A stretch of DNA of 64,000 nucleotides from Oscillospiraceae bacterium. Its GTDB lineage: Bacteria > Bacillota > Clostridia > Oscillospirales > Oscillospiraceae. Positions 1-64,000 of the stretch are shown piece by piece (positions within the stretch are counted from its first letter, which is position 1; each line of letters begins with the position of its first letter). A program made the translations under genes and the position numbers. Under the pieces are notes generated by a model. That model was given only the letters and a program-made list of their open reading frames with translations, searched no databases and was not told where the DNA came from. The DNA lies in NCBI GenBank assembly GCA_015067845.1, contig SVLT01000007.1, forward strand, positions 31,509 to 95,508, in the 5' to 3' direction.

Positions 1-440
1 TGAGGAAGCCTGCCTTTGGCAAAACAAAAGCCAGCCAGCATACCGCCTGCACCGTAAGCCATCATCTGCCAAGGTGTATATGCGCCCTGCCCGTAGAAAA
101 AGTTACTGCCGAAGGCGGAAATGGCGCCGATCATAAAGCCTGCTTCCGGGCCAAAGGCAATACCGCTGAGCATAATGATCGCGAAAATTGCCTTGAAATT
201 AGGGATGGGAATCGCTGCACGGCCTGCAATGGCGATGGCGCACATAACCGCGATCACCACCAGCTCTCTTGCCTGAGGGCGTCTGCCCTCAAAGGCCATG
301 AAGAAGGGGATCATCAGTTCAATGATGATAGCTGTGCCGGTGAGGTAGTAGCCGCGCCCCGGCAGTTTGCTGCCGAAAAATAAGGTAAGAGGAATCAGCA
401 AAAAGAATACGATCAAGGTGGCGATGTTTGACTTTTTCAT
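1..440 (-). CDS. ECF transporter S component (substrate-binding membrane subunit), partial at window start
   Basis: Open minus-strand frame from ATG at 440 running off the window: MKKSNIATLIVFFLLIPLTLFFGSKLPGRGYYLTGTAIIIELMIPFFMAFEGRRPQARELVVIAVMCAIAIAGRAAIPIPNFKAIFAIIMLSG...; hydrophobic; overlaps the ECF ATPase stop (ATGA). Confidence 0.8.
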   Translation of the reverse strand, partial: MKKSNIATLIVFFLLIPLTLFFGSKLPGRGYYLTGTAIIIELMIPFFMAFEGRRPQARELVVIAVMCAIAIAGRAAIPIPNFKAIFAIIMLSGIAFGPEAGFMIGAISAFGSNFFYGQGAYTPWQMMAYGAGGMLAGFCFAKGRLP

Positions 441-2095
441 ATTGCGACCTCTTGATTCTGTCGGCACAATTCCACCACATCCTCAGCGGTGACAGCCATG
501 GAAAATACGTGGCGGCTCATACGGTTTGCGGCGGTGGTGTAGAAGCTGTTATTCCCGAAGAAACGACGGGGCGTATCGGTGGTTAAGATCTGCCCGTCAA
601 AGAACATGGAAACCATATCCGCATATTTGGCACAGAATTCCACATCGTGGGAAACCATAACGATGGTGATCCCTTGCGCTTTCAGCTTGCAAAGAATGGC
701 GGCCAGTTTTTCCTTAAAGAAGCTGTCAATGCCCTTGGTGGGCTCATCCAACAGAAGAAGTTTCGGCTCGGTCAGCAAGACCTTTGCCAGCGCACTGCGC
801 TGCTGCTCACCACCGGAGAGGTCATAGGGATGGTTATTCAACAAGCTCTCGATTTCGCAAACTGCGGCAACTTCCGCAATTCTCTTTTCGTCCTTAGTCA
901 TTTCCGCAAGGTCTTCCCGGACGGTCTTTTTCACAAACAGACTTTTGGGATCCTGGGGCAGCATCGCAAGACAACCGCCGAAAAGCTCGCTTGCCTTATA
1001 TTTTTCCACTGGCTTGCCGAACACCTTTACCTTGCCACGGTAGGGCTTGCAGATGCCGCAAACGGCTTTTAGCGTGGTTGACTTACCTGCGCCGTTACCG
1101 CCCACAATGGCGTACAGCGAGCCCCTGGGGACCTTAGCGGACACGCCCCGAAGCACATCCGGGCTGTCCTTTTCATAACGGAACCACAATTCTTTTAAGG
1201 AAAGGACAGGGTTCTCGATCTCATCTTCCAGTTCTTCCACAGCCAGGGTATGGACTGCGGGATCAGAATGGGTCTTGCTGAGCCAGGTGCGACCCTCCCG
1301 GACGGTTAGCGGACAATCACCCACGCCGTCTGCGCCATAAAATACACGGACGGGAGTGGGCATGGCAGCAAACATATCATTCTGCTGTTCGTGCAGGAGT
1401 TTGCCGATATTTCTGGGCGTGTCGTCGGCGATCACTTTGCCTCCGTCCATCATGACAGCCCGATCCGCGTAGGGGAATATATCTTCCAGACGATGCTCCG
1501 TGATGATCACCGTTGTACCCAGCTCCGTATTGATCTTGCGGACCGTATTCAAAAAATCCGATGCCGCAATGGGATCAAGCTGGCTGGTGGGCTCGTCTAA
1601 AATCAGGACTTCCGGCTGCATTGCCATAATAGAAGCCAGATTCAGTAGCTGCTTCTGACCACCTGAGAGATTGGCAACATCCCGGTGGAACCAGTCCTGG
1701 ATACCAAAATAGCAAGCCATTTCCGCAACACGGGAGCGCATAGTCTTTTGGTCACAGCCCAGGCTTTCCAAACCGAAGGCCAGTTCGTGCCAAACCTTGT
1801 CGGTGACGATCTGATCGTCGGGATTTTGCATCACATAGCCGATCTTGGCAGATTGGCCACGCTCGCTGACCTTCTCAATGGGTGTGCCATTAAACAAGAT
1901 CTCGCCTTGTTTCTTACCGTGGGGCGCCAATACGGTTTTTAACTGTCGCAAAAGTGTCGTTTTGCCGCTGCCCGACTTTCCGCAAAGAACAATATATTCT
2001 CCCTTTTCGATAGAGAGATTTACACCGTCCAGGGACAATTTGCCCTTGGCGGTTGGATAGGAAAAACTCAAATCCTTGATCTCGAAATGTGCCAT
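437..2095 (-). CDS. ECF-type ABC transporter ATP-binding protein with two fused ATPase domains
   Basis: Two Walker A motifs (GKSGSGKTT, GGNGAGKST) and two signature motifs (LSGGQKQ, LSGGEQQ). Confidence 0.92.
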   Translation of the reverse strand: MAHFEIKDLSFSYPTAKGKLSLDGVNLSIEKGEYIVLCGKSGSGKTTLLRQLKTVLAPHGKKQGEILFNGTPIEKVSERGQSAKIGYVMQNPDDQIVTDKVWHELAFGLESLGCDQKTMRSRVAEMACYFGIQDWFHRDVANLSGGQKQLLNLASIMAMQPEVLILDEPTSQLDPIAASDFLNTVRKINTELGTTVIITEHRLEDIFPYADRAVMMDGGKVIADDTPRNIGKLLHEQQNDMFAAMPTPVRVFYGADGVGDCPLTVREGRTWLSKTHSDPAVHTLAVEELEDEIENPVLSLKELWFRYEKDSPDVLRGVSAKVPRGSLYAIVGGNGAGKSTTLKAVCGICKPYRGKVKVFGKPVEKYKASELFGGCLAMLPQDPKSLFVKKTVREDLAEMTKDEKRIAEVAAVCEIESLLNNHPYDLSGGEQQRSALAKVLLTEPKLLLLDEPTKGIDSFFKEKLAAILCKLKAQGITIVMVSHDVEFCAKYADMVSMFFDGQILTTDTPRRFFGNNSFYTTAANRMSRHVFSMAVTAEDVVELCRQNQEVAI

Positions 2096-2946
2096 TGGAT
2101 GGCCTCCTTTATATGTAATGCTGTGGGGATCAGAAGATAGCAGGTATACACTGGAAGTCCCCAGGAAACAGGCGCGAGCTCTATTGCAGGTACAAAAACG
2201 GCTGTAAACTGACCAAAACAGGCGGCGGCAACGGTAGCTCCAAGCAGAAAAAGCATAAGAGCGAGCGCGATCCAGTCTGCCTGGGTTATGCGGTAAATCA
2301 TAAAGCTGCTCCGCTTAGCCGTACCGTAGCCCCGGGCGCGCATGGAATCGCCGGTAATTACGCTGCCCTCCAAGGCCCAGGAAGTCAGGGCTCCCAATAC
2401 GGTTCCGCCATCGTACAGTTTTTCTTTTGTTGTGGCAGCTTCATCGGCACCTTTGCCGATGGATTTTCTCGCACCGATGATCTGTTGCGTTTTTCGGATG
2501 AAATTGGGAACCATGCGGAATACCATTACCAAAAGCAAAGAGATGGATGGGATCAGATTGCCAAACAGACTGGTAAATTTATCTGAGGTCAGCACCTTGT
2601 TGTAGCAGCCGAACCAAAGCATCATAATCACAAACATACCGGCAAGTGCACTGCCGTAGCACAGTGCCTCTAATGTATAGGGTCTGCTTCCAAGGTAAAA
2701 CAACGGGGTTGCGCCCAGGGTGTTAAACAGCGGATTGATGACAGTCAGGATCACAAACATAGGCAGCAAGCCCAATATGGTCTTCCAGCCTTTTTTGCCA
2801 TTCAGGAGCAAGTAGTAAATTGCACCTGTTATCATACTGGCAAGCAAATATGCCGGGTGCTGAATTACCACCGACATACCGATGGCTCCCACGAAAAAGA
2901 GGAAGTTCACCGCTGGGTGGTATTTGGAAAAAGCATCACAATTCAT
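2068..2946 (-). CDS. Energy-coupling factor transporter transmembrane protein (EcfT/CbiQ-like)
   Basis: Multi-TM protein with ...DSMRARGYGTAKR... coupling motif; adjacent to ATPase and S component. Confidence 0.88.
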   Translation of the reverse strand: MNCDAFSKYHPAVNFLFFVGAIGMSVVIQHPAYLLASMITGAIYYLLLNGKKGWKTILGLLPMFVILTVINPLFNTLGATPLFYLGSRPYTLEALCYGSALAGMFVIMMLWFGCYNKVLTSDKFTSLFGNLIPSISLLLVMVFRMVPNFIRKTQQIIGARKSIGKGADEAATTKEKLYDGGTVLGALTSWALEGSVITGDSMRARGYGTAKRSSFMIYRITQADWIALALMLFLLGATVAAACFGQFTAVFVPAIELAPVSWGLPVYTCYLLIPTALHIKEAIQWHISRSRI

Positions 2947-2949
2947 CGG

Positions 2950-4650
2950 TTATTCCATCCAGTCACAGCCCACATCACGCCCCAGACCTTTGCAGGTATA
3001 GCACCAGACGATCACATCTCCGTCCTCCAAATAATAGCTGGAACAGCCGTAATTGGGGAACCACTCGTTGACCTTGTACATCCAACCGGATTGTTCACCG
3101 CAGTCAAACTCATACAGATGGTTGATGCCTTCAATATAGTAGCTACCATACAGCGGCGTCCAGCTGTACTCGATCTGGATGTTTGCCTTTTTGCAAATTC
3201 GGTTCAGTACCTCAAAAACAGTTTCATTTTCATAAAACGGCACTTGCACCATAGGCAAAATCGTTCCGTTGGACGGTACGAATTCTTCCTTGCCGGGGGT
3301 TAGATCGTTCATATTGCCGAGGATCGTATCACAGCGGATCTCGATATACACATAGCCCACGATTCCCGGCTCTTTCTTTGCAATTGTCTGTTCTTCCTTT
3401 TTGGCGCAGACAGAGCAGGATCGTTCTTTCAAACCCTCCGCTGTTTCCGTAGCTTCTTTAACCGTATTCCAAGCGCTCCAGGAGTGACCGGCAGGCTGGG
3501 TTTGGGAATCCGTGTATGTTTTGCCGCAGGTGCATTTATAAACGATATATCCCTGAGCTTCACAAGTCGGTTTTACAACCTGTGCAGTATAGCTGTGGCT
3601 TTTTGCGGAAACGGTATTGCTTGTATAGGTATGTCCGCAATTGCAGGTATAGACTGTATACCCTTCGGTCGTGCAGGTCGGCTCCACGACCTGCTCCGTG
3701 TAACTGTGGGTATGATTTTCGCTGAGCTTGTCGGTTTTCTTTTCTTCCGTAGTCTGACAATTGGAACAGGTTCGCTTTTGCAGACCTTCTTCTTGGGTCG
3801 TTGCCGGCTTTTCCACTGTCCAGGGGCCCCAGATGTGCGCCAATGCCGCGGTTTCTTCTGCCCGGTAGCTGTCGCCACATTCGCAAACATATTCCGTGTA
3901 GCCGCTTGCCGTACAGCTGGGTTCAGCGATTGAAACAGTATAGCTGTGGCTATGTGCGTCCGGCCTGGTCTGACCGTTCAGCATATCCTGAATTGCCTGC
4001 TGACGCTTGATTTCCAGATCATCCAGATCCTGATTGGTATAGCAAAGGGTAACGGTGCTGTTGGTTTTTCTAATCTGCGTAAGAAGAAAATCATTCAGAC
4101 CATCCAATTGCATATTTCGTGTAGAAACAGTATCGCCCACATACTCCATTGCCTGGCCGGCGTTGGCATCACCAACGGTGCCACGGAATATATAAACAGT
4201 TTGCGCACCGTCACGAACGCTGAGGGCGGCTGTGGCATTTTCAACCGTGGCTTCACCCAGAGCATAAGTAAGCTGAACGGTCTGCTGGCTGTTGACAAAC
4301 AGCTCGCCTTTGGTAACAGTCAGTACAAGCTGCCGGTTTCCCGGATCGGTCACGGTCAATTCCATGTTGCCGCCCAAAACAACGGTATCATTTCCTCTGG
4401 AAATTACCGCAGATGCGCCGAGATTGGTAGTGATTTTGTCACCTGGCCGAAGAACGGTATCCTGGTCTACCGGATAGATCACACCGCTGCGCTCCATATT
4501 CACCGTGCCCTGCAACTGGGTCAGATAGGCGATATCCTCAGAGACCGTGTCAAACCATCCCCGGATATAGCCTACACCCAAAATACCGCCGGCCACGATC
4601 AGCAGGATAACGGCGACCATAATCAAGTTGGCGATCTGCTTCTTTTTCAT
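2950..4650 (-). CDS. Membrane-anchored protein: FecR-like domain, CxC/CxxC 'HSYT..CGxTYT' repeats, C-terminal DUF4430 (transcobalamin-like C-terminal) domain
   Basis: N-terminal TM; FecR-like region (PGDKITTNLGASAVISRG); three Cys repeats; C-term GWMYKVNEWFPNYGCSSYYLEDGDVIVWCYT typical of DUF4430. Confidence 0.8.
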   Translation of the reverse strand: MKKKQIANLIMVAVILLIVAGGILGVGYIRGWFDTVSEDIAYLTQLQGTVNMERSGVIYPVDQDTVLRPGDKITTNLGASAVISRGNDTVVLGGNMELTVTDPGNRQLVLTVTKGELFVNSQQTVQLTYALGEATVENATAALSVRDGAQTVYIFRGTVGDANAGQAMEYVGDTVSTRNMQLDGLNDFLLTQIRKTNSTVTLCYTNQDLDDLEIKRQQAIQDMLNGQTRPDAHSHSYTVSIAEPSCTASGYTEYVCECGDSYRAEETAALAHIWGPWTVEKPATTQEEGLQKRTCSNCQTTEEKKTDKLSENHTHSYTEQVVEPTCTTEGYTVYTCNCGHTYTSNTVSAKSHSYTAQVVKPTCEAQGYIVYKCTCGKTYTDSQTQPAGHSWSAWNTVKEATETAEGLKERSCSVCAKKEEQTIAKKEPGIVGYVYIEIRCDTILGNMNDLTPGKEEFVPSNGTILPMVQVPFYENETVFEVLNRICKKANIQIEYSWTPLYGSYYIEGINHLYEFDCGEQSGWMYKVNEWFPNYGCSSYYLEDGDVIVWCYTCKGLGRDVGCDWME

Positions 4651-4680
4651 ATTAAATCCTCCCGGAATTTTTTACGCTAT

Positions 4681-4721
4681 AAAAACACAAAAACCCATCT
4701 GTCAGAAAAGCCGACCGATGG
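4681..4721 (-). terminator. Intercistronic intrinsic-terminator-like hairpin (possible attenuator)
   Basis: Minus strand CCATCGGTCGGCTTTTCTGACAGATGG followed by GTTTTTGTGTTTTT. Confidence 0.5.
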
Positions 4722-4765
4722 CATATATCAAATGCAAACGCATGAGTGTTCAAATTCAGAGTTTG

Positions 4766-4792
4766 GCGGAGGGCAGGAAGCCTGCCCTCCGC
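4766..4792 (-). other. GC-rich intercistronic hairpin
   Basis: GCGGAGGGCAGG-aag-CCTGCCCTCCGC inverted repeat just after the 4800 gene stop. Confidence 0.6.
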
Positions 4793-4799
4793 TATTTGG

Positions 4800-7700
4800 T
4801 TAATCGTTTCTGTACTTCTTCTTGGAAGCCAGCAGTAATGTTACAATGCCCACAAGGGCTACCATCATAATTGTGGTGTAAAGCATGATATTGGTGTTAT
4901 CACCGGCCTGATCAGGTTCGCCGGGCTTGTTTAACTCTGCAAATTCCGTTTCAGCGGCAGTCAGAGTATTGTAGTTAGTAACAAGTGCTTTTTGTTCATC
5001 GGTCAGTGCATCATAAGCAGTGCGGGCCGCTTCGATAGCCTTTCCGGAGTCCAGCGTGACTGTGCCAATGGCATTGATCTGTCCGATCACAGCATCAGCG
5101 GCGGCCTGATCGGCTGCGGCCTTTTCAGCAGCGTCCTGCAAGGCTTTCAGAGAAGCTTCTGCAGCTGTCAGGGTTTCGTAATTGGTTACCAGAGCTTTCT
5201 GGCTTTCTGTCAATGCTTTGTAAGCGGCACGGGCAGCTTTAACAGCAGCTTCGGATTCCAGAGTGACAGTACCGATCGCGGCGATCTGCTCCGTCACAGC
5301 ATTTGCGGCGGCCTGATCGGCAGTTTCAACATCGGCTTTGATTTTTGCAAGAAGCGTATTGGCAGCATCTGCGGAGGCGGCCTTGCTGATCACCAGATAA
5401 TAATTGTCGACTTCACCGTTTTCGGAGGTTACCTCGATCCGGACTGCCATCGGCTTATCGCCGTCCACAAAATAAACTGCGTAACGGTCATGCTTGCTGT
5501 TGGTGGCAGTAACCTTCAGGCTGCCATCTGTATCAATGGAGCTGTCTTTTTGGCCCTTTGCATTGTCCATAAGATAGACTTTCAAACTTGCGTGACTGTC
5601 CGCAACATCGGGCCATACATTCATATAGGTACGGCTTGCGCCTGCGGTGAGGAAGGTATAGTAATGCTCTTCTGGTGTCACCTCTGGGCTGACAGTGCCG
5701 CCGTAGGAGTTGGTTTGATTTACCTTCAAGCTGCCCAGGGAGGTGTTTTGGGATACCGTACGGACATTGACCGTGTAGATACGGGACTCGCTGCCCTTGG
5801 TCACGGTTATGGTTGCAGTGGCAGCACCGTCCACCAAAGTAACCGTAGCAGTCTCGGTAGTACCGCCCTCACAAGCGGTGGGGGTGAAGGTTACACTTTG
5901 CGTTCCTACGGGTACGACCAGCTCATATTCATGACGGTTAGATATAAATTCTTTTGTAAATGTACCCAGGTCAGCTGTCAAATCGGTCAGATAGGCGTTA
6001 TTGGTGGTCAGAGCAATGAGGGTAGCGCTGTCGTTACGATAGTAAAGGGTACCGTCAGGACCGCAGATGGGACTGATCAGGCAATACTGGGGGTATTTCT
6101 CTGCATCGTAGATCTCTTCCACCTCAACGCCATCGATAGTAGTGGCGTTGGGATCAATTTTAATGAGGGTCATACCGCCTGGGGTACTATTATAGGAGGA
6201 GTAGCAGTACAGCTTACCGGTTTCCGCCAAATACGCGGTGGAAATCAGGATAGAACCCTGGGGATAACCCTTCAAGGGAACCTCGTACAAGTATTCCAAG
6301 GTGTCTGCGTTCACTGCAAAAAGGTTGCCGTTGGTGGCACCTACCTGCATACCGCCGCCTGCACCAACATAGACCTTGTCGCCGTAGACAACAGGAGTTG
6401 CCGTTGCCTGGGAAGAGATTTTATTGCTCTTCATGTCAGACAGTGCGCCGGTAGAGGCATTCACGGCGGCAGAAGCGATATATCCGTTCTTGGTGGTGAA
6501 ATACACACGACCCTTTTCGGGGCTGTAAGCGATGGTGGAGCGCTGGTCGCCCATACCGGTGAGGATGATATCGGAGATCACTTCACCGGTGAGACGATTC
6601 AGAGCATACAGATGGGAGTCGCCCTCCCAACCGCTTGCACCGTCGTCACTGCCGAAGATCACGGCATCACCGACGACCACAGCGCCGGACCAGTAGTGTC
6701 CGCCAAGAGTCGTCTTGCTCCATACCAGTTCGCCGGTAGCCGCGTTCACGCAAACGAAGTGGGCGTCTTTGTTCTCGGCGTTCCAATAGCCGGTGTATAC
6801 ATAACCGTCATGATATGTAACGGGTGTGTTATTTTGACCACCCAATGCATCCGTGAACAACCATACAGAATCCAGGGTCTTTGCGTTAAATGCCTCGATC
6901 TTGCCACCGGACTGGGGACAGAAGATGAGGCCGTCGCCAAAGGTGGGGGAGATGATGGCAAAGCCGGAGTTGCCACTCATTTTGTTGGTAGCCAGCACTT
7001 CACCCGTTTGAAGATCCGCTTTGGTGATCGTAGTCTGACCCATGAAGATCAGCGCATTATCGGCGATGATCATGCCGCTGGGGGTATCGGTCCAGCCCGT
7101 ACCCTTGGAAACAGCCCATTTTTCTACCGTGGTGGCAGCGGAAACGGGTGTCTTTGCGTCAGTGATGGCCATATTGTACTGGCTGTTTCGGAAATTTGCC
7201 CAATAGGCAGTCACATCGCCGGTGCTCTCCCAAGGGATAAATACCTCTGTATATGCAGGAGCAGACGCGCCGTCGCCCAGGGACCATACATACCAGGTGC
7301 CGCAGGTGTCCGGCGTGATAACGGCTTTTCCATCGTTATCCGTTGTTACGGTCTTGGCGCTGGCATCCAGGAAGGTATGGCTGTAAAACAGCGTACCGGC
7401 TGCCTCGGGAATCAGGGAAACGGTCAAAGGCGTGTTTAACTTGCCGACGTATCTGCGGGTAATTGCATTTTGGGCATCCACGAAATAGCGGAAGCCCGCC
7501 AAAGGCTTGGCAGCATAATCCCCGGTGGTATAACCGGCCACATCAATAAAATCGCCGCCTTGCAGAATAACGCGATCAGCAGAAATGCTAAGATCTGTGG
7601 TTCCGTTGAGGTAGCAGGCCCTGTTGTCAGCAAATCCGAACAAGCCATTCTGGATAGTCAGGCTTCCGGGTTCACCGCTGACAGTAACATTGTTCTTCCA

Positions 7701-8027
7701 CTTTGTGCCGTAGATCTTCTCGTGGGCATAAACCAGCAGATGCAGAGCTGTGATATCCTCTGCACCGTCGCCGTCAGCATCGTAGGCGTAATCAGCCAGC
7801 CCGTAACTGGTCAGTTTTACGGTATTCTTCAAGACTCTTAAGGTCACCGGCAGGTAAACCATAGGTTTACCCTTATGCGTACCGGTACCGGCTGTCAGAT
7901 ACGTACCGTCGAGACTGACGGCAATGTATACCGTATCATCGGTTGCTGCATATGTGGAAAACGGCATCATACTGATTACCATTACCAATACCAACAACAA
8001 ACTAAAAAATTTCTTGGTGATTTTCAT
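4800..8027 (-). CDS. Secreted/anchored PQQ-like beta-propeller surface protein with cadherin-like beta-sandwich region and C-terminal TM anchor
   Basis: Signal peptide MKITKKFFSLLLVLVMVISMMPFSTYA; repeated propeller blades (LYALNRLTGEVIS, FVCVNAATGELVW); C-term IMLYTTIMMVALVGIVTLLLASKKKYRND. Confidence 0.83.
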   Translation of the reverse strand: MKITKKFFSLLLVLVMVISMMPFSTYAATDDTVYIAVSLDGTYLTAGTGTHKGKPMVYLPVTLRVLKNTVKLTSYGLADYAYDADGDGAEDITALHLLVYAHEKIYGTKWKNNVTVSGEPGSLTIQNGLFGFADNRACYLNGTTDLSISADRVILQGGDFIDVAGYTTGDYAAKPLAGFRYFVDAQNAITRRYVGKLNTPLTVSLIPEAAGTLFYSHTFLDASAKTVTTDNDGKAVITPDTCGTWYVWSLGDGASAPAYTEVFIPWESTGDVTAYWANFRNSQYNMAITDAKTPVSAATTVEKWAVSKGTGWTDTPSGMIIADNALIFMGQTTITKADLQTGEVLATNKMSGNSGFAIISPTFGDGLIFCPQSGGKIEAFNAKTLDSVWLFTDALGGQNNTPVTYHDGYVYTGYWNAENKDAHFVCVNAATGELVWSKTTLGGHYWSGAVVVGDAVIFGSDDGASGWEGDSHLYALNRLTGEVISDIILTGMGDQRSTIAYSPEKGRVYFTTKNGYIASAAVNASTGALSDMKSNKISSQATATPVVYGDKVYVGAGGGMQVGATNGNLFAVNADTLEYLYEVPLKGYPQGSILISTAYLAETGKLYCYSSYNSTPGGMTLIKIDPNATTIDGVEVEEIYDAEKYPQYCLISPICGPDGTLYYRNDSATLIALTTNNAYLTDLTADLGTFTKEFISNRHEYELVVPVGTQSVTFTPTACEGGTTETATVTLVDGAATATITVTKGSESRIYTVNVRTVSQNTSLGSLKVNQTNSYGGTVSPEVTPEEHYYTFLTAGASRTYMNVWPDVADSHASLKVYLMDNAKGQKDSSIDTDGSLKVTATNSKHDRYAVYFVDGDKPMAVRIEVTSENGEVDNYYLVISKAASADAANTLLAKIKADVETADQAAANAVTEQIAAIGTVTLESEAAVKAARAAYKALTESQKALVTNYETLTAAEASLKALQDAAEKAAADQAAADAVIGQINAIGTVTLDSGKAIEAARTAYDALTDEQKALVTNYNTLTAAETEFAELNKPGEPDQAGDNTNIMLYTTIMMVALVGIVTLLLASKKKYRND

Positions 8028-8051
8028 TTCAGATTCGTCCTTTCTGAATTA

Positions 8052-8240
8052 TTAATTTTCCTTTGGGGGTTTCAATCCGGCAGACTCCAATGCCCGGGGC
8101 CATGGCCCAAGGTATGCCTTGATCTGGGCGCAAGCAGCATTATCGAAGTCCTTTTTGGTGGGGAGCCTTCCAAGCTCCGCATACTTTTGCCGCAGAAGGT
8201 CCTCCGCCCAGGCCTTCTTCTCTTCCGGTGTCACTTGCAT
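8052..8240 (-). CDS. Small protein resembling a homing-endonuclease-associated-repeat type helical domain
   Basis: 62 aa, AEDLLRQKYAELGRLPTKKDFDNAACAQIKAYLGPWPRALESAGL; AAAGGAGGG RBS upstream on minus strand. Confidence 0.55.
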   Translation of the reverse strand: MQVTPEEKKAWAEDLLRQKYAELGRLPTKKDFDNAACAQIKAYLGPWPRALESAGLKPPKEN

Positions 8241-8270
8241 CCCTCCTTTACATCTTTGTGGTCTATACGC

Positions 8271-8324
8271 AAAAAGAGCACAACCAACTTATCCGCAAGT
8301 ACGGATAAATTAGGCTGCACTCTC
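8271..8324 (-). terminator. Intrinsic terminator between riboswitch 2 and the operon
   Basis: Minus strand GAGTGCAGCCTAATTTATCC..GGATAAGTTGGTTGTGCTC followed by TTTTT. Confidence 0.7.
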
Positions 8325-8344
8325 CTGTCAAAGCGTGATAGACC

Positions 8345-8441
8345 CAATCGACACAGCAGGCTCTCTGACTTAGGGATATACCCAACACAGCAATGGACGG
8401 TTGTTCCGGATTCTGACCGGATCACCTTACCGCGTCGATAA
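8345..8441 (-). promoter_or_regulatory. Compact cobalamin-riboswitch-like element (riboswitch 2)
   Basis: Minus strand ATCGACGCGGTAAGGTGATCCGGTCAGAATCCGGAACAACCGTCCATTGCTGTG...AAGTCAGAGAGCCTGCTGTGTCGAT: GGTGA/AATCC, CxTTGCTGTG and AGTCAGAxxxCCTGC landmarks, closing P1 stem ATCGAC/GTCGAT. Confidence 0.65.
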
Positions 8442-8463
8442 AGCAATATTCAGTTGGTTACGG

Positions 8464-8521
8464 GCTGTGACCGTCCGGGCAATCTGTGCAGAAGGGGATC
8501 CTGCACATGGACGGTCACAGC
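8464..8521 (-). other. Long perfect hairpin between terminator 1 and riboswitch 2
   Basis: GCTGTGACCGTCC / GGACGGTCACAGC (13 bp) with nested TGTGCAG/CTGCACA. Confidence 0.75.
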
Positions 8522-8560
8522 AAAAAGGCTGCAGCAACCCGATAAAGAGTCGCCGCAGCC
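8522..8560 (-). terminator. Intrinsic terminator downstream of riboswitch 1
   Basis: Minus strand GGCTGCGGCGACTCTTTATCGGGTTGCTGCAGCCTTTTT. Confidence 0.75.
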
Positions 8561-8618
8561 GTTTTTCCGCAACAAAAAATCACAGAATCCGTACTTGCAG
8601 ACTCATGTGTTTTTACCT

Positions 8619-8805
8619 CATTTAAGCAGTTCTCCTGACTTGCGGATCGTCAGTTCTGCATAGCCTTCTCAGGTTACCCCAATGACCGGCTTTCGCCAAA
8701 TGCAGAACCTCCACGCATACAGTGGCGGTACCGTCCGGGATTCGCACCCGGTTATCTATTCTCCTGCGGGGCTGTTACCGCGTCCACAGGCACTTAAACG
8801 GAATA
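8619..8805 (-). promoter_or_regulatory. Cobalamin riboswitch (riboswitch 1)
   Basis: Minus strand ...CCGGGTGCGAATCCCGGACGGTACCGCCACTGT...GAGAAGGCTATGCAGAACTGACGATCCGCAAGTCAGGAGAACTGCTT: canonical GGTGxxAATCC, CCGCCACTGT, AGAAGGC and GTCAGGAGAACTGC boxes. Confidence 0.9.
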
Positions 8806-8820
8806 TTTACTTGCAGGGAT

Positions 8821-8849
8821 AGTATACACGAACGCAACGGAAATGTCAA
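8821..8849 (-). promoter_or_regulatory. Consensus sigma-70/sigma-A promoter for the riboswitch operon
   Basis: Minus strand TTGACA-17 nt-TATACT just upstream of riboswitch 1. Confidence 0.8.
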
Positions 8850-8886
8850 TCGAAAAAGCAGGAAGATTTATGGTATAAAAATAGAA

Positions 8887-8997
8887 GGAGGGATTTGTTT
8901 GCATTTTGCCGTTGGCAAAATAATGGTGTTGTTGCCGTCCAGCCGGCAACAAGCAAAAGTCCACCGGACTGTTGCATTTAATTGTTCAAATCCCTCC
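8887..8997. other. Cloverleaf-like inverted-repeat cluster bounded by a tRNA-Ser tail sequence
   Basis: Outer stem GGAGGGATTTG/CAAATCCCTCC enclosing ATTTTGCC-GTT-GGCAAAAT, TTGTTGCC..GGCAACAA and AGTCC-ACC-GGACT. Confidence 0.55.
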
Positions 8998-9001
8998 CGA
9001 T

Positions 9002-9039
9002 AAGAAAAGAAACCACCCAAACGGGTGGTTTCTTTTCTT
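9002..9039 (-). terminator. Bidirectional-looking terminator after tRNA-Ser
   Basis: AAGAAAAGAAACCACCC-AAAC-GGGTGGTTTCTTTTCTT near-perfect palindrome. Confidence 0.85.
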
Positions 9040-9130
9040 GGCGGAGAAGGAGGGATTTGAACCCTCGATACCCTTTTGGGGTATACACGATTTCCAATCG
9101 TGCGCGCTCGGCCAGCTACGCGACTTCTCC
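9039..9130 (-). tRNA. tRNA-Ser(GGA), CCA encoded
   Basis: GGAGAAGTCGCGTAGCTGGCCGAGCGCGCACGATTGGAAATCGTG...GGTTCAAATCCCTCCTTCTCCGCCA; long variable arm; anticodon GGA. Confidence 0.95.
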
Positions 9131-9162
9131 ATACAATATGCTGTTTTGCGCTCAGCTTGCAT

Positions 9163-9191
9163 ATAATACTACATTTGGTTAGGTTTGTCAA
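9163..9191 (-). promoter_or_regulatory. tRNA-Ser promoter
   Basis: Minus strand TTGACA-17 nt-TATTAT. Confidence 0.75.
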
Positions 9192-9278
9192 GACCTAATT
9201 TTACATTATATTCTCAGAAAATGCCGGGCTTGCACCTTGTTATTCATTATGCTACAATAAACAAAAGGCGGTGATTTT

Positions 9279-10409
9279 GTGCGCGTATTGATCGCAATGG
9301 ATTCTTTTAAGGGGAGTTTATCGTCCGTGCAGGCCGGCAATGCGGTAAAAGAAGCGGTTTTGCTGGCGGATGCCCGGGCTGAGGTGACTGTTCACCCCAT
9401 CGCGGATGGCGGCGAGGGGACTGTGGAGGCAGTTTGCGCAGCCATGGGCGGCAAGCTGACTGATGTTACCGTAACCGGGCCCTTGGGCGAACCTGTACGG
9501 GCGCAGTACGGCATTTTGCCGGGCAAGGTTGCTGTCATGGAAATGTCTGCCGCTGCTGGTATCACCTTGATTCCGGCGGAGCTTCGCGATCCTATGAAAA
9601 CAACCACCTTCGGTGTGGGAGAAATGATCAAAGATGCCATCTGCCGTGGATGCCGCCATTTTATTGTTGGCATTGGGGGCAGCGCTACCAACGACGGTGG
9701 CGTGGGTATGCTCAGCGCATTGGGATTCCGCTTTTTGGATGAGGCTGGAAAGCAAATTCCTTTGGGTGCGGCCGGACTTGGAAAATTGGCGGCGATCTCC
9801 ACACAAAATGTCCTGCCGGAGCTGCAAGACTGCACATTCCGCATTGCCTGCGACGTAAACAATCCCCTTTGCGGAGAAAATGGATGCAGCGCGGTGTACG
9901 GCCCACAAAAGGGCGCAGACCGGGAAATGATCCGCAAAATGGACGCATTTCTGGAATGCTATGCCGATTTGGCCGCAACGGTGTCCAATAAAGCCGACAA
10001 GGAGTATCCAGGTGCAGGCGCGGCAGGAGGTTTGGGGTTTGCGTTTCTGAGCTTCCTGAATGCCAAACTGGAATCCGGTATTCAAATCATTTTGGAGGAG
10101 ACCGGTGCGGAGCGATACATAAAGGAAGCGGACATTGTGGTGACCGGAGAGGGGAGACTGGATGGCCAAAGTGTCATGGGCAAGGCTCCTGTTGGCGTTG
10201 CCAAGCTGGCAAAGAAGTACGGAAAGAAAGTAATTGCCTTTTCCGGCTGTATTGGCGAGGATGCGTCCGTGTGTAATCAGCACGGCATTGACGCATACTT
10301 TCCCATCATTCCCGGCGTTGTGACTCTGGAAGAAGCAATGGACTGCGAAAATGCATACAAAAACCTGAGAAATACAGCCTATCAGGTTTTTCGTTTGATC
10401 ATGTATTAA
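9279..10409 (+). CDS. Glycerate kinase (GlxK/GarK family)
   Basis: MRVLIAMDSFKGSLSSVQAGNAVKEAV..., GGGEGTVEA, GIGGSATNDGGVGMLSALGF, TGEGRLDGQS. Confidence 0.93.
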   Translation: MRVLIAMDSFKGSLSSVQAGNAVKEAVLLADARAEVTVHPIADGGEGTVEAVCAAMGGKLTDVTVTGPLGEPVRAQYGILPGKVAVMEMSAAAGITLIPAELRDPMKTTTFGVGEMIKDAICRGCRHFIVGIGGSATNDGGVGMLSALGFRFLDEAGKQIPLGAAGLGKLAAISTQNVLPELQDCTFRIACDVNNPLCGENGCSAVYGPQKGADREMIRKMDAFLECYADLAATVSNKADKEYPGAGAAGGLGFAFLSFLNAKLESGIQIILEETGAERYIKEADIVVTGEGRLDGQSVMGKAPVGVAKLAKKYGKKVIAFSGCIGEDASVCNQHGIDAYFPIIPGVVTLEEAMDCENAYKNLRNTAYQVFRLIMY

Positions 10410-10431
10410 GATTCCACATGGAGGTATGTGT

Positions 10432-10764
10432 ATGAAAAGAACAGTGGCCAGCTTAAAGACGAGTGCACTTTCCGTTGGGATCGGTGCGGTGTGCAGTCTT
10501 GGCGTTCATTGTGTTTTTTCCTTCTTATCCTGTTATTTTGATTCTGATCCAGGAAAACATCCGATCCGTTATCCTGCAAGCATCGGCACAGGAATGATCT
10601 GCCTAATGATTTTATTTGTGTTGGTGTACCTGTATGCCAAAGTCAGAAAAAAGAGTATGTCTACCCTCGGAATCGGGTTGGACGTTGTATTAGCCATGAC
10701 GTCCAGCATTCCGTTTTACTTTCTGTGGGTCACTGCTGATAATATGATCAGTGGGCTGGTATGA
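10432..10764 (+). CDS. Small hypothetical membrane protein
   Basis: Short ORF with three hydrophobic segments, RBS GGAGGT. Confidence 0.55.
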   Translation: MKRTVASLKTSALSVGIGAVCSLGVHCVFSFLSCYFDSDPGKHPIRYPASIGTGMICLMILFVLVYLYAKVRKKSMSTLGIGLDVVLAMTSSIPFYFLWVTADNMISGLV

Positions 10765-10822
10765 AAGCATGGTTTTTAAAACGATAAGATCTTCTTTGAT
10801 GGTAATTCACGGCACCATATGT

Positions 10823-10851
10823 ATCCCCAACCGTCTGGTTGGGGATTTTTC
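10823..10851 (+). terminator. Intrinsic terminator
   Basis: ATCCCCAACCGTCTGGTTGGGGATTTTT. Confidence 0.8.
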
Positions 10852-10931
10852 TATGGAAATACTTGCACATTGGCGTATTTGGTGGTATAATAAGCAAAAT
10901 TATTGTGGATAAGTATGGATAAGGAGCCGTT

Positions 10932-11729
10932 ATGGGAGAACCGCAATACCACCTGGAAGGAATCGTCCGCACCCGAAATGAGGGTATGGAGGACTTTGAA
11001 GGTCCGCTGGACGTTATTTTCCTGCTTTTGAGCAAGAATAAAATAGAGATCCAGGATGTGTCCATTACGGCGATCCTGGAGCAGTATCTGGCCTATCTGG
11101 ACGAGATGAAGCGACTGGATATGGAGATCGCCAGCGAGTTTATCACCATGGCATCCCATCTGATGCTCATTAAGACCAAAATGCTACTGTCCGCCGCGGA
11201 ACAGGCAGAGGCGGAGAGCGAACTGGATCTTCTGCGTCAGAGCCTGATCGAGCGTCAGCGTAGGGAGGCCATTGAGCAGATACGTGTGGCGATCACATGG
11301 CTGGAGCCCCGAAACGAGATCGGCCGCTGTGTATTTACGAAAGAGCCGGAGCCTTTGCGCAAGGATCAGACCTACCGCTATCAGCATGAAACTGCAGATC
11401 TTTTACGGGCGCTGGACGAAATATCCGAACGCAATCAGCAGCGGTTGCCGCCGCCCACGGTGAATTTCAAGGGCATCGTCGGTAAGGAACGCTATCCCGT
11501 GACCCGTAAGGCCACGGAAGTGATCCGCCGTCTGATCTTGCGCGGTGTGGAACGGCTGAAGAACCTCTTTAAGGGCAACAAGAGCCGTTCGGAGATCGTG
11601 GCCACGTTCCTGGCTGTGCTGGAGCTGTGCAAGACCAATTCTGTCAATCTGGAAGACGATACAAGCGGTGAAAATCCCAATGTCCGTCTTGTTGACGAAA
11701 CAAATGTGAATGTAGAGGAGATGACCTGA
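10932..11729 (+). CDS. scpA: Segregation and condensation protein A
   Basis: FEGPLDVIFLLLSKNKIEIQDVSITAILEQYL...MASHLMLIKTKMLL; followed by scpB. Confidence 0.93.
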   Translation: MGEPQYHLEGIVRTRNEGMEDFEGPLDVIFLLLSKNKIEIQDVSITAILEQYLAYLDEMKRLDMEIASEFITMASHLMLIKTKMLLSAAEQAEAESELDLLRQSLIERQRREAIEQIRVAITWLEPRNEIGRCVFTKEPEPLRKDQTYRYQHETADLLRALDEISERNQQRLPPPTVNFKGIVGKERYPVTRKATEVIRRLILRGVERLKNLFKGNKSRSEIVATFLAVLELCKTNSVNLEDDTSGENPNVRLVDETNVNVEEMT

Positions 11730-12307
11730 TGGAACAAAGCGAACTGCAAAGAGCCATTGAGGCCATTTTGTTTGCCGCCGGCGAACGGATCGAGGTGAAC
11801 CGTCTGGCGATGGCGCTGGAGGTTGACCCCAAGGACATTATTGCGGCGGCGGATAAGCTGGCTGATGAGCTGTCCTTTGAACGCCGTGGTATCCGCATTT
11901 TGAAGCTGGAAAACGGCTACCAGATGGTATCCTCCGGTGAGATGGCGGATTTTGTAACCAAGGCATTGGAGACCAGAAAACCGCCCAAGCTGTCTTCGTC
12001 TCAGCTGGAGACGCTGACCATCGTTGCCTATTATCAGCCGGCGACCAAGGCTATGATCGAGCAGATCCGCGGTGTGGACAGCTCCTATTCCGTGTCCGCG
12101 TTGCTGAACAAGAAGCTGATCGAGGAAGCTGGCAGACTGAATGTGCCCGGACGGCCCATCCAGTATAAGACCACGCCGGACTTTTTGCGGACATTTGGTA
12201 TTTCTTCGTTGGAGGAACTGCCCCTCATTGAAAAAGTGAACTTTGGCGAACCCATTGAGACCATGGAGCAGGCGGAAATTCAAGAGCCTGCTGCGGAGGA
12301 AGTCTGA
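11729..12307 (+). CDS. scpB: Segregation and condensation protein B
   Basis: AIEAILFAAGERIEVNRLA...LETLTIVAYYQPATKAMIEQIRGVDS. Confidence 0.93.
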   Translation: MEQSELQRAIEAILFAAGERIEVNRLAMALEVDPKDIIAAADKLADELSFERRGIRILKLENGYQMVSSGEMADFVTKALETRKPPKLSSSQLETLTIVAYYQPATKAMIEQIRGVDSSYSVSALLNKKLIEEAGRLNVPGRPIQYKTTPDFLRTFGISSLEELPLIEKVNFGEPIETMEQAEIQEPAAEEV

Positions 12308-12912
12308 TGGGCTGGCTGATTGCCCTGGCAGTCCTGGTTTTGCTGGGATGTTTGCCATTGGGCGTCCGGGGGATCTATGCCGCATCCGGTGCGACTGCGG
12401 ATTTGCTCATCGGCCCGGTGAAGATTCGCCTATTGCCCGGAAAGAAAAAGGAGAAAAAACCGGAAAAGCCAAAGGAAAAGAAACCAGCCGCAGAAAAGAA
12501 GCCGACTTCCAAACAGGAAGAGAAGAAAGGCGGCAGCTTTACGGATTTTCTTCCCCTTGTGAAGGTGGCAACGGATTTTCTGGGCGATCTTCGCAGGAAA
12601 ATACGGATCAAGCGTCTGGAAATGCACCTGTGCATGGCTGGCGGTGATCCCTGCGACTTGGGTATCAACTACGGACGGGCCTGGGCCGCTGTTGGCAATC
12701 TGATGCCCCAGCTGGAACGCCTGTTTGTCATTAAAAAACGGGATATCCAGGTAGCCTGCGACTTTACACAGTCCCAGACAACTGTCTATGTCCGCGCGGA
12801 CATTACCATCACCCTTGGCAGACTTTTGGGCCTGCTGCTGCGGTATGGATGGCGTGGCGGTAAGGAATTTTTGAAGATCATCAACAAACGAAAGGACGGT
12901 ACAGTAAAATGA
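12307..12912 (+). CDS. DUF2953-type membrane protein
   Basis: N-term TM, Lys/Pro-rich linker, TVYVRADITITLGRLLGLLLRYGW; position between scpB and ytfJ. Confidence 0.75.
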   Translation: MGWLIALAVLVLLGCLPLGVRGIYAASGATADLLIGPVKIRLLPGKKKEKKPEKPKEKKPAAEKKPTSKQEEKKGGSFTDFLPLVKVATDFLGDLRRKIRIKRLEMHLCMAGGDPCDLGINYGRAWAAVGNLMPQLERLFVIKKRDIQVACDFTQSQTTVYVRADITITLGRLLGLLLRYGWRGGKEFLKIINKRKDGTVK

Positions 12913-13301
12913 GTAAGAACCTTCCCAATATGTTGGAAAATACAATCGCTAAGATCAGAGAAATGGTGGATGTGAATTCCGTCATCGGCAATCCCATCAC
13001 CACGCCCGACGGTGTGACCATCATTCCCGTTTCCAAGGTCAGCGCAGGCTTTGGCGGCGGCGGAAGTGACTATGTGTCCAAAAACGCGAATAAGCAGGAA
13101 AACCCCTTCGGCGGCGGCGCAGGCGGCGGTGTCAGCGTGACCCCCATTGCGTTTTTGATCGTCAAGGAGGGCAACGTCCGTATGCTCCCTGTAGCCACTC
13201 CGGCCAATACTACGGCAGACCGCTTGGTGGAAATGATCCCCGATACGCTGGATAAAATTTCTGACTTTATCGACTCTCACAGCAAGAAAAACGCAGAATA
13301 A
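12909..13301 (+). CDS. ytfJ: GerW/YtfJ family sporulation protein
   Basis: VIGNPITTPDGVTIIPVSKVSAGFGGGGSD...VTPIAFLIV. Confidence 0.9.
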   Translation: MSKNLPNMLENTIAKIREMVDVNSVIGNPITTPDGVTIIPVSKVSAGFGGGGSDYVSKNANKQENPFGGGAGGGVSVTPIAFLIVKEGNVRMLPVATPANTTADRLVEMIPDTLDKISDFIDSHSKKNAE

Positions 13302-13340
13302 TTCTTTTGTCTCGGGTAAAACTAAGCCCGGGTGAGAGAG

Positions 13341-14432
13341 ATGAAACGATTTTTTGCCGGGGCGGCGGCTGTTTTGGCCGCCGCTTCGTTTTTAATCCTT
13401 CCGGTGGGGGCGGTGTCGGCTCAGAAAGCGATTTTAATGGATGCCCAAACCGGACGGGTGCTGTATGAGAAAAATGCGGACAGCCAAAGCCTGATCGCCA
13501 GCACCACCAAGATCATGACGGCATTGGTGGTGTGTGAGCATTGCAATGTGCTGGATCGGATGAAGATCCCCAAGGAAGCTGTGGGTATCGAGGGCTCATC
13601 CATGTACCTGAAAGAGGGGGAAGTGCTGAGCATCCAGGAACTGCTGTACGGCATGATGCTGCGCTCCGGCAATGATGCCGCTGTGGCCCTTGCCATCTAT
13701 TGTGGCGGTACCGTGGAGGGTTTTGCGGCCATGATGAACGACAAAGCCAAAACCCTGGGCTTGACGCAAACCCATTTTGAAAATCCCCATGGTCTGGACA
13801 GCACCCATCATTATTCCACCGCAAGAGATCTGGCAGTATTGACGGCCTATGCCATGAAAAACCCGATTTTCTATCAGACGGTGTCCACGAAATCCGTCAC
13901 AGTGGGTAACCGCGTCATGCAAAACCACAACAAGCTTTTGTGGCGCGTGAAGGGCGCGGATGGCGTCAAAACCGGCTACACCAAGGCCGCAGGGCGGATA
14001 TTGGTATCCAGCGCCACCCGTGACGGACGGCGGCTCATCTGCGTGACCATCAACGACGGCAACGACTGGGCGGATCACACCACGCTGCTGGAAAAGGGCT
14101 TCTCGGAGTATTCTGTCAAGGAGCTGATCCGGGCAGGGGAGTGCCTTGGTTATGCCACGGTTTTCTCGGGTGAGGAAGCGCAGGTACCCCTTTTGGCGGC
14201 AGAGGAATTCTCCTTTCCCGTCACCCAGTCGGAGCAGGTACAAATCATCCTGCCTGCGCCGGGATTTGTGTATGCACCGGCCGTGAAGGGGAAAATCGCC
14301 GGTTATGCCTATGTGTGCATCGGTGATGAGCCGGTTGGGCAGGTGAAGCTGGTTTACGGACAAACTGTAGAACGCACGGAAAAGAGGTCAAAGCCCAGTA
14401 TATGGGAACGAATATTTGGAGTTAAAAAATGA
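13341..14432 (+). CDS. D-alanyl-D-alanine carboxypeptidase (DacB/DacF family)
   Basis: SxxK (ASTTKIMTALV), SGN (RSGNDAAVAL), KTG (GVKTGYTKAAG) motifs; signal peptide. Confidence 0.92.
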   Translation: MKRFFAGAAAVLAAASFLILPVGAVSAQKAILMDAQTGRVLYEKNADSQSLIASTTKIMTALVVCEHCNVLDRMKIPKEAVGIEGSSMYLKEGEVLSIQELLYGMMLRSGNDAAVALAIYCGGTVEGFAAMMNDKAKTLGLTQTHFENPHGLDSTHHYSTARDLAVLTAYAMKNPIFYQTVSTKSVTVGNRVMQNHNKLLWRVKGADGVKTGYTKAAGRILVSSATRDGRRLICVTINDGNDWADHTTLLEKGFSEYSVKELIRAGECLGYATVFSGEEAQVPLLAAEEFSFPVTQSEQVQIILPAPGFVYAPAVKGKIAGYAYVCIGDEPVGQVKLVYGQTVERTEKRSKPSIWERIFGVKK

Positions 14433-15130
14433 AAGAACGGCTACAAAAAATACTCTCCGCCAGAGGAGTGGCATCCCGCAGAAAGGCGGAGGAGTGGATA
14501 TTGTCCGGGCGGTTGCAGGTCAACGGCAGAGTGGCTCAGTTGGGAGACTCCGCTGACCCGGATGTGGATGAGATCTTGCTGGACGGGAGACCACTCCCGT
14601 CCGAACAGGCAAATGTGTACATCATGCTCAATAAACCAAGAGGATATGTGACCACACTTTCCGATGAAATGGGGCGGCAGAATGTTGCCCAGCTGGTGGT
14701 GGACTGCGGTGTCCGGGTGTACCCCGTGGGGCGGCTGGATATGGACTCCGAGGGCTTGCTGCTGCTGACCAATGACGGTGAATTTGCCAACCGATTGATG
14801 CACCCTAAGCATGAGGTGGAGAAGACCTATGAGGTGTCCGTCAAAGGGTATCACCCGGCGTCCACAGTGCTGCTCAGCCGGGCGATCGAGCTGGATGGCT
14901 ATCCCATCCGTCAGCCGGAGGTGAAATTGGTTCGGGCTGAGGGAGGCCGGGCGAAATATCTGGTTACCATTCACGAAGGCCGCAACCGGCAGGTGCGCCG
15001 TATGTGCGAAGCCGCCGGGATGCAGGTGCTGCGCCTGCGCCGTATCCGGGAGGGTTGTCTGGAATTAGGCAATTTGCCCCTTGGAAAATGGCGTAATTTA
15101 ACAGAGGATGAGGTTGCAGGACTGAAATAG
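14429..15130 (+). CDS. rluB: Pseudouridine synthase RluB-like
   Basis: S4 domain RLQKILSARGVASRRKAEEWI; VYPVGRLDMDSEGLLLLTNDGEF; GRNRQVRRM. Confidence 0.9.
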   Translation: MKERLQKILSARGVASRRKAEEWILSGRLQVNGRVAQLGDSADPDVDEILLDGRPLPSEQANVYIMLNKPRGYVTTLSDEMGRQNVAQLVVDCGVRVYPVGRLDMDSEGLLLLTNDGEFANRLMHPKHEVEKTYEVSVKGYHPASTVLLSRAIELDGYPIRQPEVKLVRAEGGRAKYLVTIHEGRNRQVRRMCEAAGMQVLRLRRIREGCLELGNLPLGKWRNLTEDEVAGLK

Positions 15131-15150
15131 TCCTGCAACTTGCATTTTTT
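15113..15150 (+). terminator. Terminator overlapping the rluB stop
   Basis: GTTGCAGGACTGAAATAGTCCTGCAACTTGCATTTTTT. Confidence 0.75.
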
Positions 15151-15219
15151 AGCAAGAACACTTGCAAAAACGCAAGAGTTCTGCTATATTGGTTGCATAA
15201 ATGAAACGAGGTGTTTACT

Positions 15220-16089
15220 ATGCGCCAGGATATTTTATCTGTTTTGAAATCAAAGGAAGCGAGCTTCTCCAAAGGACAGCGGCGGATCGCCCAGTTCATT
15301 CTGGAATCCTACGACAAGGCCGCCTTTATGACTGCCAACGTTTTGGGCAAGACGGTGGGAATTTCTGAGTCCACCGTGGTTCGTTTTGCCGTGGAATTGG
15401 GCTACGACGGATACCCCAGTATGCAAAAAGCGTTGCAGGAGATGGTGGTCAATCGATTGACAGCCGCCCAGCGGATCGAGGTCACCAATGACCGCATGGT
15501 GGGGCAAAATGTGCTGACCATGGTGCTGCAATCCGATATGGAGAAGCTGCGCCAGACGGGCGAAATGGTTGACCATGCGGCGTTTGATGCGGCAGTGAAT
15601 GCTGTGTTGGGCGCTGAGCGAGTGTATATTCTCGGTGTCCGTTCTGCCGCGCCCCTTGCCAACTTCCTGGGCTACTATCTGAACTATATGTTCCAGAATG
15701 TGCACATTCTTACCGCTTCCGGTGCCAGCGAGATGTTTGAGCAGATCGTGGGTGTCAACTCCCGGGATGCGGTGATTGCATTCAGTTTCCCCAGATATTC
15801 CGCCACTACGCTGAAAACAGCTCAGTATTGCCACAGTACCGGCGCGACCGTGATCGCGGTGACGGACTCCAAGCGGTCTTCGCTGGCACAGTGCAGTGAC
15901 CATGTACTGGTCGCCAAGAGTGATATGGTATCTTTGGTCGACTCTTTGGTGGCGCCCCTGAGTGTGGTCAACGCGCTGATCGTTGCCATCGCATCCAAGA
16001 AGGAAAAGGAGCTGTCCAAAACCTTCCAGGAGCTGGAGCATGTTTGGGCGGAGTACAATATTTACGAAAAGCAGGAAGAAAACGGATGA
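15220..16089 (+). CDS. MurR/RpiR family transcriptional regulator
   Basis: N-term HTH (RRIAQFILESYDKAAFMTANVLGKTVGISESTVVRFAVELGYDGYPSMQKALQ) and SIS domain. Confidence 0.9.
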   Translation: MRQDILSVLKSKEASFSKGQRRIAQFILESYDKAAFMTANVLGKTVGISESTVVRFAVELGYDGYPSMQKALQEMVVNRLTAAQRIEVTNDRMVGQNVLTMVLQSDMEKLRQTGEMVDHAAFDAAVNAVLGAERVYILGVRSAAPLANFLGYYLNYMFQNVHILTASGASEMFEQIVGVNSRDAVIAFSFPRYSATTLKTAQYCHSTGATVIAVTDSKRSSLAQCSDHVLVAKSDMVSLVDSLVAPLSVVNALIVAIASKKEKELSKTFQELEHVWAEYNIYEKQEENG

Positions 16090-17315
16090 ATGTGGATGTG
16101 ATCGTCATCGGCGGCGGCCCGGCAGGAATGTTCGCCGCCATCACAGCGGCACAGCGGGGCAGTCAGGTGCTTTTGCTGGAGCGCAATGACCGGTTGGGTA
16201 AAAAGCTGCTCATTACCGGTAAAGGCCGCTGCAATGTGACCAACGATTGCGATTCCGGTGAGGTTTTGCAGAATATTCCAAGAAACGGTCGCTTTTTGTA
16301 CAGCGCCATGGCGGCGTTTCCACCTGCATCGGTTATGAAATTCTTTGATGCCCACGGCTGTACCTTGAAAACAGAACGGGGCAACCGGGTGTTTCCCACA
16401 ACCGACAAGTCCGCGTCCGTTTTGAACTGCTTGCAGGATCAGCTGCGGCAAAATCATGTGACAGTGCGCACTGAGCGTGTGTGCGAGATCCTGACAACGG
16501 ACGGCGCTGTGACCGGCGTTCGAACGGAAAAAGGTACGCACAACGCTGCCAAGGTGATTCTGGCAACCGGCGGACTTAGCTATCCCACTACCGGCTCCAC
16601 CGGTGATGGCTATGACATGGCCAGAGCGCTGGGACATACGGTCACCCAAACGGAGGGATCTCTCGTACCCCTGGAAACCGCCGGGCAGGACTGCCAGGAT
16701 ATGCAGGGTTTGAGCCTGCGCAATGTGGGCGTGAAATTGGTCAATGAGAAGAACAAAGTGATCTACAAAGATTTTGGGGAACTGCTGTTTACCCACTTTG
16801 GTGTCTCCGGGCCCACCGTTCTGTCCGCCAGTGCCCATTTGAAAGGGAATTGCCGTTTGGTCATTGACCTGAAACCGGCATTGGATGAGGGAAAGCTGGA
16901 TGCACGCATCCTGCGGGATCTGGAAATGTACCAAAATCGAAGCATGGAAAATGCGCTCACCGACCTGCTTCCCAGAAGTATGATTCCCGTAGTTTTGCGC
17001 AGACTGAGCATTGACCCCAATATGCAGGCCAATTCCCTGACGCGCCAGCAGCGGCGTTCTTTGGTGGAGCTATTGAAGGCGTTTTCTGTGGAAATATTGG
17101 GAAAACGACCGGTTTCTGAGGCAATCGTCACTTCCGGCGGCGTAAAAGTTTCGGAAATTGATCCCAAAACCATGGGATCCAAGCTGATTCCCGGGCTGTA
17201 TTTTGCCGGGGAGATCATCGATTGCGATGCCTACACCGGTGGATTTAATCTGCAAATCGCCTGGGCAACCGCCTATGCCGCAGGATTGGCGGCGGCTGAT
17301 GAAATCCGGCATTGA
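16086..17315 (+). CDS. NAD(P)/FAD-dependent oxidoreductase (HI0933/BaiN family)
   Basis: VIVIGGGPAGMFAAI; GKKLLITGKGRCNVTN; LATGGLSYPTTGSTGDGY; GEIIDCDAYTGGFNLQIAWATAY. Confidence 0.93.
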   Translation: MNVDVIVIGGGPAGMFAAITAAQRGSQVLLLERNDRLGKKLLITGKGRCNVTNDCDSGEVLQNIPRNGRFLYSAMAAFPPASVMKFFDAHGCTLKTERGNRVFPTTDKSASVLNCLQDQLRQNHVTVRTERVCEILTTDGAVTGVRTEKGTHNAAKVILATGGLSYPTTGSTGDGYDMARALGHTVTQTEGSLVPLETAGQDCQDMQGLSLRNVGVKLVNEKNKVIYKDFGELLFTHFGVSGPTVLSASAHLKGNCRLVIDLKPALDEGKLDARILRDLEMYQNRSMENALTDLLPRSMIPVVLRRLSIDPNMQANSLTRQQRRSLVELLKAFSVEILGKRPVSEAIVTSGGVKVSEIDPKTMGSKLIPGLYFAGEIIDCDAYTGGFNLQIAWATAYAAGLAAADEIRH

Positions 17316-17376
17316 CAAATTTGCCATCTTATAATAGAATACTTGGAGAGACCCAATGTAATTTGGAGGTATAAAT

Positions 17377-17598
17377 ATGTACGAGAAACTTGTTTCCTAC
17401 GCAGCACAGCAATTGGAATTGGATCCTGCCGAGATCACTCCCGACAGCAGTTTTGAAAGTTTGGGTATTGATTCTCTGGACATTGTGGAAATGATCATGG
17501 ATCTGGAATCCGAATTGGGCGTAGAATTGGATCTGGAAGATCAGAAGATCGCTACCTTCGGCGAACTGGCTGCCTTCATTGATTCCAAGGTCAACTAA
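17377..17598 (+). CDS. acpP: Acyl carrier protein
   Basis: FESLGIDSLDIVEMIMDLESELGVEL. Confidence 0.95.
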   Translation: MYEKLVSYAAQQLELDPAEITPDSSFESLGIDSLDIVEMIMDLESELGVELDLEDQKIATFGELAAFIDSKVN

Positions 17599-17626
17599 TC
17601 CAACAAAATAGCCTTGTTATGGCTGA

Positions 17627-17923
17627 CCGGCTTATAACAAGGTCGCACTAATCGGGGAGATAGCGGTGCCCTGTACCTGCAATCCGCTACAGCAGGGATG
17701 AATTCCCACACCCGGGCTTGTTTGCGTGCCGTCCGGCCTTCGCAAGCGGTGTTGACGAACCGGTCTTGCGCAACGGAATCCCGTGAACCATGTCAGGTGG
17801 GGAACCAAGCAGCATTAAGCGGATCTTTTCGTGTGCCGCGGGGTTGCCGGTTCTGAGCTGGCTGCGTTGTTACCGGGCATACAGCAGGTTCAAATGTGGG
17901 TGTGCGATCTTGTTATGAGCCGG
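17627..17923 (+). ncRNA. ffs: Signal recognition particle RNA, large (Firmicutes) form
   Basis: CCGTGAACCATGTCAGGTGGGGAACCAAGCAGCATTAAGCGG core; terminal stem CCGGCTTATAACAAGGTCGCAC/GTGCGATCTTGTTATGAGCCGG; immediately upstream of dnaX. Confidence 0.92.
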
Positions 17924-17954
17924 TTATATTTACTTTCAGAAAGGAGGGGACGTG

Positions 17955-19580
17955 ATGTCCGCCTATCAAGCACTATATCGTAAATACCGTCCCCAGACTT
18001 TTGATGACGTTTCCGGTCAACTGGCGGTGACCCAAACCTTAAAGACGCAGTTGATGACCGGAAAAATGAGCCATGCGTATTTGTTTACAGGCTCCCGGGG
18101 TACCGGCAAGACCAGTTGCGCCAAGATTTTGGCCAAGGCGGTGAACTGCCTGAATCCGCAGGACGGCAATCCCTGTAACTGCTGTGAGGCCTGCCGAACC
18201 ATTGATTCCGGTGCCTGTATGGATGTATTGGAGATCGATGCGGCTTCCAACAACGGTGTTGACAATGTGCGCGATTTGCGTGATGATGCTATCTACACGC
18301 CTTCTCAGGTGAAAATGCGGGTGTACATCATCGACGAGGTGCATATGCTTTCCATTTCCGCGTTCAACGCCCTATTGAAGATCATCGAAGAACCCCCGGA
18401 GCATCTGCTGTTTATTCTGGCTACCACGGAACTGCATAAAGTTCCTGCGACCATTTTGTCTCGGTGCCAGCGGTTCTCTTTCCGCCGCATCAGTCAAGAA
18501 GATATTGCCCAGCGGCTGCAATATGTGGCCTATCAGGAAAATATTGATCTGGATGATTCAGCAGCCCGTGTTTTGGCGCGGATGGCTGACGGCGGTATGC
18601 GCGATGGATTGAGCCTGTTGGATCAATGTGCGTCTGCAACCGTTGGAGAACTGACAGCGGAGCGTGTTTATGCCTGTCTGGGTATTGCAGGTGAGCGAAA
18701 AGCTGCCGAGATGATGGGCTATATTGCGTCGCACAATACCGCAAAAGCCTTGGAATTACTGAATAAACTCTATTCTGATGGCAAGGAATTGGGCGCGTTG
18801 TTGGACGAACTTGCCTGCCTTGCCAGAGATATTTTGGTTTTGAAAACTGCCCCGGATGCGGGTCTGACCATGCTCTCCGGTGTGGCATCCGATAAGGAAG
18901 CTGCAGCCCTTGCAAAACAGCTGTCCAGCGGCGAACTGGTGCAGATTGTGGAGAGCTTGGAAACCACCATGTCCGGTTTTACCCGGAGCGCCAGCCGCAG
19001 AATGGATGCGGAGCTGTGCCTGATTCGGCTGTGCCAGCCGGAGCTGCAGCTGGATCCTCAAAGCCTGAACGCCAGACTGACCCGGATGGAGGAACAGCTG
19101 AAAAGCGGCAGCTTTGTGTCTGCCGTTGCCGCCCCTCAGCCCGTACAGGAAGAACCAGAGGAGGAGCGTCCCCCCATGCCCGGGGATGAGGATGTCCCAC
19201 CCGTGGAGGAAGAGCCTGCGGTGCAGCCGGTTGTTGAGGATACCCCTATCGGTTTTTGGGCAGAATTGGTAGCGGCCATCCGGCAGGAGATGAAACCGCC
19301 GTTAGTTGGTTTCTTTACCACCGGTGAAAATGCCACTGTCCAGGGTGTGCTCCAAGGCAATCAGGTCGTCCTGCGGTGCAACAATAAGTTTATCCTGGAT
19401 ATGGTGAACAAACCGGATGTTTTGGCGTTGGTGGCTCGTAAGGCCTCCGCGGTTTTGAACAAGGCCGTTACAGCCAGAGCAGAGGATGCCTCTGCAAAAC
19501 CCCAGACCGGCGGAAAAATGGAACGGCTCATGGATTTTGGCCGTGCTCACAGCGATATCGTGAATATTAAGAACAACTAA
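17955..19580 (+). CDS. dnaX: DNA polymerase III subunit gamma/tau
   Basis: YQALYRKYRPQTFDDVSGQ; GSRGTGKTSCAKILAKAVNC; zinc site CNCCEAC; DEVHMLS. Confidence 0.96.
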   Translation: MSAYQALYRKYRPQTFDDVSGQLAVTQTLKTQLMTGKMSHAYLFTGSRGTGKTSCAKILAKAVNCLNPQDGNPCNCCEACRTIDSGACMDVLEIDAASNNGVDNVRDLRDDAIYTPSQVKMRVYIIDEVHMLSISAFNALLKIIEEPPEHLLFILATTELHKVPATILSRCQRFSFRRISQEDIAQRLQYVAYQENIDLDDSAARVLARMADGGMRDGLSLLDQCASATVGELTAERVYACLGIAGERKAAEMMGYIASHNTAKALELLNKLYSDGKELGALLDELACLARDILVLKTAPDAGLTMLSGVASDKEAAALAKQLSSGELVQIVESLETTMSGFTRSASRRMDAELCLIRLCQPELQLDPQSLNARLTRMEEQLKSGSFVSAVAAPQPVQEEPEEERPPMPGDEDVPPVEEEPAVQPVVEDTPIGFWAELVAAIRQEMKPPLVGFFTTGENATVQGVLQGNQVVLRCNNKFILDMVNKPDVLALVARKASAVLNKAVTARAEDASAKPQTGGKMERLMDFGRAHSDIVNIKNN

Positions 19581-19590
19581 GGAGTTAATT

Positions 19591-19935
19591 ATGGCAAAGA
19601 ATAATTTCCGGGGCATGCCCGGCGGTATGAATCAGATGGCTATGATGAAGCAGGCTCAGAAGATGCAGCAGGAGCTTCTGCGTATGCAGGAGGAGCAGGA
19701 GACCAAGGTGTATACCGCTTCTGCCGGCGGCGGAATGGTTTCCGCCTCTGTCAACGGCAAGCATGAGGTGGTGGAGCTGACCATCAACCCCGAAGCTGTG
19801 GATCCCGATGATGTAGAAATGCTGCAGGATATGGTCATCGCCGCTGTGAACGAGGCTATGCGCACCGCAGATGCGGAGGCTGCCAACAATATGTCCCGGC
19901 TGACCGGCGGTTTGAACCTGGGAGGCCTGTTCTGA
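19591..19935 (+). CDS. YbaB/EbfC family nucleoid-associated protein
   Basis: MMKQAQKMQQELLRMQEEQETKVYTASAGGGMVSASVNGKHEVVELTINPEAVDPDDVEMLQDMV. Confidence 0.95.
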   Translation: MAKNNFRGMPGGMNQMAMMKQAQKMQQELLRMQEEQETKVYTASAGGGMVSASVNGKHEVVELTINPEAVDPDDVEMLQDMVIAAVNEAMRTADAEAANNMSRLTGGLNLGGLF

Positions 19936-20534
19936 TGCAGTATTTTCCTACCGCATTGCAGGAGCTGGCAGATCAGTTTGCCCGGCTTCCCGGTATTGGG
20001 GGAAAGACGGCGCAACGACTTGCCTTTCATGTGCTGGAGCTGGACGAGGAGGATGCCAAGGCCTTTGCTGAGGCGATCCTCGCGGCGAAGCAGACCGTAC
20101 ATACCTGCCCTGTGTGTCAGAATTTGACGGATCGGGAGATTTGTCCCATCTGCGACAATGAGATGCGCGACGGAAGCACGATTTGCGTGGTGGCAGAACC
20201 CCGGGATGTGATCGCCATGGAACGCAGCCGGGAGTTTAACGGACTTTACCATGTTCTGCATGGCGTGATCTCGCCGCTGAACCATGTGACCCAGGATGAT
20301 ATCCGCATCAAGGAACTGCTGATGCGTGTGGCATCCGGGCAGGTGCGGGAGGTCATTATGGCCACGAACCCGGATACCGAGGGCGAAGCAACTGCTATGT
20401 ATATTTCCCGTCTCCTGCGGCCTATGGAGGTCAAGGTGACCCGATTGGCCTACGGTGTACCCGTGGGCAGTCAACTGGAATATGCCGACGAGGTGACTCT
20501 CTCCCGGGCCCTGGAAGGCAGACAAGAAATTTGA
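19935..20534 (+). CDS. recR: Recombination mediator RecR
   Basis: FARLPGIGGKTAQRLAFHVL; CPVCQNLTDREICPICDNEMRDGSTICVV; ATNPDTEGEATAMYI. Confidence 0.97.
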   Translation: MQYFPTALQELADQFARLPGIGGKTAQRLAFHVLELDEEDAKAFAEAILAAKQTVHTCPVCQNLTDREICPICDNEMRDGSTICVVAEPRDVIAMERSREFNGLYHVLHGVISPLNHVTQDDIRIKELLMRVASGQVREVIMATNPDTEGEATAMYISRLLRPMEVKVTRLAYGVPVGSQLEYADEVTLSRALEGRQEI

Positions 20535-20535
20535 T

Positions 20536-20569
20536 AAAGGCCGTCTGAGATACTCAGATGGCCTTTTGC
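20536..20569 (+). terminator. Terminator after recR
   Basis: AAGGCCGTCTGAGATACTCAGATGGCCTTTTGC. Confidence 0.7.
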
Positions 20570-20585
20570 AAAATGAGGTGAGAAT

Positions 20586-21143
20586 ATGAAAGTAGTTTTC
20601 CTTTTTGGAAGTGCGGCGGTTGGTAAAATGACCGTCGGTCAGGAACTGATGAAGCTTACTGGTCTGCGTCTTTTTCACAACCATATGACCATTGAACCGG
20701 TGTTGGAGATTTTCGGCAGTTTTGAGTCGAAGACGATTCAGCGTTTGCGGCAGGTGATCTTTGAGGATTTCGCAGAAACAGATCATTACGGCATGATTTT
20801 CACCTTTATGTGGGCGTTCAATTGCCATGAGGACTGGGAGTTTGGTGATCATGTGCGGCGGATGTTTGAGGATAGAAATCCGGAAACGGAATTCTACTAT
20901 GTAGAATTGGTAGCAGATCAGAAGACCAGACTGGAACGAAACGCCACGGAAAACCGCCTTGCTCATAAAGCATCCAAACGGGATTTAGAAGCGTCCAACT
21001 CTCGATTGTTGCGGGATGATGCCAAATTCCGTCTGGAAAGCCTGCCGGGTGAAATCCCCTTTGAAAACTATTTGAAGATCGACAATACCCATCTGTCGGC
21101 AGAGGAAACGGCAAAACAAATTCAGGAACACTTCCAGTTATAA
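20586..21143 (+). CDS. P-loop kinase-like protein
   Basis: MKVVFLFGSAAVGKMTVGQEL Walker A-like; kinase-like fold by pattern. Confidence 0.65.
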   Translation: MKVVFLFGSAAVGKMTVGQELMKLTGLRLFHNHMTIEPVLEIFGSFESKTIQRLRQVIFEDFAETDHYGMIFTFMWAFNCHEDWEFGDHVRRMFEDRNPETEFYYVELVADQKTRLERNATENRLAHKASKRDLEASNSRLLRDDAKFRLESLPGEIPFENYLKIDNTHLSAEETAKQIQEHFQL

Positions 21144-21175
21144 AAAGCGGCTGTGCAATTGCACAGCCGTTTTTG
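21143..21175. terminator. Bidirectional terminator between convergent genes
   Basis: AAAAAGCGGCTGTGCAATTGCACAGCCGTTTTTG. Confidence 0.85.
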
Positions 21176-22258
21176 TCATACCTTATGCTCGCAGTAGATA
21201 CAGCGGTAGATATTTGCTCTGGGGTCAGTCAGCTTGGCCAGATGAGGAAGCTCCTGCTCCACCTGGCAGATGCACTTGGGATTGGTGCAGATGCGGTCGG
21301 TCAAATAGCCGCTGGTGTCCACAGTTTGCCGTACGGGATTCTTTTCTGCTTCCTCTAAAAGCATGAGGATCAGCGCCATGCGCACATATTTGCCGTTCAG
21401 AGCCTGGCGGAAATAGGCCGCACGGGGGTCACTGTCCACTGCCACGCTGATCTCGTTGACCCGGGGCAGAGGATGGAGCACACACATCTTTTTCTTAGCC
21501 TGCGCCATCTTCCCGGGATCCAGAATGTAGCAGTTTTTCAGCCGTTCGTATTCTTCCAGAGAGTCGAAACGCTCCCTCTGAATACGGGTCATGTACAGCA
21601 CATCCAGCTCGGGCATGGCATCATCCAGGGACAATACTTCCTCGTAGGGAATTCCGTAGCGTTCCAACACATTGAAGCGGATGAACCCGGGAACCTTTAA
21701 TTCCGGGGGAGAGATCAGCACAAACTTGACACCCTTGTAACGAGCCATGGCCTCAATGAGAGAGTGGACGGTTCTGCCGTATTTCAGGTCGCCGCACAGA
21801 CCGATGGTCAGATTGTCCAGTCGGCCCATTTCCCGGGAAATGGTGAGAAGATCCGTCAAGGTCTGGGTGGGATGGTTGTGACCGCCGTCACCGGCGTTGA
21901 TGACCGGAACGGTTGCGTTGTTTGCGGCAACATAGGGTGCGCCCTCTCTGGGATGGCGGATTGCCATGATGTCCGCATAGCAGGAAAGCACATTTGCAGT
22001 GTCTGCCATGCTTTCACCCTTTGCGGCAGAGGAGGAGTTGGCTTCGCTGAAACCCAGTACACTTCCGCCCAGCTCCAGCATTGCGGCCTCAAAACTCAGC
22101 CGGGTACGGGTGGAGGGCTCGAAAAAGAGGGTTGCCAGCTTCTTATAGCGGCACTTTTCCCGATAATTCTCCGGATGGTCGATGATATCCTTTGCAGTGG
22201 CGACAAGTCTGTCCAGTTCTTCCACCGAAAAATCCAGGATGCTGATCAAGCTTCTCAT
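21176..22258 (-). CDS. pyrB: Aspartate carbamoyltransferase catalytic chain with C-terminal PyrI-like zinc-binding extension
   Basis: [43 protein letters not shown]-term [15 protein letters not shown]. Confidence 0.94.
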
Positions 22259-22911
22259 ACTTTTGCTCCGTTCACAGCCAGATAGTTCTTGATACGGGTA
22301 ACATTTTCTTCATTGGCAGGGTCTTCTTCCAAATATTCGATGATGTCATACACATCCACCACGGAGTATACGGGGAAGCCGAATTCTTCTTCGATCTCCT
22401 GCATAGCGCCCTTTTCGCCCTGGCCCTTTTCCTTCCGGTCCACCATGACAAAGGTCGCGGCTACCTTGACGCCTTCCACATGGCTGAGAATTGCCATGCT
22501 TTCACGAATGGCGGTGCCGGCGGTGATCACATCTTCTACAATGACCACTTCCTCACCGGCCTGGGGAACATAGCCCACGAAAACACCGCCTTCACCGTGA
22601 TCTTTCACTTCCTTGCGGTTGAAGAAGAAGGGAACATTCAGTCCGTTCTTGCTCAGAGCAACCGCTGCGGACACGGCAATGGAAATGCCCTTGTAGGCGG
22701 GGCCATAGAGGACGGTTGCCTTGTTGCCAACCTTTTCAAAGTAGGCTTTTGCGTAAAATTCGCCCAATTTTGCGATTTCTTCGCCGGTTTTGATCATGCC
22801 GGCGTTGATAAAGTAGGGGATCTTGCGGCCGGATTTGGCGGTAAAATCACCAAATTTCAGAACGCCGGCACCTTGCAGGAACTGGATAAATTCTCTCTTA
22901 TAGGCTTCCAT
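22255..22911 (-). CDS. pyrE: Orotate phosphoribosyltransferase
   Basis: [22 protein letters not shown] motif; operon context. Confidence 0.94.
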
Positions 22912-22921
22912 ATTAGTCTCC

Positions 22922-23620
22922 TTAGTCGCAGAATTCTGCTACGCAGCGTTCATATGCCGCAACAGGATCTTCGGCAGCGGTGATGGGACGGCCCACCACG
23001 ATGTAGTCAGAGCCGATGGCCTTGGCGGCAGCGGGGGTCATGACTCGCTTCTGGTCACCTGCATCGCCATCCGCAAAGCGCACGCCGGGGGTGACGGTCA
23101 GGAAGTCCTTGCCGCAGTAGTCATGTACCTTTCCTGCTTCCAGAGGAGAACACACGATGCCGTCCAGACCGGCATTCTTTGCGTTTTGCGCATAGTGCAT
23201 GACAACCTCATCGATGGGGGCTTTGATCAGCAGATCCTTTTCCATGCTTTCCTGGTCAGTGGATGTCAGTTGGGTGACGGCGATCAGCAGGGGACGGGTG
23301 CCGTCCTCCCGGGTCAAGCCTTCCAATGCGGCCTTCATCATGGCAGTTGTGCCGGCAGCGTGGAGATTGCAGATGTCAACATCCAGATGGGACAGAACGG
23401 ACATGGCTTTTTTGACCGTGTTGGGAATGTCGTGAAGCTTCAGATCCAGGAAGATCTTGTGGCCACGGGCCTTGATCTCCCGAACGATGCTGGGGCCCTC
23501 TGCGTAGAAGAGCTCCATGCCGATCTTCACGAAAGGCTTTTTGCCCTGGAACTTGTCCAGAAAAGCGATGGTTGCCTCCTTAGAGGAAAAGTCGCAGGCT
23601 ACGATAACGTCCTTACCCAT
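22922..23620 (-). CDS. pyrF: Orotidine 5'-phosphate decarboxylase
   Basis: [52 protein letters not shown]. Confidence 0.95.
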
Positions 23621-24527
23621 GATTTACGCCTCCTATAATATCTTGTAGATTTTCAATTCTGTATTTTTCCATCACCCGGGGCAGATCCCGGACGATATCT
23701 CTGCAAATGCAGGGATTTACCAGATTGGCCGCGCCGATCTGGACGGCAGTTGCACCTGCCATCATCATTTCCACTACATCCTCGGCACTGCTCACGCCGC
23801 CCATGCCGATGACGGGGATATTCACTGCCTGAGCCACCTGATAGACCATGCGCACCGCCACCGGGAAAACTCCCGGGCCGGAGTAGCCACCCATGGTGTT
23901 GGCAATGATGGGCTTGCGCTTATTCAGATCGATACGCATACCCAACATGGTGTTGATGAGGCTGATGCCGTCCGCACCTGCCTCTTCGCAGGCCTTGGCG
24001 ATGGTAACAATGTCGGTGACATTGGGGGACAGCTTGATGATCACCGGCTTTGTGGTGACGGCTTTGACCGCCCGGGTCACCTCCGCCGCAGCTTCCGGGG
24101 ATGTACCGAAGCTCATGCCGCCGCCGTGGACATTGGGACAGCTGACATTGACTTCCAGCCAGCCAACTTGTTCCTCTTTATCCAGCTTGGCGCAGGTGTA
24201 GGTGTATTCCTCCACGGAAAAACCGGAAACATTGGCCATGACCGGCTTATGGAAACATTTTTTTAGCTTGGGGAGCTCCTCGGCAATGACCTTTTCCACA
24301 CCGGGATTTTGCAGGCCCACGGCATTGATCATGCCGCCGGGGCACTCCGCGATCCGGGGCGTGGGATTGCCGAAACGGGGCTCTTTAGTCGTGCCCTTAA
24401 AGGAAAAGGTGCCCAATTCGTTGATGTCATAGAGCTCTGCGAACTCATAACCGTAGCCAAATGTACCGGAGGCAGGGATGACCGGATTGCTCAGCTCGAT
24501 CCCACAGAGGTTTACGTTCAATCCCAT
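23613..24527 (-). CDS. pyrD: Dihydroorotate dehydrogenase (class 1B)
   Basis: [61 protein letters not shown]; start trimmed from ORF track (24611) to the MGLNVN start. Confidence 0.93.
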
Positions 24528-25249
24528 AAGATCTCCTCCTTTTTCATCACTGGGCCTTCCTTGCAGATACGCTTGTAACCGGTGAGGGTCTTGCAGGAGC
24601 AGCCCATGCAAGCGCCAAAGCCGCAGCCCATACGCTCCTCAAAGCTCATCTGACCGGAGGTGTTGGTTGCCTTATACACCGCTTTCAGCATGGGCTCCGG
24701 GCCGCAGGTGTAAAAATAGGTGTAATTTTCCGGCAGAGCGTCAGTGACGAAGCCTTTTTTGCCGTAAGAACCGTCTACGGTAGTCACTTGCACATGACAA
24801 CCCAAGGCCTTGAATTCTTCCTCATAGAAAATTTCATTTGCGGTGTTGAAACCGAGAATAACGGAAACAGCTTTGCCCTGTGTAACCAATTTCTTCGCAA
24901 GGTTGTACATGGGCGGTACGCCCACACCGCCGCCCAAAAGCACCGGTGCGTTGCCGGAAAGAGAAAGGTCATAGCCGTTACCCAATCCAGTGAGAATGTC
25001 CAGCGTTTCGCCGGTTTTTATCCCGGACATGGCGGCTGTGCCCTTGCCCACCACCTTGTAAATGATAGTCAGGGTCTTTTCGTCGTAATCGCAGACGGAA
25101 ATGGGCCGCCGCAGGAAGTGACCCTCCAGCTGAATGTTTACAAACTGGCCGGGGGCGGTGATGGCAGAGGTATCACCGGCGAGCACCATTTTGTATACGC
25201 TGTCCGTCAGTGCGTCGTTACTGAGAACGGCAAAAATACTTTGCTTCAT
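24518..25249 (-). CDS. pyrK: Dihydroorotate dehydrogenase electron transfer subunit
   Basis: FAD/NAD domain GGGVGVPPMYNLAKKL; Cys cluster EERMGCGFGACMGCSCKTL. Confidence 0.94.
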   Translation of the reverse strand: MKQSIFAVLSNDALTDSVYKMVLAGDTSAITAPGQFVNIQLEGHFLRRPISVCDYDEKTLTIIYKVVGKGTAAMSGIKTGETLDILTGLGNGYDLSLSGNAPVLLGGGVGVPPMYNLAKKLVTQGKAVSVILGFNTANEIFYEEEFKALGCHVQVTTVDGSYGKKGFVTDALPENYTYFYTCGPEPMLKAVYKATNTSGQMSFEERMGCGFGACMGCSCKTLTGYKRICKEGPVMKKEEILWD

Positions 25250-25260
25250 GGGTTACCCCC

Positions 25261-28200
25261 TTAGGCATCAATGGTAGAAATGGTAAGCGTGGTTTCTTCC
25301 AGCACATCCAGCAGAACCTTGACTGTGTCCAAAGCGGTGAACATGGTCACATTGTATTCTGTGGCGATCTGGCGGATCTGTACGCCGTCATCCTCGTTGT
25401 GACCGGGATTGCGGGTGTTGATCACATAGGCAATATGCCCTTGCCGCAGAGCCTCAGGAATCTCGCTGCTGCCCTCGCTGATCTTGCTCAGTACGTGGGT
25501 GCGGATTCCGTTGGACTTCAAGAACTTAGCAGTACCGGCTGTGGCTTCAATATTGAAACCCAGATTGTAGAACCGGCGAATGAGGGGCAGAGCCTCTTCC
25601 TTATCCCGGTCCGCAATGGTGACCAGAACTGTGCCGTAATTTTGCAGATGCATGCCGGAGGCCTGCAAAGCCTTGTAAAGCGCGCGGGTCAGGGTGTTAT
25701 CGTAACCGATGGCTTCGCCGGTGGACTTCATTTCCGGGGACAGATAAGCGTCCAGACCGCGGATCTTGTTAAAGGAGAAGACGGGAGCCTTGACATACCA
25801 GCGTTCCTTTTCGTCAGGATAGATGTCAAAGATGCCCAGCTCTTTCAGGCTCTTGCCCAGGATAACCTCGGTGGCAATGTCCGCCAGGCTGTAACCGGTG
25901 GATTTGCTGAGGAAGGGAACGGTACGGGAGGAACGGGGATTGACCTCGATGATATACACATTGTCATCCTTGTCCACGATGAACTGGATGTTGTAAAGAC
26001 CCACAATGCCGATACCCAGACCCAGCTTCTTGGCATATTGCAGGATCGTACCCTTCACCTTGTTGGAAATGGAGAAGGAGGGGTAGACAGAGATGGAGTC
26101 ACCGGAGTGAACACCGGTGCGTTCCACCAGTTCCATAATACCGGGAATGAATACATTCCGTCCATCACAGATGGCATCCACCTCAACCTCGCGGCCTTCA
26201 ATATACTTATCCACAAGCACAGGCTTGTCCTCGTCGATCTCAACGGCGGTTTTCAGGTAGTGGCGCAGCTGCTCTTCGTTGGCAACGATCTGCATTGCCC
26301 GCCCACCCAGAACGAAGGAGGGGCGCACCAGCACGGGGTAGCCGATCTCAGCGGCGGCCTTGATGCCGTCCTCGATCTTGGTGACTGCCTGACCCTTTGC
26401 CCGGGGGATATCCAGCTCGTTCAGGAGATTTTCGAATGCGTTACGGTCTTCCGCCTTGTCGATGGCGGCGCAATCCGTGCCGATGATCTTAACACCCCGG
26501 TCGTGGAGAGGTTGCGCCAGATTGATGGCGGTCTGGCCGCCCAGAGATGCAATGACACCCACGGGCTTTTCAAACTCGATGATGTTCATCACATCCTCGG
26601 GAGTCAGGGGCTCAAAGTACAGCTTGTCCGCTGTGGTGTAGTCGGTGGAGACGGTTTCGGGGTTGTTGTTGATGATAATAGCCTCGTAGCCGGCTTTCTT
26701 GATGGTCATGACCGCATGGACTGTGGAATAGTCAAATTCTACGCCCTGGCCGATGCGGATGGGGCCTGCACCCAGCACGATGATCTTCTTCTTGTCCGTC
26801 AGAACGGAAGCGTTCTCACCGGAGTAAGAGGAGTAGAAGTAGGGGATATAGGCATTGGTGTGGCAGGTGTCCACCATGCGGAACACGGGGAACAGGTTAT
26901 TGGCTTTACGGAAATTGTACACGTCCATTTCCGTGCATTTCCAAAGTCTTGCCACATACTTATCACTGAAGCCCATCTTTTTGGCGGCGGTCAGGGTAGC
27001 AAGGTCGTTAACATTGATTTTCAGCGTTTCCTCCATATCCACGATGCGCTTGATGGCTTCCAGGAAATAGGGAGTGATCTGGGTGATCTCGTGGATCTTT
27101 TCAATGGAAACACCGTGGTAGACCAACTCTGCGATGGCAAAAATATTGTCGGAGCGGAAAACCTTGATATAGTCCAGCAGTTCTTCCACGCTCATACTGT
27201 CGAATTTGTGGTGGTAGATGTGATTGGCTCCGGTTTCCAGGGAACGGATGCCTTTGAGCAGGGATTCCTCCAGTGTGGAACCGATGCCCATGACTTCGCC
27301 GGTGGCTTTCATCTGGGTACCCAGCACATTGGTTGCAGAGGTGAACTTGTCGAAGGGGAAGCGGGGGAGCTTGGCAATCACATAGTCCAGTTGAGGCTCA
27401 AATGCGGCAGTTGTATTGGCAATCTGAATCTCATCCAGAGTCATGCCCACAGCGATCTTGGCTGTTACCTTGGCAATGGGATAGCCGGATGCCTTGGAAG
27501 CCAAAGCGGAAGAACGGGAAACTCTGGGATTGACCTCAATCAGGTAGTACTCAGAAGAATTGGGGTTCAGAGCAAACTGCACATTACAGCCGCCCTCAAT
27601 TTTCAGTTCCCGAATCAGTTTAATGGCGGAATCATTGAGCATTTTCAGATCGTGGTCGCTGAGGGTCATGATGGGTGCGACCACCAGACTATCGCCGGTG
27701 TGAACACCCACGGGATCAATGTTTTCCATGCCGCAGATGGTAATGGCGTGGTCACTGCCGTCACGCATGACCTCAAACTCGATCTCCTTGTAGCCCTTTA
27801 CGGACTTCTCGATCAGGACCTGATGGACAGGGGAGAGCTTAAAGGCGTTCAGGCCGATTTCGATCAATTCTTCCTCGTTGTAGGCAAAGCCGCCGCCGGT
27901 ACCGCCCAAAGTAAATGCAGGACGCAGAACGACCGGATAGCCGATCCGCTTGGCGGCTTCCTTGGCTTCGTCGATGGAATAGGTGATCTCGGAGGGAATG
28001 ACCGGCTCGCCGATGGACTGGCAGAGCTCCTTGAACATTTCCCGGTCTTCGGCCCGTTCAATGGATGCGCTGGGTGTGCCCAACAGCTCCACACGGCATT
28101 CCTTCAAAATACCCTTTTTCTCCAGCTGCATGGCCAAATTCAGACCGGTCTGACCGCCGATGCCGGGAACGATGGCATCGGGACGCTCGTGACGGATGAT

Positions 28201-28428
28201 CTTCGCTACATATTCCAGGGTCAGCGGTTCCATATAGACCTTGTCGGCAACGGTGGTGTCGGTCATGATGGTGGCAGGATTGGAGTTCACCAAAACCACC
28301 TCATAACCCTCTTCCCGGAGGGCGAGACAGGCCTGGGTACCGGCATAGTCGAATTCCGCTGCCTGGCCGATGATGATAGGGCCGGAGCCGATGATCATAA
28401 TTTTTTTGATATCTGTACGCTTAGCCAT
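25261..28428 (-). CDS. carB: Carbamoyl-phosphate synthase large subunit
   Basis: IMIIGSGPIIIGQAAEFDYAGTQACLALREEGYEVVLVNSNPATIMTD; duplicated ATP-grasp halves. Confidence 0.97.
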   Translation of the reverse strand: MAKRTDIKKIMIIGSGPIIIGQAAEFDYAGTQACLALREEGYEVVLVNSNPATIMTDTTVADKVYMEPLTLEYVAKIIRHERPDAIVPGIGGQTGLNLAMQLEKKGILKECRVELLGTPSASIERAEDREMFKELCQSIGEPVIPSEITYSIDEAKEAAKRIGYPVVLRPAFTLGGTGGGFAYNEEELIEIGLNAFKLSPVHQVLIEKSVKGYKEIEFEVMRDGSDHAITICGMENIDPVGVHTGDSLVVAPIMTLSDHDLKMLNDSAIKLIRELKIEGGCNVQFALNPNSSEYYLIEVNPRVSRSSALASKASGYPIAKVTAKIAVGMTLDEIQIANTTAAFEPQLDYVIAKLPRFPFDKFTSATNVLGTQMKATGEVMGIGSTLEESLLKGIRSLETGANHIYHHKFDSMSVEELLDYIKVFRSDNIFAIAELVYHGVSIEKIHEITQITPYFLEAIKRIVDMEETLKINVNDLATLTAAKKMGFSDKYVARLWKCTEMDVYNFRKANNLFPVFRMVDTCHTNAYIPYFYSSYSGENASVLTDKKKIIVLGAGPIRIGQGVEFDYSTVHAVMTIKKAGYEAIIINNNPETVSTDYTTADKLYFEPLTPEDVMNIIEFEKPVGVIASLGGQTAINLAQPLHDRGVKIIGTDCAAIDKAEDRNAFENLLNELDIPRAKGQAVTKIEDGIKAAAEIGYPVLVRPSFVLGGRAMQIVANEEQLRHYLKTAVEIDEDKPVLVDKYIEGREVEVDAICDGRNVFIPGIMELVERTGVHSGDSISVYPSFSISNKVKGTILQYAKKLGLGIGIVGLYNIQFIVDKDDNVYIIEVNPRSSRTVPFLSKSTGYSLADIATEVILGKSLKELGIFDIYPDEKERWYVKAPVFSFNKIRGLDAYLSPEMKSTGEAIGYDNTLTRALYKALQASGMHLQNYGTVLVTIADRDKEEALPLIRRFYNLGFNIEATAGTAKFLKSNGIRTHVLSKISEGSSEIPEALRQGHIAYVINTRNPGHNEDDGVQIRQIATEYNVTMFTALDTVKVLLDVLEETTLTISTIDA

Positions 28429-28456
28429 AAGAAAGCCTCCATAACTCTTTTGGATA

Positions 28457-29692
28457 TTATTTGCCGTTTCTCTCTTTCTCTAACCAAACCAATTTGCCGT
28501 CGCAGACCGTAGCCAGGCATTTTCCGTTGACGCGCCATCCGGCGAAGGGGGTGGACTTGCCCTGGGACTGGAATTCCTCCGGCTCAACGATGTAGCTTTG
28601 CCGCAGATCCCACACGGAAAAGTCGGTGGTCATGGGGATACGGAAGCGTTTTCTGGGATTGGTAACAAGCAATTTCAGCAGTTTTTCCAGAGAAATCACA
28701 TTTTCCTGCACCAGATAGGTGTACAACAGAGGAAATGCAGTTTCCAGACCGACGATGCCAAAGCTGCTGCCATCCAGGCCTTGGCTCTTTTCTTCTTCGG
28801 AATGGGGCGCATGGTCGGTGGCGATCATGTCGATGGTGCCGTCCTGAATACCGGCGATCAGTGCCTCCCGGTCGGACTTGTCCCGAAGCGGGGGATTCAT
28901 CTTGTACCGTCCATCCTCTTGCAGGAAGGAGTCATCCATGAGCAGATAGTGGGGCGCGGTCTCGCAGGTGACATTCAGCTTTTCCGCCTTGGCCTTGCGG
29001 ATCAGCTCCACAGATTCCTTTGTGGAGACATGGCACACATGGTAAGCGCAGCCGATCTCCTTGACCAGTGCCAGATCCCGGGCAAGCTGCTTCCACTCGC
29101 TCTCGGAGCTGATGCCCCGGTGATGATTGTCCCGGGCGTAGTCACCGTCGTGGATGTAGCCGCCGTTCAGCAGGGAATTGTCCTCACAATGGGCGACGAT
29201 CATTTTGTTCAGCTGCTTGGCCTGCTTCATGGCGGCGCGCATCAGCTCGTCCCGCTGAATACCCTTGCCGTCGTCCGTAAAAGCAATGACCTGCTGGGCC
29301 ATGGCCTTCATTTCGGAGAGGTTTTCTCCCTTTTGTCCCATGGTGATGGAACCGTAGGGATAAATGTGGATCAAGCCGTCTTCCTTGATGAGGTTCAGCT
29401 GCTCCTTCAAATGTGCCTTGGTGTCCGGAACCGGATCCAGATTGGGCATGGTGCAGACTGCTGTGTACCCGCCGTGGGCTGCTGCAAGAGAACCGGAGAA
29501 GATGGTCTCTTTATAAGAAAAACCCGGCTCTCTGAAATGCACATGCACATCACAAAAGCCGGGAAAAACAGCATATTCGGGGGAGTCGAAAGTACACAGA
29601 TCAACAGAGGAAAGACGGTCCAAAATAGAAACACGAACACTATTGCCGCAGATGGCATCCAGCATCGGTGTGTTCTGATTCTGCATAGTCAT
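28457..29692 (-). CDS. pyrC: Dihydroorotase
   Basis: PGFCDVHVHFREPGFSYKETI; IATDHAPHSEEEK; start trimmed to MTMQNQNT with AAAGGAG RBS. Confidence 0.94.
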   Translation of the reverse strand: MTMQNQNTPMLDAICGNSVRVSILDRLSSVDLCTFDSPEYAVFPGFCDVHVHFREPGFSYKETIFSGSLAAAHGGYTAVCTMPNLDPVPDTKAHLKEQLNLIKEDGLIHIYPYGSITMGQKGENLSEMKAMAQQVIAFTDDGKGIQRDELMRAAMKQAKQLNKMIVAHCEDNSLLNGGYIHDGDYARDNHHRGISSESEWKQLARDLALVKEIGCAYHVCHVSTKESVELIRKAKAEKLNVTCETAPHYLLMDDSFLQEDGRYKMNPPLRDKSDREALIAGIQDGTIDMIATDHAPHSEEEKSQGLDGSSFGIVGLETAFPLLYTYLVQENVISLEKLLKLLVTNPRKRFRIPMTTDFSVWDLRQSYIVEPEEFQSQGKSTPFAGWRVNGKCLATVCDGKLVWLEKERNGK

Positions 29693-29740
29693 ACTAACTC
29701 CTTTCAAATGAGGGAAACAAGTATCTTTCTTATCCGAAAT

Positions 29741-29769
29741 ATTATAACACGCAAAAGAAAGTGTGTCAA
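29741..29769 (-). promoter_or_regulatory. Perfect-consensus promoter of the pyrimidine operon
   Basis: Minus strand TTGACA-17 nt-TATAAT. Confidence 0.85.
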
Positions 29770-29786
29770 TGAAATTTCGATATAAA

Positions 29787-29816
29787 AAGTCGCCGGAAAA
29801 CCGGCGACTTTTTGTC
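29787..29816. terminator. Bidirectional terminator
   Basis: AAAAAGTCGCCGGAAAACCGGCGACTTTTTG. Confidence 0.85.
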
Positions 29817-29828
29817 ACATATCCTAAT

Positions 29829-30755
29829 TTATAGCTCTTCGCTGACTGCCAGCAAGAGAATACCGATGATGACAACGGCCACAAACACATAGGTCTTCCA
29901 GGAAAGCTTTTCTTTCAGGAAGATCCGGGACAGCAGCAGAGAAACGATACAAACGGAGGACAGAATGGGAGCTGCCACAGCATCCACGCCGCCGAGAGCA
30001 TACACATATGTAAACTGACCGGCAGTTTCAAATACAGCGGCAAGGATCTTATCCTTGTGCTGGGGAACAGGGCCAAACTTGACCTTCTTTGCTTTCATGA
30101 AGATAAACAGGCCCAAAGCAAACATGGCAAAGGTCAACTCATAGCTGGTATTGGCCACATCCTCAATGGTATCTTCGGTTACATCCACCAGAGGGGAATT
30201 GGCAACATCTTCGATCAGGAAGAAGGCATCATCCAGGAAGGTGCCGAATGCGTCCAGCAAAGCATAGACAAAGGGCATACAGAAGGCGACGATCGCCAGA
30301 ACCTTGCCGTATTTCTTCTTTCTGGGGGTCTCGCCGTGGTTTTCCAGGAAGCTGACACCCAAAACGCCTACAGTGATGACACCGATGGCGACCCAGGTCA
30401 GCCAGGAGATCTCTTCCTGCAGGAAAATGACGAACAGCAGGGTGCAAATAACACCGGCGGTGTTCTCGATGGGATCGGAAATGGACTCCTCCAAAAAGCG
30501 CATGCCAAAATAGGAAAAGGCCATGGAAATGATGTAAAACAGGGAAACCGGCAGATACCGGATGATGTTGATGGGATTGTAGTTGATATCCTGGGTCAGC
30601 AGGGTAAAGATGGCGTGGATGCCCATCACAATACCCACCCAAACGCAGATCTTCAGATGGGAGTATTTTTCATTGGGCTGTGCGCCTTTTTTGTAAAACA
30701 GTTCTGCCGCGCCCCAAAGAACAGCGGTAGCAACGGAAAAGAATAACCAAGACAT
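29829..30755 (-). CDS. DMT/EamA family transporter
   Basis: Ten hydrophobic segments in two related halves. Confidence 0.78.
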   Translation of the reverse strand: MSWLFFSVATAVLWGAAELFYKKGAQPNEKYSHLKICVWVGIVMGIHAIFTLLTQDINYNPINIIRYLPVSLFYIISMAFSYFGMRFLEESISDPIENTAGVICTLLFVIFLQEEISWLTWVAIGVITVGVLGVSFLENHGETPRKKKYGKVLAIVAFCMPFVYALLDAFGTFLDDAFFLIEDVANSPLVDVTEDTIEDVANTSYELTFAMFALGLFIFMKAKKVKFGPVPQHKDKILAAVFETAGQFTYVYALGGVDAVAAPILSSVCIVSLLLSRIFLKEKLSWKTYVFVAVVIIGILLLAVSEEL

Positions 30756-30768
30756 TGTGGCTTCCTCC

Positions 30769-32067
30769 TTATATTTTTACCAGACCTGCATCCAGCATTT
30801 TTTGCAGGCTCATCAAAATGCCAAGTTTGGCATGATGCCAAGTCAGGCCGCCCTGGAAGTACACCGCATAGGGCGGACGGATGGGGCCATCGGCAGACAG
30901 CTCAATGGACGAGCCCTGAACAAAGGCGCCTGCGGCCATGATCACCTTGCTGTCGTAGCCGGGCATATCGCCGGGAATGGGTGCGGCGTAGGAATCCACG
31001 GGCGCGGCGGCCTGGATGCCCTTGCAGAACGCCACCATACCGGCTTCGCTTCCCAGCTCCACGGCCTGAATAATGTCGTGGCGGCTTTCGGTTGCATTGG
31101 GGACGCAACGGAAGCCCAGGGGCTCGTACAGATTTGCGGCAAAAATCGCGCCCTTTTCAGCGGATGCAACCACATTCGGCGCAAGGAAGAAGCCTTGATA
31201 CAGGGAAGGCATCAGACCCAGGTTAGCGCCCACTTCCTGACCCAATCCGGGGGCGGAGAGGCGGTAACCGCAGCGGTCGATACACGCCTGTGTACCGGCA
31301 ATGTAGCCGCCGATAGGGGCAAGACCGCCGCCGGGATTCTTGATCAGAGAACCAACGGTCATATCTGCGCCCACATCGGAGGGTTCAATGGTCTCAACAA
31401 ATTCGCCGTAGCAGTTGTCCACCATCACCAGTACATCCGGCTTGACGGATTTGCAAAACGCGATCAGTTCACCGATCTGGGTGACGGAGAAGGTAGGCCG
31501 GGTAGCATAACCCTTGGAGCGCTGAATGGTGATCAGCTTGGTCTTTTCGTTGATGGCCTTGCGGATGCCCTCGTAGTCAAAGCCGCCATTCTCCAGCAGA
31601 TCTACCTGACGGTAGGTCACACCATACTCCGCCAGAGAGCAGGGGCTGGGGCGGATGCCAATGACCTCCTGTAAGGTGTCATAGGGCAGACCCACGGGGG
31701 AGAGCAGCTCGTCTCCGGGCAGAAGATTTGCGGACAGGGCAACGGTCAGGGCGTGGGTGCCGCAGGTGATCTGGGGACGCACCAAAGCGGCCTCCGTATG
31801 GAACACATCCGCATAGACGCGCTCCAAAGTGTCACGGCCCATATCGTCATAACCGTAGCCGGTGGTGGCGGCAAAGCAGGTTGCGCTGACCCGGTTTTTC
31901 TGCATGGCAGAGATCACCTTTGCCTGATTGCATTCCGCAATTTTGTCGATCTCAGCGAAGCGTTCTTCCAGTTTTTTGAGGGCATTTTCGCCATAGTTGT
32001 AAACGGCGTTGGAAATTCCCATGCCGTTATAAAGTTCCAGTAATGCGTTCATTTTCTCAGTCCTCAT
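30769..32067 (-). CDS. Methionine gamma-lyase family / 'aluminium resistance' PLP-dependent protein
   Basis: FAATTGYGYDDMGRDTLERVYADVFHTEAALVRPQITCGTHAL; IQRSKGYATRP PLP lysine region. Confidence 0.88.
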   Translation of the reverse strand: MRTEKMNALLELYNGMGISNAVYNYGENALKKLEERFAEIDKIAECNQAKVISAMQKNRVSATCFAATTGYGYDDMGRDTLERVYADVFHTEAALVRPQITCGTHALTVALSANLLPGDELLSPVGLPYDTLQEVIGIRPSPCSLAEYGVTYRQVDLLENGGFDYEGIRKAINEKTKLITIQRSKGYATRPTFSVTQIGELIAFCKSVKPDVLVMVDNCYGEFVETIEPSDVGADMTVGSLIKNPGGGLAPIGGYIAGTQACIDRCGYRLSAPGLGQEVGANLGLMPSLYQGFFLAPNVVASAEKGAIFAANLYEPLGFRCVPNATESRHDIIQAVELGSEAGMVAFCKGIQAAAPVDSYAAPIPGDMPGYDSKVIMAAGAFVQGSSIELSADGPIRPPYAVYFQGGLTWHHAKLGILMSLQKMLDAGLVKI

Positions 32068-32296
32068 TTTTAACAGTGTTTAGTAATTTGTCAGCAATGT
32101 CATTTAATGTTTCCGGTCGGGAAACGATCAGACCGGCATCGGATTCACCCAAAATGAGTAGCGTATCACCGGGCTGAATACCGAACATCTCCCGGGCCTC
32201 CTTGGGGATCACGATCTGCCCCCGGTCGCCCACCTTGGCTGTGCCGAAAACCCGACGGACATTGCTTTTACCCAGTATGTGTTTGCCCCCAGGCAT
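32057..32296 (-). CDS. AbrB/SpoVT-type transcriptional regulator
   Basis: RRVFGTAKVGDRGQIVIPKEAREMFGIQPGDTLLILGE swapped-hairpin AbrB domain. Confidence 0.9.
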   Translation of the reverse strand: MPGGKHILGKSNVRRVFGTAKVGDRGQIVIPKEAREMFGIQPGDTLLILGESDAGLIVSRPETLNDIADKLLNTVKNED

Positions 32297-32349
32297 GTCA
32301 CCACTCCTTTGAAATCACATTTTTCATACTTTTCACACCGACAAATTAT

Positions 32350-32393
32350 ACAAAAATCCGCCCCGGTTGTCAATACCGGGGCGGTGTTTTTTT
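32350..32393. terminator. Bidirectional terminator
   Basis: ACAAAAATCCGCCCCGG..CCGGGGCGGTGTTTTTTT. Confidence 0.8.
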
Positions 32394-33111
32394 AATCGTT
32401 TCTGCGTCTGCCGCCGAAGATCAGCAGCAGCCGAAGCAGTTGCGCCAATGCCACAGCAGTGGCGGCAACATAGGTCATGGCCGCGGCGGTGAGGGTCTTG
32501 CGCGCACCTTTTTGCTCGTCTTCCGTCAAAAGCTCTCCGCCTTCGATGGCCTGCATGGCTCTGCGGCTGGCGTTGAATTCTACAGGCAGGGTCACAAGCT
32601 GGAAAACCAGAGAAAGCCCAAAGCAGGCGATACCGGCATACACAAAGCCGTAGGAAACCGTTTCGCCAAAGCTAAGCAGCAAACCCAGTAAAATCAACGG
32701 CATGGCCAGTTTGCTGCCGATGTTGGTAATGGGAATGATGGCGGCACGGAGCTTAATGGGAGCATAGTTGTGGGCATACTGCACTGCATGACCGGCCTCG
32801 TGGCAGGCAACGCCGATGGCGGCAACGGATGTGGAGTCGTGGACACTGTCAGACAGGCGGATCACATTGGCCTTGGGATCGAAATGATCCGTCAGGTTGC
32901 CGCTCACGCGCTCAATGCGTACACCGGAAACACCGTTGGCCCGCAGAACACGCTCTGCGGCCTGCGCGCCGGTGATCCGGCGGCGGGAGTGTTTTTCAGA
33001 ATAACGCTTGAATGTGGAATTGACGTTGGCGCTGGCGATCATAGCCAAAATGACGCAAGGCAGTACCAGCACAAGGTATGTCAGATCAAATCCGTAATAA
33101 TAGCCGAACAT
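32392..33111 (-). CDS. Zinc metallopeptidase, YugP-like
   Basis: HEAGHAVQYA zinc motif, N- and C-terminal TMs; start trimmed to MFGYYYG. Confidence 0.9.
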   Translation of the reverse strand: MFGYYYGFDLTYLVLVLPCVILAMIASANVNSTFKRYSEKHSRRRITGAQAAERVLRANGVSGVRIERVSGNLTDHFDPKANVIRLSDSVHDSTSVAAIGVACHEAGHAVQYAHNYAPIKLRAAIIPITNIGSKLAMPLILLGLLLSFGETVSYGFVYAGIACFGLSLVFQLVTLPVEFNASRRAMQAIEGGELLTEDEQKGARKTLTAAAMTYVAATAVALAQLLRLLLIFGGRRRND

Positions 33112-33285
33112 AGTGTTCTCCTTTGCTTTTTTGATTCTATTATATCCAATTCTTATAAAAATGCAAGTTGAGATCATTGCATTTGGGGTATATATTGATT
33201 ATACTGAAAGAAATGGATAACAGATGAATTTTTTGCAAATTTTGGTGAGTAAAATCCATCTTAGCCGTGTTTTAAGAGTGAAGAG

Positions 33286-33834
33286 GTGAAAAAGATGGCG
33301 CGATCCGGCATGAAAATCGGTTTTCAGGACGGAATATCTTTGGAAACCGTTATCCGTACGTATTCAGACCCATTGGTACGCTTTGCCTGCTGTTATGTGG
33401 CAAGCCCCGATATTGCGGAAGAACTGATGGAAGATGCATTGACCGATGTGCTGATCAGGGACAGAAGATTTGAAGATGAGGCCCATTTGAAAGCATATCT
33501 TTACAAGGCAGTCCGCCATCGGTGTCTGAACTATTTGCGCTTCCATCGGAAATTTGTTCCGCTGGAGGATGTGGAGTGCGCGCTTTTTGCAGGAGATCTG
33601 GAAGGGGACGTCATGAAAAAGGAGCGTGACCGGGCGTTGTTCGCCTGCTTGCAGGAACTGCCGTTGCAGTATCGCCAGGTTTTGACGCTGATGTTTTTTG
33701 ACAGCTTCTCCGTCTCAGAAATCTGCGCAATTTTGTCCCGTTCCCCCAAGCAGGTTTACAATCTGCTTGCCAGGGCCAAGACCTCTTTGAAAACATTGCT
33801 TGAAAAGGTGGGAATCACTTATGAAGACATATGA
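33286..33834 (+). CDS. ECF-like RNA polymerase sigma factor
   Basis: Region 2 (YKAVRHRCLNYLR) and region 4 (LPLQYRQVLTLMFFDSFSVSEICAILSRSPKQVYNLLARAKTSLK). Confidence 0.88.
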   Translation: MKKMARSGMKIGFQDGISLETVIRTYSDPLVRFACCYVASPDIAEELMEDALTDVLIRDRRFEDEAHLKAYLYKAVRHRCLNYLRFHRKFVPLEDVECALFAGDLEGDVMKKERDRALFACLQELPLQYRQVLTLMFFDSFSVSEICAILSRSPKQVYNLLARAKTSLKTLLEKVGITYEDI

Positions 33835-35653
33835 TGAAAGAATGGAGTCCGTGCAGAAAAAGCTGCAGCGCAGACGGGTACAATGGACGGCTATAAAGGC
33901 CACAGCCTGCTTGCTGTGTATCTGTCTGTTGGTGGGCGTTCTGCTGCCCCATTTCCGGAATTCGGATGTGTTGGAGCAGTATGCCCAGGATCCGTATTAC
34001 AAGGTCATTGCGGCGATCAACCGGGACTTTCAGCGGAAAGAAGACAGTTGGGAATATTTGCACTGGGAGGATCTGTTCTGGGGTGATGCTTTTTTGGAGG
34101 ATGAATCCGGATCCAGATTTGAGGAGGAACTTGTGTACGCACCCGGTGCAGTACCGGATACCGATACGAGCATCAGCGGAAGTGCAAATTCCTCTGTGGA
34201 GATCACGGATCATCAGGTTGCCGGCGTGCTGGAAGGCGATCTGATCAAGCGCAGCGAAACTCATATCTTCTATCTGAACAATACGCAGTTGGAGATCTAT
34301 GAGATCAACGGCGAGGATACAAAGAAGATCAACACGGTATCTGTGGGAACGAATTGGAATTCTGATTCGGAAATGTACCTTTCCGCGGATGCAAGCCGCC
34401 TGACCGTGATTCAGTCCGGTTATGACGCAGTTTTCAGCGAGACCAAAAAGGAAAGCTATGTGCAGGTTATTTCTCTGGATGTATCCGATCCTGTGAATGT
34501 GACAAATGTCGCATCCTTCTATCTTACCGGCGCGAAGCAGACTTGCCGCATGGTGGATGACCAGCTCATGCTCATCAGCAGATTCTGCATCCAGTACGAA
34601 GTGGATTTTGACGATCCGTCCACATTCCTGCCTCAGTACGGCACACCCGGCAATATGCAGTGCATCCCTGCGGATAACATCGTGATTCCGGACAGACTGA
34701 GCGACCGCTATTATACGGTGGTGACCCTGCTGGACAATAACGACCTGTCCTTGGTGGACACCGGCGCGTTTATGTCCTACTCCGCGGAGCTTTATGTGTC
34801 CAAGGAGCGCATCTATGCCACCCGTAGTTATTCCGGTGAAGAAAAGCTGGACGATAACAAGACCCTTACAAAAGCCATGACGGAAGTTTCCTGCATGGAT
34901 TATGACGAAAACGGCCTGACCCTGGCTGGCTCGTTCAGCGTGGAGGGTACTGTGAAAAATCAGTACAGCATGGATGAGCATGAGGGCGTTTTCCGCATTG
35001 TTACCGGAACGACCCAACGGAAAATGATCAACCACGAAACAGGATATACTTCCGTTCAGGTGGAAGAGCGCAATGCAAACCTGACCTGTTTTGAGGTGGG
35101 GACTTGGGAGCAGCTGGCACAGGCTGCCAAGTTTGCCCCGGAGGGAGAAACCGTGGAATCCGTCCGCTTTGATGGGGATTACGCCTATGTCTGCACCGCT
35201 GTGGTGGTGACGCTGACAGACCCGGTGTTTTTCTTCGACATGACGGATCTTGGAAACATCACCGTCAAGGACACCGGCACCATCGACGGCTATTCCAGCT
35301 CCTTGATCCAGCTGAACGACGGCTTCCTGCTGGGCATCGGCTTTAATGATAACTGGAACATGAAGGTGGAGGTCTATACGGAGTCCGCCGACGGCGTGAA
35401 ACCGGTGTGTGAATATATCTATGAAGGCAGCTTCGCCAGCGAGTACAAGGCCTACTTCATTGACCGGGAGAACAATCTGTTCGGTATCCCGGTGATGGAT
35501 GGCTATGTGCTTTTGCAGTTTGACGGGTACGAACTGAGAGAAATTGCAAAAGCGGATATCGGTGGTTCCTTGAACTTTGTCCGCGGTGTCGTCATTGATC
35601 AGTATCTGTATGTGTGCAGTCCCGGCGCATTTGATGTAGTAAATTTGGCATAA
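33821..35653 (+). CDS. Single-TM protein with extracytoplasmic beta-propeller domain, probable partner of the sigma factor
   Basis: Short cytoplasmic N-term (MKTYDERMESVQKKLQRRRVQWTAIKA), one TM, then propeller (VAGVLEGDLIKRSETHIFYLNNTQLEIYEINGEDTKKI); start overlaps sigma stop. Confidence 0.78.
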   Translation: MKTYDERMESVQKKLQRRRVQWTAIKATACLLCICLLVGVLLPHFRNSDVLEQYAQDPYYKVIAAINRDFQRKEDSWEYLHWEDLFWGDAFLEDESGSRFEEELVYAPGAVPDTDTSISGSANSSVEITDHQVAGVLEGDLIKRSETHIFYLNNTQLEIYEINGEDTKKINTVSVGTNWNSDSEMYLSADASRLTVIQSGYDAVFSETKKESYVQVISLDVSDPVNVTNVASFYLTGAKQTCRMVDDQLMLISRFCIQYEVDFDDPSTFLPQYGTPGNMQCIPADNIVIPDRLSDRYYTVVTLLDNNDLSLVDTGAFMSYSAELYVSKERIYATRSYSGEEKLDDNKTLTKAMTEVSCMDYDENGLTLAGSFSVEGTVKNQYSMDEHEGVFRIVTGTTQRKMINHETGYTSVQVEERNANLTCFEVGTWEQLAQAAKFAPEGETVESVRFDGDYAYVCTAVVVTLTDPVFFFDMTDLGNITVKDTGTIDGYSSSLIQLNDGFLLGIGFNDNWNMKVEVYTESADGVKPVCEYIYEGSFASEYKAYFIDRENNLFGIPVMDGYVLLQFDGYELREIAKADIGGSLNFVRGVVIDQYLYVCSPGAFDVVNLA

Positions 35654-35728
35654 TGTGATTTTGTCACAGAAGTCCTCCAAATTTTGGGGTAAGATAAGGT
35701 CACAAAACAAAACAAGGAGGACAAAAAG

Positions 35729-36037
35729 ATGTCAGTTCTGAATATTACGAAAGAAAATTTTGAAAATGAAGTTGTAAAAAGCGAAAAGGTGGTCCTGCTG
35801 GACTTCTTCGCATCCTGGTGCGGCCCCTGCCGGATGGTAGGTCCCATCATTGACGAGATCGCCGAGGAAAATGACCACATCGTGGTCGGCAAGGTGGATG
35901 TGGACGCTCAGACGGAGCTTGCAACGCAATTCCAGGTTTACAGCATCCCCACGCTGGTGGTGATGAAGGACGGCAAGGTGCTGACCCAGTCAACCGGCGC
36001 AAAATCCAAGGCGCAGATCCTGGCAATGCTTCCCTAA
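35729..36037 (+). CDS. trxA: Thioredoxin
   Basis: LDFFASWCGPCRMVGPIIDEIA. Confidence 0.96.
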   Translation: MSVLNITKENFENEVVKSEKVVLLDFFASWCGPCRMVGPIIDEIAEENDHIVVGKVDVDAQTELATQFQVYSIPTLVVMKDGKVLTQSTGAKSKAQILAMLP

Positions 36038-36047
36038 AATACCCCTA

Positions 36048-36077
36048 AAGCCCGCTGCCTCGGCAGCGGGCTTTTGT
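36048..36077 (+). terminator. Intrinsic terminator
   Basis: AAGCCCGCTGCCTCGGCAGCGGGCTTTTG. Confidence 0.85.
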
Positions 36078-36143
36078 ATTGTGACATTATCACGGTAAAG
36101 GTGGCGACACGCGGTTATACTAGTATCAAAAGGAGGTAACACC

Positions 36144-37070
36144 ATGGAAAAGGTTTACGATGTATTGGTATTAGGTGGCGGCCCGGGGGGATATACAGCG
36201 GCGATGTACGCGGCGCGTGCAGGACTCAGCACCTTGGTTTTGGAGCGATTGGCAGCCGGTGGGCAGATGGCGCTGACCCATCAGGTGGACAATTATCCCG
36301 GCTTTGATGAGGGCGTGGACGGCTTCACCCTTGGGATGAAAATGCAGCAGGGCGCGGAGCGCTTTGGTGCGGAGACAGTCTATGCCGATGTGCAGTCCGT
36401 GGAGCTGGAAGGGACGAACAAGAAATTGCATACGGATCAGGGAACATTTTATGGACGTACGGTCATCGTTGCCACCGGGGCGAATCCCAGAAAATTGGGA
36501 CTTCCCATGGAGCAGGAGCTGATGGGCAAGGGCGTTCACTACTGCGCCGCCTGCGACGGGATGTTCTATCGGGGCAAGACGGTCATATTGGTTGGCGGTG
36601 GCAATTCCGCCGTGGCGGATGCGCTGGTACTTTCCCGAGTGGCGGAAAAGGTGATTCTCGTGCACCGCAGAGATACGCTCCGGGCATCCAAAATCTATCA
36701 TGAGCCCTTGGAGCAAACGAAAAACATCGAATTTCGCTGGAACAGCGAGGTGGTTTCCCTGCATCACGGCGATCGCCTGGACGGCGTTACCATTCGCAAC
36801 AAGGTCAGCGGAGAGGAAGAACGCATCGCTTGCGACGGCGTTTTCATCAGTATCGGCAGAGAGCCGGCCACGGCTCTGTTTGCCGGGCAGCTGGAACTGG
36901 ATGAAACGGGATATGTTGTGGCCGGGGAATCCACGAAAACTAACCTGCCCGGTGTGTACGCGGTAGGTGATGTGCGTACCAAGGCGGTGCGACAGATCGT
37001 AACCGCAACGGCGGATGGGGCAGTAGCTGCCCATGAAATTGAAGAATATCTGGCGGCAGCCGTTGTTTAA
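36144..37070 (+). CDS. trxB: Thioredoxin-disulfide reductase
   Basis: VLVLGGGPGGYTAAMYAARAGL; YCAACDGMFYRGK; VYAVGDVRTKAVRQIVTATADGAVAA. Confidence 0.92.
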   Translation: MEKVYDVLVLGGGPGGYTAAMYAARAGLSTLVLERLAAGGQMALTHQVDNYPGFDEGVDGFTLGMKMQQGAERFGAETVYADVQSVELEGTNKKLHTDQGTFYGRTVIVATGANPRKLGLPMEQELMGKGVHYCAACDGMFYRGKTVILVGGGNSAVADALVLSRVAEKVILVHRRDTLRASKIYHEPLEQTKNIEFRWNSEVVSLHHGDRLDGVTIRNKVSGEEERIACDGVFISIGREPATALFAGQLELDETGYVVAGESTKTNLPGVYAVGDVRTKAVRQIVTATADGAVAAHEIEEYLAAAVV

Positions 37071-37119
37071 TGTCGTTTTCTGTGATATAATGTCCCCATA
37101 ATTCACGGGAGGCGAGGAT

Positions 37120-37653
37120 GTGCACTACGCAACCATCAAAAATTGCGACATTGCCAATGGCCCCGGCGTTCGGGTGAGTCTGTTCGTTTCGGGATGCACC
37201 CACCATTGCAAGGGCTGTTTCAATGAAGTGGCATGGGATTTTGAATACGGCACGCCTTTCACGGAGGAAACGGTGCAGACCATTCTGGATATGCTCCGTC
37301 CGGACTATATCCGGGGACTGACCTTGCTGGGCGGCGAGCCATTCGAGCCGCAGAATCAAGGGATGATCGTGGAACTGCTGCGGTGTATCAAAAAGGAAAT
37401 GCCCGGCAAAAGCATTTGGGCCTTTTCCGGGTATCTGTATGAAAAGATCACATCCGGCACTCTGGGAGACTGGGAGATCACAAAGGAATTTCTCAGCTAT
37501 CTGGACGTTTTGGTGGACGGCCCGTTTGTGGAAGAAAAGAAAAATCTGAATTTGCGCTTCCGGGGTTCGGAAAATCAGCGGCTGATCGATGTGGCGAAAT
37601 CACAGCAGGCCGGAACAGTAATTTTATGGGAAGATGAGGGGACGAAAATATGA
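37120..37653 (+). CDS. nrdG: Anaerobic ribonucleoside-triphosphate reductase activating protein (radical SAM)
   Basis: FVSGCTHHCKGCFNEVAWDFEYG; GGEPFEPQN; GTG start. Confidence 0.93.
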   Translation: MHYATIKNCDIANGPGVRVSLFVSGCTHHCKGCFNEVAWDFEYGTPFTEETVQTILDMLRPDYIRGLTLLGGEPFEPQNQGMIVELLRCIKKEMPGKSIWAFSGYLYEKITSGTLGDWEITKEFLSYLDVLVDGPFVEEKKNLNLRFRGSENQRLIDVAKSQQAGTVILWEDEGTKI

Positions 37654-38087
37654 GCAGTATTGCAGTAAAAAAAGTGAGACCTAATGCCATTTTGCCCACC
37701 TATGGCTCAAATGAGGCAGCCGGGGCGGATCTGTACGCCTGTCTGGATGTGCCTGTGACCATTGGAGCAGGGGAGACAGTATTCATCCCAACGGGCATCG
37801 CCATGGAAGTTCCCAAGGGTTGCGCCGGTCTTGTGTATGCCCGAAGCAGCTTGGGCGCAAAACGGGGTCTTGCACCTGCAAATAAGGTGGGTGTGATCGA
37901 CAGCGACTACCGGGGAGAGATCTCGGTGGTTCTCCATAATCATGGGAAGGTGGAACAGACTGTCGCGCCCGGAGAGCGCATCGCCCAACTGGTGATCACA
38001 CCGGTGCTGATACCGGCCTATGAGGAAGTGGACGAACTGACGGACACTGACCGTGGAAGCGGCGGCTTCGGTTCTACCGGAAAATAA
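37650..38087 (+). CDS. dut: dUTP diphosphatase
   Basis: AAGADLYACLDVPVTI; YARSSLGAKRGL; NKVGVIDSDYRGEI; ERIAQLVI; DRGSGGFGSTGK. Confidence 0.96.
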   Translation: MSSIAVKKVRPNAILPTYGSNEAAGADLYACLDVPVTIGAGETVFIPTGIAMEVPKGCAGLVYARSSLGAKRGLAPANKVGVIDSDYRGEISVVLHNHGKVEQTVAPGERIAQLVITPVLIPAYEEVDELTDTDRGSGGFGSTGK

Positions 38088-38119
38088 GAAAAACGGCTGC
38101 AAACGCAGCCGTTTTTTGG
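38086..38119. terminator. Bidirectional terminator
   Basis: AAAAACGGCTGCAAACGCAGCCGTTTTTT. Confidence 0.85.
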
Positions 38120-40015
38120 TTAACTGATCTTAATGCCGTATACCTTTTGTCCCCGGGTGCCGATGATCAGCATGTCATTGAAGACAACGGGAGAGGCTTC
38201 CACGTTGGATCCCACATTGATGGTATCCAGGGTGCTTCCAGTCTGACCGTCCAGCAGATGGCAGTTGCCCACGGAGTCGAAAAGGATCACATAGGCATTT
38301 CCGTCCTCGGAATAGACCGCAACGGGAGAGCTCCAACAGTACTTCATGTTCTTCTGCCAAATGACCTCGCCGGTATCGGTGTCCAGCGCAATGGTCGTGC
38401 CCTCGTATTCGCTGGGGGACTTTGCCACATGGAAGATGATCATGCCTTCCAGCTCAGTGCCCTTCTGACCCAACAGCGGGCTGGAGAGGATACCGCCGGA
38501 CACATTCTTGTTGTAAACGATGTCGCCCCAGGAAACTTCCCAGACGATTTCACCGGTAACGGCATTGAGCTTGTACATATAGCAAGTGCCGTCGGAATAC
38601 TCCATGGAAGTACCCAAATAGATATAGCCCTGACCGTCATCGCTCCATTCAAAAACTGCGGTGGCATTCAGGTCGTCCTTGATCTCCTGGGCCCAAACCA
38701 GCTCCATGGTGTTCAGATCCACACAGAAGTAGGTGCCACGGTTATCGCCCACATACAGGTAGTTTTCCACGATGATTGCACTGTTTTCAAAGCCCAGGTC
38801 GTTGCTGGGATTGGTATTCAGATCGGTCATGTACCGGTTAAACACAGGCTTATCCGGATCGATGGAGAGCGTGCCTGCGGCCTTATCATAGTTGGTGTTC
38901 AGCTTGATGGTGTAGATCAGACCGTTCTCGCCGGGCCAGATCAGTGTATCTGTCTCCGCGTCCACAAGGGGAGAGGAGTCGAAAGCACGCCAGGAACGGA
39001 TGTTGAATTCCTTTTCGTAGCCGTATTCGTACATGATGGAGCAGTCGATCAGGCTGATAATATACATCCGAGGCTGTTTCTGTTCCCGGGTACGGTCGCC
39101 GGAGCCAACATACATAATGGGATAGCCTCTGGGATCCAGAGCACCTGCGCCCTTGAAGGCCATGCCAACGAAGAGGGGATCACGGGTATATTCACCGGTT
39201 TCCAGATCGTAGAAGTAAATGTGGCCGTCCAATGTGGCGTAGATCACTTCCACCAAGTCTTTCTTAGCCTTGGCTTCCGGTTTCAGGTTCATAATGGCCT
39301 TGGTTTCCTCGTCCCATTGCACCACCAGGGGCTGGCCAGTCCAGCCGGCACCGGTCCATGCACCGTCACCGGATTTGGGCAGGGCGGAAATGGTCTGTTC
39401 CCATACGGCTGTCAGCTTTTTGTTTGTCACATTGGCCGTGCCGTAGGTGGCGCCGGTACGGTAGTTGTTGCCACGGAATCCGGCAATGCCGGGCAGGCTG
39501 AAATAAGAATCACCGGAGCCGAATTCAATGGCTTCTGCGCGGTTGTAGCTATCCACAAATGAGCCGTTTACATTGATCTCCCACTTTACATTCCAGTTCT
39601 TGGGGTCGGAATTTTCGGTCTTGTGAGGGGTTGCAGGCAGACTGGGTGTCGTAGGCACAGTCGGCGCAGTCGTGGGCGGCACGACAGAGGAAGAGGGGAC
39701 GGAACTGCCATCAGGGGAGGACTGCTGAGAGGAAGAAGGCTGATTTAGCTGAGGATTGTCCAGATTGTTCAGCCGATTGCTGCACAAAATGGTGAAAACC
39801 AGCACTGTAACTACCACCAGATAGACGGGGATGGTCAGCAGCCGCAGCGTTTTTCTCTGGGAACGGGACGGACTGCGCAGACGCATAATTTCCAGAACGA
39901 TGGCTAGCAACGCAACCACGCATAGCAGTACAATGAATAATGTCACAGCGGAACTAAGTGTCTGCTGGACCGCAGATGTGCTCAACATAGGAACCTGAAA
40001 AAACAGATTGTTCAT
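38120..40015 (-). CDS. Membrane-anchored PQQ-like beta-propeller protein
   Basis: Two N-terminal TMs, Ser/Thr/Pro linker, repeated blades (FYDLETGEYTR, YKLNAVTGEIVWEVSWG, ALDTDTGEVIWQKN). Confidence 0.82.
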   Translation of the reverse strand: MNNLFFQVPMLSTSAVQQTLSSAVTLFIVLLCVVALLAIVLEIMRLRSPSRSQRKTLRLLTIPVYLVVVTVLVFTILCSNRLNNLDNPQLNQPSSSQQSSPDGSSVPSSSVVPPTTAPTVPTTPSLPATPHKTENSDPKNWNVKWEINVNGSFVDSYNRAEAIEFGSGDSYFSLPGIAGFRGNNYRTGATYGTANVTNKKLTAVWEQTISALPKSGDGAWTGAGWTGQPLVVQWDEETKAIMNLKPEAKAKKDLVEVIYATLDGHIYFYDLETGEYTRDPLFVGMAFKGAGALDPRGYPIMYVGSGDRTREQKQPRMYIISLIDCSIMYEYGYEKEFNIRSWRAFDSSPLVDAETDTLIWPGENGLIYTIKLNTNYDKAAGTLSIDPDKPVFNRYMTDLNTNPSNDLGFENSAIIVENYLYVGDNRGTYFCVDLNTMELVWAQEIKDDLNATAVFEWSDDGQGYIYLGTSMEYSDGTCYMYKLNAVTGEIVWEVSWGDIVYNKNVSGGILSSPLLGQKGTELEGMIIFHVAKSPSEYEGTTIALDTDTGEVIWQKNMKYCWSSPVAVYSEDGNAYVILFDSVGNCHLLDGQTGSTLDTINVGSNVEASPVVFNDMLIIGTRGQKVYGIKIS

Positions 40016-40120
40016 GGGGATCTCTCCAATCAGTTTGTTTTTTGCTATTATACCACCGGTTGTCGCTTTTTGCAACCACCAAAGAAAGGCAATGCCCCTG
40101 CTTTTGGCAGGGGCGATTGA

Positions 40121-40780
40121 TCAAGATTCAATCAGATCTTCCATACCCTTGCGGTCCGTGAGCTCCACCGTACCCCTGGTGAGCTTCACATAACCCTCGT
40201 TTTGGAAGTAACGAAGCATCCGGGTGACCACTTCCCGGGCTGTACCCAGGTGATTTGCAATGGCCTCGTGGGTGAGCTTCAAAACATCGGAATCCTCCAA
40301 AGCAGCCTCGTCCAACAGGAAATTGGCAAGACGCTTATCCACGCTTTTCCACATGATCTGCTCAATGAGCCACATCACCTCGGAAAAACGGGTGGCCATC
40401 AGCTCGTTGACATAGTTGGCCAAAGGCGCGGATTCTTCCATGATCTTTTTGAAGATGTAGGGTGGGAGGATGAAGACCTCGGACTCCTTTTCCGCAGCGA
40501 TCATAATTTCAAACTGCACGCTGCGCATGACACAGGATGCGGAAAACAGACAAATATCCTGATCCAGCAGGCGGTACAGGGTAATTTCCCGGCCATCCTC
40601 GGACAGAATGTAGGCCCGGAGCTGACCGCTTTTGATGAGAACCAGTCCGGCACAATCGGCAGAGCCGTCATGAAGCACAGCGCCCTTTCCCAGGGTCTTG
40701 GGAACAATGGAGGAAGATACCAGCTGACGCTGAGTCGGGGTCAGCTTATCCCAAATGGGGCATAAGTGTTGAAATTCCAT
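40121..40780 (-). CDS. Crp/Fnr family transcriptional regulator
   Basis: cNMP-binding fold plus HTH LTHEAIANHLGTAREVVTRMLRYFQNEGYVKLTRGTVEL. Confidence 0.9.
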   Translation of the reverse strand: MEFQHLCPIWDKLTPTQRQLVSSSIVPKTLGKGAVLHDGSADCAGLVLIKSGQLRAYILSEDGREITLYRLLDQDICLFSASCVMRSVQFEIMIAAEKESEVFILPPYIFKKIMEESAPLANYVNELMATRFSEVMWLIEQIMWKSVDKRLANFLLDEAALEDSDVLKLTHEAIANHLGTAREVVTRMLRYFQNEGYVKLTRGTVELTDRKGMEDLIES

Positions 40781-40918
40781 GATACGCACCTCCTTGACGG
40801 TACAAGTGTAGCACATTTTGATGGATAATTCAAGAGAATTCATTGCGTTGAGTTATGTATCGGTACGACAATAACCCTTGACAGAAATATCATATTCCGT
40901 TAAAATATCCTGGAATAT

Positions 40919-40995
40919 GCCCCCGTAGCTCACCTGGATAGAGCGTGCGCCTCCTAAGCGCAAGGTAGTGAGTTCGAGTCTCGCCGGGGGTGCCA
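40919..40995 (+). tRNA. tRNA-Arg(CCT), CCA encoded
   Basis: GCCCCCGTAGCTCACCTGGATAGAGCGTGCGCCTCCTAAGCGCAAGGTAGTGAGTTCGAGTCTCGCCGGGGGTGCCA; anticodon CCT; upstream TTGACA..TAAAAT. Confidence 0.95.
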
Positions 40996-41022
40996 AAAAC
41001 GACCCCCATAGGGGTCGTTTTG
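40996..41022 (+). terminator. tRNA-Arg terminator
   Basis: AAAACGACCCCCATAGGGGTCGTTTT. Confidence 0.8.
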
Positions 41023-41123
41023 CATTTCCAAGAGGCTCGAAAGCCTTAATGCAACGCGGACGAGCGTTGCTCGCGACGGCTTGACGGAGCGAAACAGCAA
41101 TCTGCGCTGTGCGCAGATGCAAA

Positions 41124-41143
41124 CGAGTCTCGCCGGGGTGCCA
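41124..41143 (+). repeat. Second copy of the tRNA-Arg 3' tail
   Basis: CGAGTCTCGCCGGGGTGCCA vs tRNA CGAGTCTCGCCGGGGGTGCCA (one G deleted), followed by a hairpin AATCCCAGCACCAATCGGTGCTGGGATTTTG. Confidence 0.85.
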
Positions 41144-41178
41144 AAATCCCAGCACCAATCGGTGCTGGGATTTTGTTA

Positions 41179-42078
41179 TTATGCTTGAAGGTCAAGAAGC
41201 TTTGCTGCGTTGTCCCAGCAGATCTTGCGGTAAACTTCCTGACTGATCGCGCCGGTATCGGCAAGATCCTGCAAAAACTGGGCGAATTTCAGATGGAAGG
41301 TGGCATCCGGGCTGCAAAGATCACAGCCGAAGTAAATACGGTCAGCAAACTCTGTGATGAAGGATGCAGCATATTCCGGATCACGCATCAGGGCGTTGCT
41401 GCCGCTGCCGGCGGACAGATCGCAGTACAGATTTCCGTATTCCCGCATCAGTTTCGGCATGCGACCCTCAATGACCTTGCCCGTGGGATATCCATTCCGC
41501 TGCGCCGGATCATATTCTCCTATCTCAGACCAAAAGGAAGCGGAATGGCCGATCAGCTTCAAATTGGGATGCTTTTTCAGCATTTTCTCGATTCTGGGCA
41601 GACCGGGATCATCGATAATGCCATAGTAACCGTCCGGCTTTGGCGCAATATGTATCAGCACAGGCATATCGCAAGCTGCGCAGTGATAGAACATATTGTC
41701 CATTTTTGGATCGTCCGCATAGAGGTTGCTGGTGATTTCACCAACACCCCTGGCACCTAGTTTTTTATAATGCTCAATCAGGCAGGAAAGATCAGAATCC
41801 GAAAGATTTCTCTCACAGCGGGGATCGATGCTGCAAAACCAAGAGAAACGGTCGGGATACTGAGTGGCGAGCCAATGACATTCCTCGGGGGTGACCAGCG
41901 TCCGCCGGGCTTCCAGCGAAACGAGCGGCAACAAAACACCGTGCTGCACATTGATCTCATCCCACATTCGAAATTGGTCCTCAACGCTCAAAAGGGGTTT
42001 GCCGGATCCTCGTAATGGAGGACTTGTATTGGGCCACATGGTCACATGAGAATGAATATCGATTTTTTTAGCGAACAT
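41179..42078 (-). CDS. Amidohydrolase family protein
   Basis: KIDIHSHVTMWP metal motif; VLIHIAPKPDGYYG; LKLIGHSASFW; IYFGCDLCSPDA. Confidence 0.87.
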   Translation of the reverse strand: MFAKKIDIHSHVTMWPNTSPPLRGSGKPLLSVEDQFRMWDEINVQHGVLLPLVSLEARRTLVTPEECHWLATQYPDRFSWFCSIDPRCERNLSDSDLSCLIEHYKKLGARGVGEITSNLYADDPKMDNMFYHCAACDMPVLIHIAPKPDGYYGIIDDPGLPRIEKMLKKHPNLKLIGHSASFWSEIGEYDPAQRNGYPTGKVIEGRMPKLMREYGNLYCDLSAGSGSNALMRDPEYAASFITEFADRIYFGCDLCSPDATFHLKFAQFLQDLADTGAISQEVYRKICWDNAAKLLDLQA

Positions 42079-42159
42079 TTTAGAATCATCCTTTCTGTCC
42101 ATTATGATCCAAGTAAGTATAGTACTCAGAAATGATGCGGCAAATGGAGTATTTTGCCA

Positions 42160-43017
42160 TTATATTGGATCATCTTGCTGTTTCAGTGCGTTCCTCTGGA
42201 ATACCGCCGGGGACACGCCCTTCTGCTTTTTGAAGCAGCGGCTGAAATAGCATACATCGGAAAAGCCTGCCGCAGCCGCGATCTCTGCCACAGGCAGAGT
42301 GCTGGTGGACAACAGGGCAGAGGCCTTGTTAATGCGCAGCTGATTGATGTAGGAAATCGCCGTATTGCCTGTTACGGCTTTGAACGCGCGGCAGAAATGG
42401 TAGACGCTCATAGCACAGCGTTCGGCCAGTTCCTGTATGGAGATGTTCTCAGTGTAATGGCGCAGGATATGGTCCAGCGCAGGCTTGATCCGACCGGTCA
42501 TCCGTCTGCTTTCCGGAGTGATGTTGGCCGCCTTAATGGTATGGTAACGCTGTAAATGGGAGAAGATCCGGGCCAGTATGCCCAATGCGCCAAGCTGATA
42601 GGCGACGGGTTTTTCCGTTACCTCATAGTACAATTGCCCGAGGTAGTCGGCCAAAACAAAGTCACCTCTGATCAGGTGCTTAAAATAGGGCATTGTACCT
42701 GTTAAACCCTCCTGCAGCAGGGGCAGTTCGGCGGAAACCATGAGCAAATGATAGCTTACAGAATCATCGCCATAGGTTTGCATGCCATGGAGTTCACATG
42801 GGTTGACAACTACGATATCTCCCGCGGTGGCAATCAAGACCTCCGTACCGCAAATAAATTCCGCGGTTCCGCTGAGGATGTATTTGATCTCGATTTCTTC
42901 GTGCCATTTGGGTGAGTACTTTAACTGAGTACTTGATTTGCCCGGGAAGAAAAAGAAAGGAAGGGTACTATCGGCTATCCTATGTAAGTGTTCATAATAC
43001 TTCATTTCCTGTTCCAT
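42160..43017 (-). CDS. AraC family transcriptional regulator
   Basis: Cupin-like N-term; ISIQELAERCAMSVYHFCRAFKAVTGNTAISYINQLRINKASALL...AAAAGFSDVCYFSRCFKKQKGVSPAVFQRN. Confidence 0.93.
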   Translation of the reverse strand: MEQEMKYYEHLHRIADSTLPFFFFPGKSSTQLKYSPKWHEEIEIKYILSGTAEFICGTEVLIATAGDIVVVNPCELHGMQTYGDDSVSYHLLMVSAELPLLQEGLTGTMPYFKHLIRGDFVLADYLGQLYYEVTEKPVAYQLGALGILARIFSHLQRYHTIKAANITPESRRMTGRIKPALDHILRHYTENISIQELAERCAMSVYHFCRAFKAVTGNTAISYINQLRINKASALLSTSTLPVAEIAAAAGFSDVCYFSRCFKKQKGVSPAVFQRNALKQQDDPI

Positions 43018-43174
43018 GACAGCACCTCCTCTTGCGCTAATATAACACAAACCGCAAAAAAATGCAAATAGTTTCATTGGTAATATCCTTGCGGTTTTTT
43101 CGATTTCCCCCTTTACAGAACGGCTTTTTTCGGCTACAATATATGCGAATTAACGGAAATGAGGATTTTTGCTC

Positions 43175-44302
43175 ATGAATATTGAATTTGACAGCTATAA
43201 GCAAAAGCTAACGGATATCCGTCCCGCGCTGGACGGTCTGGCGGATTCTCTAAACCTGGAAGGTATGAAAAATGAGCTGGAGAGACTTCACGCCATGCAG
43301 GAAGCTCCCGGCTTCTGGGATGATCCCGAGAAGAGTCAGAAGATCGTTATGAAGATCCGCCAGGCGGAGATGAAGATCGAGCGTTATAACAAAATGGTAT
43401 CCTCCTGGGAGGATCTGATCACTATTTGCGAAATGGCCGCTGAGGAAGACGACGATTCCATGCTTCCGGAGCTGAAAGAGGGCTATGAGGTCCTGACCCG
43501 GGATATGGAGGCCTGCCGTCTGGAGACCCTGCTCACCGGTAAGTTCGATAAGAACAATGCCATGATGAGCTTCCAGGCCGGTGCAGGCGGTACGGAGGCC
43601 CAGGACTGGTGCCAAATGCTGTACCGGATGTACACCCGCTGGGCAGAGCGAAGCGGCTTCACCTATAAGATCATGGACTATCAGGAAGGCGACGAAGCCG
43701 GCCTGAAATCCGCTTCCATTATGGTGGAGGGCGAGAATGCCTATGGCTTCCTGAAGGGCGAAAGCGGCGTTCACCGCCTGGTGCGCGTGTCTCCCTTTGA
43801 TGCAAACGCACGGCGGCAGACATCCTTCTCTGCCATTGAAGTCATCCCGGAGATCGAGGATGATTCCGAAGATTTCGAGATCAAGGCCGAGGATTACGAA
43901 ATGCAGGTGTTCCGTTCTTCCGGTGCAGGCGGTCAGCACATCAACAAGACCTCCTCTGCGGTGCGTTTGATCCACAAGGCTACGGGCATCGTGGTGTCCT
44001 GTCAGACCGAGCGTAGCCAGTTCCAGAATAAGGAGACCTGTCTGCGCATGCTTCGCAGCAAGCTGGTGGAGATCCGGGAGCGTGAGCATCTGGCGACCAT
44101 CGCGGACATTAAGGGTGTGCAGCAGAAGATCGAGTGGGGCAGCCAGATCCGCAACTATGTGTTCATGCCCTATACTCTGGTGAAGGATACCCGTACCGGC
44201 TGTGAAACCTCCAATGTCAACGCTGTTATGGACGGCGCACTGGATCCCTTTATCGAAAGCTACCTGAATTGTCTGGCATCCGGAAATTGGGTGCAGAAGT
44301 AA
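43175..44302 (+). CDS. prfB: Peptide chain release factor 2
   Basis: [55 protein letters not shown]; continuous frame. Confidence 0.95.
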
Positions 44303-44395
44303 GCGAAAAAACACAAATTACCTCTTGCATTTTGTAAAAATGCGTGGTATAATATCCAAGATTTTGTAAGACACCCGTTGGAGGGAGGTTAAAAA

Positions 44396-44635
44396 ATGGA
44401 AGTTCTTGAAATTATTTTGACAATTTTGGAGGTCATCGCCAGTGTTGCGCTGATTCTGGTGATTCTGTTCCAGTCCGGTAAAGAGGCCGGTCTGTCCAGT
44501 GCCATTGCAGGCGGCAGCCAGGATACCTACCTGAATAAGAATAAGAATGGCAGCCTGGATAAGATGCTGGCTTCTGCTACCAAGTGGATCGCTCTGGTCT
44601 GGATCCTGCTGACCCTGTCTTTGAGCTTTTTCTAA
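44396..44635 (+). CDS. secG: Preprotein translocase subunit SecG
   Basis: Two TMs; VILFQSGKEAGLSSAIAGGSQDTYLNKNKNGSLDKML. Confidence 0.9.
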   Translation: MEVLEIILTILEVIASVALILVILFQSGKEAGLSSAIAGGSQDTYLNKNKNGSLDKMLASATKWIALVWILLTLSLSFF

Positions 44636-44649
44636 GTTGTCTGTCAATA

Positions 44650-44679
44650 AAACCACAGGGGAGACCCTGTGGTTTTTTA
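44650..44679 (+). terminator. Terminator after secG
   Basis: AAACCACAGGGGAGACCCTGTGGTTTTTT. Confidence 0.75.
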
Positions 44680-44696
44680 CAAATAAGGAGCGTTTT

Positions 44697-46139
44697 ATGA
44701 ATACTACAAAGCTGGCAGGTCTTAACCCTGCATCCGTATTTGGTTATTTTGAAGAAATTTGCGCCATTCCCCACGGTTCCCGGAACACTAAAGCCATCAG
44801 CGACTATCTGGTTTCCTTTGCCAAGAAGCATGGCATCCGCTATGAGCAGGATGATTTGAACAATGTACTGATGTATCAAGAGGGAACCTGCGGCTATGAG
44901 GAACATGCTCCGGTGGTTTTGCAGGGGCACATGGATATGGTCTGCGAAAAGGATGCGGATTGCCCCATCAATATGGATACCGACGGCCTGGACATTGATC
45001 ACGACGATGCCTGGATCTTCGCCCACGGAACGACTCTGGGCGGCGACAACGGCATTGCCGTTGCCTACATGCTGGCACTGCTTGCGGATAAGACCATACC
45101 CCATCCGCCCCTGGAGATCATCATCACTGTGGATGAGGAGATCGGTATGGAGGGCGCGGCAGGCGTGGATCTGTCCCGTTTCCAAGGCCGCACCATGATC
45201 AATCTGGACTCCGAGGATGAGGGCGTATTTACCGTTTCCTGTGCCGGCGGCGCCCGGAGCGTGATCCATATGCCGGTTCAGCGGCGCGTGGTTTACGGCC
45301 CCTGTGTCAAGCTGACTGTTGAGGGTCTGCGTGGCGGCCATTCCGGCGTGGAGATCCACAAGAATCTGGCCAACGCCAACAAGGTGATGGGCGAATTTTT
45401 GGGCCGTGTGCAAAAGCTGATGCCTCTGTGCATCACAAAGCTCCAGGGCGGCGCAAAGGATAACGCCATTCCCCGTTCCTGTGAGGCTACATTGATTCCC
45501 TTGGGCATCAATGTAGAACGGATCAATGACATTGCCCAGCAGCTGCAGGAGGAGATCCGCACCAATTTTGACGAGCCCTGCGCTATCGTCCGTGGTGACA
45601 ATGTGGATGCTTTGGGGGGCAATGCCCTGACCACGGAATGCACCGCAAAGGTGATCGCGCTGCTGAACGCCGCGCCCAACGGCGTGCAGGTTATGAGCCG
45701 GGATATCGAGGGCCTGGTGCAGACCAGCCTGAACCTGGGCGTTATGAAGCTGGATGAGGAGTTGACCTTGACTTTTGCCGTCCGCAGCAGCGTCAATCAG
45801 GAGAAGATCGACCTTCTCAAGCGTTTGCAGGAGCTGGCTGCATTTTATGACGGCACGGTCACAGAAATGGGCGATTATCCTGCCTGGGAGTATAAAAAGC
45901 AGTCCCATCTTCGTGATACCATGGTAGCCACATTCACCCGGATGTTCGGCAAAGAACCGGAGGTGGTGGCCATCCACGCCGGATTGGAGTGCGGCATGCT
46001 TAGCGAGAAGCTGCCGGGACTGGACTGCGTGTCCATCGGCCCGGATATGCAGGATATCCACACCAGCCGTGAAAAGCTCAGCATTGAGTCCACAAGACGG
46101 ACTTGGGAATTCCTGCTGGAAGTCCTGAAAGCACTTTAA
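44697..46139 (+). CDS. pepD: Aminoacyl-histidine dipeptidase (PepD family)
   Basis: FEEICAIPHGSRNTKAISDYLVSFAKKHG; VVLQGHMDMVCEKD; GTTLGGDNGIAVAYMLALL. Confidence 0.92.
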   Translation: MNTTKLAGLNPASVFGYFEEICAIPHGSRNTKAISDYLVSFAKKHGIRYEQDDLNNVLMYQEGTCGYEEHAPVVLQGHMDMVCEKDADCPINMDTDGLDIDHDDAWIFAHGTTLGGDNGIAVAYMLALLADKTIPHPPLEIIITVDEEIGMEGAAGVDLSRFQGRTMINLDSEDEGVFTVSCAGGARSVIHMPVQRRVVYGPCVKLTVEGLRGGHSGVEIHKNLANANKVMGEFLGRVQKLMPLCITKLQGGAKDNAIPRSCEATLIPLGINVERINDIAQQLQEEIRTNFDEPCAIVRGDNVDALGGNALTTECTAKVIALLNAAPNGVQVMSRDIEGLVQTSLNLGVMKLDEELTLTFAVRSSVNQEKIDLLKRLQELAAFYDGTVTEMGDYPAWEYKKQSHLRDTMVATFTRMFGKEPEVVAIHAGLECGMLSEKLPGLDCVSIGPDMQDIHTSREKLSIESTRRTWEFLLEVLKAL

Positions 46140-46143
46140 TATG

Positions 46144-46176
46144 ACGACAGACCCGTTAACCGGGTCTGTCTTTTTT
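46144..46176 (+). terminator. Terminator
   Basis: ACAGACCCGTTAACCGGGTCTGTCTTTTTTT. Confidence 0.8.
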
Positions 46177-47655
46177 TATCAGTCCAATGAGCCATGCCAC
46201 ATCCGTTTTGCTGACCACATTCAAAAGGAACAAAAGGCAGAATAGCAAGATTACCCCAGCGATGACCTGAAAGGCGGCAGAAGCAAAGCCTGCGATCCAT
46301 ACTGCCACGCAGGAGGCTAGAATACAGCGCACAGGAATGCTGATTTTAATGTCGATTCCCGTGATTTTCAGCAATCGCCGCAGGCTGAGGAAGAAGTTGA
46401 TCACATGGGTGACGGTGAAACTGATGAAGTAACCCACAATGCCATAAAGGGGCAGAAGCAGATAAAGCAGCACCACATCCATAAAATTGGTGCAGATGTT
46501 GTAACGCACAGACGCCTTTTGCTCTCCCAGGCCCTTGATCATAGCATCGGTGACCATGTCGCAGTAGAGCATCACCGCAAGGGGGGCGAACCAGCGCAGA
46601 TATCGGCCTGCATCGGCGTTGTTGTACAGTTTCATGCAAAGAGGCTCAGCCGCCAGAAACAGAACACAGCTGCAAACCGATCCGAACAGCAGGGCGATGC
46701 GCAGGCTCTGCTTCACCAAATGGGTGATGCGATCCCTGCTTCCTGCGGCGTTGCAGCGCGCAAGCTCTGGGATCAGCAATTCCGTCAGACCGAACAAGAT
46801 CGCCATGGGAAAGGTGAGGATGGGGAAAACCATGCCGCAAACCGTTCCGAATGCCGCCAGAGGTGAGACGACACCGGCATACAGTGCCAGGCGCTTGGGA
46901 ACCATGAGGTTTTCCACAGTAGAGATCCCGGTGCGCAGATTGTCCGCCAAAGCCAAAGGGATCGCAGTTTGTTTCAGCCGCCCGGCAACGGGGATTTTGT
47001 GGGAGTTGGGTGCCCGTTCCAACAGACGCAGGATCACAAGGCTTGTCAGCGTCAGGATCGTTCCCATGCCACTGCCCATTACCACAGCCTGGCAGGAACG
47101 GGCAGCATCGTGACCTGCCCAAAAGGTCAGCAATGCGATGGTGCAAAGGATTGTGCAGATCTGTTCCGCCACCTCCACAGCTGCCAGTGTACCGATGCGG
47201 TTTGCGCCGGTGAAGTATCCTACCATCACGCCGCACAGGCAGTTTACAGGCAAAAATGCGGCAAAAAGCCGCACAGAATCCACAACCTCCGGGTGACCGA
47301 TCCAGAGCTCGCAGATCTGGGGCGCGAATAGGTATACAAGCAGGGCAACCGCCGTGCTGGCAACCAAACTGTATTTGGTACAACCGGAGAGTACCCATAG
47401 GATGCGGCCGGGATGCTTACGGCCCACTTCTTCAGCAGTCAGATACATGGTGGCGGTGCGGATGCCCGCCATGCCGGCTACCATGGCCATGGAGCCAACG
47501 CTCAGAACCAACTGCAAAAGGCCAATGCCCTCAGCACCAATGCGACCGGACAGGTAGACCTGAAAGGATGTGCCCACAAAGCGCAGAAGCAGGTTCACCC
47601 CGGTCAGAAGCATGGCACTGTAAAAGATCGGCAGTTTTCTGGACAAAAGAATCAC
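46156..47655 (-). CDS. SpoVB-like oligosaccharide flippase / MOP superfamily membrane protein
   Basis: About 12-14 TMs; LLLRFVGTSFQVYLSGRIGAEGIGLLQLVLSVGSM; FPILTFPMAILFGLTELLIPELARCNA. Confidence 0.85.
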   Translation of the reverse strand: MILLSRKLPIFYSAMLLTGVNLLLRFVGTSFQVYLSGRIGAEGIGLLQLVLSVGSMAMVAGMAGIRTATMYLTAEEVGRKHPGRILWVLSGCTKYSLVASTAVALLVYLFAPQICELWIGHPEVVDSVRLFAAFLPVNCLCGVMVGYFTGANRIGTLAAVEVAEQICTILCTIALLTFWAGHDAARSCQAVVMGSGMGTILTLTSLVILRLLERAPNSHKIPVAGRLKQTAIPLALADNLRTGISTVENLMVPKRLALYAGVVSPLAAFGTVCGMVFPILTFPMAILFGLTELLIPELARCNAAGSRDRITHLVKQSLRIALLFGSVCSCVLFLAAEPLCMKLYNNADAGRYLRWFAPLAVMLYCDMVTDAMIKGLGEQKASVRYNICTNFMDVVLLYLLLPLYGIVGYFISFTVTHVINFFLSLRRLLKITGIDIKISIPVRCILASCVAVWIAGFASAAFQVIAGVILLFCLLFLLNVVSKTDVAWLIGLIKKDRPG

Positions 47656-47697
47656 CCCTTGTCCACACTTTATGCGGACAAGGGGTACAAAATTCGG

Positions 47698-48342
47698 TTA
47701 ATTTTGGCTGCCAACTTCTTTGCACCAGATGCTGAGGGGGCACTCTCCGCATTTGGGACTCCGCGCGGTACAGACTTCCCGTCCAAACCATACGATTCGG
47801 TGGCAGAAATCCGAGCTTTCCTCCGGTGGCAGGACTTTTCTAAGCTGCTGTTCGCATTTTTCAGGGTCCTTTGTGCCGTCTGTCAGGCCCAAGCGGCCCG
47901 TAATGCGGATGCAGTGGGTATCGCAGACAGTGCTTCCGGGAATACCGTACAGATCTCCCAAAAGCAGGTTGGCGGTCTTGCGGCCCACACCGGGGATGCG
48001 CAGAAGCTGCTCCATTGTATCAGGCACTTTTCCGCCATATTCGGAGATGAGCATCTGACAGGCCAGGACGATGTCCCTTGCCTTGTGCTTGTAAAAACCG
48101 CAGGAATGTACCAGCGCCTCCACATGGGCAACATCCGCGTTTGCCATGGCCTCCAGGGTCGGATATGCGGCAAACAGAGCCGGGGTGATCATATTCACCC
48201 GGGCATCCGTGCACTGGGCAGCAAGGCGCACAGAGATCATCAGCTCATAGTCCTTTTTGTAATGCAAAGCGCAGGTGGGATCCGGATAGCGATGTTTCAG
48301 TATTTCAATAATGGAATTGACCTTTTCTTCCATGTCATTCAC
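47698..48342 (-). CDS. nth: Endonuclease III
   Basis: LRIPGVGRKTANLLLGDLYGIPGSTVCDTHCIRITGRLGL; C-terminal 4Fe-4S Cys CTARSPKCGECPLSIWC. Confidence 0.95.
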   Translation of the reverse strand: MNDMEEKVNSIIEILKHRYPDPTCALHYKKDYELMISVRLAAQCTDARVNMITPALFAAYPTLEAMANADVAHVEALVHSCGFYKHKARDIVLACQMLISEYGGKVPDTMEQLLRIPGVGRKTANLLLGDLYGIPGSTVCDTHCIRITGRLGLTDGTKDPEKCEQQLRKVLPPEESSDFCHRIVWFGREVCTARSPKCGECPLSIWCKEVGSQN

Positions 48343-48419
48343 TCCTTTGACATCATTTTAGCATATTCGTCAAGAAATGAAAAGTGGAAAAAGCGGCCGG
48401 CGTTTGCCGACCGCTGTAT

Positions 48420-49031
48420 TTATGTGTCTTGCTCGACGATCTGCGCTGTAAGCGCGGAAACTTCATAAGCCACACGCTCTTTTTGACCCTCGTCTGTGCG
48501 CTTGATGTACGTCCGGCTTTGCAGCCGCCCCTCAATGCGGATGCAATCGCCGGTGTGACAAAGGGCGATCTCCTCAGCGGTGCGTCCCCAGAAAATGCAG
48601 GGCAGATAATCCGCCCGGCGGAATGTACGCCGTACTGCCAGCATGGCATCGCAGATCTCCCGTCCCAGAGGTGTGCGGCGATAGATGGGCTCCTTGCACA
48701 GTGGGCCTTCGATGATCACATCATTGCAGGGCTCGCCGTCCTCGGCCACCACAGAAAAGGCGAATATGAAGATCAGCAAATGCCGACTTCCCCCTGTGCG
48801 GGTATTGTGGGAACGGATCTGCCCGGTCACCGTCAGCATACTGCCGCCGGAAAGGTCAACGGTATCCAAGATCCGTTCTTCCACCACCACGGGCAGGCAG
48901 TCAGAATTGCCGGACAGACGGGGAATGTCCAGATAAAAACGGTAAAACCGTTTCCCGTGATTCTCGTGGGAGAATTCCGGCAGCGCTACCAGTTGCCCCC
49001 GTACTGTGATTTGATTAACGATATGTTCCAT
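48420..49031 (-). CDS. Tandem OB-fold single-stranded DNA-binding-like protein
   Basis: MEHIVNQITVRGQLVALPEFSHENHGKRFYRFYLDIPR and a second SSB-like half (CIRIEGRLQSRTYIKR). Confidence 0.7.
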   Translation of the reverse strand: MEHIVNQITVRGQLVALPEFSHENHGKRFYRFYLDIPRLSGNSDCLPVVVEERILDTVDLSGGSMLTVTGQIRSHNTRTGGSRHLLIFIFAFSVVAEDGEPCNDVIIEGPLCKEPIYRRTPLGREICDAMLAVRRTFRRADYLPCIFWGRTAEEIALCHTGDCIRIEGRLQSRTYIKRTDEGQKERVAYEVSALTAQIVEQDT

Positions 49032-49103
49032 AGTACCACCTCAAATTTCAGATGTATGGAACATTCTATGCGTTAAAAACGGGGACAGAACAGCGTCGTT
49101 AGT

Positions 49104-49808
49104 TTATTCAAAGCAAAATATATTCGGAACAGCATCCGAGCCGAACACGCGAACAGCCATCCGATACATTGCTTTTGCGTGGATGCGGTCATGCCACAGA
49201 AAACGGCGGAGTACCTTACGCAGTGTCCACAGTTCGCCGTAGCTGCCATCATGAACAGAATTGGACAAAAAATCGGATCGACCTTCCAGTTTTTCAAAAC
49301 CTCTTTGCCGACATTCTGAAATCGTACCTTCGTTATCGGCATCGATACCGATCTCAGCAAAATAATATGCGTTGACATTTTTGGTGTGATTGTACATCTC
49401 CCGGGCGGTACGGGGAACCTGCCCATAGAATGTACTGCGAATGGGTAGGTCACTTGTGTCGACATCGGGAATTGTGCTGTATAAGGTGTGAAAGTCTTTG
49501 GCGGATTTCAACGCAAGTCCTTTTAGATTCATATATTCATCGAAAGTGAGAGGTATTCGCTCTGAATGAAACAGAACATCGGAATCAGCATCAGCAATGT
49601 TTAAATCACAAACGGCATCCTGCACAACTTCAAAGGACATATTGCCCGGGCTGGGCAGTCCTGCCCAAGCAAGGTAAGAACACACATCCGGCAGAAGCTT
49701 TTCCATGGCAATTTCCAAATTGCTGCCCCGTGCATATACCCCAGGGAGGTTTGCCGCATACAGTAAAGTGTCGTTTCCGTTGTGCTCCCATACACATTCA
49801 ATTTTCAT
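49104..49808 (-). CDS. Hypothetical protein with HicB-like N-term and DinB-like C-term
   Basis: N-term WEHNGNDTLLYAANLPGVYARGSNLEIAMEKL; C-term LRKVLRRFLWHDRIHAKAMYRMAVRVFG. Confidence 0.55.
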   Translation of the reverse strand: MKIECVWEHNGNDTLLYAANLPGVYARGSNLEIAMEKLLPDVCSYLAWAGLPSPGNMSFEVVQDAVCDLNIADADSDVLFHSERIPLTFDEYMNLKGLALKSAKDFHTLYSTIPDVDTSDLPIRSTFYGQVPRTAREMYNHTKNVNAYYFAEIGIDADNEGTISECRQRGFEKLEGRSDFLSNSVHDGSYGELWTLRKVLRRFLWHDRIHAKAMYRMAVRVFGSDAVPNIFCFE

Positions 49809-49821
49809 CGATTCTCAGTCC

Positions 49822-51738
49822 TTAACGCTTCTTGGCAGATTTTTTGCTCTTTACCGGGGCTTTGGGTGCAGGCTTTTGAGCCGGTGCCGGTTTTTTGACT
49901 GGCGGCTTGCCCTTGATGGGCGGTTTTGTGGAATATCCGCCGGCCTTGGGCGGTACAGCACGGATCAGACACTTGGGCCCGGAGCCGATGAGATCCTCTC
50001 TGTGGGCTTTCAGTAGTGCCTCTCGCACCAAGTAGTAATTCTTGGGATTGCGATACTGGATCAAGGCGCGCTGCATGGCCTTCTCGTGAGGATCGGTGGG
50101 TACATACACCCGTTCCATAGTACGGGGGTCAAGACCTGTGTAATACATTACTGTGGAGAGGGTGGAGGGGGTGGGGTAGAAGTCCTGCACCTGCTCCGGA
50201 TTGTAGCCCATATCCCGGATATACTCCGCCAGCTCAACCGCTTCTTTCATAGTAGACCCGGGATGGCTGGACATAAGATAGGGGACAAGGTATTGGTTCA
50301 TGCCGTATTGCTTGTTCAAGGCGTAGTACTTCTCTACAAAACGGTTATAAACAGCATTTTTGGGTTTGCCCATGCGCATCAAAACCGCATCGGACACATG
50401 CTCCGGGGCGACTTTCAGCTGCCCGGAGATGTGATACTGGACGAGCTCCTTGAAGAATGTGTCCTTTTTGTCCGCCAGCAGATAGTCAAAGCGGATGCCG
50501 CTGCGAACAAACACCTTTTTCACGCCGTCAATTTTCCGCAGTTTTCGCAAAAGCGCAACATAATCGGAATGATCGGCTTTCATATTTTTGCAGGGGGTGG
50601 GGAACAGACATTGCCGTCCACCGCAGGCACCCTTAGTCAGCTGTTTTTCACAGGCCGGAGCCCGGAAATTGGCAGTTGGGCCGCCCACATCGTGGATATA
50701 GCCCTTGAAATCCTTTTCTTTGACGATTTTCGCCGCTTCATCCAAAATAGATTCGTGGCTTCTGGACTGAATGATCCGCCCCTGATGGAAGGTCAGCGCA
50801 CAGAAAGAGCAAGCTCCGAAACAACCGCGGCAGCTGGTGAGACTGAATTTCACTTCCTCGATTGCAGGTACGCCCCCGGCCTTGGTATAGCTGGGATGCC
50901 AGGTGCGCTCATAGGGCAGGGCGTAAACAGCGTCCATTTCATCCTGGGTCAGCGGCTTCTGCGGCGGATTCTGAACAACAAATTCCTTACCGTAGCACTC
51001 TACCAGCCGCTTGGCGGTAAAGGGGTCGCAGTTGCCGTACTGAACCCTGAAAGATTCCGCGTATTTCCGCTTGTTGGCTTTGATCTCCTCAAAAGAGGGG
51101 AGAGTGATGGTAGGCAGGCTCTCGTCAGGTGCGGCGGTTTTGAATACCGTACCGTCAATGTAGGTGATGTCCTTCACATCCAAGCCGGAATTCAGGGCAT
51201 CCGCAATTTCGACAATGCTCTTTTCGCCCATGCCGTACATGAGAAGATCCGCCTGGGAATCCAGAAGAATGGAGCGCTTCATGCTCTCGGACCAGTAATC
51301 GTAATGCCCCAGACGGCGCAGACTGGCCTCGATTCCGCCGATGAGAATGGGCACATCCTTATAGCGCTGACGGATCAGATTGCAGTAGACAATAGTGGCG
51401 TAATCCGGCCGCTTGCCCATGACCCCGCCGGGGGTGAATGCGTCGGTCTTGCGCTTGTGTTTGGTGACGGAATAGTGGTTGACCATGGAATCCATGTTGC
51501 CGCCGGAGACCAAAAAGCCCAAACGGGGACGACCGAAAATATCGATGGATTTGGGATCTTTCCAGTCCGGCTGAGAAATGATGCCAACGCTGTAACCGTG
51601 GGATTCCAGCACCCGGCTGATAATGGCATGACCGAACGAGGGATGATCCACATAGGCATCCCCGATGATATATACGAAATCGCAGCATTGCCAGCCACGA
51701 TCCAGCATTTCCTGTTTGTTAATGGGAAGAAAGCTCAT
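49822..51738 (-). CDS. YgiQ family radical SAM protein
   Basis: [51 protein letters not shown]; start trimmed from ORF track (52089). Confidence 0.93.
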
Positions 51739-51849
51739 CTTTCGCCCTCCTGAATGTGTTGCATTTATTATAGCAGACAATGGCGAAAAAGAGAAGTCTT
51801 TTTTATTTGTTGACAAGCGTGCTATAATCAAGGAAAAGGAGGTATTGCC

Positions 51850-52044
51850 ATGGCAGTCAGATTGAACGAAGATAAAGAGATGGTAAATGCGATCCGCGAG
51901 GGCTTGAAGCGCACCGGTGGCTATTGCCCGTGTCGTCTGCAGCGCACCGAGGAAAACAAGTGCATTTGCGCAGAATTCCGCGCCCAGATCGAAGATCCGG
52001 ACTTTAAGGGCTACTGCCATTGCATGCTGTATTATAAGGATTAA
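51850..52044 (+). CDS. Ferredoxin-thioredoxin reductase catalytic-chain-like small protein
   Basis: 64 aa with CPC-x9-CIC-x15-CHC motif ([21 protein letters not shown]...GYCHCMLYY). Confidence 0.8.
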
Positions 52045-52136
52045 AAATAATTTATAAAACCGGAAAAAAGGTGTTGACAAATTTTGCAACGCGTGGTATT
52101 ATAGCCAAGCGGTCAGGCAAATGCCTTTCCGGAAAT

Positions 52137-52224
52137 GGGCGAGTGGTGGAATTGGTAGACTCGCTAGATTCAGGTTCTAGTGTCCATTACGGACGTGCGG
52201 GTTCAAGTCCCGCCTCGCCCACCA
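52137..52224 (+). tRNA. tRNA-Leu(CAG), CCA encoded
   Basis: GGGCGAGTGGTGGAATTGGTAGACTCGCTAGATTCAGGTTCTAG...GGTTCAAGTCCCGCCTCGCCCACCA; anticodon CAG; upstream TTGACA-17-TATTAT. Confidence 0.95.
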
Positions 52225-52283
52225 AAGAAGACAGCCGCAAGGCTGTCTCTTTTTTTGCCAGTCGAGGCTTGCCAAAACAGAGT

Positions 52284-52415
52284 AAACCCCTTGATTTCCA
52301 ATGAAAACGGAGATCAAGGGGTATTTTTGTTCTATTTCAGCCCAGTCGCTTCTGTTCGTTACCTTTTCTTCCTATTCCCGTCGATCCCGCCGGCGGCGCG
52401 TCGTTTTCTGTCTTT
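52284..52415 (+). repeat. Hairpin repeat family 2, copy A
   Basis: AAACCCCTTGATTTCCAATGAAAACGGAGATCAAGGGGTATTTTTGTT...CTATTCCCGTCGATCCCGCCGGCGGCG. Confidence 0.65.
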
Positions 52416-52577
52416 TAGATAGCCGCTAGATAGTTATGTATGGCGCCTTTGTTGAAGATTAGAGAAGATACTTAACTAGAATCCACCGTTCTGTTCCTTG
52501 TTCTGTCGGTCACGATGACTGCCAAAACAGGGGAGGGAGCGGTGTTATTGTTGCGAATTGAGTTTTGGGCGGCGAAG

Positions 52578-52725
52578 TCGATGAGAGGTCGGTTTTTGGG
52601 GCAGGCGAGGTCGGCTTTGTGATCGATCGACTGGGCAAAGCGGTTTACATAACTCAGGTTCAAGTCCCGCCTCGCCCACCAAATGAAAAACCCGGTATTC
52701 GTTAGGAATACCGGGTTTTTGCTGT
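52578..52725 (+). repeat. Dispersed repeat family 1, copy R1, containing an exact tRNA-Leu 3' tail (52657-52681) and a terminal hairpin
   Basis: TCGATGAGAGGTCGGTTTTTGGGGCAGGCGAGGTCGGCTTTGTGATCGATCGACTGGGCAAAG...GGTTCAAGTCCCGCCTCGCCCACCA then AAAACCCGGTATTC..GAATACCGGGTTTTT. Confidence 0.85.
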
Positions 52726-52841
52726 TCTTTATGCGGTTTTCCTGGTGGAAATGTTCGGAAGAGCAGGGGAGTGGATAGTGTGTTTCCCTTATTGTTGCCC
52801 ATACCAATGGATTTTGCCGGTCTAACCTTACCCAACAATGA

Positions 52842-52962
52842 AAACCCCTTGGAATCCAACGAGTTTGGACTCCAAGGGGTATTTTTGTTATTCTGACTGC
52901 CGTTTTCACCTATTTGCAACTGTTTCTGCCTATTTCCGCCGACGCCGTCGGCGGCGAGGTAT
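52842..52962 (+). repeat. Hairpin repeat family 2, copy B
   Basis: AAACCCCTTGGAATCCAACGAGTTTGGACTCCAAGGGGTATTTTTGTTATTCTGACTGCCGTTTTC...CTATTTCCGCCGACGCCGTCGGCGGCG. Confidence 0.7.
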
Positions 52963-52969
52963 GGATGGT

Positions 52970-54046
52970 TTACGATTTTATCTGCTGCTTTGAAATCTCC
53001 ATTGCACGGTAGATCGCAAGAAGTTGTTTTCGTGAGGAAACACCCAGTTTTCCGTAGAGATTCTTATTGTGAAATTTCAAGGTGTTTTCCTTTATGTTTA
53101 GCGTGTCCATAATTTCTTTTGTAGAACTACCTGCCAGATAGGCTTCGAAAATTTGCCGTTCCTGGCCGGTTAGTGTTTCCGATCCCTGGCGGAAGCAGGC
53201 AATTTCTTCCTCTGTTACAAGGATCGACTTATGCGATTTATTCTCCCGGCTTGTTGCCGTCATTGCTTCTTCTTTTTGCTGTATCAGCTCACGCAATCTT
53301 TGGTCTTCCTTCATAACCATATGCACGCCCAACAGGAAAAGCTCGCTGATTATATAGGAAACGGATAGAAATTCGAAATCGATATTGCAGATCTGTTCAA
53401 TAAACCATACGCCGATATTTACAAACACGGCAATCGCGACGATCACTGCGTGGGCGGCGGTATCAATGGTTTTTCTGACGGATGCTCTGATGATCACCGC
53501 AATCATAGCAGCAAAGTATCCGACCAAGTACACGAGATACAACGGGTGTAAAGGACCGTAGACCTTTATCAGCTTGGAAGCGCCGCCCACAATCTGAAAG
53601 GACACCTCTTTGTAATAGATATCCAATATTCCGGGACTTGCAGCAATGAGAAACACAACAACGGAAAGGCTGCACAGAGATATGGGCACCCATTTTTTAT
53701 ATTTGGTATTGGTGACACTCAGGATGATCATGAGCATTGCAAAAGGCAGAAATACCGAACCGAGATAGGAGATACGGTTGGCAAGCAGAGCCTGCTGCAA
53801 ATCCGAGGAAACTGACAGGAAGGTGTAGCCAATATTCACCACCAGAACAGAGGAAAACAGCAATACGAACCATTGCTTCTTCTTGCGTACCAGCAAGAGA
53901 CAGCCCACCAAAAGCAACAGAGAAAGAACGGCCGCGGCACCGTAAATCATAGACAGATTTGCTGCTTTTTCTCCGATTTGAGCGCAACCGGAAAGTGCAA
54001 AGGTTATATATATCAGAGACAATATCAAACATAAATGTCTTTTCAT
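52970..54046 (-). CDS. Membrane-bound LuxR-type one-component regulator
   Basis: Seven or eight TMs then LuxR HTH LTGQERQIFEAYLAGSSTKEIMDTLNIKENTLKFHNKNLYGKLGVSSRKQLLAI. Confidence 0.85.
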   Translation of the reverse strand: MKRHLCLILSLIYITFALSGCAQIGEKAANLSMIYGAAAVLSLLLLVGCLLLVRKKKQWFVLLFSSVLVVNIGYTFLSVSSDLQQALLANRISYLGSVFLPFAMLMIILSVTNTKYKKWVPISLCSLSVVVFLIAASPGILDIYYKEVSFQIVGGASKLIKVYGPLHPLYLVYLVGYFAAMIAVIIRASVRKTIDTAAHAVIVAIAVFVNIGVWFIEQICNIDFEFLSVSYIISELFLLGVHMVMKEDQRLRELIQQKEEAMTATSRENKSHKSILVTEEEIACFRQGSETLTGQERQIFEAYLAGSSTKEIMDTLNIKENTLKFHNKNLYGKLGVSSRKQLLAIYRAMEISKQQIKS

Positions 54047-54091
54047 AAAAATCTCCCTCGACTGCGAATGTTATCAGTACTCGCTGCCTGT

Positions 54092-54145
54092 CCCACACTT
54101 TTTCCCACACTTTTTGACAACAAAATTACAAAACCCACACTTTTT
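54092..54145. promoter_or_regulatory. Three direct repeats of CCCACACTTTTT in divergent promoter region
   Basis: CCCACACTTTTT at 54092-54103, 54104-54115 and 54134-54145. Confidence 0.55.
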
Positions 54146-54304
54146 TTCTTTCGTAGGTGTGGCGAAATGAAAGAGGGAATTTTGTAAAATAGTACTGCCT
54201 AGGTGATGAAAGGATTTAGTATTAATATCTTATTCACATTTTAGCACAGTTACCCACTTTCGTCAAGAATTACAAAAGGGAATCCTGAAAGGAGAGAAAA
54301 TGCT

Positions 54305-55888
54305 ATGAAAAAGTTTATGTCCGCCGTTTTATGTCTTATGTTTATACTCTGTATTCTTCCGCTGCAAGTGTTTGCGGCACCCATCGAAAAACTGGAGGTC
54401 ACAGGGATAGATGCCCCCGTAGCAGGTGAATCACCGGATATGGAGGCCGTGGCAGGAAATGGCTACTACACCCTGGTCAATCGGGTGCAATGGAAGGAGT
54501 ATAACGAAGACAAGATCCTTCAGCGGGTTCTTACGGCAAGCGATACCTTCCGTGCAGGGTATTATTATGCGGTCTTTGTAACGGTATTTACGGACTCCGA
54601 CATACCTTTTACATCAGCAACCACCGGGAAAATCAACGGCAAGTCAGCTCAGGCACAGGAACCGCAGGATAGCGGCTGTTCCATTGTTCTGATATACAAC
54701 TTTGCCGAGATACTCAAAGAGCCTGTCAAGAAGCTTGATCTTGCGATTCCGGCTCCGGTTGAAGGAGAGAAGCCCGACTACACCAAGCTGGAAGGTAGCA
54801 GCTATTACAGTGATAACGGACTGAACGGAACAAGCACCCGTATTTATAAAAACGGCATTGCGTGGTATAAGTCCGCAACTGCCGCTATGACACCGGGTAC
54901 CGCAGAAACCTTCCAGGCAGATGCCGACTACCAACTCAAGATTTCCCTGCTGCCGAAGGAGGGTTATTTCTTCCACGAGAACATCTCCGTTACGATCAAC
55001 GGCAAGACCGCGACGGTGGAAGCCTTTGATGATGGAAGTATCAATGCATCTGTGACGCTGACAGCCGCAGGTCCTGCACATACTCACACCCCCTCTGCAT
55101 GGCGCACCACGGGCATATATCATTACAAGGCCTGTACTACCTGTGGCGAGTTCCTGGAGTCGGAAGATCATTTTGGCGGCGTTGCAACCTGTGCAGAAAA
55201 AGGAAAATGCACGGTCTGTGGCTACGAATACATCGATGTTCATGAAAATCATACCCCGGATACCTCCAAATGGGTCATTCGAGGAGATATGTACCATTAC
55301 CACGCCTGCAAACTCTGCGGTGCTCATTGCGATATTGGTGAGCATGTAGCCGGACCGGCAGGTACTCCCGACGCGGCAGTAGTCTGTAAGGATTGTGGAT
55401 ATATCATCACCCCTGCCAAGGATCACACGCACAACCTGACAAGGGTTGCAAAAAAGGATGCTACCTGCATCGAGCCGGGTAACGTGGAATATTACACCTG
55501 CGACGGGTGCTCTGATTTCTTTGCAGACAGTGAAGGCAAGTCCAAGATCACCGATACGGTTATTGCCCCCTTGGGACACAAGATTTCCGATGATTGGAAA
55601 CATGACGAAAACAACCATTGGCGCACCTGTACTGTGTGCAATGAGGTACTTACAGAAACACAGATGGCACATGAAATGAACGGTGAAAAGTGTACAACCT
55701 GTAACTATGACGGCAGTAAATCCGATAACACCCCCTCTAATCCCACAGAGACAACGCCTGATTCTACTGTTCCCCAACAGCAAGATAAAGGCAATGGCGG
55801 TATGCCCTGGTGGGAAATTCTGTTGATTGCCCTGGGCGCAGCGGGAGCCGGCTTTGGAATTACCCTGGCAGTTTTGAAGAAAAAGTAA
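54305..55888 (+). CDS. Secreted/anchored Cys-repeat surface protein
   Basis: Signal peptide; repeated CxxC 'H..CTxCG' modules; Thr/Pro linker; C-term TM IALGAAGAGFGITLAVLKKK. Confidence 0.8.
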   Translation: MKKFMSAVLCLMFILCILPLQVFAAPIEKLEVTGIDAPVAGESPDMEAVAGNGYYTLVNRVQWKEYNEDKILQRVLTASDTFRAGYYYAVFVTVFTDSDIPFTSATTGKINGKSAQAQEPQDSGCSIVLIYNFAEILKEPVKKLDLAIPAPVEGEKPDYTKLEGSSYYSDNGLNGTSTRIYKNGIAWYKSATAAMTPGTAETFQADADYQLKISLLPKEGYFFHENISVTINGKTATVEAFDDGSINASVTLTAAGPAHTHTPSAWRTTGIYHYKACTTCGEFLESEDHFGGVATCAEKGKCTVCGYEYIDVHENHTPDTSKWVIRGDMYHYHACKLCGAHCDIGEHVAGPAGTPDAAVVCKDCGYIITPAKDHTHNLTRVAKKDATCIEPGNVEYYTCDGCSDFFADSEGKSKITDTVIAPLGHKISDDWKHDENNHWRTCTVCNEVLTETQMAHEMNGEKCTTCNYDGSKSDNTPSNPTETTPDSTVPQQQDKGNGGMPWWEILLIALGAAGAGFGITLAVLKKK

Positions 55889-55914
55889 GAATAGAACGGG
55901 CGAGCACTTCTTAA

Positions 55915-55955
55915 AATGAAGCCCGATACCTTAATCGGTATCGGGCTTCATTTTG
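55915..55955 (+). terminator. Terminator
   Basis: AATGAAGCCCGATACCTTAATCGGTATCGGGCTTCATTTTG. Confidence 0.85.
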
Positions 55956-55980
55956 CGTTATTGTTGTGAATGGCGTTTGG

Positions 55981-56092
55981 GGCAGGGAAAGTCGGCTTTG
56001 TGATCGGTCAACTGGCAAGGACAGGTATTGTGCTTACCCATCAAGTCTCTCATTATTCACAAAAGAGACGATCGGAAGATCGTCTCTTTTTT
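55981..56092 (+). repeat. Dispersed repeat family 1, copy R2
   Basis: GGCAGGGAAAGTCGGCTTTGTGATCGGTCAACTGGCAAGGACAGG...CATCAAGTCTCTCATTATTCACAAAAGAGACGATCGGAAGATCGTCTCTTTTTT. Confidence 0.8.
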
Positions 56093-56208
56093 CTTGGTTT
56101 GGACATTCAAACGCTGGGACATATTTCCGTTAAAGGATATTTACATTTTCTTTACCAATCTTTAGACGTGTGTGGTATAATCTACGTAATATTGTGAGGT
56201 GAGTATCC

Positions 56209-56958
56209 ATGTCTGCACAGATGATATTCAGGCGCTATGAACTGAAATATCTGCTCACACACGAACAAAAGCAGATCATTTTGGAAGCAATGGCGCCGTA
56301 TATGAAGCCGGATCGTTACGGAAAAACGGTCATTCGCAATCTTTATTTGGATACTCCGGATTACAGACTGATCCGTCGGTCAATGGAAAAACCGGCTTAT
56401 AAAGAAAAACTGCGCATCCGTTCCTATTCCCAGGCGAGCCCGGACAGCACGGTATATGTGGAGTTGAAAAAGAAATACGACGGTGTGGTATATAAGCGCC
56501 GGGTGGCGCTGCCGTATGAGGATGCGATGGATTGGCTGAGTCAGAAGAGACCCTGTCCAGTAGATTCGCAGATCAGCCGGGAAATCGATACTTTTACTGA
56601 GTTTTATCAGCATCCGGAGCCAAAGGTTTTCCTGTCTTATCAACGAGAGGCGTATTATCATATTAATGGGGGAGGATTCCGGGTTACTTTTGATGATCAC
56701 ATTCAAAGCCGTACTGACGATCTGAACTTGTGTGCGCCGGTGTCCGGAGATCTGATCTTGCCAACTGATAAGGTTCTGATGGAGATAAAATGCACCGGAG
56801 GCATTCCTATGTGGATGGTGCAGATCCTATCCCGGGAGCGTATATATAAAACCTCATTCTCTAAGTACGGTACAGCGTACAGCTTACTGATATTTCCTGA
56901 GATTTCAGGCAGATCATCCCAACAAAAGGAGCACATGATTTATGGAAGCAATTTTTAA
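56209..56958 (+). CDS. VTC-domain (polyphosphate polymerase-like) protein
   Basis: FRRYELKYLLTHEQKQIILEAM; IRNLYLDTPDYRLIRRSMEKPAYKEKLRIRSY; VYVELKKKYDGVVYKRRV; LMEIKCTGGIPMW. Confidence 0.88.
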   Translation: MSAQMIFRRYELKYLLTHEQKQIILEAMAPYMKPDRYGKTVIRNLYLDTPDYRLIRRSMEKPAYKEKLRIRSYSQASPDSTVYVELKKKYDGVVYKRRVALPYEDAMDWLSQKRPCPVDSQISREIDTFTEFYQHPEPKVFLSYQREAYYHINGGGFRVTFDDHIQSRTDDLNLCAPVSGDLILPTDKVLMEIKCTGGIPMWMVQILSRERIYKTSFSKYGTAYSLLIFPEISGRSSQQKEHMIYGSNF

Positions 56959-57634
56959 GGGCATTTTCGATGGACAGCTGGCTCAAACGATCGGCGTAGA
57001 GGATTTCCTGCTTTGTTTGGGCGTTTCCCTGGCACTGGGCTTTATTTTGGCTGGGGCATATATATGGAAAAATTCCCCCTCAAAGAGTTTTCTGGTGACC
57101 CTTGCGCTGTTGCCTGCCGTGGTTTGTGTTGTGATTATGATGGTCAACGGTAATATCGGTGCAGGTGTTGCTGTTGCAGGCGCATTTAGTCTGGTGCGTT
57201 TCCGTTCTGCACCCGGTTCTGCAAAGGAGATCGTCACCATTTTCCTGGCAATGGGCGCAGGCCTCATTGCCGGCATGGGTTACCTGGGCTTTGCTGTGCT
57301 GTTTACTGTGATCATGTGCATCGTGTTTGTGCTGTATAATTCCCTGGCAAGCGTCAAGCCCAAGTGTGCGTCTGCCGAAAAGGTGATCAAGATTACCATT
57401 CCGGAGGATCTGGATTATTCCGGCGCATTCGACGATATTTTTGCAGAGTTTACCAGCACAAGCGAGCTGATCCAGGTAAAGACCACCAATATGGGCAGCA
57501 TGTTCCGCCTGACCTATCTGGTAAAATTGAAGGAGTCGGCCTTGGAAAAGCAGATGATCGACCGTATTCGTGAAAGGAATGGCAATCTGGAGATTATGGT
57601 ATCCAAGCAGGAGACCCATATGGTTGAGCTTTAA
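56942..57634 (+). CDS. DUF4956 membrane protein
   Basis: GNIGAGVAVAGAFSLVRFRSAPGSAKEIVTIFLAMGAGLIAGMGYLGFA; overlaps VTC gene. Confidence 0.88.
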   Translation: MEAIFKGIFDGQLAQTIGVEDFLLCLGVSLALGFILAGAYIWKNSPSKSFLVTLALLPAVVCVVIMMVNGNIGAGVAVAGAFSLVRFRSAPGSAKEIVTIFLAMGAGLIAGMGYLGFAVLFTVIMCIVFVLYNSLASVKPKCASAEKVIKITIPEDLDYSGAFDDIFAEFTSTSELIQVKTTNMGSMFRLTYLVKLKESALEKQMIDRIRERNGNLEIMVSKQETHMVEL

Positions 57635-57647
57635 GAGGGTGCGTGAA

Positions 57648-59813
57648 ATGAACAGAAGTTTTATGGCGCTTTGTTTGTGCCTTGTCTTGCTATTGAGCGG
57701 ATGCAGCGGCTATGACAGTATTATCAACCTTGATGAGCAGAGTAGTACAGGATCTGCAAGCAAACAACCCGGCGAGTCCGTCACCCAGCCGCCCACCCAG
57801 GGCGAAGTGCCCGATCTTGGTGATGACGACACCACATTTGGCGAAGATATTGAGGATACCGGCGCTTACGAGGGCGAATTTGATACGGAAACGGATGCCG
57901 ATGTGGTTGTTGAGTGCATTTCCGGTACGAAAAATGCCTACAAGCTGGAAGGAACGACCCTGACCTTTACTGCTGTTGGTGAGGACAGTGCATACTCCAT
58001 TTCCGGGACATTCAGCGGCAATATTATCATTGATACCGGTGATGGATACAAATTTGACCTGGAAATGCACGGATTTTCCCTTACCTGTGACACGGTGAAT
58101 CCCATTACGGTCCTGAGTGGTGAAGAGGTGGCGATCAAAGCCAAAAAAGATACGAAAAACTATATCTATGACAAGCGTGCTGCCATCGATGATAACGATG
58201 AGACCCTGTTCTCCGGTGCAATTCATTCCGAGGTAGATCTGGAAATTGCCGGTAAGGGCGAGCTGACTGTGGTTTCGGAAAACAACAACGGTATTCATTC
58301 CAAAGATGACCTGCAAGTGAAAAATCTGACCCTGTTTGTGGCGTGTATGGACAATGCGTTGAAGGGCAATGACAGCGTGGAGATCACCGGCGGCAACACG
58401 ACCTTGATCGCATCTGTTGGTGACTCCATCAAGACAACCAACAGCGATATTTCCGATAAGGGCAATCAGCGGGGAACAATCACCATCTCCGGCGGTACCC
58501 ATGAGCTGTATGCAGCATGTGACGGTATCGATGCGGCATACGATGTGTATATCGATAATGCCGAAACCGTACTGAACATTTATACCGACAAGTATTCCAA
58601 TTATTCCAAGGAAGTCACATCCAATTCCTCGGATGTTAACTATATCCGCTTTTTCAGCAACAAATATTACTTCTCTGTAAAGTATTACAACTCGGAAACG
58701 GACTATGTGTGGGTGAATGCCCAATATCATTCCAAAGTCTCTGGGGGCAGAACCAATTATTACTATTATTCCTACCCCAAAATGGAGAATTACGCAAAAC
58801 AGCAGTTCTATATTTATGAGTTGGAGTCTCAGTTGGGACAGGAAGAAACTTATGCTGTTAAATCGGACTATTTGACCCCAAACAGCGGTTGCGATACCTT
58901 TGCTTTGTCTCAGTCCTATAACGGCCTTTCCTATCAGTGGACGAACTACACTACAAAGATCCAGCAGAGCGGTTTCGGAGGCCCCGGTGGCGGCCCAGGC
59001 GGTATGGGTGACGGAAACTCGGAAAAGGGCGATCACTCTACAAAGGGCATCAAAGCGGCAAATGAGATCGTCATTAACGACGGAACGGTCAGCATCAAAT
59101 CCTACGATGATGCCATTCATGCCAACAATGATACGACCCTGGAAAATGGCGCTGATCCACTTGGTAATGTAACCGTCAACGGCGGAACAATTACTGTATA
59201 TTCCAATGATGACGGTCTCCATGCGGACAATCTACTGTCTATTTCCGGCGGCACAGTTAGTGTTACCAGTGCTTACGAGGGTATGGAGGGTGCGCAGGTC
59301 AGCATTTCCGGTGGTTATGTTTCCATCAATTCCAAGGATGACGGCATCAATGCAACCACTTCCTCCGGAACGGCAGTTACCGTCAGCGGCGGTACGGTGT
59401 ATATTTATTGCACCGGTGACGGCATCGACTCTAACAGCCGTACAGCGGATGTGGGTATCGTGTTTTCCGGCGGCAGAACCGTCGTGATCTCAAATTCCGG
59501 TATGAACTCTTCCATCGATACGGAAAGCGGTTATACCTACTCCGGCGGCTCCGTGGTTGCTATTATGCCCCGTGGCGGAATGTCCAGCGAGGCTACACAC
59601 TGCGATAATTTCAATAGCATCGGCAAATCCACGCAGCTCTCCCTAACGGAGAATAGTTTCCTTTTGGTGGAAATCGGGCAGACCGCGGCATCGATCAAAA
59701 TGCCGGTCAGCCTGTCCGCGACGGTCATTGTGCTGGGCAGCAATTCTGCCAGCGTTACTACCGTGACTTCCACAAATTTGAAGCTGGACAATAATGGCGT
59801 GCATTGGTCGTAA
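57648..59813 (+). CDS. Lipoprotein with carbohydrate-binding-type beta-helix repeats (DUF4353-like)
   Basis: Lipobox LLLSGCSG; repeated SGGTV/ISGGxxxIxSxDDGIxA motifs. Confidence 0.83.
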   Translation: MNRSFMALCLCLVLLLSGCSGYDSIINLDEQSSTGSASKQPGESVTQPPTQGEVPDLGDDDTTFGEDIEDTGAYEGEFDTETDADVVVECISGTKNAYKLEGTTLTFTAVGEDSAYSISGTFSGNIIIDTGDGYKFDLEMHGFSLTCDTVNPITVLSGEEVAIKAKKDTKNYIYDKRAAIDDNDETLFSGAIHSEVDLEIAGKGELTVVSENNNGIHSKDDLQVKNLTLFVACMDNALKGNDSVEITGGNTTLIASVGDSIKTTNSDISDKGNQRGTITISGGTHELYAACDGIDAAYDVYIDNAETVLNIYTDKYSNYSKEVTSNSSDVNYIRFFSNKYYFSVKYYNSETDYVWVNAQYHSKVSGGRTNYYYYSYPKMENYAKQQFYIYELESQLGQEETYAVKSDYLTPNSGCDTFALSQSYNGLSYQWTNYTTKIQQSGFGGPGGGPGGMGDGNSEKGDHSTKGIKAANEIVINDGTVSIKSYDDAIHANNDTTLENGADPLGNVTVNGGTITVYSNDDGLHADNLLSISGGTVSVTSAYEGMEGAQVSISGGYVSINSKDDGINATTSSGTAVTVSGGTVYIYCTGDGIDSNSRTADVGIVFSGGRTVVISNSGMNSSIDTESGYTYSGGSVVAIMPRGGMSSEATHCDNFNSIGKSTQLSLTENSFLLVEIGQTAASIKMPVSLSATVIVLGSNSASVTTVTSTNLKLDNNGVHWS

Positions 59814-59890
59814 AATGTTGTGTTGACTGATGTTTGTGATGTACACAAAAGATTGATTATAGCTTTATAAATGCGATTTGGGTACCTGGG

Positions 59891-60040
59891 TCGATGAGAG
59901 GTTGATTTCCGGGTCGTGAAGAACGGCTTTTGTTCGCTCGACTGGCAAGGACGGACGCTATGCTTACCATTCAAGTTCTGCATTATATACAAAAGAGACG
60001 ATCGAAAGATCGTCTCTTGTTTTGCTAGTCGAGCCTTTCC
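59891..60040 (+). repeat. Dispersed repeat family 1, copy R3, with imperfect terminal inverted repeats
   Basis: TCGATGAGAGGTTGATTTCCGGGTCG...GCTCGACTGGCAAGGACGG...ATTCAAGTTCTGCATTATATACAAAAGAGACGATCGAAAGATCGTCTC..TTGCTAGTCGAGC. Confidence 0.8.
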
Positions 60041-60046
60041 AAGATA

Positions 60047-61792
60047 ATGAAAATCTTTTGTATCAGAGTCATAGCGGCAGATTTTCGATTAAATGGTTTG
60101 TCGATTTTCTATAATACTGGTTATATCACAAATGATATTATGTGGGCTTTAGATACTGGGGAATTGTACGCAGTAACATTAGCTGGCTACCTTGTATGCG
60201 GTGAGATCACCAATACAGGTATGCTCAAATATCCTGAAAATGTAAAGGTAATTACTGCGGTCGAATATGATAACTATCTTGGCACAGTAAAGGTTACATT
60301 TAACACAAATGAAGGAACTGCCATAGATCCTGTTGTTATTGGATATGACACCAAGCTGACAGCTCCCGCGACTCCCGAAAGAGAACACTATTCCTTCCTG
60401 GGATGGTACACAGATGAAGCGCTGACAACAGAATTCAGCTTTGATACCCCTGTTACGAGCGATATCACCCTTTACGCAAAGTGGAAGCTGAATGAATTTA
60501 CAGTTACCTTTGATGCAAATTATGGAACCACTTCTGTGAATACTATGGAAGTGATCTATGGTGAAGCTTATGGCGACATGCCTGTTCCCACCAGAACCGG
60601 CTATACCTTCAATGGCTGGTATACTGCGAAGAAAGGCGGCACAAAGATCACAGCTGAAACAGTTGTTACTGCTGCTGCAAATCATACATTGTATGCACAG
60701 TGGACGGTTAATGCCTATAAGGCAACCTGGAATACTGGTACGGGTTACACCATTACTGTTAAGAGAACATCTTCTCCGTGTGCAGAAGCTCCTATCGGAA
60801 TTTTGAGCAGTGGTGACGCAATCTACTATGGCGATGTACTCTCGATTACGTATGCGGCAAAGACAGGATATACTCTTGGCGGCAAAGGAAAGACATCCAT
60901 TACTGTAACTGGCAATGTCACTTCTTCTGACATCTATACGTCTGCCACGGTGAACAGTTATACTGTCAGTTGGTCCACTGGCACCGGTTATACCATCACA
61001 GTTAAGAGAACATCCTCTCCGTTGAAGGGTGCATCTACTGGAACTTTGGCTAATAATGCAACAGTATATTACGGTGATGTATTGTCTGTGACATATACTG
61101 CTAATACCGGTTATACTTTGGGCAGCACGGGTAAGACCTCTATTACTGTTACAGGTAATGTCACTAAAGATGACATTTATGCAAGTGCAAGTGCCAATAG
61201 CTATACCTATAAGGTTGTATACAAGTCCAGCAATGGTACTGATTTGGGAGGTACCGAGGTAACTAATAAGTTCGCTACAACGAATACAATTTCTGCGCCA
61301 GCTAAAACTGGATATGTAACACCTGATAGTCAGAGTGTGAAGTGGGATGCTACTTCTAAGACAATTACCTTTACATATAAGCCTGCTAGTGTGAGCTTTA
61401 CAACTAAAACGGGAAAGGCAACGACTACACCCACAGTTACATTTAGTGCAGAAGTACAGTTCCGCAACAGAACGGCGACGAGCATTGAAATGCGCATTGT
61501 TTGGACTGATACAATGGCAGCATATGGTTATAATGCACAGGCACATAAATTTGATGCTACATTTAATGGTGTTAGTGCTGGTAGAACCCAGATAGCAAGT
61601 TACTATACTTGGGAGAATAGTGCAAGCTATGCTAGAAGCGAAACGGGCACATCTTCTTGGGTTACTGTATCCGTTAGTGCAACCACAACGAGTGTAAGCG
61701 TAAGTGTGCAACATTTGCAAACCAATATTCCTGGTACAGTACTAAGCAAAGATTACTCGGGAACATGGACGATATCCATTCCTACATATTAA
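60047..61792 (+). CDS. InlB B-repeat / bacterial repeat protein, possibly 5'-truncated (no evident signal peptide)
   Basis: VTFNTNEGTAIDPVVIGYDTKLTAPATPEREHYSFLGWYTDEALTTEF and VTFDANYGTTSV...GYTFNGWYTAKKGGTKIT; two TGTGYTITVKRTSSP repeats. Confidence 0.72.
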   Translation: MKIFCIRVIAADFRLNGLSIFYNTGYITNDIMWALDTGELYAVTLAGYLVCGEITNTGMLKYPENVKVITAVEYDNYLGTVKVTFNTNEGTAIDPVVIGYDTKLTAPATPEREHYSFLGWYTDEALTTEFSFDTPVTSDITLYAKWKLNEFTVTFDANYGTTSVNTMEVIYGEAYGDMPVPTRTGYTFNGWYTAKKGGTKITAETVVTAAANHTLYAQWTVNAYKATWNTGTGYTITVKRTSSPCAEAPIGILSSGDAIYYGDVLSITYAAKTGYTLGGKGKTSITVTGNVTSSDIYTSATVNSYTVSWSTGTGYTITVKRTSSPLKGASTGTLANNATVYYGDVLSVTYTANTGYTLGSTGKTSITVTGNVTKDDIYASASANSYTYKVVYKSSNGTDLGGTEVTNKFATTNTISAPAKTGYVTPDSQSVKWDATSKTITFTYKPASVSFTTKTGKATTTPTVTFSAEVQFRNRTATSIEMRIVWTDTMAAYGYNAQAHKFDATFNGVSAGRTQIASYYTWENSASYARSETGTSSWVTVSVSATTTSVSVSVQHLQTNIPGTVLSKDYSGTWTISIPTY

Positions 61793-61914
61793 AAGCAATC
61801 GTTGTTCTGCTTAAAACATTTCTAAATGCAAGAAACCTATGCGGCTTGCCGCATAGGTTTCTTTCGTAATTGTGTTCATTCTTGAACCGATAAATGTGTG
61901 GTTTAGACATAAAA

Positions 61915-62000
61915 GCGGCTGTAATTCATTGTCTTGCATGGAGAATGCTGTGCTTTCCCTTCAAGTCACGCATTATTCACAAATGAGATGAACAAAAGAG
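61915..62000 (+). repeat. Dispersed repeat family 1, degenerate copy R4
   Basis: GTCTTGCATGGAGAATGCTGTGCTTTCCCTTCAAGTCACGCATTATTCACAAATGAGATG aligns with R2/R3. Confidence 0.55.
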
Positions 62001-62013
62001 CGTTTAAACATAT

Positions 62014-62102
62014 AAACCCCTTGATTTCCAACGAGTTTGGAGACCAAGGGGTCTTTTTGTTATCATGGCTGCCGTTTTTGCTAATTTGTGACTATTGCTA
62101 TC
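62014..62102 (+). repeat. Hairpin repeat family 2, copy C
   Basis: AAACCCCTTGATTTCCAACGAGTTTGGAGACCAAGGGGTCTTTTTGTTATCATGGCTGCCGTTTTTGC. Confidence 0.7.
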
Positions 62103-62379
62103 CATTTTGGTCAGGAAAGTCTGGAAAATGTGGGTAGCCTGCGCCCATAACTTCCAGCAATCTTCTTTTTTGGAGAAACAAAGTCAACTTTGTTTGAGCG
62201 TGCTAGATTATGTTGTGGTAACAAGGCGCGAGTCTCTGTTGGCGAGTCCAATTTTGTCTGAAAAAAGTCAATTCCATTTTCTTTACATCATCACCGGTGC
62301 GCACTACAATAAAGATACAAACGAAAGTATATCCGTTTCGGCGGTAAAAGCGCAAAATCCCTGTAAAGGAGAGAAAACA

Positions 62380-64000
62380 ATGAAAAAGATCTCGATCCGC
62401 ACCGTATCTCTCATACTGTGTCTTGCTATGCTGGTGGGTTATATTGTCCTGCCGGAAGCCCCGGCAGCAAATGCGGAGACCGTTATTACCAATCCCAATC
62501 TGGTGGAAAACGGCACGTTCGAAACACAACTTGGGGATGGTACAGTCCAGGCCAATAAAGATGGCTGGGGATATATGTCCGGTGATGCTTCTGTTGTGGC
62601 CGAGGAGGGCAATGAGAATAACTATGTTGCCCGGATTGCAGACAACAAATCCACCGGCGGTAAGTACATCTACTATGGCGTGGATGTAGAGCCGGGGGCA
62701 ACATATACCTTCAAGATCGATTACAAGGCGACTTATACTGCGGCCTCTCCGGCGATCTATTTGCGCCGGAATGCATATAACGGAACAAACCTGCATACAA
62801 AGTCAGGATTGACATCCGATACATGGGAAACTTATGTGACAACGGTGGAGATCCCTGCAGATGTAACGAAGCTGTTTATAATCGCTGCATCCTCTACTGC
62901 CGCAGTCGGCACAGTCTATATTGACAATGTGTCCGTTATCAAGGGTGTTGTTGCCGACGGTGGCGAATATGACGAGCCGGAACAGGATGTTACGATCCCT
63001 AAGGGCAATCTGATCGCCAACAGCGGCTTTGAAACGCAGTCCGAGGGCAGCATCGTGGCCAGCACAGATGGCTGGACGAAACTGGCCAGTTCAAAGATCT
63101 GGTCTGTTATTGCGGACCCGGACAAGACCGATAATTTTATCTTGAAAGTGGTGGACGAGGATACCAGCAGCGGCGGTTCCATTAATTATGCCATTACAGT
63201 TGTTCCCGGATACTACAAGCTGAAATTGGATTATAAGACCAACAATGCGCCTGAGGTCCATGTGCGCGGCAACAACGCATCGTCTTCAGGTATCGATTTG
63301 TTGCAGACCACTTGTCCCAGTACAAACGGCGCATGGGGAACCTTTGAAGCGATTATTGAAATCCCTGAGGAGGTTTCCACAGCCTATGTGATTCTGAACA
63401 GCTCCAAGGCAGCAAAAAATACTGCTTACATCGATAATGTTTCTTTTGAAAAGACGGAACCCGGCAATGGCAATGAAGGGGGCGAGATAACCGAGCCGGA
63501 ATACGAGATTGTGATTCCGGAGGAAAACCTGCTGGAAAATCCCCTGTTTGAGCTGACAACATCTCTGTATAACACCCCGCTGAATGATACTGCCGCACCC
63601 ACCGACTGGACTGTGGAAATTACAGGTGCAGGCGTGCAGTTGTTCAAGACCAATGTGAAGCTGGCTTACAAAGGCGATTGGTCCATTCTTGCGGTGGATA
63701 ATTCCGTTAATGGCAGCTTTAAAATGTCCACCAAAGTGGAAAATATTCAGCCCGGCGTTGAGTATACCTTTGCCTATGCCCGTATGGGCGAGGGCAGACC
63801 CGTAGTTGCTGTCCGCTATTATGATGCAAACGGCAATTTGTTGGGCGAATACTCCAAGAACATAGCAGGTGACCGTACCGGCTGGGAAGAGGGCGAGCTG
63901 ATGTTCTACATCATCGGCAATAACTCCAAGCTTGGACACAACCAATATGACCAGCTTTCCTTCCAAATCAGCACAAATGGTCTCTGGCCGGCGGCCGACC
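62380..64000 (+). CDS. Secreted protein with tandem CBM-like 'NLxxNxxFE' modules, partial at window end (absent from ORF track)
   Basis: ATG at 62380 after AGGAGAG; MKKISIRTVSLILCLAMLVGYIVLPEAPAANAETVITNPNLVENGTFETQ...; repeat starts NLVENGTFETQ, NLIANSGFETQ, NLLENPLFELT; no stop before 64000. Confidence 0.85.
   Translation, partial: MKKISIRTVSLILCLAMLVGYIVLPEAPAANAETVITNPNLVENGTFETQLGDGTVQANKDGWGYMSGDASVVAEEGNENNYVARIADNKSTGGKYIYYGVDVEPGATYTFKIDYKATYTAASPAIYLRRNAYNGTNLHTKSGLTSDTWETYVTTVEIPADVTKLFIIAASSTAAVGTVYIDNVSVIKGVVADGGEYDEPEQDVTIPKGNLIANSGFETQSEGSIVASTDGWTKLASSKIWSVIADPDKTDNFILKVVDEDTSSGGSINYAITVVPGYYKLKLDYKTNNAPEVHVRGNNASSSGIDLLQTTCPSTNGAWGTFEAIIEIPEEVSTAYVILNSSKAAKNTAYIDNVSFEKTEPGNGNEGGEITEPEYEIVIPEENLLENPLFELTTSLYNTPLNDTAAPTDWTVEITGAGVQLFKTNVKLAYKGDWSILAVDNSVNGSFKMSTKVENIQPGVEYTFAYARMGEGRPVVAVRYYDANGNLLGEYSKNIAGDRTGWEEGELMFYIIGNNSKLGHNQYDQLSFQISTNGLWPAAD

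Follow-up and report, generated by a model that had tools for sequence, protein, structure and literature searches.

Results

Organization of the leader and the downstream operon

The window analysed here is a stretch of 64,000 nt from an Oscillospiraceae bacterium (assembly GCA_015067845.1, contig SVLT01000007.1, positions 31,509 to 95,508). Its minus strand carries a leader with the order promoter, element 1 aptamer, P13-1, terminator T1, spacer hairpin, element 2, P13-2/T2, Shine-Dalgarno sequence and operon (Table 1). The first gene encodes a short protein with a homing-endonuclease-associated (HNH) repeat, and this gene heads the riboswitch-controlled operon across an order. In addition to the genes listed, the operon encodes a membrane protein that resembles an ECF S component by sequence. 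Because B12 binders of the transcobalamin type have DUF4430 as their C-terminal domain (PMC4350170), we infer that the operon serves corrinoid uptake of the cobalamin-type ECF kind.

Table 1. Features of the leader and of the operon (positions within the window)
Feature	Position	Strand	Evidence
Sigma-70-like promoter, TTGACA-17-TATACT	8821..8849	(-)	Motif scan
Element 1, class-I cobalamin riboswitch aptamer	8608..8812	(-)	RF00174 match, 89.6 bits, E 7.6e-21
P13 hairpin of element 1, loop L13-1 CUGCAAGUACGG (8588-8600)	8575..8614	(-)	Sequence and alignment; fold -12.2 kcal/mol
Candidate antiterminator of element 1, UUGUUGCGG with CUGCGGCGA	8550..8575	(-)	Scan; fold -9.3 kcal/mol
Terminator T1, 14-bp hairpin 8527-8560 and U-tract 8522-8526	8522..8560	(-)	Scan and fold; equivalent T1 in relatives
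Spacer hairpin between T1 and element 2, CCCC and GAUUGCCC motifs	8464..8521	(-)	Sequence
Element 2, compact cobalamin aptamer (P1, P4, P5/L5, P6, B12 box AAGUCAGAGAGCC)	8347..8439 (93 nt, P1 to P1)	(-)	RF01482, covariation, model R1
L5 of element 2 (CCGUC), kissing-loop partner of L13-2	8392..8402	(-)	Alignment; L5/L13 co-difference between tandem and single loci
P13 of element 2 (P13-2), loop L13-2 UUGACAGG (8324-8331)	8312..8345	(-)	Alignment and fold
Shared strand GAGUGCAGCC (P13 3' strand and T2 5' strand)	8313..8322	(-)	Sequence and folds
T2, hairpin 8276-8322 (about 20 bp, -27.5 kcal/mol) and UUUUU 8271-8275	8271..8322	(-)	Fold, covariation
Helix H, 3' strand GCGUAUAGACC	8260..8270	(-)	Folding with and without P13
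Shine-Dalgarno sequence AAAGGAGGG of the first operon gene	8241..8249	(-)	Sequence
HNH_repeat protein, 60 aa, first gene, GTG start	8052..8234	(-)	PF18780, E 1.4e-11
Secreted PQQ_2/cadherin-like protein, 1075 aa	4800..8027	(-)	Domain/sequence
DUF4430 (transcobalamin C-terminal-like) protein	2950..4650	(-)	PF14478, E 1.3e-18
EcfT-like membrane protein	2068..2946	(-)	Gene order; no Pfam match
Fused ECF ATPases	437..2095	(-)	TIGR04520, E 3e-104

A simple promoter scan yielded a single sigma-70-like site, located upstream of element 1, and none between elements 1 and 2; its TTGAC and TATACT region is retained in most aligned relatives. A separate promoter for element 2 was rejected, as the scan was negative and element 2 almost abuts T1 in the related loci L042, L080 and L097. 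These three tandem loci also lack the spacer hairpin, which in the window consists of perfect outer arms of 13 bp and an inner stem with CCCC(C)UU and GAUUGCCC motifs. An Rfam search gave no match to this hairpin (8464-8521). Spacer-like structures are found 3' of class-I riboswitch terminators in L045, L046 and L049, which carry no element 2.

Element 1 lies well above the gathering cut-off of the RF00174 covariance model (31.5 bits). By inference from the sequence, GUAC in L13-1 would be able to pair with GUAC in the L5-1 sequence GGUACC (8724-8734). P13-1 ends at 8575, before the T1 stem starts at 8560, so that P13 and T1 do not overlap; between them lies the candidate antiterminator, which overlaps the 5' arm of T1 and would have an antiterminating role. 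The other cobalamin riboswitch of this genome (L002, 1100-1760; RF00174, 67.9 bits) is single, precedes a lipoprotein-like gene and likewise has its P13 apart from the terminator.

Element 2 is a compact cobalamin aptamer

In Rfam, element 2 is a weak match: the AdoCbl family RF01482 matches 8312-8452 of the minus strand with 25.9 bits (E 0.02 over 4227 Rfam families), compared with a gathering score of 50, and a genome search with RF01482 did not report it. Yet in an alignment of 10 sequences from 10 species 97.6% of the cells are paired in the structure formed by aptamer, P13 and kissing loop, and eight compensatory pairs were found (six in P1, two in P6), a value reached in none of 500 shuffles. 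The P1-P4-P5-P6 core with its B12 box is thus conserved and backed by covariation. The whole tandem occurs in nine species of the genus including that of the window, the other eight being 78-88% identical. Our covariance model R1 also detects element 2 in three further genera of the same family (L080-L082) and in another family (L097), every time behind a class-I unit. A partial match to the FMN riboswitch at 8403-8474, which covers the cobalamin P4, was rejected (18.5 bits with a cut-off of 66.2).

These results confirm element 2 as a genuine cobalamin aptamer in spite of its low Rfam score; corrinoid binding is predicted, and the data do not establish a separate receptor class. Compactness by itself does not decide membership of class II, which is defined by selectivity for small beta-axial ligands (AqCbl, MeCbl). 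A leader with a pair of cobalamin riboswitches, each equipped with a terminator-like hairpin and the downstream one compact, had been proposed before, and the RF00174 score together with the covariation of element 2 and T2 bears this out. The positions agree closely as well: the original prediction placed element 1 at 8619-8805, element 2 at 8345-8441 (about 95 nt) and T2 at 8271-8324, and its T1 is identical to ours. It had suggested scoring both aptamers with covariance models and discarding element 2 if it failed all of them and showed no ligand-dependent change in structure. Element 1 passes, whereas element 2 is neither accepted by RF01482 nor missed outright, and it is covariation and the kissing loop described below that settle the matter.

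A strand common to P13 and T2 in element 2

For a wider comparison 80 named loci were fetched with the HNH_repeat protein as query, from Clostridia genomes that are mostly gut MAGs. A compact element with T2 is present in 18 of these, with a class-I unit visible upstream in 16; in the remaining two (L116, L118) the contig ends before the upstream region. Another 58 loci contain a single aptamer, which is mostly full-length.

L5 (CCGUCC) and L13 (GACAGG) of element 2 pair as CCGUC with GAC[A]GG, leaving one base bulged. The bulged base varies (GACCGG in L125 and L080), and G-U replaces G-C in L127 and L081 (GAUCGG). All 17 readable tandem loci combine L5 CCGUCC with L13 GACnGG or GAUCGG, while most readable single-aptamer loci combine CCGCC with GG(U/C)G: L5 and L13 differ together between the two groups and kissing-loop complementarity is retained. 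Pairing of the L4 loop (GUCA) with L13 (UGAC) was considered and rejected, since L4 varies to GUGA or GUUA in relatives in which L13 is constant; L5 CCGUC fits.

P13-2 and T2 are mutually exclusive through their common strand, and the same layout is found in all 18 tandem loci. T2 is supported by four compensatory pairs and conforms to the pattern of an intrinsic terminator in these loci and in the window (-20 to -34 kcal/mol, directly followed by 5-7 U). In L127 the shared strand has C in place of A, which gives P13 a G-C pair, and T2 shows a matching change; an altered shared strand is accompanied by an altered T2 in L132, too. Because P13 and T2 exclude each other, antitermination by ligand is predicted for element 2, unlike element 1. 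Simple two-stage repression is therefore not supported, and the original prediction of two-stage control missed the sign expected for the second stage. As T2 (-27.5 kcal/mol) is far more stable than P13-2 (-7.2 kcal/mol), such antitermination would have to be kinetic.

Layouts deviating from that of the window were seen at several other loci. In L107 (1451-1720, minus orientation) a single compact cobalamin riboswitch precedes a cobB-like gene and its terminator shares the P13 strand, which is an activating layout. L045 (1501-2250) contains a class-I cobalamin riboswitch and, about 300 nt downstream, a second aptamer that is also cobalamin-like but of a different type; the gene behind it has a start resembling that of lipoproteins. 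In L047 (1220-1345) an aptamer resembling element 2 is located directly before the ribosome-binding site of the gene.

Tandem loci lack the last terminator of their single-aptamer relatives

The competitor of P13 in the single-aptamer loci is a long antiterminator, X2 (mean duplex energy -24.3 kcal/mol vs -9.8 kcal/mol for shuffled sequences), whose 3' strand doubles as the 5' arm of the last terminator, T_end. Judged from folding, ligand-bound P13 would free this arm, which is a repressing layout. A T_end with an arm freed in this way is present in 56 of the 58 single-aptamer loci and in none of the 18 tandem loci, which carry T1 upstream in its place. The association yields a Fisher p of 1.5e-15, a value that is overstated because loci are treated as independent although they reflect one evolutionary event. 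The U-run after the stem on the shared strand also differs: 5-7 U in all tandem loci compared with at most 4 in 54 of 56 single-aptamer loci.

A terminator-like hairpin on the shared strand, T_a, is nevertheless found in 45 of the 58 single-aptamer loci, and an ON arm may therefore predate the tandem. The single-aptamer loci L135-L195 show one aptamer followed by two terminator-like hairpins about 80-90 nt apart, T_a, which P13 excludes, and T_end, which P13 releases. As the single-locus relatives mostly have full-length aptamers before the same gene, element 2 seems to have arisen by reduction from an ordinary cobalamin aptamer, and its compactness may be derived. In a tree of the HNH_repeat proteins the tandem loci form one clade nested among the single-aptamer loci (support 98/87). 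The change thus probably happened once, with gain of the upstream OFF unit, loss of T_end and compaction of the aptamer.

A helix beyond T2 and access to the Shine-Dalgarno sequence

Just after the U-tract of T2, GCGUAUAGACC pairs with the P13 5' strand GGUCUAUCACGC (8333-8344) in the T2 state. This helix H is more stable than expected across 19 sequences (-12.4 vs -8.3 kcal/mol for shuffled sequences), and it covaries, partly in a lineage-specific manner (permutation p 0.016). Since it needs sequence past the U-tract, the T2 state must have a role in transcripts that extend to full length. Folding further indicates that formation of P13 lowers access to the Shine-Dalgarno sequence at most but not all loci, as the U-rich strand can cover it.

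The data on helix H fit a translational OFF switch in which T2 serves as a stem that prevents sequestration and is locked by helix H, and in which ligand-bound P13 frees the U-rich strand onto the Shine-Dalgarno sequence; together with T1 this would make a bi-mechanism OFF/OFF tandem and would preserve the OFF sign of the single-aptamer relatives. We retain it as the chief rival reading, though a rather unlikely one. Sequestration is inconsistent, with little or none in L117, L126, L130 and L134, and in L117 an insertion places the gene 207 nt from T2. The longer U-run of the tandem loci suits a terminator better than an anti-Shine-Dalgarno strand, and a stem of this strength with 5-7 U behind it should stop the polymerase even when no ligand is bound. 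Helix H also fits transcriptional activation at T2: P13 would be needed only while the polymerase passes T2, and after readthrough the leader would refold to T2 with helix H, leaving the Shine-Dalgarno sequence open.

Discussion

We propose that the leader contains two cobalamin riboswitches of opposite sign, OFF at T1 and ON at T2, with a ligand response that is predicted from sequence; this is the most probable of the readings considered, at about even odds. Corrinoid bound to element 1 would promote the L5-L13 kissing loop and allow T1 to form, OFF being the usual outcome for class-I cobalamin riboswitches. A polymerase passing T1 would reach element 2, where corrinoid would induce the kissing loop of CCGUC with GAC[A]GG, stabilize P13 and block T2; without ligand T2 would form and transcription would stop. 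The operon would then be transcribed only with element 1 empty and element 2 filled, and the input could be corrinoid supply within a certain range, or the presence of one form of corrinoid when another is scarce. A differing corrinoid preference of the two units is possible but cannot be assumed, because corrinoid riboswitches are semiselective or promiscuous (Kennedy et al. 2022, PMC9600662).

Covariation in aptamer and T2, the co-difference of L5 and L13, the change in L127, the loss of T_end and the precedent of cobT (see below) argue for the OFF-then-ON arrangement. Weighing against it, helix H extends past the U-tract, which would be surprising if every transcript ended at T2, and a U-rich strand covering the Shine-Dalgarno sequence in the P13 state, as in many loci, would act as OFF. 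An ON arm is also unusual for a B12 uptake operon.

An ordinary pseudo-cooperative tandem, in which both units terminate when bound and the response to one corrinoid becomes steeper, would be the usual outcome for doublets of one class, 26 AdoCbl doublets having been reported and all treated in this way (Sherlock et al. 2022, PMC9481103), and all characterized corrinoid riboswitches but one are repressing (PMC10653944). Since P13 and T2 have a strand in common, and no alternative to P13 that would block T2 in the absence of ligand came to light, this arrangement appears distinctly improbable here. Cross-talk between the units, with L13-1 (CUGCAAGUACGG) pairing with the T2 loop (CCGUACUUG) and so preventing T2 when element 1 is empty, draws on 9-12 complementary bases (8588-8600 and 8292-8305) that are invariant across the nine full-length tandems from the genus and recur in L080 and, with one G-U pair, in L097. 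The L13-1 sequence is unchanged in loci without element 2, though, L081 lacks the L13 site and L082, L121, L132 and L134 lack the partner in the T2 loop, which makes such pairing very unlikely to be functional. Decay of element 2 to a relic, with T2 acting as a constitutive attenuator, might be suggested by the sub-threshold Rfam score and by the absence of a recognizable L13 or T2 in L047/L133, but is scarcely plausible given the compensatory changes and the L5/L13 pairing retained within the tandem clade.

If OFF at T1 and ON at T2 is right, a broader account can be ventured, which is possible but rather doubtful. The operon would need both an OFF and an ON arm, which its single-aptamer relatives would realize with two terminators of opposite sign (T_a and T_end) on one aptamer. 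In the tandem clade the OFF arm would have passed to the newly acquired class-I riboswitch and element 2 would have kept the ON arm alone, resulting in a natural band-pass or in the logic corrinoid A AND NOT corrinoid B. A leader with opposite signs at T1 and T2 would be a natural band-pass filter or two-corrinoid logic gate made of RNA only, permitting B12 uptake when some, but not too much, B12 is present. With a single ligand, band-pass behaviour would call for tighter binding by element 2 than by element 1. It would offer a testable account of how gut bacteria spare a costly B12-capture system both at zero and at sufficient B12, and a traceable route for the loss of the OFF arm from an expression platform. 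As element 2 falls below the Rfam cut-offs, surveys based on Rfam would count such leaders as single riboswitches.

Neither a review of tandem riboswitches (PMC9481103) nor the other open-access papers searched yielded a tandem of one class with opposite signs. The AdoCbl doublets described in the review likewise place two cobalamin aptamers in one leader, but are classed as having the same sign, whereas our leader joins a full-length aptamer to a compact one, with opposite signs predicted; AqCbl riboswitches are listed among those never seen in tandem (PMC9481103). The bi-mechanism SAM-II/SAM-V tandems (PMC9481103) would be comparable only if element 2 were translational, in which case both would have a transcriptional unit upstream and a translational one downstream; they respond to another ligand class, and our downstream unit has a terminator-like hairpin in addition. 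With RF01482 and other compact cobalamin riboswitches element 2 has the P1-P4-P5-P6 layout and the B12 box in common, but it stays far below the RF01482 cut-off and its single-locus relatives are mostly full-length. Element 1 resembles the repressing metE riboswitch of P. megaterium (PMC10653944), in which P13 also lies apart from the terminator with an antiterminator in between; it differs in being followed by a second cobalamin unit. The closest parallel to the sign predicted for element 2 is the activating corrinoid riboswitch of A. halodurans cobT, described as the first known and the only one characterized in the open-access literature searched, for which mutagenesis demonstrated that P13 and terminator exclude each other (Procknow et al. 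2023, PMC10653944). As in element 2, a P13 stabilized by L5-L13 and the terminator use a common strand. The cobT riboswitch is single, controls a lower-ligand gene and responds to cobinamide, whereas element 2 is the second unit of a tandem, precedes an uptake operon and is predicted to give an ON response.
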